Source: an uncultured Rhodospirillales bacterium (GTDB lineage: Bacteria > Pseudomonadota > Alphaproteobacteria > Acetobacterales > Acetobacteraceae). Taken from it: DNA of 46,543 nt. A program made the translations under genes and the position numbers. Below the pieces are notes generated by a model, which did no database searches, was not told the DNA's origin, and was given only the letters and a program-made list of their open reading frames with translations. The DNA lies in the NCBI GenBank assembly GCA_945957135.1, contig CAMFLK010000005.1, positions 1 to 46,543 of the forward strand, in the 5' to 3' direction. The stretch's first letter is position 1; each line of letters begins with the position of its first letter. Shown in pieces: positions 1 to 46,543 of this stretch.

Positions 1-25
1 GCTCGGAGATGTGTATAAGAGACAG
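1..25 (+). other. Nextera/Tn5 mosaic-end sequencing adapter (read 2 side), assembly artefact
   Basis: gctcggagatgtgtataagagacag is identical to the 3' 25 nt of the Nextera read-2 adapter (...GGGCTCGGAGATGTGTATAAGAGACAG), ending in the 19-bp Tn5 mosaic end. Confidence 0.98.
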
Positions 26-1841
26 CCGCGGGGTCGAGTCCTTCCTGTTGGGCGAGGTCGCGCAGGCGCCAGATGGCGGAGATGCGGTCGCCATCCGCGC
101 CGACGGGGTCGCCGAGCGCCATCAGCACCTGGCCCATGCGGCGGAACGGCACGCCGGCCCGGCCGGCCTCGCCGAGCACCAGCCCGTCGGCGGTGGCGGG
201 CGGGCGCGCGCCGAGCGCGGCGCAGCGGGCGCGGCCTTCCGGCTCCCATTCCAGGTAGTCCACCCGGCGGGGACGGACGAGGCCCCAGATGGCGGCCAAA
301 GCGAGGGCGACGGTGAGGGCGATGGCGGCGCGCAGCGCGTTGGGCACGTCGCGCGACATCACCACCTCCCACCACGAGTTGCGGTCGAGCCAGCGCAGGC
401 CCGGTTCGAACATGGCCAGCGCCATCACGCAGCCCACCAGGGCGAGCAGCGGCAGCGCCGTCTCCACCTCCAGCTTGCCGGAGAGCAGCTTGGCGTCGCG
501 GTAGAAGGCGCGGTGGAAGGGCGCGATCATGCAGGCGGTCAGCACGCACACCGCGGGGATCCAGAATTGCTGGGCGCGCGCCACGGTGAAGAAGGCGGCC
601 AGCAGCAGCAGCACCAGCGTCGCGCTCCAGGCCAGCCGCACCCGCTGGGACATGGCGATGGCCATCACCAGCAGCGCCGCGCCGATCAGGCTAGGCACGA
701 ACTCGCTGGCCTGGGAGCCGAGCCCGGCGAAATCCGGGTCCATCCAGGCGAAATCGGCGTTGGATTGCAGCACGCCGAGCGTGAGCAGCATCACCCCGCA
801 CAGCACCACCGCGCCGGCGGTGGCGGCGATGATGAAGTCGGGCTCGCTCCACCGTCCGATGGCCTGCACGCTGGGCCGCTGGCCCATGGCGCCGAGCAGG
901 CCGCGCCCGCGCAGCAGGATCTCGTTGCCGGCGAACAGGGTGCCGGCCAGGAACAGCGGGATGATGTAGTAGTAGAGCCGGAACACCACGATGGCGCCGA
1001 CGATCTGCGGCGCCTCCACATAGGGTTCCAGCCCCAGCAGCATCGCCGTGTCGAACACCCCGATGCCGCCGGGCAGGTTGGCGGCGAGGCCGGCGGTGTA
1101 GGAGGCGACGTACACGCCGAGGAAGCGCACGTAGTTCAGCCCGGGGGCGGCGGGCAGCAGGGCGTAGAAGATCGCCGCGGTCACCGCGACATCGACCGTG
1201 GCCAGCAGCACCTGCAGGATGGCCATGCGCCAGCTCGGCAGTTCCACCTCGTGCCCGCGCACCCGGATGCGGCCGAACAGGGTGGAGAGGGTGATGTAGG
1301 TCGCCACGATCAGCCACAGCAGGCTGGCGATGGCGTACATGCCCCAGGTCGGGATGACCTTGCCGAAGAACGGCACCGATTCCGGCTCCAGGAACAGGAT
1401 GATGCCGCCCAGCACCATGCCGCCGAGCCCGAAGGTGAGGCTGCAGAACGCCACCACCTTGCCGATCTGCAGCGGCGTCAGCCCCCAATGGGCGTAGAGC
1501 CGGTAGCGCACCGCCGCCCCGGAGACCGCGGCGAAGCCCAGGTTGTGGGCCAGCGAATAGGCGCAGAACGAGGCGAAGGCGACCTTGCCGTAGCTCACCT
1601 TGCGCCCGGCATAGATGGTGCCGAGCCGGTCGTAGAAGGTGAGGATGCCGTAGGAGAGCAGGTTCCAGACGAAGCTGATCACCAGCGCCGAGACCGGAAT
1701 GGCCGCCAGGGCGGCGGAGATGTCGGCGAGCTTGAGGCTGCGGAACTCGCGCTGCACCACGTAGATCGCGCCGACCAGCAGGGCCACGCCGAGCAGCGCG
1801 GGCAAATGGCGGGCGAGGCGCTTGGCGCGGGCCATCGGCAT
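26..1841 (-). CDS. mprF: MprF-type phosphatidylglycerol lysyl/alanyltransferase-flippase, C-terminus truncated at contig edge
   Basis: Own minus-strand translation from ATG at 1841: MPMARAKRLARHLPALLGVALLVGAIYVVQREF..., multi-TM N-terminal flippase domain, then start of the DUF2156 synthetase domain (...ISAIWRLRDLAQQEGLDPA). Missing from the ORF track because no stop lies inside the window. Confidence 0.85.
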
Positions 1842-1842
1842 G

Positions 1843-3420
1843 TCAGGCCGGCTCGCGCGCCAGGGCCGCGTCGATCAGCGCCACCGTCTCGGCCACGCCG
1901 TAGAGGGCGATGAACTGGCCGAAGCGCGGCCCCTCCTCCTGGCCCAGCAACACCTGGTACAGGCAGCCGAACCAGGCGCGCAGCTCGGCGAACGGGTGGC
2001 GCTTGCCCACCTCGTAGAGCAGGTTCTGGATATCCTCGGCCGGGCTGTCGGCGGGCAGGGCGCGCAGGCCGGCGGCGAGGTCGGAAAGCGCCGCGCGCTC
2101 GGTGGCGTCGGGCGCGCGGAAGCGCTTCGCCGGGCGGACGAAATCGGCGTAGTAGGCCAGCGCGTATTCCACCAGCCGGGCGAGGAAGGGCATGTCCTCG
2201 GGGCTCGCGCCGGGGATGTAGCGGCGGATGAAGCCCCAGAGGATGTCCGGCGTGTCCGCGTTCACCACGCTGGCGAGGTTGAGCAGCATGGCGAAGGAGA
2301 GCGGCGACGCCGCCTGCTGCGGCACGCTGCCGGCATGGGCGTGCCAGGCGGGGTTGGTGGCGCGCTCGCCCTCCGCCTGGGCGTGGGCCTTGGCGGCGTT
2401 GGCGAGGTATTCGTCCACCGCGCGGGGGATCACGTCGAAATGCAGCCGCTTGGCCCGCTGCGGGGCGTTGAACATGAACTGGGCCAGGCTCTCGGGCGGG
2501 GCGTAGCGCAGCCATTCCTCGACGGAGATGCCGTTGCCCTTGCTCTTGCTGATCTTCTGGGCGCGCTCGTCGAGGAACAGCTCGTAGGTGAAGCCGGTGG
2601 GCGGCTCCGCGCCGAGGATGCGGCAGATGCGGCCGGAGAGGCGGACGGAGTCGATCAGGTCCTTGCCGGACATTTCGTAATCGACGCCGAGGGCATACCA
2701 GCGCATCGCCCAGTCGGCCTTCCACTGGCACTTCACCGCCCCGCCGGTGACCGGCGTCTCGAAGCGCTCGCCGCTGGCCGGGTCGGTCCAGACGATGGTG
2801 CCGGCGGCCGGGCGCAGCTCGTCGATCGCCACCTGCATCACCACGCCGGTGCGGGGATGGACGGGCAGGAAGGGCGAGTAGGTGGCCGCGCGCTCCGGCC
2901 CCAGCGTGGGGCGGATGACCGCGACGATCTCGTCATGGGTTTCCAGGATGCGGCGCAGCGCCGCGTCGAACCGGCCGGAGGCGTAGTAGGCGGAGGAGGA
3001 GGCGAACTCGTAGTCGAAGCCGAAGGAATCGAGGAAGGCGCGCAGCCGGGCGTTGTTGTGGGCGCCGAAGCTGTCATGGGTGCCGAACGGGTCGGGGATG
3101 CGGGTGAGCGGCTTGCCGAGATGGCCGGCCAGCATCTCGCGGTTGGGCACGTTGTCCGGCACCTTGCGCAGCCCGTCCATGTCGTCGCTGAAGGCGAGCA
3201 GGCGGCTGGGCAGGCCGGTGAGCCGGGTGAAGGCGTTGCGCACCCAGGAGGTGCGGGCCACCTCGCCGAACGTGCCGATATGCGGCAGGCCGGAGGGGCC
3301 GTAGCCGGTCTCGAACAGCGCGGCGCCCTTTCCCGCCTTGGCGAGGCGCTCGGCAACCTTCTGCGCCTCCTGGAACGGCCAGGCATTGGGAAGGACGGGG
3401 GGGGATTCTGTGTCGGACAT
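1843..3420 (-). CDS. lysK: Class I lysyl-tRNA synthetase
   Basis: HIGH-like motif ([10 protein letters not shown]), KISKSKGN motif, overall archaeal/alphaproteobacterial LysRS-I architecture. Confidence 0.93.
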
Positions 3421-3484
3421 GGCCGGCGCAAGCTAGGTACGGGGGGTGCCTTGGTCAATGCGCACGGCACCTTATACTGTGTCC

Positions 3485-6292
3485 ATGTCCTCGCCCGCGC
3501 GGCCGCGCCTGCTGCTTCCGACCGCTCCGTCCGTCGCCGCCGGGGTGGGGCGCGCGGCCATCCTGACCGAGGACGGCGAGATGCTCGACCTGCCGGCCGC
3601 CGAGGCGGCGCGGGCGCTGGTCGGCATGGCGCCGCCGCTGCTGGTGCATGCCCCGGCCACGCTGCGCCGGCTCGGCCTCGGCGCGATGCCGGCACTCGAT
3701 CTGCTGGAGCTGTTCGCCTTCGTGCTGCCCGCCCGCGCCGCCGCCCCCACCCCGCGGGGGCTGGCGCTCGCGCTGGACATGGCGGTGCCGGGAGGGGGGA
3801 ACGAGGCGGCCGCCGTGCTGCTGCCGGACATCGCCCAGGCGCTGCTCGCCCGGCTCGCCGGAGGGGTCAATCTCGCGATGAACCGTGACGCCGCCGGGCT
3901 CGCCGCGCGCATGGGCCAGGCCGGCTGGGGCTGGACGCCCTATGTGCTCGCGGCACTCGGCAAGCCGGATGCCGCGCCGTCGAATGACGGGCTGCGGGTG
4001 TGGAAGCGCCTGCCGGAATGGGAGGATGCCGCCCCCCCGCCGCCGCCCGCCGCCTGGCCGGTGCCGCCGGAGGAGGCGCGAACCCGCCTCGCCGCCATGC
4101 TCGGCCCCCATGCCGAACAGCGGCCGGGCCAGTCCGATTTCGCCGCGGCCGTGTCCGCCGCCTTCGCGCCCGGCGAGCGGCGGGGCGACCCGCATCTGGT
4201 GCTGGCCGAGGCCGGCACCGGCACCGGCAAGACGCTGGGCTACGTCGCGCCCGCCAGCCTGTGGGCGGAGCGCAACAAGGGCGCGGTGTGGATCAGCACC
4301 TTCACCCGCCACCTGCAACGCCAGGTGGAGAGCGAGCTGCACCGGCTGGTGCCGGACCCGGTGGAGCGCCGGCGCCGCGTGGTGGTGCGCAAGGGGCGCG
4401 AGAACTATCTGTGCCTGCTCAACCTGCAGGATGCGATGGGCGCGCTGCTCGGCGGCGGTGCCCCGGCCACGGCCATCCCGCTCGGCCTGGTCGCGCGCTG
4501 GGCGCTGGCCACGTCGGACGGCGACATCCAGGGCGGCGACCTGCCCGGCTGGTTCGCCGAGCTGTTCGGCGGTGCCTTGATAAGCGCGCTGGCCGACCGG
4601 CGCGGCGAGTGCATCCACGCGGCCTGCGAGCACTACCGCCGCTGCTTCGTGGAGCACACCATCCGCCGGGCGCGCGGGGCGGAGCTGGTGGTGGCCAACC
4701 ATGCGCTGGTGATGGCCCAGGCGGTATGGGGCGGACTCGACGACAACGCCGTGCCCACCCGCTACGTGTTCGACGAGGGGCATCACGTGTTCGACGCGGC
4801 GGACGGCGCCTTCGCCGCCACGCTCTCGGGCATGGAGACGGCCGAGCTGCGCCGCTGGCTGCTGGGGGCGGAGGGTGGCCGCTCCCGCGCGCGGGGGCTG
4901 CGCCGGCGGCTGGAGGATCTGGTCGCCGGGCGGCCGGAGCTGGAAACCCCGCTCGACGCCGCCTTGCAGGCCGCCCGCGCCCTGCCCGCCGGCGGCTGGC
5001 AGGCGCGGCTGGCCGAGCCGGCGCCGGTGCTGGAAGCCGCCGACCCCGGCCCGGCCAACCCCACCGAAGCCTTCCTGCACGCCGCCTTCCGCCAGGTGCT
5101 GGCCCGCACGGTGGAGACCGATCCGGGCTTCGCCGGCAGCGCGGAATGCGACCTCTACCCCGTCGCCGAGGACCTCGTGCCGCCCGCCGCCGCCCTCGCC
5201 CGCGCCCTGCAACGCCTGGCCGAGCCGCTCGCCACCCTGCGCGAGCGCCTCACCGCCCGGCTGGAGGACGAGGCCGAGGAGCTCGACGAGGCCAGCCGCA
5301 ACCGCATCGAGGCGCTGCTGCGCTCGCTGCGCCGCCGGGCGCTCGACCCGCTCAGCGCCTGGCAGGCGATGCTCGCCGCCATCGCCGCGCCGATGCCGGA
5401 ACCGGGCGAGCGGCCGGACCACGTGCATTTCCTGCGGCTCGACCGGCGCGACGGGCTGGCGCGCGACGTGGGGCTGCACCGCCACTGGCTGGACCCCACC
5501 GTGCCCTTCTCCGCCACCCTCGCCCGCCCCGCCCACGGGCTGCTGGTCACCTCCGCCACGTTACGGGATCGCCTTGGCGACGAAGGCGACGCCGAGGCGG
5601 AGTGGCACGAGGCGGAGGCACGGGTGGGCGCGGCGCACCTGCCCTCCCCGGCCATCCGCGTCGCCGTCTCCTCGCCCTTCGACTATGCGGCGCAGACCCG
5701 CGCCTTCATCGCGACGGATGTGAACACGCGCGACATCGCCGCGCTCTCGGGTGCGTATCGCGCCCTGTTCCTGGCCGCCGGCGGCGGCGGGCTCGGCCTG
5801 TTCACCGCCATCAGCCGCCTGCGTGCGGTGCACAAACGCATCGCCCCGGAGCTGGAGGCGGCCGGCCTGCCGCTGTTCGCCCAGCATGTCGATGCGATGG
5901 ACAACGCCACCCTGGTCGATGTCTTCCGCACCGAGGAGGAAAGCTGCCTGCTCGGCACGGATGCGATGCGCGACGGGGTGGACGTGCCCGGCCGTGCCCT
6001 GCGGCTGGTGGTGTTCGAGCGGGTGCCCTGGCCGCGCCCGGACATATTGCACCGCGAACGGCGCATCCATCTGTCGGGCGGCGACACGCTCGGCTTCGAC
6101 GACCGGGTGGCCCGGCTGCGCCTGCGCCAGGCCTTCGGCCGGCTGATCCGCGCCGCCGGCGATCGCGGCGTGTTCGTGCTGCTCGATCGCCAGACCCCGA
6201 GCCGCCTGCTCGGCGCCTTCCCGCCGGGGGTGGAACCGCGCCGCCGGGGTCTTTCCGACATCGTATCCGAAATACGCCTCTTTCTGGGCTGA
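3485..6292 (+). CDS. ATP-dependent DNA helicase, DinG/XPD-like with Fe-S cysteines
   Basis: Walker A EAGTGTGKT, DEGH box (FDEGHHVFDAADG), four Cys in Fe-S spacing (YLCLLN...ECIHAACEHYRRC), C-terminal helicase motifs; start chosen at ATG 3485. Confidence 0.88.
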   Translation: MSSPARPRLLLPTAPSVAAGVGRAAILTEDGEMLDLPAAEAARALVGMAPPLLVHAPATLRRLGLGAMPALDLLELFAFVLPARAAAPTPRGLALALDMAVPGGGNEAAAVLLPDIAQALLARLAGGVNLAMNRDAAGLAARMGQAGWGWTPYVLAALGKPDAAPSNDGLRVWKRLPEWEDAAPPPPPAAWPVPPEEARTRLAAMLGPHAEQRPGQSDFAAAVSAAFAPGERRGDPHLVLAEAGTGTGKTLGYVAPASLWAERNKGAVWISTFTRHLQRQVESELHRLVPDPVERRRRVVVRKGRENYLCLLNLQDAMGALLGGGAPATAIPLGLVARWALATSDGDIQGGDLPGWFAELFGGALISALADRRGECIHAACEHYRRCFVEHTIRRARGAELVVANHALVMAQAVWGGLDDNAVPTRYVFDEGHHVFDAADGAFAATLSGMETAELRRWLLGAEGGRSRARGLRRRLEDLVAGRPELETPLDAALQAARALPAGGWQARLAEPAPVLEAADPGPANPTEAFLHAAFRQVLARTVETDPGFAGSAECDLYPVAEDLVPPAAALARALQRLAEPLATLRERLTARLEDEAEELDEASRNRIEALLRSLRRRALDPLSAWQAMLAAIAAPMPEPGERPDHVHFLRLDRRDGLARDVGLHRHWLDPTVPFSATLARPAHGLLVTSATLRDRLGDEGDAEAEWHEAEARVGAAHLPSPAIRVAVSSPFDYAAQTRAFIATDVNTRDIAALSGAYRALFLAAGGGGLGLFTAISRLRAVHKRIAPELEAAGLPLFAQHVDAMDNATLVDVFRTEEESCLLGTDAMRDGVDVPGRALRLVVFERVPWPRPDILHRERRIHLSGGDTLGFDDRVARLRLRQAFGRLIRAAGDRGVFVLLDRQTPSRLLGAFPPGVEPRRRGLSDIVSEIRLFLG

Positions 6293-6314
6293 TTTGTTCG
6301 GTCTATACAACGAC

Positions 6315-7526
6315 GTGCCCATTCGTCCGACCTCGCTCGCCTTCAGCCTGATGCTCGGTGCCTTCGCGGCGCTGCCGCCGCTGTCGATCGACATGGGGCT
6401 GCCCGCCTCGCCCCTGCTGCAAAGCACGCTGGGCGCGAGTTCGGCCCAGGCGGCGCTCACCTTCAGCCTGTTCGTGGCCGGGTTCGGCCTGTCGCAGCTG
6501 CTGATGGGCCCGCTGTCGGACCGGTTCGGGCGGCGGCCGATCATGCTGGCCGGCCTCGCGCTCTACACGCTGGGCGGCCTGGGCTGCGCCACGGCGCCGG
6601 GCATCGAGACGCTGCTCGCCTGCCGCTTCGTCCAGGGCGTGGGCGCGGCCGGGGCGGCGACCCTGGCCTTCGCCATCGTGCGCGACGTGTTCAGCGGCGC
6701 GGACGCCCGGGTGAAGATCGCCGGCATCACCTCGGTGATGTCCATCGCGCCGATCATCGCGCCGACGCTGGGCGGCTGGATGCTGCTGCTCGGCGGCTGG
6801 CGGACCATCTACCTGCTGCTGGCGTTCACCGGCGGCGTGCTGCTGGTCGCCGCCGGGCTGGGGCTCGAGGAAACGCGGCCGCCCAGCCGGGCGCGCTTCA
6901 ACCTGCTGCAACGCTACGCCACCGTGCTGCGCCAGAAGCGGGTGGTGGGCTACGCCTTCGTCAACGCGCTGAGCTTCGGCAGCCTGTTCGCCTTCATCAT
7001 CGCCTCGCCGCTGGTGCTGATGCACGACATGGGGGTGACGGTGACCTGCTTCGGCATGCTGTTCGCCATGACCGCCTTCGGCATCCTGATGGGCACCTGG
7101 GTGAACGCCCGGCTTGCCCGCCGCCACGTCGCCGCCGCCCTGCCGCTGGCGGCGGGGCTGGTGATCGAGCTGCTCGCGGTGGTGGCCGCCTCCGTCTTCC
7201 TGCTGTTCGGGGTGACCGGGGTGGAGACGCTGATGCCGTTCATGGCGATGGTGGGATTCTGCCGGGGCCTGATCAACCCCACCGCCGCGCATCTCGCGCT
7301 GGAATGCCTGCCGGGCCATTCGGGGATGATCTCCGCCGTGCTCGGCGCGTTGCAGATGCTGACCGCCTCGCTGGCCGGGGCCGCGGTGGCCGCCCTCTAC
7401 ACCACGCACGGGCCGTTCGGCATGACGCTGTGCATGGCCGGCTTCGCGCTCGCCGCCTTCCTGGCCTGGGCCGCGACGGAGCGCGCGGCGCCGCAGCCGG
7501 TGGACTCGCAGGAGCCCGCTTCCTAA
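6315..7526 (+). CDS. Bcr/CflA family multidrug efflux MFS transporter
   Basis: 12-TM protein, motif GPLSDRFGRRPIMLAG, GGWRTIY; start could be 6294 (TTG) or 6315 (GTG). Confidence 0.85.
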   Translation: MPIRPTSLAFSLMLGAFAALPPLSIDMGLPASPLLQSTLGASSAQAALTFSLFVAGFGLSQLLMGPLSDRFGRRPIMLAGLALYTLGGLGCATAPGIETLLACRFVQGVGAAGAATLAFAIVRDVFSGADARVKIAGITSVMSIAPIIAPTLGGWMLLLGGWRTIYLLLAFTGGVLLVAAGLGLEETRPPSRARFNLLQRYATVLRQKRVVGYAFVNALSFGSLFAFIIASPLVLMHDMGVTVTCFGMLFAMTAFGILMGTWVNARLARRHVAAALPLAAGLVIELLAVVAASVFLLFGVTGVETLMPFMAMVGFCRGLINPTAAHLALECLPGHSGMISAVLGALQMLTASLAGAAVAALYTTHGPFGMTLCMAGFALAAFLAWAATERAAPQPVDSQEPAS

Positions 7527-7575
7527 GCTCCCCTCCCTTTTCCTGAGACTCCCTCTCCAAGGATGCGAGGCGCCG

Positions 7576-9144
7576 ATGAAGCTGGTCCGATGGCTGCTGG
7601 CCGTTCCCCTCGTGCTGGCCTGTGCCGGCGCGCGGGCCGAGACGGTGCTGAAGGTGGTGCCCAGCGCCGACCTCGCCGAGCTCGACCCCACCCGGGCCGC
7701 CAACCAGATCGGCCGCATCTATTCGCAGATGGTGTTCGACTCGCTGTTCGCGCTCGACCACACGCTGTCGCCCAAGCCGATGATGGTGGAGAGCGAGGAG
7801 GTCAGCCCCGACCGGCTGACCTACACCTTCACCCTGCGCCCCGGCCTGAAATTCACCGATGGCAGCCCGGTGACCACGCGCGACGTGATCGCCTCGCTGC
7901 AGCGCTTCATGGCCGGCGGATCGGTGGGCGGGCAGCTCAAGGCGCGGCTCGGCGCGCTGGAGGCGGTGAACGACCGCACCTTCCGGATGACGCTGACCAA
8001 GCCGTTCGGCCTGGTGGAATTCGTGCTCGGCGGCGCCGGCGCGCCGATGGCCGGCATCATGCGCGAGCAGGACGCCAACCGCCCGGCGACCACGCCCCTG
8101 ACCAACCCGATCGGCTCCGGCCCGTTCATCTACAACGCCGCCCGGCGGGTCAGCGGCCAGCGCGTCGTGTTCGACCGCAACCCCGACTACCCCGCGCGGG
8201 CGGAGCCGCCGGACGGCGCGGCCGGCGGGCGGGTGGTGAAGGTCGATCGCGTGGAGTGGACCATCCTGCCCGACCCCACCACCGCGGCGAACGCGCTGGT
8301 GCGCGGCGAGGTGGATTTCTGGGACACCGCGAGCCCCGACCTCGTGCCCTTCCTCAAGCAGAACGGCATCGTCGCGCGGCGCACCACCTCCCTGCCCTCC
8401 ACCGTGTGGATCCGCCCGAATTTCGAACTGCCGCCCTTCGACAACGTGAAGGCACGGCAGGCGCTGGCCCTGCTGTTCGACCAGAAGGACTTCATGGAGG
8501 CCGTGGCCGGCCCCACCGGCTGGTCCACCTGCTTCAGCTTCAGCATCTGCGGCTCGGTGCTCGGCACGGAGGTGGGGTCGGAGCCGTTCCGCAAGCCCGA
8601 CCTGGCGCGGGCGAAGCAGCTGCTGGCCGAGTCGGGCTACAAGGGTGAGCCGATCGTGGTGGTCGGCACGCCGCAGCTGCCGGTGATCAACATCGTCTCG
8701 CAGATCATGGCGCAGCGGCTGCGCGATATCGGCGCCAATGTCGATCTGCAGATGGGCGACTGGGCCGACGTGTTCAAACGGGTGAACACGCCCCGGCAGC
8801 CGACCGACCGCACCGGCTGGAACCTGGTGGGCACCTATTCGCTGGGCGGCACCTGGTTCAACCCGCTGACCAATGTGGCGCTCGATTCCACCTGCGGCGC
8901 CGGCGCCACCAGCTCGATGGGCCGGCCCTGCGACCTCGAGGGCGAGGCGCTGCGCCAGGCGGTGCTGGCGGCACCGGACGCCGAGGCGCGCAAGGCGGCG
9001 TTCGAGACCTTCCAGAAACACGCCTGGCAGTTCATTCCCTACGTGCCCGGTGGCCAGTTCGACATCAACAACGCCTATCGCGCGAACATCTCCGGCGTGC
9101 TGGACGGCTACGTGATTTCGTACTGGAACATCAGCAAGAACTGA
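7576..9144 (+). CDS. ABC transporter substrate-binding protein, family 5 (dipeptide/oligopeptide type)
   Basis: Signal peptide followed by SBP_bac_5 pattern (LTYTFTLRPGLKFTDGSPVTTRDVIASLQRF...). Confidence 0.88.
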   Translation: MKLVRWLLAVPLVLACAGARAETVLKVVPSADLAELDPTRAANQIGRIYSQMVFDSLFALDHTLSPKPMMVESEEVSPDRLTYTFTLRPGLKFTDGSPVTTRDVIASLQRFMAGGSVGGQLKARLGALEAVNDRTFRMTLTKPFGLVEFVLGGAGAPMAGIMREQDANRPATTPLTNPIGSGPFIYNAARRVSGQRVVFDRNPDYPARAEPPDGAAGGRVVKVDRVEWTILPDPTTAANALVRGEVDFWDTASPDLVPFLKQNGIVARRTTSLPSTVWIRPNFELPPFDNVKARQALALLFDQKDFMEAVAGPTGWSTCFSFSICGSVLGTEVGSEPFRKPDLARAKQLLAESGYKGEPIVVVGTPQLPVINIVSQIMAQRLRDIGANVDLQMGDWADVFKRVNTPRQPTDRTGWNLVGTYSLGGTWFNPLTNVALDSTCGAGATSSMGRPCDLEGEALRQAVLAAPDAEARKAAFETFQKHAWQFIPYVPGGQFDINNAYRANISGVLDGYVISYWNISKN

Positions 9145-9203
9145 GAGAGGGCTCCCTTCTCGCCCTGGTTTCACCCGGTGCGAAACCGGCCTATGCAGCC
9201 GCG

Positions 9204-10415
9204 ATGATGTTTCCCTTCGACGCGCTCGCCGCCGCCATCGCACTGATCGTCCTGGTCGTGGTGCTGCTCTGGGGCGCGCGGCTGCACCGGCTGCGCATCC
9301 TCGCCGAGCAGGCGCTGGCCGCCCAGCGCGGCGAGACGGAGATGCTGCGCGCGGCCATCGCCGACACCGAGCGCGGCCTGGGCGCAGGGCTGGACGCCGC
9401 CCTGTCGCGCACCCGCCAGGAAACCGCCGCGGCGATCGGCGAGATGCGCGCCAGCCTGGACACCAAGCTGCGTGAGCTGCGCGAGAACAACGACCTGATG
9501 ATCGACCAGCTGCGCCGCAGCGTGAACGAGCAGCTGCACGGCGCCATCGAGCAGCAATTCGCCGCCAGCTTCGCCCGCGTCGGCGACCAGATGACCGCGC
9601 TGCAACGCGCCATGGGCGACGTGCAGGCCGTCACCGGCCAGATCGGCGACCTGCGCCGCCTGTTCTCCAACGTGAAGAGCCGGGGCATCTGGGGCGAGAC
9701 GCAGCTGCGCGCATTGCTGGACGACGCGCTGCCGGCCGGCGCCTATGTCGAGAACTGGCGGCCGCGCGCGGACTCCGCGGAGGTGGTGGAGTTCGCGCTG
9801 GCCATGCCGGTGCGCGGCGAGCATCGGCCGTACCTGCCGATCGACGCGAAATTCCCGGTGGAGGACTACGAACGCCTGCTGCTCGCCGCCGAGGCGGGCG
9901 ACGCGGAGGCCGAGAAATCGGCGCGCGCCGCGCTGGATCGCGCGGTGCGCGCCCAGGCCAGGCGCATCGCCGAGAAATACATCGCGCCCCCGGCCACCGC
10001 CGATTTCGCGGTGATGTACCTGCCCACCGACGGGCTCTACACCGAGGTGGCCCGCATCCCCGGCCTGCTCGACGATCTCGGCCGCGGCCAGCAACGCATC
10101 CTGGTGCTCGGCCCCAGCCTGTTCCCGGCGCTGCTGCACACCATCCATCTCGGCCATGTCACCCTCACGCTGGAGGTGAAGGCGGAGCAGGTGCGCGGCC
10201 TGCTCGGCGCCACGCGGCACGAGATGCAGAAGATGCTCGATGCGCTCGGCGCGCTGGACAAGCAGGTGGGCACGGTGGCCAATTCCGTGCGCAAGGCGAT
10301 GACCCGCGCCCGCGCCGTGGATCGCAAGCTGCGCGACGTGACCACGCTGGACGCCGAAGCCGCCGCCGGGCTGCTCGGCGCGCCGGAAGACGACGAGGAA
10401 ACCCCGGAACCATGA
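9204..10415 (+). CDS. rmuC: DNA recombination protein RmuC
   Basis: N-terminal TM/coiled coil, then VKSRGIWGETQLRALLDD...LPIDAKFPVEDYERLL. Confidence 0.92.
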   Translation: MMFPFDALAAAIALIVLVVVLLWGARLHRLRILAEQALAAQRGETEMLRAAIADTERGLGAGLDAALSRTRQETAAAIGEMRASLDTKLRELRENNDLMIDQLRRSVNEQLHGAIEQQFAASFARVGDQMTALQRAMGDVQAVTGQIGDLRRLFSNVKSRGIWGETQLRALLDDALPAGAYVENWRPRADSAEVVEFALAMPVRGEHRPYLPIDAKFPVEDYERLLLAAEAGDAEAEKSARAALDRAVRAQARRIAEKYIAPPATADFAVMYLPTDGLYTEVARIPGLLDDLGRGQQRILVLGPSLFPALLHTIHLGHVTLTLEVKAEQVRGLLGATRHEMQKMLDALGALDKQVGTVANSVRKAMTRARAVDRKLRDVTTLDAEAAAGLLGAPEDDEETPEP

Positions 10416-11014
10416 CCGACGCCGCCGGCTACACGCAGAATTACCTTGCCGCCACCAACGCGGCGATCGCGGCCTTCACCGCCGATCCTGAGTTTCAGCA
10501 GGTGATGATCGATATGGCCGAGACCATCACCGCCGCCATGCGCGCCGGGCGCAAGCTGATGGTGGCCGGCAATGGCGGCAGCGCCGCGGATGCCCAGCAC
10601 ATCGCCGGCGAGTTCGTCTCCCGGCTGATGTTCGACCATCCGCCGCTGCCCGCCATCGCGCTCACCACCGACACCTCCGCGCTGACCGCGACGGCCAACG
10701 ATTACGGCTACGAGCACATCTTCTCCCGCCAGGTGCTGGCGCTCGGACAGGAGGGCGACGTGCTGCTGGCCATCTCCACCTCCGGCAACTCGCCCAACGT
10801 GCTCGCCGCCCTGCAAGGCGCGCGCGCCCAGGGCATCACCACGCTGGGCTTCACCGGCGAGGGGGGCGGCGAGATGGCGCATCTGTGCGACCAGGTGCTG
10901 CGCGCGCCCTCGAGCTGGACGCCGGTGATCCAGCAGATCCATCTGGTGGCGATCCACATCGTCTGCGCGCTGGTGGAGCGGGCGATGTTCCCGGAGCTGG
11001 CGCCCAAAGCGTGA
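10412..11014 (+). CDS. gmhA: D-sedoheptulose 7-phosphate isomerase (SIS domain)
   Basis: KLMVAGNGGSAADAQHIAGEFVSRL, ISTSGNSPNVL; 4-nt overlap with rmuC. Confidence 0.88.
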   Translation: MTDAAGYTQNYLAATNAAIAAFTADPEFQQVMIDMAETITAAMRAGRKLMVAGNGGSAADAQHIAGEFVSRLMFDHPPLPAIALTTDTSALTATANDYGYEHIFSRQVLALGQEGDVLLAISTSGNSPNVLAALQGARAQGITTLGFTGEGGGEMAHLCDQVLRAPSSWTPVIQQIHLVAIHIVCALVERAMFPELAPKA

Positions 11015-11059
11015 TGACGTTTGGCGGAATCGCCAAAAAGTCTGAATCACGCGCCCGCT

Positions 11060-12103
11060 CTAACGCGCCCTGACCAGCAGCGTGCCGTCCGGGCCGGCTT
11101 CCATCGCCAGCTCGCCCCGCGCCACCATGCGGTTCACATGGGCCAGCGTCTCGCCGAAGGCGAAGCCGGTCTGATGCGCGTCGAGCGGGCGGGGAAACAG
11201 CACCGGCACGAGCTCCGCGACGCTGTGCGGCCCGCGCGCGCAGGCGGCGGCGATGTCGTCGCAGCGCGCGTCGTGGTGGCGCTGCAGCTCCTCGATGCGG
11301 GTGGGCAGGCCGTGGAAGGGCAGGTTGTGCGCGGCGAGCACCAGCGCGTCCGGCGGCACGGCGGCGCGAAGCTCCGCGAGGGAGCGGAGATAGTCGCCCA
11401 GCGGGTCGGCCAGCGGCTCCCACGGCCAGACGCCGATATTGGGGGAAATCTTGGCGAGCACCTGGTCGGCGGCGAAGAACAGCCCGTCCTCGCGGCTGAG
11501 CAGCATCACCTGCTCGGGCGCGTGGCCGGCGCCGGTCAGAATCGCGAAGCGCCGGCCGCCGATATCGATCGTCTCGCCGGCGCGCAGGCGGATGTAGCTG
11601 GGCGGCAGATCGACGGTCATGCGCAGATAGGCATGGCCGCGGCCGAGCAGCGCCTCCACCGCCGCGTCGCGCAGCCCGTGGCGGGTGAAGAAGTCGCGAT
11701 GCGGCGCCGCGCCGGCGGCCGGGTCGTGGCGCAGGGTCTGGGCCATCAGGTAGTCCGTCTGGCTCATGAACAGCGGAAGGCCGTGGCGCGCCGCGAACCA
11801 GCCGGCCAGGCCGACATGGTCGGGGTGGCAATGCGTCACGATCAGCCGGGTCGGCCGCCGCCCGCCCAAGCGGCGGTCCAGCACCTCGGCCCACACCGCG
11901 CGGGTGCGGTCGTCGGCCAGGCCGGTGTCGATGATCGCCCAGCCACCGTCGTCCTCGATCAGGTAGATGTTCACGTGATCGAGCTGGAAAGGCAGCGCGA
12001 GGCGCAGCCACAGCACGCCCGGCGCGATTTCCACCATCCCGCCCGGCTCGGGCGGTACGGCATGGGGGAAGCGCAGCGGCGCGGCGGCGGACAGGACGGA
12101 CAT
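11060..12103 (-). CDS. MBL-fold metallo-hydrolase
   Basis: VTHCHPDHVG metal-binding motif, ILTGAGHAPEQV; start trimmed to MSVLSAAAPLRFPHA (ORF track start 13120 overlaps the FAH gene). Confidence 0.88.
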   Translation of the reverse strand: MSVLSAAAPLRFPHAVPPEPGGMVEIAPGVLWLRLALPFQLDHVNIYLIEDDGGWAIIDTGLADDRTRAVWAEVLDRRLGGRRPTRLIVTHCHPDHVGLAGWFAARHGLPLFMSQTDYLMAQTLRHDPAAGAAPHRDFFTRHGLRDAAVEALLGRGHAYLRMTVDLPPSYIRLRAGETIDIGGRRFAILTGAGHAPEQVMLLSREDGLFFAADQVLAKISPNIGVWPWEPLADPLGDYLRSLAELRAAVPPDALVLAAHNLPFHGLPTRIEELQRHHDARCDDIAAACARGPHSVAELVPVLFPRPLDAHQTGFAFGETLAHVNRMVARGELAMEAGPDGTLLVRAR

Positions 12104-12253
12104 GGCCGGCGAGGCTAGAAGCCGCCCGCCACCCGCACAACCAATCCGCGAGCGGGGCTGGTGCCCGTTGCGGGAAACCGGCCCCCTGCCCGCCCCCCCT
12201 TTCGCGCTGGACCGCGCCGCCGCACACTGGCGGCAGGATCGGGGGAAACGCTC

Positions 12254-13161
12254 ATGAAACTCGCCACCTTCAACGGCGGCCGGCTCGGCCTCGTGACCGG
12301 CGCCGACAGCATCGTCGATATCTCGTCGGTCGCGCCGAGCATGCCCGCGCTGATCGCCGGCTTCGCCGGGCATCGCGCGGCGCTGGAGCAGGCGGCGAAG
12401 GGGCCGGCGCTGGCGCTGTCCTCGGTGAAGCTCGGCCCGCCCATCCCCGCCCCGCGGAACATCGTGTGCATGGCGGTGAACTACATGGAGGACGGCACGC
12501 TGACCGAGCCGCCCCCCATCAACGCCTTCCACAAATCGGCCAGCGCGATCATCGGCCCCGGCGACACGATGATGTTGCCCGACCTCGCCGCCACCATCTT
12601 CGAGGGCGAGGCGGAGATGGCCGTGGTGATCGGCAAGCGCGCCACCCGGGTGTCCGCCGCCGAGGCGATGGGCCATGTGTTCGGCTACATGAACTTCATC
12701 GACGGCTCGGCGCGCGGCATGGTGCCGGCCAGCCAGTCCTTCTTCCAGATGAAGTCGCGCGACACCTTCGCGCCGACCGGCCCGTGGATCATCACCGCCG
12801 ACGAGATCGCCGATCCGCAGAAGCTGCAGATCAAGCTGTGGGTGAACGGCGCGCTGAAGCAGGATTTCAACACCTCCGACATGGCGCACAAGATCGCCCG
12901 CTGCATCGAATGGGCGAGTTCCATCCACACGCTGGAGCCGGGCGACATCCTGGCCACCGGCACCAACCATCGCGGCCTGTCCAGCTTCCAGGACGGCGAC
13001 AAGGTGGAGCTGGAAACCCAGGGGCTCGGCCGGCTGGTCTTCCACGTGCGCGACGACCTCAAGCGGAGCTGGGGGCGCGAGACGCGGCTCGAGTGGCAGA
13101 TGCAGGGCAAGGACGGGCACACGCCGCAGCTCACCGGCAAATACGCGGCGGGAGCGGGAGC

Positions 13162-13165
<4 letters not shown>
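12254..13165 (+). CDS. Fumarylacetoacetate hydrolase family protein
   Basis: GPGDTMMLPDLAATIFEGEAEMAVVIGKRA, FGYMNFIDGSARGM, DILATGTNHRG. Confidence 0.88.
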
Positions 13166-14990
<1,825 letters not shown>

Positions 14991-15010
14991 ACCCCTCACG
15001 GAGCCTCGCC

Positions 15011-15319
15011 ATGATCCACGTCCTCGCCATGATCACCACCAAGCCCGGCAAGCGGGAGGAGGTGCTGACCCATTTCCGCGCCAACGTGCCGAACGTGCAC
15101 GCGGAGAAGGGCTGCATCGAATACCGCCCGGCCATCGACGCCGCGGATGCCGGCGCCAATCAGGCGAAGCTGGGGCCGGACAGCTTCGTGGTGATCGAGA
15201 AATGGGAGACGATGGAGGATCTGCGCGCCCATGGTGCCTCCGCCCATATGGCGGCCTACGCGGCGAAGACGCGCGAGATGATCGCGGCGCGGGCGATCCA
15301 TATCCTGTCGGACGCATGA
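15011..15319 (+). CDS. Putative quinol monooxygenase (antibiotic biosynthesis monooxygenase/ABM domain)
   Basis: MIHVLAMITTKPGKREEVLTHFRANVPNVHAEKGCIEYRP...FVVIEKWETMEDLRAH. Confidence 0.85.
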   Translation: MIHVLAMITTKPGKREEVLTHFRANVPNVHAEKGCIEYRPAIDAADAGANQAKLGPDSFVVIEKWETMEDLRAHGASAHMAAYAAKTREMIAARAIHILSDA

Positions 15320-15338
15320 GCGGAGGGGCCAAGGCCCG

Positions 15339-16607
15339 ATGACCCCACCGCCGGACGTGATCGTGATCGGCGCCGGCGTGGCCGGGCTGTGCACGGCGCT
15401 GCATCTCCAGCGGGGCGGGCGGCAGGTGGCGGTGATCGATCCGCTGCCGCCGGCCGGGGGCGCGTCGTTCGGCAATGCCGGCATGATCAGCGCGGACACC
15501 GCGACGCCGATCGCCATGCCCGGTATGCTGCGCCGGGTGCCCGGCTGGCTGTCCGATCCGATGGGGCCGCTGGCCGTGCGCCCCGCCTATTTCCCGCGCG
15601 CCCTGCCCTGGCTGCTGCGCTGGGTGCGGGCCGGGCGGCGGGACCGGGTGATGGCGATCGCCGCGGCGATGCGCGCGCTGCACCGGCCGGCCTTCGCCGG
15701 CTGGCGGGAACTGCTCGGACCTGACCTCTACGCCGACCTCATCCGCCCCGTGGGTCAGATCAGCCTGTGGGACGATGCCGAGGAATCGCCGGGTGCCGCG
15801 CTGGAACGGGAGATCCGCGAACGCCACGGCATCGCCGCCCAGGTGCTGGCGCCGGAAGAACTGCGCCAGATGGTGCCGGGCATCGCGCCCGGCGTGAAAC
15901 GCGCGCTGTTCGTGCCCGGCAACGGCTTCACCGTCAGCCCCGCCCGGCTGGTGCGCACGCTCGGCGCGCTGTTCCAGCAGGAGGGCGGCATGCTGCTGGC
16001 GGAGCGGGCGATGAAGCTGATCCCGCGCGAGGGTGGCGGCTTCACGGTGATGACCAACGCCGCCAACCACCCCGCCCAAGCCGTGGTGGTGGCGGCCGGG
16101 GCGTGGTCGAACACGCTGCTCGCCCCGCTCGGCCTGCGCCTGCCGCTGGAGACCGAGCGCGGCTACCACGCCATGCTGCCGGAGCCGAGCGTTCTGCCGC
16201 GCCACACGCTGAGCTACAAATCGCGCGGCTTCGGCCTCACGCCCATGGAGGGCGGGCTGCGCGTGGCCGGCACGGTGGAATTCGCCGGGCTGGACGCACC
16301 GCCGGACGAGCGCCGCGCCGAGTTGCTCGCCGCCCAGGCGCGGCGCCTGTTCCCCGGCCTGACCCACGGCACGCCCAGCCTGTGGATGGGCTTCCGCCCC
16401 TCCACCCCCGACAGCCTGCCCATCCTCGGCACGGCACCCGGCCGCCCCGGCCTGTTCCTCGCCTTCGGCCATGGCCATTACGGCATGACCGGCGGGCCGG
16501 CCAGCGGGCGGATCGTCGCGCGGATGGTCCTCGGCGAGCGGCCCGACACGCCGGACGGGCCGATCGACGCGGCGCCCTACGCCGCCGCGCGGTTCCGCGG
16601 AATGTGA
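15339..16607 (+). CDS. FAD-dependent oxidoreductase (D-amino acid dehydrogenase/DadA-like)
   Basis: VIVIGAGVAGLCTALHLQRGGRQVAVID GxGxxG motif; C-terminal LFLAFGHGHYGMTGGPASGRIVA. Confidence 0.88.
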   Translation: MTPPPDVIVIGAGVAGLCTALHLQRGGRQVAVIDPLPPAGGASFGNAGMISADTATPIAMPGMLRRVPGWLSDPMGPLAVRPAYFPRALPWLLRWVRAGRRDRVMAIAAAMRALHRPAFAGWRELLGPDLYADLIRPVGQISLWDDAEESPGAALEREIRERHGIAAQVLAPEELRQMVPGIAPGVKRALFVPGNGFTVSPARLVRTLGALFQQEGGMLLAERAMKLIPREGGGFTVMTNAANHPAQAVVVAAGAWSNTLLAPLGLRLPLETERGYHAMLPEPSVLPRHTLSYKSRGFGLTPMEGGLRVAGTVEFAGLDAPPDERRAELLAAQARRLFPGLTHGTPSLWMGFRPSTPDSLPILGTAPGRPGLFLAFGHGHYGMTGGPASGRIVARMVLGERPDTPDGPIDAAPYAAARFRGM

Positions 16608-16706
16608 TGCGGTCGGTCCGGCACGGGTTCGTGAAAAATCTTTCGCCCGGCCGGGCGGGCTGCCAGCATGCGGGCATTGAACGCGCTTCGCATTGGAAGG
16701 CCCTTC

Positions 16707-17570
16707 ATGACCGGTGCATTGAACAAGGCGGCCATCGCCTGTGCCCTGCTGACCCTCGCGGCCCCGGCCGCTCGTGCCGCCCCCTTCTTGTTCAACACCG
16801 GTACCACCGATGGGCAGGCCGCGTTGGTGACCGGGGGCCAGACCCGGCACAACGACGTCGCGGACGATTTCGTCCTGTCCAGCCAGACCACGCTGACCGG
16901 CGGAACGCTGACGGCGCTGATCAACGGCACCTCGGCGGCGACCGCCACCATCCGGTCGGTCGAGGTGGAGATCTACCGGGTCTATCCTGAGGATTCGAAT
17001 ACCGGCGCCACCCATGTGGTGCCCACGCGGGTGAATTCGCCCTCCGATGTCGCGGCGGCCTCGCTGTCCTCGGCCCTGTCGCAGATCAGCTTCACCACGA
17101 CCACCCTCTCCCCCAATTTCACCGCCGCCAATTCCCTGTTCCTTGGCGGCATCAATGCCAGCCCCAACCAGGCGACCGGCGGCGACGGGCCGTTGAGCGG
17201 CGTCGAGGTATCGCTCTCCTTCACTTTCACAACCCCGCTGACGCTGGATGCGGACCATTATTTCTTCGTGCCGATCGTGACGCTGGACACCGGCAACTAT
17301 TTCTACTGGCTGTCCGCCGCCCGCCCGATCACCGGCGCTGGCACCACCCCCTTCACGCCGGACCTGCAGACATGGGCCCGCAACCAGGACATCGACCCGG
17401 ACTGGCTGCGGGTGGGCACCGACATATTCGTCTCCACGCCGTTCAACATGAGCTTCTCGCTGGCCGGCGAGATCGGAACCACCTCGGCGGTTCCCGAGCC
17501 GGCATCCTGGGCGGCGATGCTCGGCGCCCTTTTCCTGCTCGCCGGGGCGACCCGCTTCCGGCGCGGCTGA
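16707..17570 (+). CDS. PEP-CTERM sorting-signal exported protein
   Basis: N-terminal signal peptide; C-terminus AVPEPASWAAMLGALFLLAGATRFRRG (PEP motif, TM, basic tail). Confidence 0.85.
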   Translation: MTGALNKAAIACALLTLAAPAARAAPFLFNTGTTDGQAALVTGGQTRHNDVADDFVLSSQTTLTGGTLTALINGTSAATATIRSVEVEIYRVYPEDSNTGATHVVPTRVNSPSDVAAASLSSALSQISFTTTTLSPNFTAANSLFLGGINASPNQATGGDGPLSGVEVSLSFTFTTPLTLDADHYFFVPIVTLDTGNYFYWLSAARPITGAGTTPFTPDLQTWARNQDIDPDWLRVGTDIFVSTPFNMSFSLAGEIGTTSAVPEPASWAAMLGALFLLAGATRFRRG

Positions 17571-17573
17571 TCC

Positions 17574-19037
17574 CTACCAGCGGAACTGCGTGCCGATCTG
17601 AATGCCCTGCGCCAGCACGTTGTTGTGCGTCACCACACGCGCACCGGCGGAAGACACCGCGCCCGAAAGGAAATCGAACCCGCCCTGCGCGCGGGTGCCG
17701 TAGAGATAGCTGAGGAACACGTTCATCCCCGGCGCGAAAGTATAGGTGCCGCCGGCGGAGATGCCCTGCTCGCGGCGGTTGCCCACCGTTGGGTCGGACA
17801 GCGCGCCCTTCACGCCCGCGCTGGCATAGTCGAAGTAGCTGGCACCGATAATGAACGGCCCGAACGCGTAGGACCCGCCGGCCAGCCAGGCGAAGGAATT
17901 GCGCTGGCCGCTCTGCTTGAGGTTGAAGCTGCCATTGGCCTGGCCGGTGGTGATGTGCCCGCCCAGCGCGAGGCCGCCATAGGTGAAGACCAGCCCGGTG
18001 TCGAACACCGAGAGATTGGTGAACTGGGTGGCGGCGGCCGGGGTGGAATTGTCCAGCACCCGCCCGCCCACCATACCGCCCACCGTCGCCGCGATGCCCA
18101 CCGGTCCCAGCACGCCACGCCAGCGCAGGGCCCCATCGACCATGTTGCGCCGGCGCGCGGCATCACCGGTGGCGGTGGCGCTCGCCGCGTCGCACCCCGT
18201 GCCGTTGCCCTGGTTCAGCGGCCCGTTGACACCCACGGGTGAGGGAGAGGTGTAGTTGTACGGGCAATTGCCCGGCCCGCCATTCATCACGCCGGTGTTC
18301 GGCTCGAACGACAGGCCGAAATCGAAGCCCTGGTACTGCGGCGAGAGATAGACGATTTTTTCCGTCACCCCGAGGATCGCCTGGCCGGGGAACGGCCAGG
18401 TGAGGGTGGTGCCGTTGGTGAAATAGCTCGGCTTGTCGCCGTTCCAGCCGCCATCGTTGAAGTTCTCGAACGTACCGGTCAGCAGCAGGCCGGTGGCCTG
18501 GTCGGTGGCGCCGTAGCGCAGCGTGCCGTACTGGTCGGCACCGACATAGGCGAATTGCCGCCGGTAGAACAGCGCCGCGCGCGAGCGGTTGGAGGCGGAG
18601 ATGCTGCCGTTCACGCCGCCCCCGGGCGGCGCGCCCTGATCCTGCCGGATTTCCAGGAAGGCGCCGTATTTCAGCCCATTGCCGGCAATGCCATCGAAGG
18701 CAGGGAACAGCCTTGCGTAGCTGCCGAAGGCGTAGTTCGCGAGCTTGGTGTTGGGCTGGCCGTTGGCGCCGTTGGGGGTGACGACGGTGGCGTTACGCCC
18801 GCTGTCGCTGCCCACGTTGAAATAGCTGTTGATGCGCGCATCCAGCCGCACCGTGATGGATCCGGGCCCCGGCGTCTGTGCCGGGATGGCGGTGAAGGGG
18901 GGTGGTGGCGGCGATACCGCGCTGGGATTGACGTTGGCGAGCTGCGCATGGGCGCCGCCCGGTGCCGCGGCCAGCGCCGCCGCCAACAACAGGCGCCGGT
19001 ACGGCCGGCGCGATGCGATCACGTTCGAAAGCGTCAT
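17574..19037 (-). CDS. Outer-membrane porin
   Basis: Signal peptide ending AHAQ, beta-barrel-like repeats (FAYVGADQYGTLRYG), aromatic C-terminus QFRW. Confidence 0.8.
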   Translation of the reverse strand: MTLSNVIASRRPYRRLLLAAALAAAPGGAHAQLANVNPSAVSPPPPPFTAIPAQTPGPGSITVRLDARINSYFNVGSDSGRNATVVTPNGANGQPNTKLANYAFGSYARLFPAFDGIAGNGLKYGAFLEIRQDQGAPPGGGVNGSISASNRSRAALFYRRQFAYVGADQYGTLRYGATDQATGLLLTGTFENFNDGGWNGDKPSYFTNGTTLTWPFPGQAILGVTEKIVYLSPQYQGFDFGLSFEPNTGVMNGGPGNCPYNYTSPSPVGVNGPLNQGNGTGCDAASATATGDAARRRNMVDGALRWRGVLGPVGIAATVGGMVGGRVLDNSTPAAATQFTNLSVFDTGLVFTYGGLALGGHITTGQANGSFNLKQSGQRNSFAWLAGGSYAFGPFIIGASYFDYASAGVKGALSDPTVGNRREQGISAGGTYTFAPGMNVFLSYLYGTRAQGGFDFLSGAVSSAGARVVTHNNVLAQGIQIGTQFRW

Positions 19038-19079
19038 GTTTCCATCCCGCCCGCGCATCGGCGGGCCGCGTGGAAAACT

Positions 19080-19847
19080 CTAAGATCCGTCCCCCCGCGC
19101 CGGATCGGCCCCGCGTCCGTCGCGCGTGCGCTGCGTCCCATTTCGAGTCCGCGCCACGAGGAACGGCACGACGCCACGTTCGGTGGCGCGGAGATGCTCG
19201 TCCATCAGCGCCACCGCGCGCTCCGTGTCCCGGTCGAGCACCGCCTGCATGATGGTGCGGTGCTCCGCCTCCAGGTCGCGCACCAGCGCCTGCGGATCGG
19301 CGCGGTGCAGCAGGCGGATCTTGCGATAGCGCTCGGAATGGTCGGCGAGCGTGGTCCAGAACCGCTTCAGCCAGGCGGAGGGGCAGGCGGCGATCAGCGC
19401 GAAATGGAAGCGGCGATGCTCGCGTTCCCAATGCAGGGCGGCGGCGCGATCGGACTTGCCGTCCGGCAGCCTGGCGCGGGAGAGCATGTGCATGGCGGCG
19501 ACGATCTCCGCCTCCCACGCGGCATCGCCGGCGGCGATCGCCTGGGTGAGGCACAGCCGCTCGATGTCCCGCCGCGTGGCCATCAGGTCGGCGAGGTCGC
19601 CGGCCGAGGCGTCGGCCACCCGGGCACCGCGATGCGTCTCCGCCACCACCAGCCCCTCGCTGGACAGGCGCATCAGCGCCTCGCGGATCGGCGTCAGGCC
19701 GAGCTGGTAGCGGTCGTGCAACTCGGCGGCGCGCAGCCGTTCGGCCGGCATCAGCGCACCGTGCAGGATCTCCTCGCGCAGCCTTCCATAGGCACGCTCG
19801 GTCTGCGATTCGCCGTCGTCTTGCGGAAGGGCGGATTGGCTGCTCAT
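19080..19847 (-). CDS. GntR family transcriptional regulator (FCD domain)
   Basis: AYGRLREEILHGALMPAERLRAAELHDRYQLGLTPIREALMRLSSEGLV. Confidence 0.92.
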   Translation of the reverse strand: MSSQSALPQDDGESQTERAYGRLREEILHGALMPAERLRAAELHDRYQLGLTPIREALMRLSSEGLVVAETHRGARVADASAGDLADLMATRRDIERLCLTQAIAAGDAAWEAEIVAAMHMLSRARLPDGKSDRAAALHWEREHRRFHFALIAACPSAWLKRFWTTLADHSERYRKIRLLHRADPQALVRDLEAEHRTIMQAVLDRDTERAVALMDEHLRATERGVVPFLVARTRNGTQRTRDGRGADPARGDGS

Positions 19848-19933
19848 AGCTGACGGCGAAGTTTATAGAATCCGCATCGACCGGCAAAGCCCGCCCTTCC
19901 GTCGCACGCGGACGCCTGCAATCATGCCGGCCC

Positions 19934-21700
19934 ATGATCGACGCCATCACCGCCGAGCTGTTCCGCAACGCCGTCATCGCCATCGGCGACGAGATGGCGC
20001 TCACCATCTACCGCGCCGCCTATTCCGGCGTGCTGAAGAACATCATGGACTACAGCACGGCGGTGTGCGACGCGCGCGGCCGTCTGGTGGCGCAGGGGCT
20101 GAGCCTGCCCGGCCATCTCTGTTCCATCCCCATCGCCCTGCAATCCTGCCTGCGCCATTTCGGCGACGACATCCACGACGGCGACGTGCTGACCATGAAC
20201 GACCCCTATGACGGGGGCATGCACCTGCCGGACATCTTCGTCTTCCGCCCGATCTTCGCGGACGGCGTGGTGGTGGCCTGGGCGGCGACGATCTGCCACC
20301 ACACCGATGTCGGCGGCCGGGTGCCCGGCTCCAACGCCTCCGACAGCACGGAAATCTATGCCGAGGGGCTGCGCATCCCGCCGCTGAAGCTGCACGAGCG
20401 CGGCGTGCCCAACGCCACGCTGCTGCGCATGATCGAGCGCAACGTGCGCCTGCCCGGCCGGGTGATGGGCGACCTGCGCGCCCAGCTCGCCGCCTGCGAG
20501 ATCGCCGCGCGCGGCATGGGCGATCTCGTCTCCCGCCACGGCGTGGACGGCGTGCGCGCGCTGATGGACGAGACGATGGACCACAGCGAGCGCCTCGCCC
20601 GCCACTGCCTGGCCGAACTGCCGGATGGCGAGGCCAGCTTCACCGACTGGATCGACGACGACCAGATCGATGCCGGCGTGCCGATCAAGCTGGTCTGCAC
20701 CGTGCGCAAGCAGGGCAGCCACATGGTGCTGGACTGGACCGGCTCCGCCCCGCAGGTGAAGGGGGCGATCAACAACACGTTCAGCTACACCGCCGCCGCC
20801 AGCTTCACCGCGGCGAAATGCGTGATGTCCATCAACATGCCGAACAACGACGGCGTGTTCCGCTGCATCGAGGTGATCGCCCCGCCCGGCACCATCACCA
20901 ACGGCGTGCTGCCCGCCGCCTGCGCCGCGCGCGGGCTGACCGGGTTCCGGGTGGCGGACTGCGCCTTCGGCGCATTGGCGAAGCTGTATCCGGACCGGGT
21001 GTTCGCCGCCTCCGACGGGGGCAACACCGGCATCACCATCGGCGGCTACGACAGCGAGCGTCGGCCATTCATCTATGTCGATTTCCTCTCGGGTGCCTGG
21101 GGCGCGCGGCCCTGGGCGGACGGGCTGGACGGCAACACCAACATGTTCGCCAACATGGCCAGCTTCAGCGTGGAAGTGATCGAGGCGGAGAACCCGCTGG
21201 AGGTGCTGGACTACGAAATGCTGCCGGACACCGGCGGGCCGGGAAAGTTTCGTGGCGGCGTCTCGCTGCGTCGTACCTGGCGCATGCTGGCCGAGGAGGG
21301 CGTGCTGCAGGTGCGCGCCGACCGGCGCACCCACTTACCCTACGGCTTGCAGGGCGGCGGGCCGGGCACGCCCAGCCGCAATTTGCTCGGCCGCGAGGGC
21401 GAGGAGGAACTGGTGCCGGCCAAGCTGACGATGACGCTACGTGCCGGCGAAATGTTCCGCCACGAACTGCCCGGCGCCGGCGGCTGGGGCAGCCCGCTCG
21501 ATCGCGATCCCATAGCCGTGGCCAAGGATATTCGCGACGGGCTGGTGACGATCGCGGGCGCCGCGCGCGATTATGGCGTGGTCGCCACCGGCGGGACGAT
21601 CGACGAAGGCGCCACGCGGGAATTGCGCGACAGGCTGCGCGCCGAGCGGGGGCCGGCGCCGGACGTCGCGTGGCGGCCGCTGCATGAGGCCACGCCGTGA
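19934..21700 (+). CDS. Hydantoinase B/oxoprolinase family protein
   Basis: DYSTAVCDARGRLVAQGLSLPGHL..., DVLTMNDPYDGGMHLPDIF. Confidence 0.92.
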   Translation: MIDAITAELFRNAVIAIGDEMALTIYRAAYSGVLKNIMDYSTAVCDARGRLVAQGLSLPGHLCSIPIALQSCLRHFGDDIHDGDVLTMNDPYDGGMHLPDIFVFRPIFADGVVVAWAATICHHTDVGGRVPGSNASDSTEIYAEGLRIPPLKLHERGVPNATLLRMIERNVRLPGRVMGDLRAQLAACEIAARGMGDLVSRHGVDGVRALMDETMDHSERLARHCLAELPDGEASFTDWIDDDQIDAGVPIKLVCTVRKQGSHMVLDWTGSAPQVKGAINNTFSYTAAASFTAAKCVMSINMPNNDGVFRCIEVIAPPGTITNGVLPAACAARGLTGFRVADCAFGALAKLYPDRVFAASDGGNTGITIGGYDSERRPFIYVDFLSGAWGARPWADGLDGNTNMFANMASFSVEVIEAENPLEVLDYEMLPDTGGPGKFRGGVSLRRTWRMLAEEGVLQVRADRRTHLPYGLQGGGPGTPSRNLLGREGEEELVPAKLTMTLRAGEMFRHELPGAGGWGSPLDRDPIAVAKDIRDGLVTIAGAARDYGVVATGGTIDEGATRELRDRLRAERGPAPDVAWRPLHEATP

Positions 21701-23748
21701 GCCTGCGCATCGGCATCGATATCGGCGGCACCTTCACCGATCTCGTGGCCATTGCCGCCGACGGATCGCTGCGCACCCACAAGACCCCGTCCACCCCGGC
21801 CGACTACAGCATCGGCATCGACACCGGGCTGCGCGCCCTGCTGCACGGCGACGAGGTGGCGGCGGTGCTGCACGCCACCACCGTCGGCTCCAACACCATC
21901 CTCCAGGGTGTCGGCGCGCGCACCGCGCTGATCACCACGCGCGGCTTCCGCGACGTTCTGGAAATTCGCGACCTGCGCATGCCGCGCCTGTACGACATGG
22001 GCTGGACCAAGCCGCCGCCTTTGGTGGAGCGCGCGCTGCGGCTGGAGGTCGCGGAAAAGACGCGGCCGGACGGCGGCATCGCCGCGGCGCTCGACCCGGC
22101 CAGCGTCGCCGCCGCCATACGCCGGCTGATCGCCGAACGCGTGGAGAGCGTCGCCATCTGCCTGCTGCACAGCTACGCCAATCCGCGCCACGAGCAGGTG
22201 GTGGCCGCCGCCCTGCGCGCGGCGCTGCCGGGCGTCGCGATTTCCGTCAGCCACGAAATCCTGCCGGAGATCAAGGAATACCCGCGCACCAGTACCACCG
22301 TGGTGAACGCCTATATCCAGCCGGCCTTGCGCGCCTATCTCACGGCGCTGAACGCGCGGCTGAAGGACAACGGCATCTTCGCCGGGCTGCAGCTGATGCA
22401 GTCGAATGGCGGCCTGACCTCCGCCCCTCTCGCCGCCGAATTTCCCGCGCGCATCGTGGAGAGCGGCCCGGCCGCCGGCGTGGTGGGCGGGGCGGTGCTG
22501 GCGCGGCGGCTCGATCTGAAGCGGCTGGTCACGCTGGACATGGGCGGCACCACCGCCAAGGCCGGGCTGGTGGAGAACGGCGAGGTGCTGCGCGCGGAGG
22601 CGATGGAAGTCGGCGCCGGGGTGATGGCCGGGGCACGGTTGCTGGTGGGCGCCGGCTACATGCTGAAGCTGCCGGCCATCGACCTCGCCGAGGTCGGCGC
22701 CGGCGGCGGCTCGATCTGCGCGCTGGACGCGGCCGGCGCGCCGAAGGTGGGGCCGGCCTCGGCCGGCGCCGATCCAGGCCCGGTCTGCTACCAGCGCGGC
22801 GGTACCGCGTCGACCATCACGGACTGCAACCTCGCCCTCGGTTATCTCGACCCCGCGGGCCTGGCCGGCGGCACGCTGGCGCTGGATCGCGACGCGGCCT
22901 GGGCGGCGATCGAGACGCAGCTCGCACGCCCCTTGAATCTCGGCGTCGAGCAGGCGGCGCACGGCATGTTGCAGTTGGCGTCGGCGACGATGATGCGCGC
23001 GATCCGCGCCGTGTCCGTGGAGCGCGGGCGGGACGTGCGCGAGTTCACCATGCTCGCCTTCGGTGGCAACGGCCCGCTCTTCGCGGCGGGCATCGCCGCC
23101 GAACTCGGCATCGCCGAGGTGATCGTGCCGCCGATGCCCGGCCTGTTCTCCGCCTTCGGCCTGCTGCTGGCGGATACCGAGCACCACGCCACGCGCTCGC
23201 TGCGCATGCGGCTCGACGCGCCGGATCGCGGCCTGCTCGACGGCGCCATCGTCTCCCTGCGCGACAGCGCGGAGAACCGGCTGGAGCAGGAGGGCTTCCC
23301 GCCCGACCGACGCGCCTTCGCGCTATCCGCCCTTGCCCGCTATGTCGGCCAGTCCAGCGAATTGTCCGTGAGTCTGCCGGAGGGCTTGGATGTCGCCGCC
23401 GCCCTGCCCGAAGCGTTCGCGGAAGAGCATGCGCGCACTTACGGGTTCCGCGCGCCAACGGGCGAGCCGGTGGAGCTGATCGCGCTCTCCATTATCGGCC
23501 GCGGCCTGCCGGACACCCCACGCCTGCCGGATCGCATCCCGCCGGTCGCGGCACCGGTGCCGGAGGGACGGCACGCCTGGTTCCCCGGCACGGGTTGGAC
23601 CTACACGCCGGTGCTGGACCGCGCGGCGCTGGCGCGCGGACCGTGGGTGGGGCCGGTGATCGTGCAGGAATACGACGCGACCTGCCTGGTGCCGCCGGGC
23701 GCCGGGGTGCGGCTCGACGGGTTCGGAAACATCGTGATCAGCCGCTGA
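21697..23748 (+). CDS. Hydantoinase/oxoprolinase A family protein
   Basis: GIDIGGTFTDLVAI, LDMGGTTAKAGLVENGE; 4-nt overlap with HyuB-like gene. Confidence 0.92.
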   Translation: MSLRIGIDIGGTFTDLVAIAADGSLRTHKTPSTPADYSIGIDTGLRALLHGDEVAAVLHATTVGSNTILQGVGARTALITTRGFRDVLEIRDLRMPRLYDMGWTKPPPLVERALRLEVAEKTRPDGGIAAALDPASVAAAIRRLIAERVESVAICLLHSYANPRHEQVVAAALRAALPGVAISVSHEILPEIKEYPRTSTTVVNAYIQPALRAYLTALNARLKDNGIFAGLQLMQSNGGLTSAPLAAEFPARIVESGPAAGVVGGAVLARRLDLKRLVTLDMGGTTAKAGLVENGEVLRAEAMEVGAGVMAGARLLVGAGYMLKLPAIDLAEVGAGGGSICALDAAGAPKVGPASAGADPGPVCYQRGGTASTITDCNLALGYLDPAGLAGGTLALDRDAAWAAIETQLARPLNLGVEQAAHGMLQLASATMMRAIRAVSVERGRDVREFTMLAFGGNGPLFAAGIAAELGIAEVIVPPMPGLFSAFGLLLADTEHHATRSLRMRLDAPDRGLLDGAIVSLRDSAENRLEQEGFPPDRRAFALSALARYVGQSSELSVSLPEGLDVAAALPEAFAEEHARTYGFRAPTGEPVELIALSIIGRGLPDTPRLPDRIPPVAAPVPEGRHAWFPGTGWTYTPVLDRAALARGPWVGPVIVQEYDATCLVPPGAGVRLDGFGNIVISR

Positions 23749-23752
23749 TCTT

Positions 23753-24556
23753 CTACTCCTGAAGCACCAGCGACGCGCCGCGATCCACGTAGGTCTGCAG
23801 GAATTGCGCGAGGCGCGGGTGGCGCGGTGCCTGGAACACCTCGGCGGCGCGGCCTTCGAGCAGGATGCGGCCCTGGTCGAGAAACACGATATGCTCGCCC
23901 ACCTGTGCCGCGAAGCCGATTTCGTGGGTCACCACCACCATCGTCATGCCTTCCTGCGCCAGCCCGCGCATGACCGACAGCACCTCGCCGGTCAGTTCGG
24001 GATCGAGCGAGGAGGTTGGTTCGTCGAACAGCACGATCTTCGGCTCCATCGCCAGCGCGCGGGCGATGGCGACGCGCTGCTGCTGGCCACCGGAGAGTTC
24101 GGACGGGTAGTGGCCGGCGCGATGGGCGAGGCCGACATGTTCGAGCTGGGCCAGCGCGCGGGCCTCGGCGGTGGCGCGGTCCATCCGCCGCACCAGGCGC
24201 AGGGCCTCGGCGACGTTGCCGAGTGCGGTCATGTGCGGCCACAGGTTGAACTGCTGGAACACCATGCCGAGATTGCGCCGCACCCGGCCGATCGCCGCGT
24301 CCGGCAGGCGCTTGCGCCCGCCATCGGCGGCGGGCGCGAAACCCATCGGCTCGCCGGCGATGCGGATGATCCCCTCCGTATGCTCCTCGAGAAAGGCGAG
24401 GCAGCGCAGCAGCGTGCTCTTGCCGGAGCCGGAGGGGCCGAGCAGGCAGGTGACCTCGCCATGGCGGATGGTGAGATCGATGCCCGTCAGCACCCGGTTG
24501 TCGCCGAAGCTCTTGCCCACGCCTTCGAGCGTGATGGCCGCCGCGTGTTCGCTCAT
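23753..24556 (-). CDS. Amino acid ABC transporter ATP-binding protein (GlnQ/HisP-type)
   Basis: Walker A GPSGSGKST, signature LSGGQQQRVAIARALAM, Walker B IVLFDEPTSSLD; start trimmed to MSEHAAAITLEGVGKSF. Confidence 0.93.
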   Translation of the reverse strand: MSEHAAAITLEGVGKSFGDNRVLTGIDLTIRHGEVTCLLGPSGSGKSTLLRCLAFLEEHTEGIIRIAGEPMGFAPAADGGRKRLPDAAIGRVRRNLGMVFQQFNLWPHMTALGNVAEALRLVRRMDRATAEARALAQLEHVGLAHRAGHYPSELSGGQQQRVAIARALAMEPKIVLFDEPTSSLDPELTGEVLSVMRGLAQEGMTMVVVTHEIGFAAQVGEHIVFLDQGRILLEGRAAEVFQAPRHPRLAQFLQTYVDRGASLVLQE

Positions 24557-25215
24557 ACCAGCCGGTAGCGGCCCAGCCGCCCCTCGATGAACCGGCCGAT
24601 CAGGCCGGTGATTTCCACGATCGCCCAGTAGCTCACCGCCAGCAGGAAGGTGGCCTCGGCGAAGGCGAAATTGGCCGAGCCGATGGCGGTGATCACCATC
24701 GTCAGCTCCGGCACCGTGATGATCGACAGCACCGCGGTCTCCTTCACCAGCAGGGTGAACATGTTGATCAGGCTGGGCAGCACCAGCAGCGTCATTTCCG
24801 GCAGCAGGATGCGGCGGATGATCTGCGCCTGGGTCAGCCCGACGCAGACCGCCGCCTCCACATGCCCGCGCGGGATCGCCTCGAATCCCCCGCGGAAGAT
24901 TTCGGCGAAATAGGCGGCGCTGTACAGCGTCAGCCCCAGCAGCCCGGCCTGCACCGGCTCCAGATCGAGCCCGGCATAGGGGCCGCCGTAGTAGAGCAGG
25001 AACAGCTGCACCAGGAACGGCGTGCCGCGCATCAGCCCGACATAGGCGTCGAGCACCAGCCGCGCCCATCGCCCGCCCCAGCGCCGCGCGATGGAAACGG
25101 CGAGGCCGAGGGCGAGGCCCATGAAGCTGCCGCCCAGCCACATCAGGATGGTGATCGCCATGCCCGTGGCGACGTCGGGCAGCGAGGCGAGGATGAGAGC
25201 GGGATCGAAATTCAT
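24553..25215 (-). CDS. Amino acid ABC transporter permease
   Basis: His/Glu/Gln/opine-type TM domain: LMRGTPFLVQLFLLYYG, EIFRGGFEAIPRGHVEAA. Confidence 0.9.
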   Translation of the reverse strand: MNFDPALILASLPDVATGMAITILMWLGGSFMGLALGLAVSIARRWGGRWARLVLDAYVGLMRGTPFLVQLFLLYYGGPYAGLDLEPVQAGLLGLTLYSAAYFAEIFRGGFEAIPRGHVEAAVCVGLTQAQIIRRILLPEMTLLVLPSLINMFTLLVKETAVLSIITVPELTMVITAIGSANFAFAEATFLLAVSYWAIVEITGLIGRFIEGRLGRYRLV

Positions 25216-25853
25216 GCGCGGTGCCGCCCGAGCATGCGCGACAGGCTGGACCCGCCACCCGACAGCACGATGTTCAGCAGCAGGTAGTAGGCGCCGGCGA
25301 TGGTGAAGGCCTCGATCGGCCGGTAGGTGCTGGAGGCGAGGTTCTGCGCGTCGCGCGTGATATCCGCGACACCCACCACCGAGACCAGCGAGGAGGCCTT
25401 CAGCAGCATGATCGCCTCGTTGACCACGGCGGGAAACACCAGCCGCAGCGCGATGGGCAGGCGGATGCGCAGCAGGATCTGCCGCGCGTTCAGCCCCACC
25501 ATGCGCGCCGCCTCCACCAGGCCGGTGCCGACATTGAGGAAGCCGCCACGCAGATTCTCGGCCTGGTAGGCCGCGGTGCTCAGCGTCAGGCCGATGATGG
25601 CGGCGACCACGCCGGGCACGTCGATGCCGATGGCCGGCAGCAAATGGTAGATCAGCAGCAGCATCACCAGCAGCGGCACGCCGCGGAAGAAGCTGACATA
25701 GGCGGCGCCGAGGCCGCGCAGTCCCGCCACGGGCGACAGCCGTGCCGCGCAGACCAGCACGCCCAGCGCGAAGCCGACGGTGATGGCGACCGCGCTGATC
25801 GCCACGGTCATGATGGCGCCCTGGCCGAGGAGGATTATGTGCGTCCAGAGCAT
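25212..25853 (-). CDS. Amino acid ABC transporter permease
   Basis: FFRGVPLLVMLLLIYHLLP, AENLRGGFLNVGTGLVEAARMVGL. Confidence 0.9.
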   Translation of the reverse strand: MLWTHIILLGQGAIMTVAISAVAITVGFALGVLVCAARLSPVAGLRGLGAAYVSFFRGVPLLVMLLLIYHLLPAIGIDVPGVVAAIIGLTLSTAAYQAENLRGGFLNVGTGLVEAARMVGLNARQILLRIRLPIALRLVFPAVVNEAIMLLKASSLVSVVGVADITRDAQNLASSTYRPIEAFTIAGAYYLLLNIVLSGGGSSLSRMLGRHRA

Positions 25854-25951
25854 CGGCGGCCGATGTGTCGAGAGTCCTTCCCAGCTTTCCTGTTCGGCTG
25901 AAAAGGGCCGCTTTCCTGCCCCGGCCTGCCACCCGCGAGGCGTCGCGCGCA

Positions 25952-25995
25952 GATGCCGTCAAGGGTTCTTAAGCGAAGCGCCCCTTGACGGCATC
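25952..25995 (-). promoter_or_regulatory. Stem-loop between SBP gene and permease gene
   Basis: Perfect 14-bp inverted repeat GATGCCGTCAAGGG (25952-25965) / CCCTTGACGGCATC (25982-25995), 16-nt loop. Confidence 0.75.
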
Positions 25996-26044
25996 GAGCA
26001 CGGCGCCACCCTCGAACAGGTCGGGCCGAAATCCGCATGCGGAT

Positions 26045-26878
26045 TCAGACGGCGGGTGTCGGCGCCTTGTCCGGCGTGTCGAAGCTCTGGCCGAACCATT
26101 TCTGTTGCAGCTTGGCCAGCCGCCCATCCGCCTTCACCTTCAGGAACGCGGCGTCGAACGCGTCCATCAGCGCGGCGTATTCCGGGTCCTTGCGGCCGAT
26201 ATAGCCGAAATAGGATTTCTCCCCGAACGGCGGCAGCACCACCGCGAACACGTCCTTCTGCTTGGCCGCGGCATCGGCGATGTTGGGCAGCGAATTCGCC
26301 ACCGCGACGATGCGCCCGGCCGCGAGGTCGGCATAGGCCTGGCTGAAATCGACATACTCGCGCACCGTGGGCGGCGGGCTCAGGGTCGCCCCGTATTTCT
26401 GCAACTGCGCCAGCTGCGCCGTCGCCTTGCCCGACCCCACCGCCTTGCCCGCGATATCCGCAGGCTTGGTGAGGGACTTGTCCGAGGCGCGCTTCATCAG
26501 CGCCACCGTCGCCTCCGCCACCGGCGGCGAGAAGCGGTAGCGCTCCGACCGCGCCTTGGTGATGGTCGCGGGTCCCGCCACCATGTCGAACTTGCCGGCA
26601 TCGAGGCCGGGCAGCACGCTCTCCCAAGGCAGCGCCACCCAGTTGATCTTCACCCCCATTTCCTTGCCGATCTCGGCGAACACGTCGTAGTTCAGGCCGA
26701 CGGCCTTGCCGTTCTCCAGGAAGTCGAACGGCGCGAACTGCGTCTCCGTGCCCACCTTCAGCTCGCCCGACTTCTTCACCCGCGCCAGCGCGTCCTCCGC
26801 CGCCCGCGCCCGCCCTGCCGCCAGCGTGGTGGCCATCGCCGCGGAAACGATCACGCGCCGCCGGGAAAATTCTGTCAT
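26045..26878 (-). CDS. Amino acid ABC transporter substrate-binding protein (family 3)
   Basis: Signal peptide (Tat-like RRR), GELKVGTETQFAPFDFLENGKAVGLNYDVFAEIGKEMGVKINWV. Confidence 0.92.
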   Translation of the reverse strand: MTEFSRRRVIVSAAMATTLAAGRARAAEDALARVKKSGELKVGTETQFAPFDFLENGKAVGLNYDVFAEIGKEMGVKINWVALPWESVLPGLDAGKFDMVAGPATITKARSERYRFSPPVAEATVALMKRASDKSLTKPADIAGKAVGSGKATAQLAQLQKYGATLSPPPTVREYVDFSQAYADLAAGRIVAVANSLPNIADAAAKQKDVFAVVLPPFGEKSYFGYIGRKDPEYAALMDAFDAAFLKVKADGRLAKLQQKWFGQSFDTPDKAPTPAV

Positions 26879-27004
26879 GTCGCCGTCCAACTCTGTTGCT
26901 GAAGTGTGTCCGAAGATGCGATCGAAGCGCATCGGCCATGCCGATGTTGCATCACTGACCCACGACTGTAAACTTCCGTCCCATCAGCAGGGACAGGAAA
27001 GCCG

Positions 27005-27964
27005 GTGCTACCGATCATCGATCTCACCGCCGCGCGCGCGGGCACGCCGGGCGCGATGGCGCAAACCGCCGCCGCCATCCGCGAGGCCTGCGAAGGCCCC
27101 GGGTTCTTCTACATCACCGGCCACGGTCTGAAGCAGGCGCTGATCGAGGCCACCGTGACGCAGGCCAAGCTGTTCTTCCGCCAGCCGTTGGAAGACAAGC
27201 GCAAGGTGGCGGTGAATGCCCAGCACCGCGGCTTCAACGCGCTGGGCGACGCGCTGATGTACCAGGCGAACAAGCCGGACTACAAGGAATTCTACAGCAT
27301 CGGCCTTGAACTTCCCGAAGACGACCCAGACGTTCTGGCCGGCGAGAAACTGCGCGGCCCGAACAACTGGCCCGCGGACATGCCGGAATTCCGCAGCACG
27401 CTGTCGGACTACTACGAGGCCATCGGCGCCAGCGGCGCCGAGCTGATGCGCTGCGTCGCCGTGTCGCTCGGCCTCGCGGAGGATTTCTTCATCGACAAAT
27501 ACCGCAAGCGGCTGCAACGCACCCAGATCATCTACTACCCGCCGCAGCCCGCGCTGGACGATGCCGAGCAGTTCGGCGTGGCGCCGCACACCGATTTCGG
27601 CTGCATTACTCTGCTGTGGCAGGACGACAATGGCGGGCTGGAAGTGCTGGAACGCTCCAGCCAGAGCTGGATCCCCGCCCCGCCGATCCCCGGCACGCTG
27701 GTGGTCAATGTCGGCGACCTGCTGGGCCGCTGGACCAACGATCGCTACGCCTCCACGCCCCACCGCGTGGTCAACCGCTCGGGTCGCGAGCGCTTCTCCA
27801 TCGCCACCTTCTACGACCCCGATTTCAAGGCGATGGTCGATCCCCGCCAGCTCGGCACGCCGGAAGCGGACTCCCACTACGAGCCCACCACCGCCGGCGA
27901 CCACATCCTCGGCCGCATCGAGCGCAGCTTCGGCTACCGCAAGAAACTTCCAGCAACCGCCTAG
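27005..27964 (+). CDS. 2-oxoglutarate/Fe(II)-dependent dioxygenase, isopenicillin N synthase-like
   Basis: GFFYITGHG, VAPHTDFGCITLLWQDDNGGLEVL, STPHRVVNRSGRERFSI (HxD...H and RxS); GTG start. Confidence 0.9.
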   Translation: MLPIIDLTAARAGTPGAMAQTAAAIREACEGPGFFYITGHGLKQALIEATVTQAKLFFRQPLEDKRKVAVNAQHRGFNALGDALMYQANKPDYKEFYSIGLELPEDDPDVLAGEKLRGPNNWPADMPEFRSTLSDYYEAIGASGAELMRCVAVSLGLAEDFFIDKYRKRLQRTQIIYYPPQPALDDAEQFGVAPHTDFGCITLLWQDDNGGLEVLERSSQSWIPAPPIPGTLVVNVGDLLGRWTNDRYASTPHRVVNRSGRERFSIATFYDPDFKAMVDPRQLGTPEADSHYEPTTAGDHILGRIERSFGYRKKLPATA

Positions 27965-29500
27965 CTAAATCGCCGGCGGCCGCCGCGCCTGGGTGGCCTG
28001 CTCGAAGGCAAAGGCCATGCGCAGCAGGTCGGCCTCGCTCCAGGCCGGGCCGCAGAACGTCGCGCCCATCGGGTAATCCGGCGTGGTGTCGGCGCCGATG
28101 AACCCGGCCGGCACCTGCACGCTGGGATAGCCCGCCTTGGCCGCGATCGCCGCCCCGGCATTGCCGGGGAACAGCACCGCATCGAGCTTGTGGGTGCGGA
28201 AATACGTGTCCAGCCCCAGCGCGCGCGCGGCGCGCAGGTCGCTTCGCCGCGCGGCGCGGTATTCCAGATCTTTCAGCGTGCCGCTGGTGGCCTCGGCGGC
28301 GAGGAACAGGTCCTGGCCGAAGCGCAGGGCGCGCTCCGGGTTCGCCGCGTTGAAGGCGATGATGTCGGCCATGTCGCGCATCGACGTGCCGCGCATCCAG
28401 TCGGCCAGGAAGGCGTTGAGGTCGTGCTTCAACTCATACAGGAACACGGTGGACACCCGCGCCACGCTGTGCCGCGCGGGGCTGAGCGGATTGCGGTTCA
28501 GCACCGCCATTTCCGTGCCGGGGCCGCCGATCCAGCCGGCGGTGGGCATGTTCGCCACCACCGGCACCGCGCCGCAATCGGCCAGCGCGGTGATCACCTG
28601 CGCCATCAGCGCCTTGGCGCGCGGCGGCAGCGGGCCGAAATACACGTCGTTGCCGGGATCGTCGGGGTCGCTGGGAATGCCGATGCGCATGCCGCGCAGC
28701 CCGTCCGCGCGCAAATCGGCGGTGTAGTCGGGGGCGCGGCGCAGCCTGGCGGTGGCGGGGTCGTCGGCATCGGCGGCGGCAAGCACGTTCAGCAGCAGGG
28801 CGGAATCCAGCACCGTGCGGGTCATCGGCCCGGCGGTGTCCTGGCTGGCGGCGATCGGCAGGATGCCCGCGCGGCTGACCAGGCCAACCGTCGGCTTCAC
28901 CGTCACCAGCCCGTTCATGTTGGCCGGCGACAGCAGCGAGCCCGACGTCTCCGTGCCGATCGACGCCGCGCACAGCCCGGCCGCCACCGCCACGGCCGAT
29001 CCGGCGCTCGACCCGCCCGGCATCACCAGGGGAATGCCATTGGCATCGAGTTCCGTGGCGTAGGGGTTGCGCACCTGCCCGCCCAGCGAGGAGTAGCCGG
29101 AGGGCATGCCCACCGCGAGGATGTTGGCGAACTCGGTCAGGTTGGCCTTGCCCAGCACCACCGCCCCGGCGCGGCGCAGCAGCGCGGTCACCGTCGCGTC
29201 GCGCCTGGCCTGCGCCCCCTCCAGCGCCAGCGACCCGGCGGTGAGGTGCTGCTTGTCGCGGGTGGCGATGTTGTCCTTCAGCAGGATCGGCAGGCCTTCC
29301 AGCGGACGGCGCTTGCGCCGCGCATCACTGGCGCGCGCGAGGTCCAGCGCCTCCGGATTCAGCTCGCGCACCGAGAACAGCTTCGCGTCCACCGTGGCGA
29401 TGCGTTCGAGATAGAAGCGGGTCAGCGCCTCCGAGGTGAGGCGGCCGGCGGCCAGATCGTCGCGCAGCTCGGCGAGCGTCGCGTTCGCGGAAACGGTCAT
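27965..29500 (-). CDS. Amidase (amidase signature family)
   Basis: LEGLPILLKDNIATRD catalytic Lys, GGSSAGSAVAVAAGLCAASIGTETSGS Ser-cisSer-Lys signature; start trimmed to MTVSANATLAEL. Confidence 0.92.
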   Translation of the reverse strand: MTVSANATLAELRDDLAAGRLTSEALTRFYLERIATVDAKLFSVRELNPEALDLARASDARRKRRPLEGLPILLKDNIATRDKQHLTAGSLALEGAQARRDATVTALLRRAGAVVLGKANLTEFANILAVGMPSGYSSLGGQVRNPYATELDANGIPLVMPGGSSAGSAVAVAAGLCAASIGTETSGSLLSPANMNGLVTVKPTVGLVSRAGILPIAASQDTAGPMTRTVLDSALLLNVLAAADADDPATARLRRAPDYTADLRADGLRGMRIGIPSDPDDPGNDVYFGPLPPRAKALMAQVITALADCGAVPVVANMPTAGWIGGPGTEMAVLNRNPLSPARHSVARVSTVFLYELKHDLNAFLADWMRGTSMRDMADIIAFNAANPERALRFGQDLFLAAEATSGTLKDLEYRAARRSDLRAARALGLDTYFRTHKLDAVLFPGNAGAAIAAKAGYPSVQVPAGFIGADTTPDYPMGATFCGPAWSEADLLRMAFAFEQATQARRPPAI

Positions 29501-30594
29501 TCCACGAGGCTCCTGTAGAGGACGGGATCGGTGGCGCCCTCCGTGCTGAACAGCAGCACGCGGCTGTCGGGCCCGAGGGCGAGGGTCTCGCACGCGGCGG
29601 GGTCGCCGAGGGCGCGCAGCAGGGCGGCGAGCCCGGCGGTGGCGGATTCGCCGGCGACGATGCCTTCGGCGGCGAGCAGGCGCATCGCCGCCACCGCCGC
29701 CTCGTCGGGAATGGCCATGAAGGCGGCGGCGGCGCGGGACAGCTCCTGCCAGGCGAGCAGGCTTGGCTCGCCGCAGGCCAGGCCCGCCATCAGCGTATCG
29801 AGCTCGCCGCCGATGGCGGTGCGCTCGCCGAGTTCCGCGCTGGCCAGCAGGCAGGCGGCATGGTCCGGCTCCACCACGATCAGCCGCGGCGCCGGACGCA
29901 GATTGAGGCGCAGATGCACGGAAACCGCGGCCGCCAGCCCACCCACGCCGGCCTGCACGAACACATGGCTGGGCGGCGCCCCCTCCCACTGCGCCAGCAC
30001 CTCCGCCACCATCACGCGGTAGCCCTGCATCACATCCGCCGGCACCTGGGTGTAGCCGGGCCAGGACGTGTCGGAGACCACGTGCCAGCCCTCGGCCGCG
30101 GCCGTTTCGCTGGCGATGCGCACGGCGTCGTCATAGGTGCCGGGCACGCGCCGCACCTCGGCGCCATAGGCGGCGATGGCGTCCGCCCGCCCCTGGCTGA
30201 CGGTCTCGTGGACGAAGATCACGCAGCGGCAGCCCTGGCGCTGCGCCCCCCAGGCCACCGCGCGGCCGTGGTTGCCGTCGGTGGCGCAGGTGACGGTGAT
30301 GGTCTCGGGGCCGCTGCCGGGATGGCGCGCCAGCTCGGCCCGCACCAGCTGCGCCACCGCGTAGGCCCCGCCCAGCGCCTTGAAGCTGCCCAGGCCGAAC
30401 CGCGCGGATTCGTCCTTCAGCCGGATCACCGCGAGCCCGTGCGAATCCGCCAGCGTGCGCAGGGGCGTGGGCGCGTAGCCCGGCCAGGCGGTGATCTCCG
30501 CCCAGGCCCGGCGGAACCCGCCCTCCGGCAGCACGACGGTGCCGGGCGTGCCGGCATTGGGGTTGGCGAACAGGGTGAAGGGCAGCGGCGGCAT
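29497..30594 (-). CDS. Diaminopropionate ammonia-lyase-like PLP enzyme
   Basis: DESARFGLGSFKALGGAYA (PLP Lys in DAPAL context), CATDGNHGRAVAWGAQ, QAGVGGLAAAV; 4-nt overlap with the amidase start. Confidence 0.87.
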   Translation of the reverse strand: MPPLPFTLFANPNAGTPGTVVLPEGGFRRAWAEITAWPGYAPTPLRTLADSHGLAVIRLKDESARFGLGSFKALGGAYAVAQLVRAELARHPGSGPETITVTCATDGNHGRAVAWGAQRQGCRCVIFVHETVSQGRADAIAAYGAEVRRVPGTYDDAVRIASETAAAEGWHVVSDTSWPGYTQVPADVMQGYRVMVAEVLAQWEGAPPSHVFVQAGVGGLAAAVSVHLRLNLRPAPRLIVVEPDHAACLLASAELGERTAIGGELDTLMAGLACGEPSLLAWQELSRAAAAFMAIPDEAAVAAMRLLAAEGIVAGESATAGLAALLRALGDPAACETLALGPDSRVLLFSTEGATDPVLYRSLVE

Positions 30595-30711
30595 GCGCCC
30601 ACTCTATCTCGAAGAAGCATGCTCACAAGCCGGAGAGCGTCGTGCGCACGCCTCGTTGAACGGGCGATACGGCGCTATACTCGCGGTCGCCGTCACGATT
30701 GGGGAGCCGAC

Positions 30712-33700
30712 ATGGCCGTTCGCATCCTGGCCCTTCTGCTGGGCCTGCTGTGCTGGATGCCCAGCCCGCGCGCCGCCGATCTCGAACTGCCCGGCCTGGC
30801 GCGCGACGCGCACAACTACGTCACCGCCCTCACCAAGCGCTTCCCCGCCGGCGGCACCCCGGCCGCGCGGCGCACCGCCGAGCAGCAGGCCGCCGCCGCC
30901 ACCCAGAAGAAGGACTGGACGGCCGCCGCCAACGCGCTGGAACAGCGCGTCGCGCTCGGCGACCCCACGCCGGCGCAGCTTCTCGACCTCGCCCGCGCCC
31001 AGCTCGCCCGCACGCCCCCCGATCCGCAGAAAGCGCTTTACGCCGCCTGGATGAATTTCGACGCGTCGGATCAGGGCGAGGCCGAGATTCCCGCCTTGCT
31101 GGTGATGGCCGACGCGCTGCGCCAGCTCGATCGCGCCGGCCAGGCGGTGGACGTGCTCGCCGCCGTGGTGGAGCGCGCGCCGGACAACGCCGCCTACAAG
31201 CGCCTGCTGGCCGATGCCCAGCGCGCCGTGGGCGTGCTGGTCCGCCGCGTGCGCACGGAGGCGGAGGCCGATCCGCCGCGCGCCTGCATCGACTTCACCG
31301 TGCCGCCGGCCAAGCGCGACTTCACCCCCGGCGACTGGGTGCGGCTCGACCCGCCGGTGCCCGGTGCCGCCGTCACCCGCGAGGGCGACCAGATCTGCCT
31401 CTCCGGCCTGCCCTCCGGCCAGACCAGCCGCGTGGTGCTGCGCGCCGGCCTGCCCGGCGAGATGGGCCTCGCGCTGGTGAAGGAAACCCGCCTGTCCATC
31501 GCCATGCCCAACCGCGCGCCGCGCATCCTGTTCGACACGCGGATGTTCGTGCTGCCGCGCGGCCAGACGCCCGCCGTCAACCTCACCACCGTCAACCTCT
31601 CCGCCGTCTCGCTCAAGCTGATCCGCATGACCGAGCGCAACATCGCCGCCCTGCTGCGCGAGAACCGGCTCGGTGAGGCGATCGAGACCTGGACCGCCAA
31701 TTCCATCAGCGAGAACGACGGCAGCGTGGTGTGGGAGGGCAAGGCACCGGTCCCGAAATTCGAGCCGAACAAGGCGCTGCGCACCGCCCTGCCCTTCCCG
31801 GACGCGCTGCGCAACGCCGGGCCGGGCCTGTACGTGCTGCTGGTCCAGGCCGGCGACGGCACGCCGGGCGACGCCGCCGCCGTGCAGATGATCCTGCGCA
31901 CCGACCTGGCACCCACCATCTGGCGTGGCTCGGACGGGCTGACCGTGCAGCTGCGCGGCTATGACGACGCCAAGCCCCGCGCCGACGTGCGGCTGGTGCT
32001 GCTCGCCCGCAACAACGACATCCTCGCCGAGGCGCGCACCGACGCGCAGGGCGTCGCCCGCTTCCCCGCGCCGCTGCTGCACGGCGAGGGACCGATGGCG
32101 CCCGCCGCCCTGCAAGCCTTCGCCGGCGAGGATTTCGCGACCCTCGACCTCAATGCCGCCGCCTTCGACCTGTCCGATCGCGGCGTGGAGGGCGCGCCCG
32201 CCCCGGGCCCGCTCGACGCCTTCGTCTGGTTCGACCGCGGCATCTACCGGCCGGGCGAGACCGTGCAGGTGATGGCGCTGCTGCGCGACGCCGCCGGCCT
32301 GCCCGCCGACCTGCCCGCCCAGGTCACCATCCGCCGGCCCAACGGCCAGGTGTTCCAGCGCGCCACCCCGCCGCGCACCGGCGATGCCTCGCTCTACCTG
32401 CCCGTCACCCTCTCCGCCGGCGCCCCCGCCGGCACCTGGGTGGTGGAGCTGCGCGCCGACCCCGCCGCCGCGCCGATCGGCCGCGCCGAATTCCGCGTCG
32501 ATGCCTTCGTGCCCGACCGCATGGCCGTGGAGGTCGGCCCCGCGCCGGCCGTGCTGATCCCCGGCCAGAAGGCCGAACTGCCGGTGGTCGCCAATTTCCT
32601 CTACGGCGCGCCCGGCGCGGAGCTTTCCGGCAAGGCCACGCTGCAGATCGTGCCCGACCCCGCCCCCTTCCCCGCGCTCGCCGGCTTCCGCATCGGCCTC
32701 GCCGGCGAAACCTACGCGCCCGACAGCATCGATATCGACCTGCCGGAGACCGACGCGCAGGGCCGCTCCAGCCTGCCCATCCTCATCCCCCGCGCGCCGG
32801 ACACCACCCAGGCGCTGAAGGCGCTGATCTCGCTCGGCGTGAACGACCCCTCCGGCCACGCCTCCCGCGCCAGCGCCACCATTCCCATGCGCCCCGCCGG
32901 CCCGCTGATCGGCATCAAGCCCGCCTTCGCCGACAACGCGGTGGATGCCGGGGCCGAGGCCGGGTTCGACATCGCCGCCGTCGCGCCCGAGGGCAACCGC
33001 ATCGCGCTCAAGGCCAGGCTGCGGCTGGTGCGCGAGCGGCCGGACTGGCGGATGGTCACGCGCGGCCGCCTCGCCCGCTACGAGACGGTGTGGCGCGACG
33101 AGCCGCTGGAAACCCAGGACATCGCCATTCCCGCCGACGCGCCCTTCCACTTCGCGAAGAAGCTCGATTTCGGCCGCTACCGCATCGAGGTGGCGCAGGA
33201 CGGCGGCATGGCCGTCACCTCCTACCGCTTCCGCTCCGGCTGGGCCGGCAGCGACAGCCCGGACGTGCCGGACCGCGTGGACGTCTCCGCCGACCGCCGC
33301 GCCGTGCCGGCCGGCCAGAGCGTGCGCATCCATATCGCGCCCCCCTTCGCCGGCGAGGCCACGCTGCTGGTGCTGACCGACCGGGTGATCTCGCTGCGCA
33401 CCATCCAGGTCGCGGCCGGGGGCACGGATGTCGATGTGCCCGTGGAGGAAAGCTGGGGGCCCGGCGCCTATGTCGCCGTCCACGCCTTCCGCGCCGGTGG
33501 CGGCAACCGGCCGGGCCGGGCGATCGGCCTCACCTGGGTCGGCGTCGATCCCGCGGCGCGCACCCTCGCCGTGTCGTTCGACGTGCCGGACAAGATCGTG
33601 CCGCGCGCCCGCTTCACCGTGCCGGTGAAGGCGCCGGCGGGAAGCTGGATCACCCTCGCCGCCGTGGACGAAGGCATCCTGCGCCTCACCCGCTTCCCCT

Positions 33701-35805
33701 CGCCCGACCCCGCGCCGCATTTCCTCGGCCGCCGCCGCCTGGGCCTGGATATCCGCGACGATTGGGGCCGCCTCATCGCCCCAGCCGACGGCGAAGCCAC
33801 GCTGTTGCGCCAGGGCGGCGACGAGGGCAGCTTCGTGCTGCCGGACATCCCCCAGCGCACGGTGACGCTGTTCACCCCGCCCACCCAGGTCGGCGCCGGC
33901 GGGGTGGCCAACATCCCGCTCGATATCCCCGACTTCAACGGCCAGATCCGCCTCATGGCCGTGGCCTGGCAGGGCAGCCGCATCGGTGCCGTCAACACCG
34001 ACGTCACCGTGCGCGACCCGATGATCGCCGAGGCGCTGCTGCCCCGCTTCCTCGCACCGGGAGACGAGGCGCGGCTCGCCGTGCTGCTGCACAATATCGA
34101 CCTGCCGGCCGGCGAGGCCGCCGTGCGCATCACCACCGAAGGCCCGCTCGCGCTCGGTGGACCGGACCGGCTGGTCGCCAACCTCGCCACCGGGGAACGC
34201 GCCCTGCCCGCCACCACGCTGCGCGCCACCGGCGCGGGGCGCGGGGTGATCCACCTCGCCATCACCGGGCCGGGCGGCTTCGCGCTGACCCGCGACAGCG
34301 CCATCACCATCCGCCCCGCCCGGGCGCCGCAGACCGTGGCCACCGGCAGCGAGATCGCCCCGGGCGCGGAAGTGCCGCTCGACCCGCTGATTGCCCGATT
34401 CATCCCCGGCACCTGGCGTGCCTCCGCCACCTTCGGCGCCCCCGTCCGCTTCGACGCCGCCGGGCTGGTGCGCGCCCTGGCCGACTACCCGCTCGGCTGC
34501 CTGGAACAGACCACCAGCCGCGGCCTGCCCCTCACCCTGCTGCCCGACGGCCCCGTGGCCGGCGACCAGCGCATGGCCCGGCTGCAAACCACCGTCGCCT
34601 CGGTGCTCGACCGCCAGCGCTACGACGGCGGCTTCGCGCTGTGGACCGCCAATGGCGAGGCCGAACCCTGGCTCTCCCCCTACGCCATGGAGTTCCTGCT
34701 GCGCGCCCGCGCCGCCGGCGCCGCCGTGCCGGACGCGGCGATCCAGGACGGCCTGAAATTCCTCGCCGACGGCGCCGGCAGCGAAGATGACGGCCCCCCC
34801 GCCCTCGCCGCCCAGGCCTACCGGCTCTACGTGCTGGCCTACGCCGGCCAGGGAATGCCCGGCATGGCCCGCGTGCTGGCCCAGCATCTCGACCGCCTGC
34901 CCACCCCGCTCGCCCGCGCCCAGATCGCCGCCGCCCTGGCGCTGGCCCACGACACGCCCCGCGCCGAAGCCGCCTTCGCCGCCGCCCTCGATGCCCCCGC
35001 CCGCAACTGGTGGTACCAGGATTACGGCACCGCGCTGCGCGACCAGGCCGCCATCGCCGTGCTGCTGAAGGAAAGCGGCCTGCTGCCCGACCGGCTCAAC
35101 CGGCTCGTCGCCACCCTGCCCGGCGCCGACCTCAAACCCGACTCCCTCAACACCCAGGAACAGGCCTGGACCGCCAGCGCCGCCGCCGTGCTCGGCCGCG
35201 GCGCGCCGCCCGCCCGCATCGCGCTGGACGGCACCGAACTCGTCTCCGCCCCCGCCCTGACCATCGCCCTCACCGGCCCGGCCCGCGCCCGCAACCTCGC
35301 CGACAAGCCCGTCTGGCAATCCGTCGCCGCCACCGGCGTGCCCACCGACCCGCTGCCCGCCCAGCGCGCGGGCATGCGCGTCACCCGCCAGTTCTTCGCG
35401 CTGGACGGCGGCAAGCTCGACCTCGACCATTTGCGCCAGAACACCGTCTTCATCCTGCTCCTCGAAGGCCGCAGCGAGGATGGCCAGCCCCACCGCGCCC
35501 AGCTTCTCCAGGGCCTGCCCGCCGGCTGGGAAATCGCCGGCCGCTTCGGCAGCGGCGCCGTGCCCGGCATGTCCTGGCTCGGCGAACTGACCGACACCGA
35601 AGCCCAACCCGCCGCCGACGACCGCTTCGCCGCCGTCCTGCCCCTCGGCGGCGACGCCAAGCCCGACTTCCGCCTCGCCGTCCGCCTCCGCGCGGTTACA
35701 CCCGGCTCCTACGAATTGCCCGGCGCCGACCTGTCCGACATGTACCGGCCGGCCGTGTTCGCCCGCCAAGGGGCCAATCGGGTCGTGGTTCTGCCGGCGG
35801 AATAG
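30712..35805 (+). CDS. Bacterial alpha-2-macroglobulin family protein with thioester motif
   Basis: About 1700 aa, signal peptide, MG-type repeats, FVWFDRGIYRPGETV, thioester motif GCLEQT, C-terminal DLSDMYRP; start trimmed from ORF track to MAVRILALLLGLLCW. Confidence 0.9.
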   Translation: MAVRILALLLGLLCWMPSPRAADLELPGLARDAHNYVTALTKRFPAGGTPAARRTAEQQAAAATQKKDWTAAANALEQRVALGDPTPAQLLDLARAQLARTPPDPQKALYAAWMNFDASDQGEAEIPALLVMADALRQLDRAGQAVDVLAAVVERAPDNAAYKRLLADAQRAVGVLVRRVRTEAEADPPRACIDFTVPPAKRDFTPGDWVRLDPPVPGAAVTREGDQICLSGLPSGQTSRVVLRAGLPGEMGLALVKETRLSIAMPNRAPRILFDTRMFVLPRGQTPAVNLTTVNLSAVSLKLIRMTERNIAALLRENRLGEAIETWTANSISENDGSVVWEGKAPVPKFEPNKALRTALPFPDALRNAGPGLYVLLVQAGDGTPGDAAAVQMILRTDLAPTIWRGSDGLTVQLRGYDDAKPRADVRLVLLARNNDILAEARTDAQGVARFPAPLLHGEGPMAPAALQAFAGEDFATLDLNAAAFDLSDRGVEGAPAPGPLDAFVWFDRGIYRPGETVQVMALLRDAAGLPADLPAQVTIRRPNGQVFQRATPPRTGDASLYLPVTLSAGAPAGTWVVELRADPAAAPIGRAEFRVDAFVPDRMAVEVGPAPAVLIPGQKAELPVVANFLYGAPGAELSGKATLQIVPDPAPFPALAGFRIGLAGETYAPDSIDIDLPETDAQGRSSLPILIPRAPDTTQALKALISLGVNDPSGHASRASATIPMRPAGPLIGIKPAFADNAVDAGAEAGFDIAAVAPEGNRIALKARLRLVRERPDWRMVTRGRLARYETVWRDEPLETQDIAIPADAPFHFAKKLDFGRYRIEVAQDGGMAVTSYRFRSGWAGSDSPDVPDRVDVSADRRAVPAGQSVRIHIAPPFAGEATLLVLTDRVISLRTIQVAAGGTDVDVPVEESWGPGAYVAVHAFRAGGGNRPGRAIGLTWVGVDPAARTLAVSFDVPDKIVPRARFTVPVKAPAGSWITLAAVDEGILRLTRFPSPDPAPHFLGRRRLGLDIRDDWGRLIAPADGEATLLRQGGDEGSFVLPDIPQRTVTLFTPPTQVGAGGVANIPLDIPDFNGQIRLMAVAWQGSRIGAVNTDVTVRDPMIAEALLPRFLAPGDEARLAVLLHNIDLPAGEAAVRITTEGPLALGGPDRLVANLATGERALPATTLRATGAGRGVIHLAITGPGGFALTRDSAITIRPARAPQTVATGSEIAPGAEVPLDPLIARFIPGTWRASATFGAPVRFDAAGLVRALADYPLGCLEQTTSRGLPLTLLPDGPVAGDQRMARLQTTVASVLDRQRYDGGFALWTANGEAEPWLSPYAMEFLLRARAAGAAVPDAAIQDGLKFLADGAGSEDDGPPALAAQAYRLYVLAYAGQGMPGMARVLAQHLDRLPTPLARAQIAAALALAHDTPRAEAAFAAALDAPARNWWYQDYGTALRDQAAIAVLLKESGLLPDRLNRLVATLPGADLKPDSLNTQEQAWTASAAAVLGRGAPPARIALDGTELVSAPALTIALTGPARARNLADKPVWQSVAATGVPTDPLPAQRAGMRVTRQFFALDGGKLDLDHLRQNTVFILLLEGRSEDGQPHRAQLLQGLPAGWEIAGRFGSGAVPGMSWLGELTDTEAQPAADDRFAAVLPLGGDAKPDFRLAVRLRAVTPGSYELPGADLSDMYRPAVFARQGANRVVVLPAE

Positions 35806-37505
35806 CGCGTGGGGGAAGGGAAGGAAGGCGGGGGCTCCGCCCCTTGATCCTCTTTAGCCGAACGGACGAATAAGGCGAGAGGATCGAGGTTGGCGGCGGT
35901 CGCGCCTTCGGGCGTGGGCTGGCCGACGCCCGCGGCATGGAGCAGGGCCATAAGTTCGCCGATGATCTCGATGCCGGGGGGACCGCCGTCGGGGTCAGGC
36001 GGTGAGATGATGACCCGGTCGATCAAGGCGCGGGCGGCTTCCAGGGCTTCGGGGTTGTCGCCCTCGGCCAGAGCGGCGCGGAGGTGGGCGATCTTCCTGG
36101 CATAGATATTGGCAATGCCCGGGTGCAGGGCGGGCGGCAGGACGGCGGGTTCCGCCTGCGCCACCTGGGTCACCTGAGTGGCCAGAGTGGCCTGCTGGGC
36201 TTCGAGGGCGTGGAGTTTGGCGAGGATGCTGGGGCTGGCCCGGCCATCGCTGATGGCATCCACGAGATTGCCGATCCTGCGTTCGACGGCGGCGAGCTCG
36301 CGCTGATGGGCCGCTGCCTGCGCGGAGAGGGTGGCGGCCAGGGTCTGCCATTCGGCGTTGAAGGCGGTGATGAATTCAGCGAGCAGGTCGGGCTGCATGA
36401 GCTGCCGCCCCAGGGCTTCCAGCACATGTGCCTCCACCACGCTGCGGCGGATGGTTCCGCTGTTGCGGCAGGTGCCGTGCTTGGCGGCTTTGCAGCCGAG
36501 ATAGTCCTGGCCGAGGATCGACAGGCCGCGCCCGCAGCAGCCGCAGAATGCCTTGCCAGTCAGGAGATGGGCGGGGCGCCGCTTTTCCCAGAAGGCGCCG
36601 GGCGAGCCCACCGGCGCACGCGTCGGGGCAGCCTCGGCGGCGAGACGGGCCTGCACCCGCTCCCATAGGTCGTCTTCGATGATCTTCAGGTGGGGCACAT
36701 CCGAGGTCACGATGGCGTTCTGCGCGCTGTAGCGGCGCACGGGCTGACCGGTCTCGGGGTCTTTGAGGCTGAACTGGCGATTCCACACCAGGCGTCCGTG
36801 GTAGGTCTCGTTGCGGAGCAGGCCGTCCTTGCGCAGCGGCCTGCCGCGGATGGAGGAGTCGTACCAAATCCCGCCACCCGGCCCAGGGATGCCCTCCTCG
36901 TTCAAGGAACGAGCGATACGGCGTGGGCTCTCACCATTCGCATAGGCATTGAAAATCCGGCGCACGACAATCGCCTTGTCCGGGTCGATGGCGCGCAGGC
37001 CGCGGTCCATCTCGCCGCTGTCCGAGACCCGGCGGACGGTGACATAGCCATAAGGCGGCAGGCCGATGCTGCGCCCCTTGCGGACCCTACCCTCCAGACC
37101 GCGGCGGGTCTTCTCGGCCAGTTCCTTAAGATACAGCGCGCCCATGGTACCTTTGAGGCCGACATGGAGCTGGCCGATCTCACCCTCCGCGAGGGTGACG
37201 ATGCGGACGCCATGGAAGACGCAGTGTTTATGAAACGAGGCAGTTTCTTCGAGGTCCCGGGAGAACCGATCGAGGCTTTCGGCCAGGATGATGTCGAAGC
37301 GGCCCGCACGGAGGCCCTGGAGGAGGGCCTGATAGCCCGGGCGCTGGCTGGTGGCGCCGGAGATGGCGTGATCGGTGAAGGTTTCCGCCACGGTCCAGCC
37401 TTCAGTGGCAGCCCGCGCCTGGCCAACCCGCAGTTGGTCCTCAATGGACGCGTCGCTCTGACGGTCCGAGGAATAGCGGGCATAGAGGGCAACGCGGAAG
37501 GTCAT
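35709..37505 (-). CDS. Large serine recombinase (resolvase + recombinase domain + zinc ribbon)
   Basis: ALYARYSSDRQSDASIEDQ catalytic Ser region, ESLDRFSRDLEE, recombinase domain, Zn ribbon CGCCGRG...GCKAAKHGTC; 3' end overlaps the A2M gene convergently by 97 bp. Confidence 0.92.
   Translation of the reverse strand: MTFRVALYARYSSDRQSDASIEDQLRVGQARAATEGWTVAETFTDHAISGATSQRPGYQALLQGLRAGRFDIILAESLDRFSRDLEETASFHKHCVFHGVRIVTLAEGEIGQLHVGLKGTMGALYLKELAEKTRRGLEGRVRKGRSIGLPPYGYVTVRRVSDSGEMDRGLRAIDPDKAIVVRRIFNAYANGESPRRIARSLNEEGIPGPGGGIWYDSSIRGRPLRKDGLLRNETYHGRLVWNRQFSLKDPETGQPVRRYSAQNAIVTSDVPHLKIIEDDLWERVQARLAAEAAPTRAPVGSPGAFWEKRRPAHLLTGKAFCGCCGRGLSILGQDYLGCKAAKHGTCRNSGTIRRSVVEAHVLEALGRQLMQPDLLAEFITAFNAEWQTLAATLSAQAAAHQRELAAVERRIGNLVDAISDGRASPSILAKLHALEAQQATLATQVTQVAQAEPAVLPPALHPGIANIYARKIAHLRAALAEGDNPEALEAARALIDRVIISPPDPDGGPPGIEIIGELMALLHAAGVGQPTPEGATAANLDPLALFVRSAKEDQGAEPPPSFPSPTRYSAGRTTTRLAPWRANTAGRYMSDRSAPGNS
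35831..35843 (+). terminator. GC-rich hairpin just downstream of the A2M gene (possible terminator)
   Basis: GGGGC-tcc-GCCCC followed by ttgatcctcttt 26 nt after the A2M stop. Confidence 0.4.
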
Positions 37506-37638
37506 GCGGACACCCGTTCACAGCAGGGATTGGAGGGAGAAGATTTCGTGTTCGCCGCCACCGAGGCAATGACATCGATATGTGCTGCGCGCTGCGGCAC
37601 GGGACGAGGACGGATAATGGGGGTGGAGCGCCCCAAGG

Positions 37639-38739
37639 CTACACTCCGCCCTGCCCGAACAGCCGTGTGGCCAGCAGGCGGGTGCGCTCACGGTCATCGG
37701 CGACGCTCTGGTTGATCCGCCGTGCCGCGAGATCATTCCGTGGCTGAGTGTACGCACGCTCGGCGACGGCGGGCGAGATGCCCAGAACGGCGGCCGAGAG
37801 CCCCGGGTTATCGGGCGCGTCATAGGCAAGAGCGGTGGCCAGTTCGTGCCGAAAGCGGTGCGACCCGAAGGCCTCACCGAAGGCCGTCCGGGACCGGCGG
37901 CGCATCATCGCCATGATGGCGGATGCCTGCATGGACCGTCCTCCAGGAACAACCCACAACGCGTCGTGATGGGCTCCGGCCAGCAGTTCCTGGCGCTCGA
38001 CCGCCAGGTAGCGCCGCAGCCACGGAGCCAGTTCCGGGGGCAGGGGGTATTCCAGCCGACGCCGGGTCTTGATATCGGCCGCGTCGAAGGACAGCCAGCA
38101 GTCGTCATTATCCGGCCCCAGCTTCAACTGCCGGCCGATGCGGATGGCGGCGAGACTGCGCAGGCGGGGCGCCCGAGATGCCAGGATCGCCACGATGAGC
38201 CCATCACGCAGCATCTGGCACCGCCGCTGGGCCGAGGCGTGCGCCTGGGACGCCTCCATCAACTTCACCGCCCACGTGTAAAGCGCCTGTATGCCGATCA
38301 GGCCTCGCGGCTTCGGGCTGGCGGGCAGCAGTTCGTGCAGGCTCCACTCGCCCGGCCGGGTGAGCCAGCCCGTGTCGGCATCGGGCTGCATGATCCGGAT
38401 CGCGCAAACGAGTTCCCAGAAACGTGCCCTGATGGTGTTGTTGGTATTCCCCGTCGCCCGCAGTTCGATCAGGAACAGGTCGGCGGCTTCCCGGTCGAGG
38501 CGGTCGGCCGGCGGGATGTTCGGGTCGAGCCGGTCGTGCTCGGCCAGAACCGCGAGCAGCCGGCCCCAGCCCCGCGCAGCGTTCCGCAGACTGACGGCGG
38601 CGAGCTTGGCTGCATGCGGGCGCCGGAAGCTGTCCGGGTCCCAAGTCGTGGCGCGCATCCACAACTCCCGGTCGATGGTGGGCCAATCCTCGAATTTGGT
38701 CACTATGGGTGTGGCGGCGGCCAACAGCTTGGTACCCAC
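37639..38739 (-). CDS. Tyrosine recombinase/integrase (second of pair)
   Basis: RAPRLRSLAAIRIG (Arg I), HRFRHELATALAY (HxxR), AERAYTQ (Tyr); GTG at 38739 lies 1 nt after the TGA of the upstream recombinase; the ORF also stays open to a TTG at 38796. Confidence 0.8.
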   Translation of the reverse strand: MGTKLLAAATPIVTKFEDWPTIDRELWMRATTWDPDSFRRPHAAKLAAVSLRNAARGWGRLLAVLAEHDRLDPNIPPADRLDREAADLFLIELRATGNTNNTIRARFWELVCAIRIMQPDADTGWLTRPGEWSLHELLPASPKPRGLIGIQALYTWAVKLMEASQAHASAQRRCQMLRDGLIVAILASRAPRLRSLAAIRIGRQLKLGPDNDDCWLSFDAADIKTRRRLEYPLPPELAPWLRRYLAVERQELLAGAHHDALWVVPGGRSMQASAIMAMMRRRSRTAFGEAFGSHRFRHELATALAYDAPDNPGLSAAVLGISPAVAERAYTQPRNDLAARRINQSVADDRERTRLLATRLFGQGGV

Positions 38740-38740
38740 G

Positions 38741-40633
38741 TCAATCCCCTGATGCCAGCTGACGCGAGGCCGGCTTGGACTTGCGGCGGCTACCAAAGGC
38801 GGTGCTGGCGGCAGGCTTCGTGCGGGCGCGATCCGTGAGGACGGAGCGGTTCACCTGGAGTGCCGCCGCGTTGGCCTCCAGCCCGGCATAGAACCTGATT
38901 GTGGTCTCGATCTTACGGTGCCCCAGGAGGCGCGAGACGGTGGCGTAGTGTCCGGGAAAGGCCCTGAGGTAGCGCACGACCGAGAAATGCCGGGCCAAGT
39001 GCAAATTGAAGAGAGCGCCGATCCGGCTTTCCACCAGCTTGGCCAGGGCGGTGCCGAACTCTGACTCGTCCCGGGCGTTCTGCCCCAAGCCGGGGAACAG
39101 GTGGGGGTTTCCCTCCTCCGCCAGCGACGGCCGCCAGATTTTCAGCCACGTCGCCAGCAGCTTGGCGGTGCTGTCGGCCAACTGCCACTCGAAGAACTCG
39201 CCATTCTTGGCATCGGCTCCGGCCACGCGCAGGGCAGTGATCCGCCCGCGCGGGTCGCGGACGAGGTCCAAGATGAGGTTGAGCTGGACCAAATTATGGC
39301 GCCGCAGCGGGCAGAAGGTCAGGATCTCGATCGCCACGGCGAACATGACCAGCCGCGCGGCTTTGGCCGGTGGTGGAGCGGTCGTGCCCGGCTGGGCCTT
39401 GGCTTTCGCCTGCTCCCAGAGTTTCTCCGCCTCGGCCATGAGGTGGCCAGGAAGGTGGAGCAGTCTGGCGTAAACCTCCGGCACGAGCAGAGCCTGGAGC
39501 CGCGCTTGGTTGACGTCGGTCATAGTCATCTGGCTGCGCGGGGCGATCATGCTGTGCACCTGCGCGATGTGGGCGACATGCGCGTCCGGGAGACGGCAGT
39601 GAAACTTCGCAACCTGGCGCAGTGTTTCGATGATCCCCAGCAGCTGAGACGGCCGGGTGGCAAGGTCCTCCCTGGCCTGCCGCTGTCGCCGGCGACGGTA
39701 GTGAAAATTCACGATCTTCTCGAAATTGGGGATCGGATCGACCAAATCGCGCAGCGAGGTGATCTCGCCGATCGGGATGCCTGACAGCACCAGCCCCGCA
39801 GCAGCGGCGCGTATCTGGTCGCGCCGGGTCTGCACAGTTCTGGGACGAGCCGCCTTGGGGCGGCTGCGCGGGCCGGTGCCGGACGTGGTGAAAACCTGGC
39901 CGGTGAAAAGCTTTTCCAGCGGATCGGCGGCGAGGCCGTCCAGAAACCTCCACGCGTCCTCCTGGAAAGAGGCGGGATACTCGTCCAACGGCAGGGTGAA
40001 CTGCTCCCGCATGTCCCGCCGTGCCAGCCGGACCTGCGGCCACCCCGGGACATGGTCCTTGGCCCAGTTCCAGCCCGAGGCGGTGGCCCGAACCATGCCG
40101 CCGATGTCGCGCTTGAGGATCCGGCCCGTGGCCCAGGCCTCGAAGTCATCGAGTGTCGCCGCGGTGACGGCCGAGGGGGCAATACTGTAGAGGCCACAGT
40201 ACCGAACGAAGGCCCCCACCCCCAGCCGCCTCTCCCTCGTAGGCAGCCGGGCAAGCAGAATCTCCCAGTTGGGAGAGAGCCGCGCCACCTTGGGGGCATG
40301 GAGGCCGAGGCGCATGAGTACGGCGCGGCACGCACTGACCAAGTTGTTGAAGCCGGCCGGGGAGTGGATGCCGAAACAGGCCGGCGCCCTTCTCCAGAGC
40401 GTGTGGTTCAACGCCTCACAGGTGAACCTGGGCTGACCCGCATCCTGTCTGCCAACCGCAGCCTGAATGGCCGCCGCCTTACGGACAGCACTAGCCAGCG
40501 CGGAACGGCGATCAGTGCGAAGGTCCGTCCAGCCCTCGATGGCCACCAACACCTCGGACGCGGTCGGTCCTTCCGAAGAGACCTGGGGTTCGCACGAAGC
40601 GGCGGAGAAAATGGCGTGATCGACGTCGTTCAT
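38741..40633 (-). CDS. Tyrosine recombinase/integrase (first of pair, long N-terminal region)
   Basis: CPLRRHNLVQL (Arg I), AKNGEFFEW (Lys), HLARHFSVV (HxxRH), LLGHRKIETTIRFYAG (GH...Y). Confidence 0.87.
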   Translation of the reverse strand: MNDVDHAIFSAASCEPQVSSEGPTASEVLVAIEGWTDLRTDRRSALASAVRKAAAIQAAVGRQDAGQPRFTCEALNHTLWRRAPACFGIHSPAGFNNLVSACRAVLMRLGLHAPKVARLSPNWEILLARLPTRERRLGVGAFVRYCGLYSIAPSAVTAATLDDFEAWATGRILKRDIGGMVRATASGWNWAKDHVPGWPQVRLARRDMREQFTLPLDEYPASFQEDAWRFLDGLAADPLEKLFTGQVFTTSGTGPRSRPKAARPRTVQTRRDQIRAAAAGLVLSGIPIGEITSLRDLVDPIPNFEKIVNFHYRRRRQRQAREDLATRPSQLLGIIETLRQVAKFHCRLPDAHVAHIAQVHSMIAPRSQMTMTDVNQARLQALLVPEVYARLLHLPGHLMAEAEKLWEQAKAKAQPGTTAPPPAKAARLVMFAVAIEILTFCPLRRHNLVQLNLILDLVRDPRGRITALRVAGADAKNGEFFEWQLADSTAKLLATWLKIWRPSLAEEGNPHLFPGLGQNARDESEFGTALAKLVESRIGALFNLHLARHFSVVRYLRAFPGHYATVSRLLGHRKIETTIRFYAGLEANAAALQVNRSVLTDRARTKPAASTAFGSRRKSKPASRQLASGD

Positions 40634-40776
40634 TGTATTATCTCCGGTTCGTATGGCGAAAAGCGGCGGAAAGCGGCGATTGGTGAGAGCATAGCACAGT
40701 CGACCTACCAGATTGACTTGGACACCTTCTCACATGACGTACGAATCCATCTGAATTGACTGATATTTCTGCGCCA

Positions 40777-41010
40777 TCACAGATCACCCATCAGCCTCAG
40801 TATTTCCTCCCGTCTGACATAAACACCCCGGCCGATACGGACGGTGTGGAGACGGCCGCTGGCACGCCATTCGCGGATGGTCCGAGGAGAGCGGTGGAAC
40901 AGCTGCGTGACATCCCCCAGGGTCAGCAGCGGCGGCAGACCGCCGACCGCGTCGGCGCCAGCCTCCACAGGCAGCGTGTCGGCATGCGCATGGTCTTCAG
41001 CGTCAGGCAT
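40777..41010 (-). CDS. Small helix-turn-helix protein, excisionase/HTH_17-like
   Basis: LLTLGDVTQLFHRSPRTIREWRASGRLHTVRIGRGVYVRREEILRLMGDL; ATG at 41010. Confidence 0.8.
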   Translation of the reverse strand: MPDAEDHAHADTLPVEAGADAVGGLPPLLTLGDVTQLFHRSPRTIREWRASGRLHTVRIGRGVYVRREEILRLMGDL

Positions 41011-41242
41011 CGGGTGTGGCTCCGAGAGAAGGATGCATGGGTGGGTCGGCAGCAGGGGCGGCTGCTGCCCGGGTGCTCCAGGCCTGCCGCGCCGCCTGCC
41101 GTGCCAGCGCCCGAACCAACTCAAAGAGGGAAGAGGAAGCTGCGGCCCGCGCATCCCCCTGCCCCTCAGAGCAAGCGTGCTCGCCAGCCACCGGAGCGGT
41201 AGCGACAGGCGGGTCGTTGGAATGGGCACGGGGCAGGCACAT
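41003..41242 (-). CDS. Small hypothetical protein encoded upstream of, and overlapping, the HTH gene
   Basis: MCLPRAHSNDPPVATAPVAG...SSSLFELVRALARQAARQAW...; TGA overlaps the start region of the HTH gene (ATGCCTGA). TTG 41290 is an alternative start. Confidence 0.4.
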   Translation of the reverse strand: MCLPRAHSNDPPVATAPVAGEHACSEGQGDARAAASSSLFELVRALARQAARQAWSTRAAAAPAADPPMHPSLGATPDA

Positions 41243-41323
41243 GCGGGCGAGAAAGAAGCGGCTTGGTGTCCGCAACCAGCCTGCCAACAAAGTAAATGCC
41301 TGAAATTGGAATAATAATGCCTA

Positions 41324-41347
41324 TTCATCACAGTGAACTGTGATGAA
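41324..41347. promoter_or_regulatory. Operator-like perfect dyad upstream of the recombinase operon
   Basis: TTCATCACAGT-GA-ACTGTGATGAA, 11-bp perfect arms; minus-strand TTCACT/TATTAT promoter-like hexamers overlap or adjoin it. Confidence 0.75.
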
Positions 41348-41404
41348 GGGCGCAACTCGCACATTGAGAACCGTGGCGCCCGCGACCGGTACCAATTCGA
41401 ACAG

Positions 41405-41432
41405 AAAAATCCCCCCGGCCGAAACCGGGGGG
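41405..41432 (-). terminator. Rho-independent terminator of the repressor gene
   Basis: Minus strand: CCCCCCGG-TTTCGG-CCGGGGGG followed by ATTTTT, directly downstream of the stop codon at 41441. Confidence 0.88.
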
Positions 41433-41440
41433 ATCGTTCA

Positions 41441-42253
41441 TTAGAAATTCGGCGGGGGCCGGGCCTGCCAAGCCGCGACAACGACGCCCAAGATAGCAAT
41501 CCGGCCATCGCCTGCGGAGGCGGTGGCGGTCGTCTGCCACGGCGCCGGCAGGGGCTGCTGGTGGTGCGGTGACGTGGAGAGCGGCCACAACCATGTCTCG
41601 CCCTCGTCGGTTGAGACTTCGCGTACGGTCACCTCGGTCCGGCCGGTATCATTGGTCCGGGCGATGACCACGATGCTGTCATCCGGCACGGAGGCATCTT
41701 TTTGCCGTGGCACAACGGTACAGACGAGGATGGACCCGGCGGGGAATACCAATTCCGCGCAGGGCGCCTTGACTCGGACACCGATCAGAGACAGCGCCGA
41801 TGGCGCCACATCGTCAGGCATCAGGATTCCGTCAGAGCTATCGGCCTTCTCGGCCGAATCCCGCCAAACGCCAGCTTGGGCGATGGCGGAGATTTGCACC
41901 CAGCGATAGCCAGCTGGAGGCTCGGCCGCAGCCGGAGATGTAGCCGCCTCGGAACAGTGCCCGAGAAGACCGTCTCGCGGCGCGTTGGGAAACGCCTCGA
42001 CGATGCGCTCGAGGACGGAAAGCGAGAGCGAGCGTGAATTCCCGCGCAGGAAGTTGTAGATGGTATTGGGCCGCGCTATGCCGATGGCCCGGGAGAGGCT
42101 GGCGGGACTGAGCCCGTTCCGCTTCATGAACCGGCGCAGGGCCTCCCGGCGAAGTTCCGCCCGCTCATCCTCGGCGATCCTGCCTTGGCGGGAAGGCAGA
42201 CGTGTTGAACTCGACGTGCCCCGGTCGGGGGCTCGTCTTTGGTCTTGGGTCAT
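41441..42253 (-). CDS. HTH plus S24/LexA-CI-like repressor
   Basis: N-terminal HTH (RRFMKRNGLSPASLSRAIGIARPNTIYNFLRG), C-terminal S24-like fold pattern (GVRVKAPCAELVFPAGSILVCTVVP...IVVIARTND...TVREV); start at ATG 42253, open to 42328. Confidence 0.78.
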   Translation of the reverse strand: MTQDQRRAPDRGTSSSTRLPSRQGRIAEDERAELRREALRRFMKRNGLSPASLSRAIGIARPNTIYNFLRGNSRSLSLSVLERIVEAFPNAPRDGLLGHCSEAATSPAAAEPPAGYRWVQISAIAQAGVWRDSAEKADSSDGILMPDDVAPSALSLIGVRVKAPCAELVFPAGSILVCTVVPRQKDASVPDDSIVVIARTNDTGRTEVTVREVSTDEGETWLWPLSTSPHHQQPLPAPWQTTATASAGDGRIAILGVVVAAWQARPPPNF

Positions 42254-43261
42254 GGAGATTGTCCTGAGAAGCCCGTCCCTCTCTTCAAGCCGCTTGCGTC
42301 GCGGCGGCAGGCTCGTCGAGCACACCACAGCTCTCGCGAATGATTGCGGTTGCCGTGGTCGCTGAAGGGAGGGGAGCGGGCAAAAGAACCTGCTTCAAAT
42401 AAATGGTAACGGATAAGAAAAAATCAACAATATTTAAAAATATACTTGAATATCAATCAAACAATGACCGCAAATCGGGATGAATTATTGCGCGGTAATA
42501 ACGGTATTTGTGAAGTTCATCGACCATGGAGAATACGGCGCCCTGTCATGGCGTCAGCGACCTGCAAGGAATGGGTACTCGCGCTGACCCCGGCCCCTCA
42601 CCACAGCACACTCGCCGGTTGGCTTTCAGTGTCCGGATCTGCTCCAGTTCGTCAAATGCCGTCGGGCCAAATATGGTTAGTAACGGTTAGTCGGCAGGAA
42701 GGAGCGATGAAAGAAGCTGCGTTGGGTGTACGTACCTGGAGGCTGAAGGTGGTTGGTGGGTTGGCTGGGGGGCTTGGAAGCTGCGATTGTAGTTCTTCTC
42801 TGTACAACCCTTCACCGCACCGTTGGAGGGGTTTCGGAGCTAGGCACAGCTGGCCAATCCCCGCCAGATCGGCTGGGTGGCTGCTGTCCTCTACGATCAG
42901 TCACCGCTCCGCCGGAGCCGGCCCCGTCGCTTTGGCCCCAATACCCGAAGAGCCGGGTATCGGAATCGCTCGCCACTTATCGAAGGCTGCTCCCGCCTCC
43001 GGCGACCTTGGGCTCCGAGCTTCCGCAGCGCCCTCAGGGTTTATGTCGCTATCCCACGGTACCCCAGCCAGGCCGCCGCGCCGCTGTCTTTTCCCGACCA
43101 CGGTGACCCGGCGCACCCTGGCTCAGCCGGGGCACGCATAGGTCCTTTATAAAAATGCCCCTGAGTCACGAGTCGGCGTTCGTGCATATCTGCCAACTCA
43201 TGGCGGCATGGATGGTCATGCCTGATACGAGAGACCGGCTGCCCCCTACCGCAGCGATAGC

Positions 43262-43480
43262 TCACTCTTCTTCGTCAGGCTGGAGCAAGGCCAAGTAAGT
43301 GACGCCCAGAGCTGTGGCCAACTCGTGAACCGTGACCAGGGTCGGGTTCCGCCGTCCCCGCTCCAGGCCGCTCAAATATTGCTGGCTAAAACCGGATAGG
43401 TCGGCGACCTGCTCCTGGGTCAAGCCCTGCGCTCGTCTCACCTTCGCAAAGTTGCGCCCCACCAGGCGCCGCATGTCCAT
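43262..43480 (-). CDS. XRE family helix-turn-helix regulator
   Basis: VGRNFAKVRRAQGLTQEQVADLSGFSQQYLSGLERGRRNPTLVTVHELATALGV. Confidence 0.9.
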   Translation of the reverse strand: MDMRRLVGRNFAKVRRAQGLTQEQVADLSGFSQQYLSGLERGRRNPTLVTVHELATALGVTYLALLQPDEEE

Positions 43481-43554
43481 GCGTCTGGTTGTCTTGGATT
43501 ACGCACTTTAAGTTTATCAACTATATGATGTAATGACGGTTCAGGAGGTGCCAT

Positions 43555-45072
43555 GTGACCAAGCCAAGTCGATACCGACGGTCGTTTCTTGAGGGGATGC
43601 AGGACACTGCTTCCCAGATACGGGCCGGGGTGAAGCGCGCCGTCGGTGCGGAAGATCACATCCGGCTAGCGGTGACCGGGCTGAGCCGTGCGGGCAAAAC
43701 CGTGTTCATCACTTCCATGGTGCAGAACCTGCTCGCGCTTGGGCAGGGAATGAACACACTGCCGAAACTCGAACGGCGTCTCACCGAAAACGGGCAGTGC
43801 CGCCTGACGTCCGTGCAGGTGCTGCCGGCCGGCGCCGGCTTTCTCCCCCGGTTCGAGCAAGAGGCCAACTTTTTTGCCTTAGCTGCGGACACTCCCGCCT
43901 GGCCATCCCGGACTGATGATGTCGCCACACTGTCCCTGATGCTGGAGATCGTGCCGCGTTCCATCGTTGGGCGGAGGCTGGGCTCGCATCGCGTGCGGCT
44001 GGACATCCTCGATTACCCTGGCGAATGGCTCCTCGATCTCCCGATGGTTGAGCAAAGCTTTGCGGAGTGGTCTGCGGCCACGCTGGCCCTCCTGCGTACG
44101 CCTCCGCGCGACGCATGCGCCGCCCCGTTCATGCAGTTCATGACCGCGCTCAGGCCGACCGATCTTGCCGACGAGAATGTCGCGCGGAAGGGGCACGCAC
44201 TCTACCGAGACGCCCTGCATGCCTGCCGTGAACGGCACGGCCTGCGCTACCTTCAGCCCGGTCGATTTCTATGTCTGGGGCCTCGCAGCGAGGCGCCGTT
44301 TCTTTGGTTTTTCCCGTTGGAAGGTGCGGAAGATACCGATCGGCCCGACACTCTCGGCGCGCTGCTGCGCGATCGCTTCGAGGCCTATTGCGACGATATG
44401 CGTGTTAATTTCTTCGATTCCCTTTTTACCGAGTTCAACCGCCAGGTGATGCTGGTTGACGTGCTCGGCGCTCTGTGTGCGGGCCGCGAAGCTTTCGAGG
44501 ACACCGCCCGCGCGATCTTGGAAATCGCAGCCTCCTTGCGCTACGGAGAAAACACGTTCACCGGCCGAATGGGCGACTTGGCCGCTCAGGCGCTGCACGC
44601 CGGAAAGCAGATGCTTCTCCTGGGTGCTTCGGGAGATGAGCCCGCCAAGACAGGACCGCGCATCGAACGTGTGGCGGTGGTGGCCACGAAGGCCGACCAT
44701 GTTCCGGAAATCAAACGGGACAACCTGCGAAATCTCCTGCGCCACCTCGCCCAGCCGGTCGCCAGTTCAGCCGTGGGGGCAGGCGTCTCGTATCACGTCG
44801 CTTCCAGTCTTCGGGCGGCATCCGATGGGACTGCGAAGATCGGCGATCACCACGTGCCGGTTGTCCAGGGCATCAAGCTCGGCGAGAGCGTTGTGCGATC
44901 ATGCTATGTCGGCGAGGTTCCCTCGGGCGCGCCACCCGAAAGCTTCTGGGGCCAACCGTATTTCGAAATGCCGGTTTTCACGCCGCCAAGAATAGATGCG
45001 ACCGGCCGCTCCGGCATCCCACATCTCCATATGGATGACATCCTCGATGAACTGATCGGCGGTCTTCTGTGA
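43555..45072 (+). CDS. ycjX: YcjX family GTPase-like protein (DUF463)
   Basis: GLSRAGKTVFITSMVQNLL P-loop, LDILDYPGEWLLDLP, VAVVATKADHVP; GTG start with SD aggaggtg. Confidence 0.9.
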   Translation: MTKPSRYRRSFLEGMQDTASQIRAGVKRAVGAEDHIRLAVTGLSRAGKTVFITSMVQNLLALGQGMNTLPKLERRLTENGQCRLTSVQVLPAGAGFLPRFEQEANFFALAADTPAWPSRTDDVATLSLMLEIVPRSIVGRRLGSHRVRLDILDYPGEWLLDLPMVEQSFAEWSAATLALLRTPPRDACAAPFMQFMTALRPTDLADENVARKGHALYRDALHACRERHGLRYLQPGRFLCLGPRSEAPFLWFFPLEGAEDTDRPDTLGALLRDRFEAYCDDMRVNFFDSLFTEFNRQVMLVDVLGALCAGREAFEDTARAILEIAASLRYGENTFTGRMGDLAAQALHAGKQMLLLGASGDEPAKTGPRIERVAVVATKADHVPEIKRDNLRNLLRHLAQPVASSAVGAGVSYHVASSLRAASDGTAKIGDHHVPVVQGIKLGESVVRSCYVGEVPSGAPPESFWGQPYFEMPVFTPPRIDATGRSGIPHLHMDDILDELIGGLL

Positions 45073-46052
45073 GCGAGATTTCGCGCGGGTTCGTCGGTCC
45101 TGATGGACCGGAAGATGGCGGCGCTCCTCAGCAGCCTGCCGCCATTCCGAAGCCGGCCGAGGAAGCCGCGACGCTCCCCGTGTCCCGCACGCTCCTGGAG
45201 GCGGACCCGGATGCCGCCACATCCGTTGAAACGAGCTGGGCGCCGGAGCGGATTGCCGGAAGATCGGAAGGGGGCCGGACAGGGCTGTGGCTAGCCGTTG
45301 GAATGATGGCTCTGCTCTTCGGGTGGGTCACGCTATCCGTCACGTGGTTGGTCATCAGCCTGTGGCATCAATCCGGGTTGCTTGGCGGGCTCGCCCTTAT
45401 TCTGTTCCTTGCCGCGCTCGGCATGCTGACCTGGGGCGCGTATGGGGAGGTTCGGGCTTACCTTCGATTGCGGCAGGTTGATGAACTTCGGAGCCTGGTC
45501 GAGTCAAACGGTACAGGCGTCGCGCATGCGAAGAACGTGGCGCGGAGCTGGCTGAATGAGGTTCGGCTGGATTCTGCTCTGAGGGCGGATGCAGCCGTCG
45601 CACTGGCCTGTGCAGCAACTGCCGATGACGTCAGAGCTGTTCTCAGGAATCGCGTTCTCCCCCAATTGAAAGCGCAGGCCAAGACTATCGGCAGAAGGGC
45701 AGCGGCGGATGGAGCGGTGGCCGTGGCGCTCTGCCCTCACCCGGCATTGGATGGCATCATCGCGGCAGTCCGGGCGATCCTGATGATTCGGCAGGTAGCT
45801 GGGCTGTTTGGGCTGCGGCCCGGAATTGGCGTGACTCTTCTCCTTTTCAGACGGGTCGCCGGGATCGCTGCCAGCGTCGGCGGGGTCGATTTGCTTTCCC
45901 AGAGCCTCGCCGATGCCGTGCTTACAACGGAAATGCCGGTTCTGAAGCATGTCGTCCACGCCATTCCTGGCTCTGGCGTCGCTGCAATCAGGTTATACCG
46001 ACTGGCGGGCGTGACGGCCGAAGCGTGCTCGCCCGTGGCCAAACTTTCATAA
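45069..46052 (+). CDS. ycjF: YcjF family membrane protein (DUF697)
   Basis: Two TM helices after a Pro-rich N-terminus, FRRVAGIAASVGGVDLLSQSLADA C-terminal region; overlaps ycjX by 4 nt. Confidence 0.82.
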   Translation: MSEISRGFVGPDGPEDGGAPQQPAAIPKPAEEAATLPVSRTLLEADPDAATSVETSWAPERIAGRSEGGRTGLWLAVGMMALLFGWVTLSVTWLVISLWHQSGLLGGLALILFLAALGMLTWGAYGEVRAYLRLRQVDELRSLVESNGTGVAHAKNVARSWLNEVRLDSALRADAAVALACAATADDVRAVLRNRVLPQLKAQAKTIGRRAAADGAVAVALCPHPALDGIIAAVRAILMIRQVAGLFGLRPGIGVTLLLFRRVAGIAASVGGVDLLSQSLADAVLTTEMPVLKHVVHAIPGSGVAAIRLYRLAGVTAEACSPVAKLS

Positions 46053-46169
46053 GGACGAGGTGGGGCGGGTGACGGCCATCCATCGCACGCGGTCATATGT
46101 AGGACACACTTTAGTTTCCGGAGGACCGCGAGACATCCAAGGCTTCACCTACAAAGCGAATGTGGTCAG

Positions 46170-46543
46170 TGGGCTGCTGCCGGTTCTGTGGACACCCATC
46201 TTAAGCTGACGCGGCCTTCCGTTCGAACTCCATAGGACTGAGATAGCCGATGGTCGAGTGGCGTCGTTGCGGGTTGTAGAACCGCTCGATGTAGTCGAAC
46301 ACGTCGGCCCGTGCCTGATCGCGGGTCCGATAGACCTTGCGGGCCGTGCGTTCGGTTTTCAGCGAGGAGAAGAAGCTCTCCATTGCGGCATTGTCCCAGA
46401 CGTTGCCGGATCGGCTCATGCTGCACGTCACGCCGTGATCGGCCATGAGCTTTTGGAATGGCTCGCTGCTGTATTGGCTGCCGCGGTCCGAGTGATGCAG
46501 CAGCGCATCCGGCTTGCCACGGCGCCAGATCGCCATCACCAGT
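46170..46543 (-). mobile_element. IS3-family insertion sequence, partial (cut by window end)
   Basis: OrfB transposase C-terminus plus candidate terminus TGGGCTGCTGCCGGTTCTGTGGACACCC at about 46170; exact IS end is inferred. Confidence 0.75.
46201..46543 (-). CDS. IS3 family transposase OrfB (rve integrase core), 5' part missing
   Basis: LLHHSDRGSQYSS...SRSGNVWDNAAMESFFSSLKTER...YIERFYNPQRRHSTIGYLSPMEFE (D and E of the DDE triad). Confidence 0.93.
   Translation of the reverse strand, partial: LVMAIWRRGKPDALLHHSDRGSQYSSEPFQKLMADHGVTCSMSRSGNVWDNAAMESFFSSLKTERTARKVYRTRDQARADVFDYIERFYNPQRRHSTIGYLSPMEFERKAASA

Follow-up and report, generated by a model that had tools for sequence, protein, structure and literature searches.

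A putative recombination module joining a large serine integrase to two tyrosine recombinases at the edge of alphaproteobacterial genomic islands

The locus described here raises the question of why two tyrosine recombinases and a large serine recombinase should stand in a single array, and whether they belong to one composite mobile element or were brought together by nested insertions. The window, which is an entire contig of 46,543 bases, carries on its minus strand, in 5′ to 3′ order, genes for a HTH_17 protein (HTH), a large tyrosine recombinase (TyrR1), a small tyrosine recombinase (TyrR2) and a large serine integrase (SerR). All four point leftward, and open reading frames, Pfam matches and family alignments confirmed each member of the array claimed in the original prediction. 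We propose that the array probably serves an integrative genomic island as its recombination module, in which SerR would carry out integration and the HTH-TyrR1-TyrR2 trio would form a second recombination system. The four genes are as follows.

40777-41010, minus strand: HTH_17 (MerR/excisionase-type) small DNA-binding protein, 77 aa; Pfam HTH_17, 4e-9
38741-40633, minus strand: TyrR1, large tyrosine recombinase, 630 aa; Pfam Phage_integrase, 0.002, below the cut-off
37639-38739, minus strand: TyrR2, small tyrosine recombinase, 366 aa; Pfam Phage_integrase, 4.8e-8
35709-37505, minus strand: SerR, large serine integrase, open reading frame of 598 aa; Pfam Resolvase, 6.6e-26, Recombinase, 6.1e-21, and Zn_ribbon_recom, 1.9e-8

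TyrR1 has a long N-terminal region without a known domain, and a PDB sequence search with it gave no meaningful match. Its catalytic residues, R444, K476, H545xxR548, H572 and Y582, make up the full R-K-HxxR-H-Y set that had been predicted; among 25 homologues no variation is seen at R, K, the second R or Y, and each histidine is at least 90% conserved. Alignment also bore out the expectation for TyrR2, which has R192, K224, H294xxR297 and Y330 but an isoleucine (LGI) at the usual His/Trp position, so that the tyrosine recombinase catalytic set (R, K, HxxR, H/W, Y) is complete in TyrR1 and lacks only the His/Trp in TyrR2. Because this position varies across the TyrR2 family (LGH, LGI, LNI, LGG, LRI), LGI is best read as a subfamily trait, not a local defect. 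Invariance or near-invariance of the catalytic residues, except at this third position of TyrR2, makes it likely that both proteins are active recombinases. The TyrR1 stop and the TyrR2 start are separated by 1 nt, as first noticed (TGA at 38743-38741, C, then GTG at 38739), and HTH, TyrR1 and TyrR2 are probably co-transcribed with SerR. The HTH coding sequence most likely spans 40777-41010, shorter than the mechanical open reading frame, and in relatives too an HTH gene lies upstream of TyrR1; the protein had been called excisionase-like, and the HTH assignment stands, while the excisionase part draws on weak matches to excisionase/BldC-like families (NCBIfam, PHROG). SerR carries the Ser motif (YARYSSDRQ) and Cys-rich Zn ribbon that had been claimed for it, the latter also recognised as a Pfam domain, and matches the phrog_95 integrase at 1.1e-93. 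Distant relatives of SerR are present in phages, where no relatives of TyrR1 were found.

The position of SerR within the element is apparent from the end of its reading frame, where two further features lie.

35836-35864 (approximate), minus strand: SerR-side attachment half-site GTTCGGCTAAAGAGGATCAAGGGGC, of the same type as at the SerR 3′ ends of relatives
35821-35843, minus strand: REP-like GC hairpin GGGGCGGAGCCCCCGCCTTCCTT at the SerR edge, the sole copy in the window

Likeness of SerR to its relatives stops near residue 560, and from about residue 555-560 the frame runs through the attachment site and then antisense to an alpha-2-macroglobulin-type gene whose stop codon ends at 35805, so that the tail of the 598-aa open reading frame is host sequence and the element-encoded part ends at ~35,826-35,844. 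The extent first given to the array, 35709-41242, therefore holds for its genes but not for its limits: the SerR tail belongs to the host, and the element continues well to the right of 41242 and runs off the contig end. The following features occupy that right-hand part.

41408-41435, minus strand: terminator-like hairpin, a consensus match only
41441-42328, minus strand: XRE/S24-type repressor-like gene, with relatives near other TyrR modules (L076, L091)
43262-43480, minus strand: small XRE regulator, resembling one in Roseomonas plasmids with a TyrR module
43555-46052, plus strand: YcjX (DUF463) GTPase and TIGR01620/DUF697 gene pair, from profile matches

SerR, TyrR2, TyrR1, HTH, the repressor-like gene and the small XRE gene thus form a leftward block between the plus-strand macroglobulin-type gene and the plus-strand YcjX/TIGR01620 pair. 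The terminator-like hairpin parts the four-gene array from the repressor-like gene, which is a probable element regulator. The YcjX/TIGR01620 pair does not adjoin the macroglobulin gene in relatives, a comparison that rules the two out as native neighbours, and it is probably cargo or part of the right-hand side of the island; DUF697-type genes also lie near the TyrR module in Roseomonas plasmids (L033:2243-3901; L034:721-1059). The right part of the contig has a lower GC content, and its end (46200-46543) reads as an IS3-type transposase gene within which the contig apparently breaks. An Rfam search of the region gave no match.

Only the SerR-side (left) edge of this element, at ~35.83 kb, is seen in the window, since the contig stops short of the other. 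Of six relatives examined, five have pbpC directly after the macroglobulin gene. In the window the hairpin and SerR follow it instead, and the pbpC of this genome lies on contig C167 behind moeA, NnrS and CopD-like genes (names from reading translations), so that the macroglobulin-pbpC junction is disrupted on the SerR side. The disruption may reflect one insertion, several, or a rearrangement, all compatible with the contigs. Upstream of pbpC on C167 is a SerR-type half-site without a SerR gene, GTTCGGTAAAGGCGTCTCCAGG (G000:C167, L073:3923-3948), with a REP-like copy nearby at 4118-4140 of L073; it may mark where another element, or a decayed one, borders the host DNA. The macroglobulin gene was also considered as an insertion gene common to the relatives and was ruled out, as they share only the REP-like hairpin.

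Comparison of SerR 3′ ends points to two classes of target. Outside the window's clade, the reading frame of nearly every SerR, whether TyrR is present or not, continues into a tRNA-Met(CAT) gene, with GGTTGCGGGG or a near variant at the junction. Since tRNA-Met is found at the 3′ ends of both TyrR-bearing and stand-alone SerRs, it is SerR, and not TyrR, that tracks the target site; loci with TyrR only are not located at tRNA-Met. The tRNA is followed by an apparent 5S rRNA in several loci, and tRNA-Ile and tRNA-Ala lie nearby in G772, which makes the initiator tRNA at the end of an rrn operon a likely target. SerR C-termini of the type SVKVVAGxGFEP (e.g., L162, L201) are antisense tRNA read-through and are likely to be annotation artefacts. 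Some genomes hold several SerR islands (L222 and L223 in G243, L142-L144 in G061), in part arranged serially at tRNA-Met with repeated GGTTGCGGGG cores, and one more distant SerR (L087:3393-5120) overlaps a tRNA-Glu(ctc) gene rather than tRNA-Met. In the window's clade the SerR 3′ end instead shows a half-site, GTTCGGxAAAGxxGG..., and after it a GC hairpin, AGGGGCxxxGCCCC. The window's hairpin, which is presumed to be target-derived, has 31 copies in the genome at ≤2 mismatches (0 for a reversed-pattern control), and hairpins in host genomes vary in step with those at SerR edges. These patterns suggest that the window's clade switched its target from a tRNA gene to a REP-like hairpin. We infer that SerR integrates the island and is active on these sites: a site of the element, at the 3′ end of the SerR gene itself, would recombine with a chromosomal site, which would be the 3′ end of the tRNA-Met(CAT) gene in most of the family and, in the clade of the window, a REP-like GC hairpin that follows a host gene.

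A relative allowed both ends of such an island to be placed. Locus L098 of genome G103 and locus L204 of genome G359 are 97% identical over the 3′ end of TyrR1, TyrR2 and SerR up to the hairpin, lose identity just past it, and have different host genes beside them. The G103 island, of 28.8 kb (about C26:266,875-295,688), carries the whole array, and in nine congeners that lack it both flanks are joined directly or nearly so. Its half-sites, GTTCGGAAAAGGAGGACTCAGGGGG and GTTCGGTACAGGGGG, face outward, and the far-end GTTCGGTACAGGGGG mirrors the SerR end. Element ends, which the original prediction had proposed to map by comparative genomics, are thereby located for this relative, and the boundary integrase, att site and island-free genomes expected of a large serine integrase island are all present. 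In G182, congeners retain the left host gene, and the right flank is absent from its contig; the G087 copies belong to a large duplication and were unusable for locating ends.

Recurrence of the same gene order elsewhere was another proposed check. Relatives of TyrR1 were found in 30 of 150 genomes of the family, and in nearly all loci with enough sequence TyrR2 follows directly (open reading frames mapped with profiles), with an HTH gene ahead of TyrR1 in many. Of some 28 family loci that could be assessed, about 12 have SerR immediately after TyrR2 and in the same orientation, usually no more than 150 nt away. Outside the family, TyrR1 occurs in 13 of ~380 genomes of the class, and among the 10 loci of other alphaproteobacterial families that were assessable, SerR adjoins TyrR2 in 6, both assessable-locus counts having been made by reading through tables; it is immediately downstream in G772, G634, G456, G590, G682 and G441, and ~0.9 kb away in G776. 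From the TyrR2 stop to SerR the spacing is 2-142 nt in most loci, with 4-nt overlaps in several. Order and orientation thus recur within the family and in other alphaproteobacterial families, the genes are not rarely adjacent elsewhere, and the possibility that they adjoin nowhere else is ruled out by these same-order loci. The genome_contigs scan found no relatives. In one locus (L085, G114:C15) the TyrR1 frame runs on into a SerR-like portion, which gives the locus the look of a TyrR2 deletion. The trio without SerR is found on plasmids of Roseomonas and Pukyongiella, adjoining ParA and a replication gene in the latter; from the Roseomonas relatives, the bacterium of the window is probably a member of the Acetobacteraceae. 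For G103, the window and their relatives, the DNA sequences thus establish the gene order, its recurrence, the place of SerR at the boundary, two classes of target site and one complete island.

The islands that carry the module appear to be rich in defence genes, at least among those sampled. The G103 cargo includes SIR2-like, DpdF-like helicase-HNH, DUF5131 and PDC-M41A-type candidates, together with genes without a defence link. Among other module loci, that of G334 contains a type IIG restriction enzyme as well as a dynamin-like gene, that of G359 a DNA methylase together with a UvrD/PDDEXK pair, and that of G772 a ResIII/PLD gene ~11 kb upstream. Directly upstream of HTH-TyrR1-TyrR2 in G776 (L248:1370-6787) are the C-terminal part of the BREX protein PglX, PglZ and BrxL. 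Judged by these sequences, the module is a recurrent occupant of the edge of alphaproteobacterial mobile DNA islands, many of them defence-laden.

How the two kinds of recombinase came together can be approached through their phylogenies, bearing in mind that both trees are quick searches in which gain and loss are indistinguishable. In a tree of 56 SerRs, TyrR2-adjacent members fall in several clusters amid stand-alone relatives; the window's cluster is TyrR2-adjacent wherever context is available, and in a larger sample, where 12 loci of this REP-target clade have upstream DNA, all but L218 keep TyrR2 adjacent (11 of 12). On the TyrR1+TyrR2 tree, SerR presence is scattered like shuffled labels (11 changes, vs ~12 expected), and the TyrR partners of SerR clusters lie on distant branches. 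The conflict between the trees implies that partners have been re-paired repeatedly in a fixed geometry. As SerR and TyrR each also occur without the other, we regard the array as a repeatedly assembled partnership and not an inseparable machine.

Incongruent trees are also what would be expected if the array arose by nested insertions, with an independent, Tn554/GInt-like HTH-TyrR1-TyrR2 element landing repeatedly at a preferred spot beside SerR and no cooperation between them. The trio does occur alone on plasmids and chromosomes (e.g., L033-L035, L037, L254, L255), and the DNA common to L035 and L097 is almost exactly the trio. However, strand and order are the same in nearly every case across many families, with near-zero spacing and 4-nt stop/start overlaps, no second TyrR site copy or end repeat was seen beside SerR, and the REP-target clade retains TyrR2 as described above. 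We consider nesting without cooperation unlikely. Recurrent order and orientation, near-zero spacing and a G103 island with both ends favour a composite element, one of the two origins originally offered, over chance nesting. It is quite improbable that the island owes its mobility to the tyrosine pair, with SerR as cargo or a resolvase: TyrR1 and TyrR2 retain catalytic residues, and the two-tyrosine Tn554 and SE elements move by themselves (PMC10214605), but boundary and target follow SerR, also in many TyrR-free islands, and TyrR-only loci lie away from tRNA-Met.

What the trio would do in a composite element may be indicated by an additional feature.

40683-40733, minus strand: imperfect inverted repeat GTGAGAAGG..TCTGGTAG..GCTCTCAC between HTH and TyrR1, weak in the window

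Such a repeat is found between HTH and TyrR1 in several loci, clearly above shuffles in L093, L206 and L250/L251, and its centre, T(T/C)TGGTA, is common to five loci, against 0.006 expected per 300 nt. We regard it as a candidate TyrR core site or operator. A second copy of the candidate site was searched for and none was found, a result better matched by an operator or an internal site for resolution than by an integration end. Its location, where a promoter or operator would be expected, accords with an arrangement in which the trio regulates SerR, the HTH and tyrosine recombinase folds binding near a promoter or att site to control directionality or expression, and the usual His is absent from TyrR2 in the window's branch. 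In both proteins, however, R, K, HxxR and Tyr are invariant or nearly so over deep divergence, which argues for selection on catalysis and leaves a purely regulatory trio rather unlikely. Our best guess for the co-located, site-specific tyrosine system, and the least certain part of this account, is that it would act on the internal repeat, possibly to separate multimers or tandem arrays of the island in its circular or integrated form, and that HTH would serve as an architectural or regulatory partner. A fuller scheme, in which both the choice of target and the integration of the defence island fall to SerR, the trio controls its circular form or tandem arrays, and normal mobility needs both chemistries, is offered tentatively, as one we would not yet expect to hold.

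Recombinase-bearing islands are usually sorted by one chemistry, and a recurring module of a serine integrase and a two-gene tyrosine system departs from that scheme. The module would represent a distinct integration toolkit of alphaproteobacterial defence islands, in which partners are exchanged while position and orientation are kept, and its targets, tRNA-Met genes and REP-like hairpins, are conserved or multi-copy. It permits a direct genetic test of cooperation between two recombination chemistries, and the SerR-TyrR2 junction with its half-site is a marker for finding defence islands.

Published descriptions of the Tn554, SE, GInt, RIT and BIM elements involve tyrosine recombinases alone (PMC3414803, PMC9345347, PMC10214605, PMC5385486), in agreement with the original prediction, and a review lists elements with a single serine integrase or with tyrosine duos (PMC5704250). 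A search of open-licence PMC papers, which is not proof of novelty, found no TyrR pair joined to a serine integrase with tRNA-Met or REP-like targets. Compared by gene layout, the module resembles Tn554-related elements (TnpA, TnpB, TnpC) in its tandem of one large (~630 aa) and one ordinary (~360 aa) tyrosine recombinase. In Tn554, however, the small recombinase precedes the large one and TnpC follows, whereas here the order is large, small, then SerR, with a leading HTH_17 gene, a trailing serine integrase and no TnpC-like gene seen. SE elements and GInts, described mainly from Gamma- and Betaproteobacteria, likewise have, at one end of an island of variable cargo, an operon of several tyrosine recombinase genes together with one for a small accessory protein (PMC9345347, PMC10214605, PMC5385486). 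Their products are two catalytic tyrosine recombinases, a third protein of tyrosine fold and Srap/GinD, and no serine recombinase, in contrast to two tyrosine recombinases, HTH and SerR. RIT elements, common in alpha- and betaproteobacteria, share adjacent and sometimes overlapping tyrosine recombinase genes, but have three of them, no HTH leader and no serine integrase. The clearest kin of SerR are single large serine integrase islands and prophages of the phrog_95 type, with which it shares the Resolvase, Recombinase and Zn-ribbon domains, a place at the edge and short half-sites. There the serine integrase is normally the sole recombinase described, whereas in the module two unrelated recombination chemistries, as predicted from the encoded proteins, travel together.
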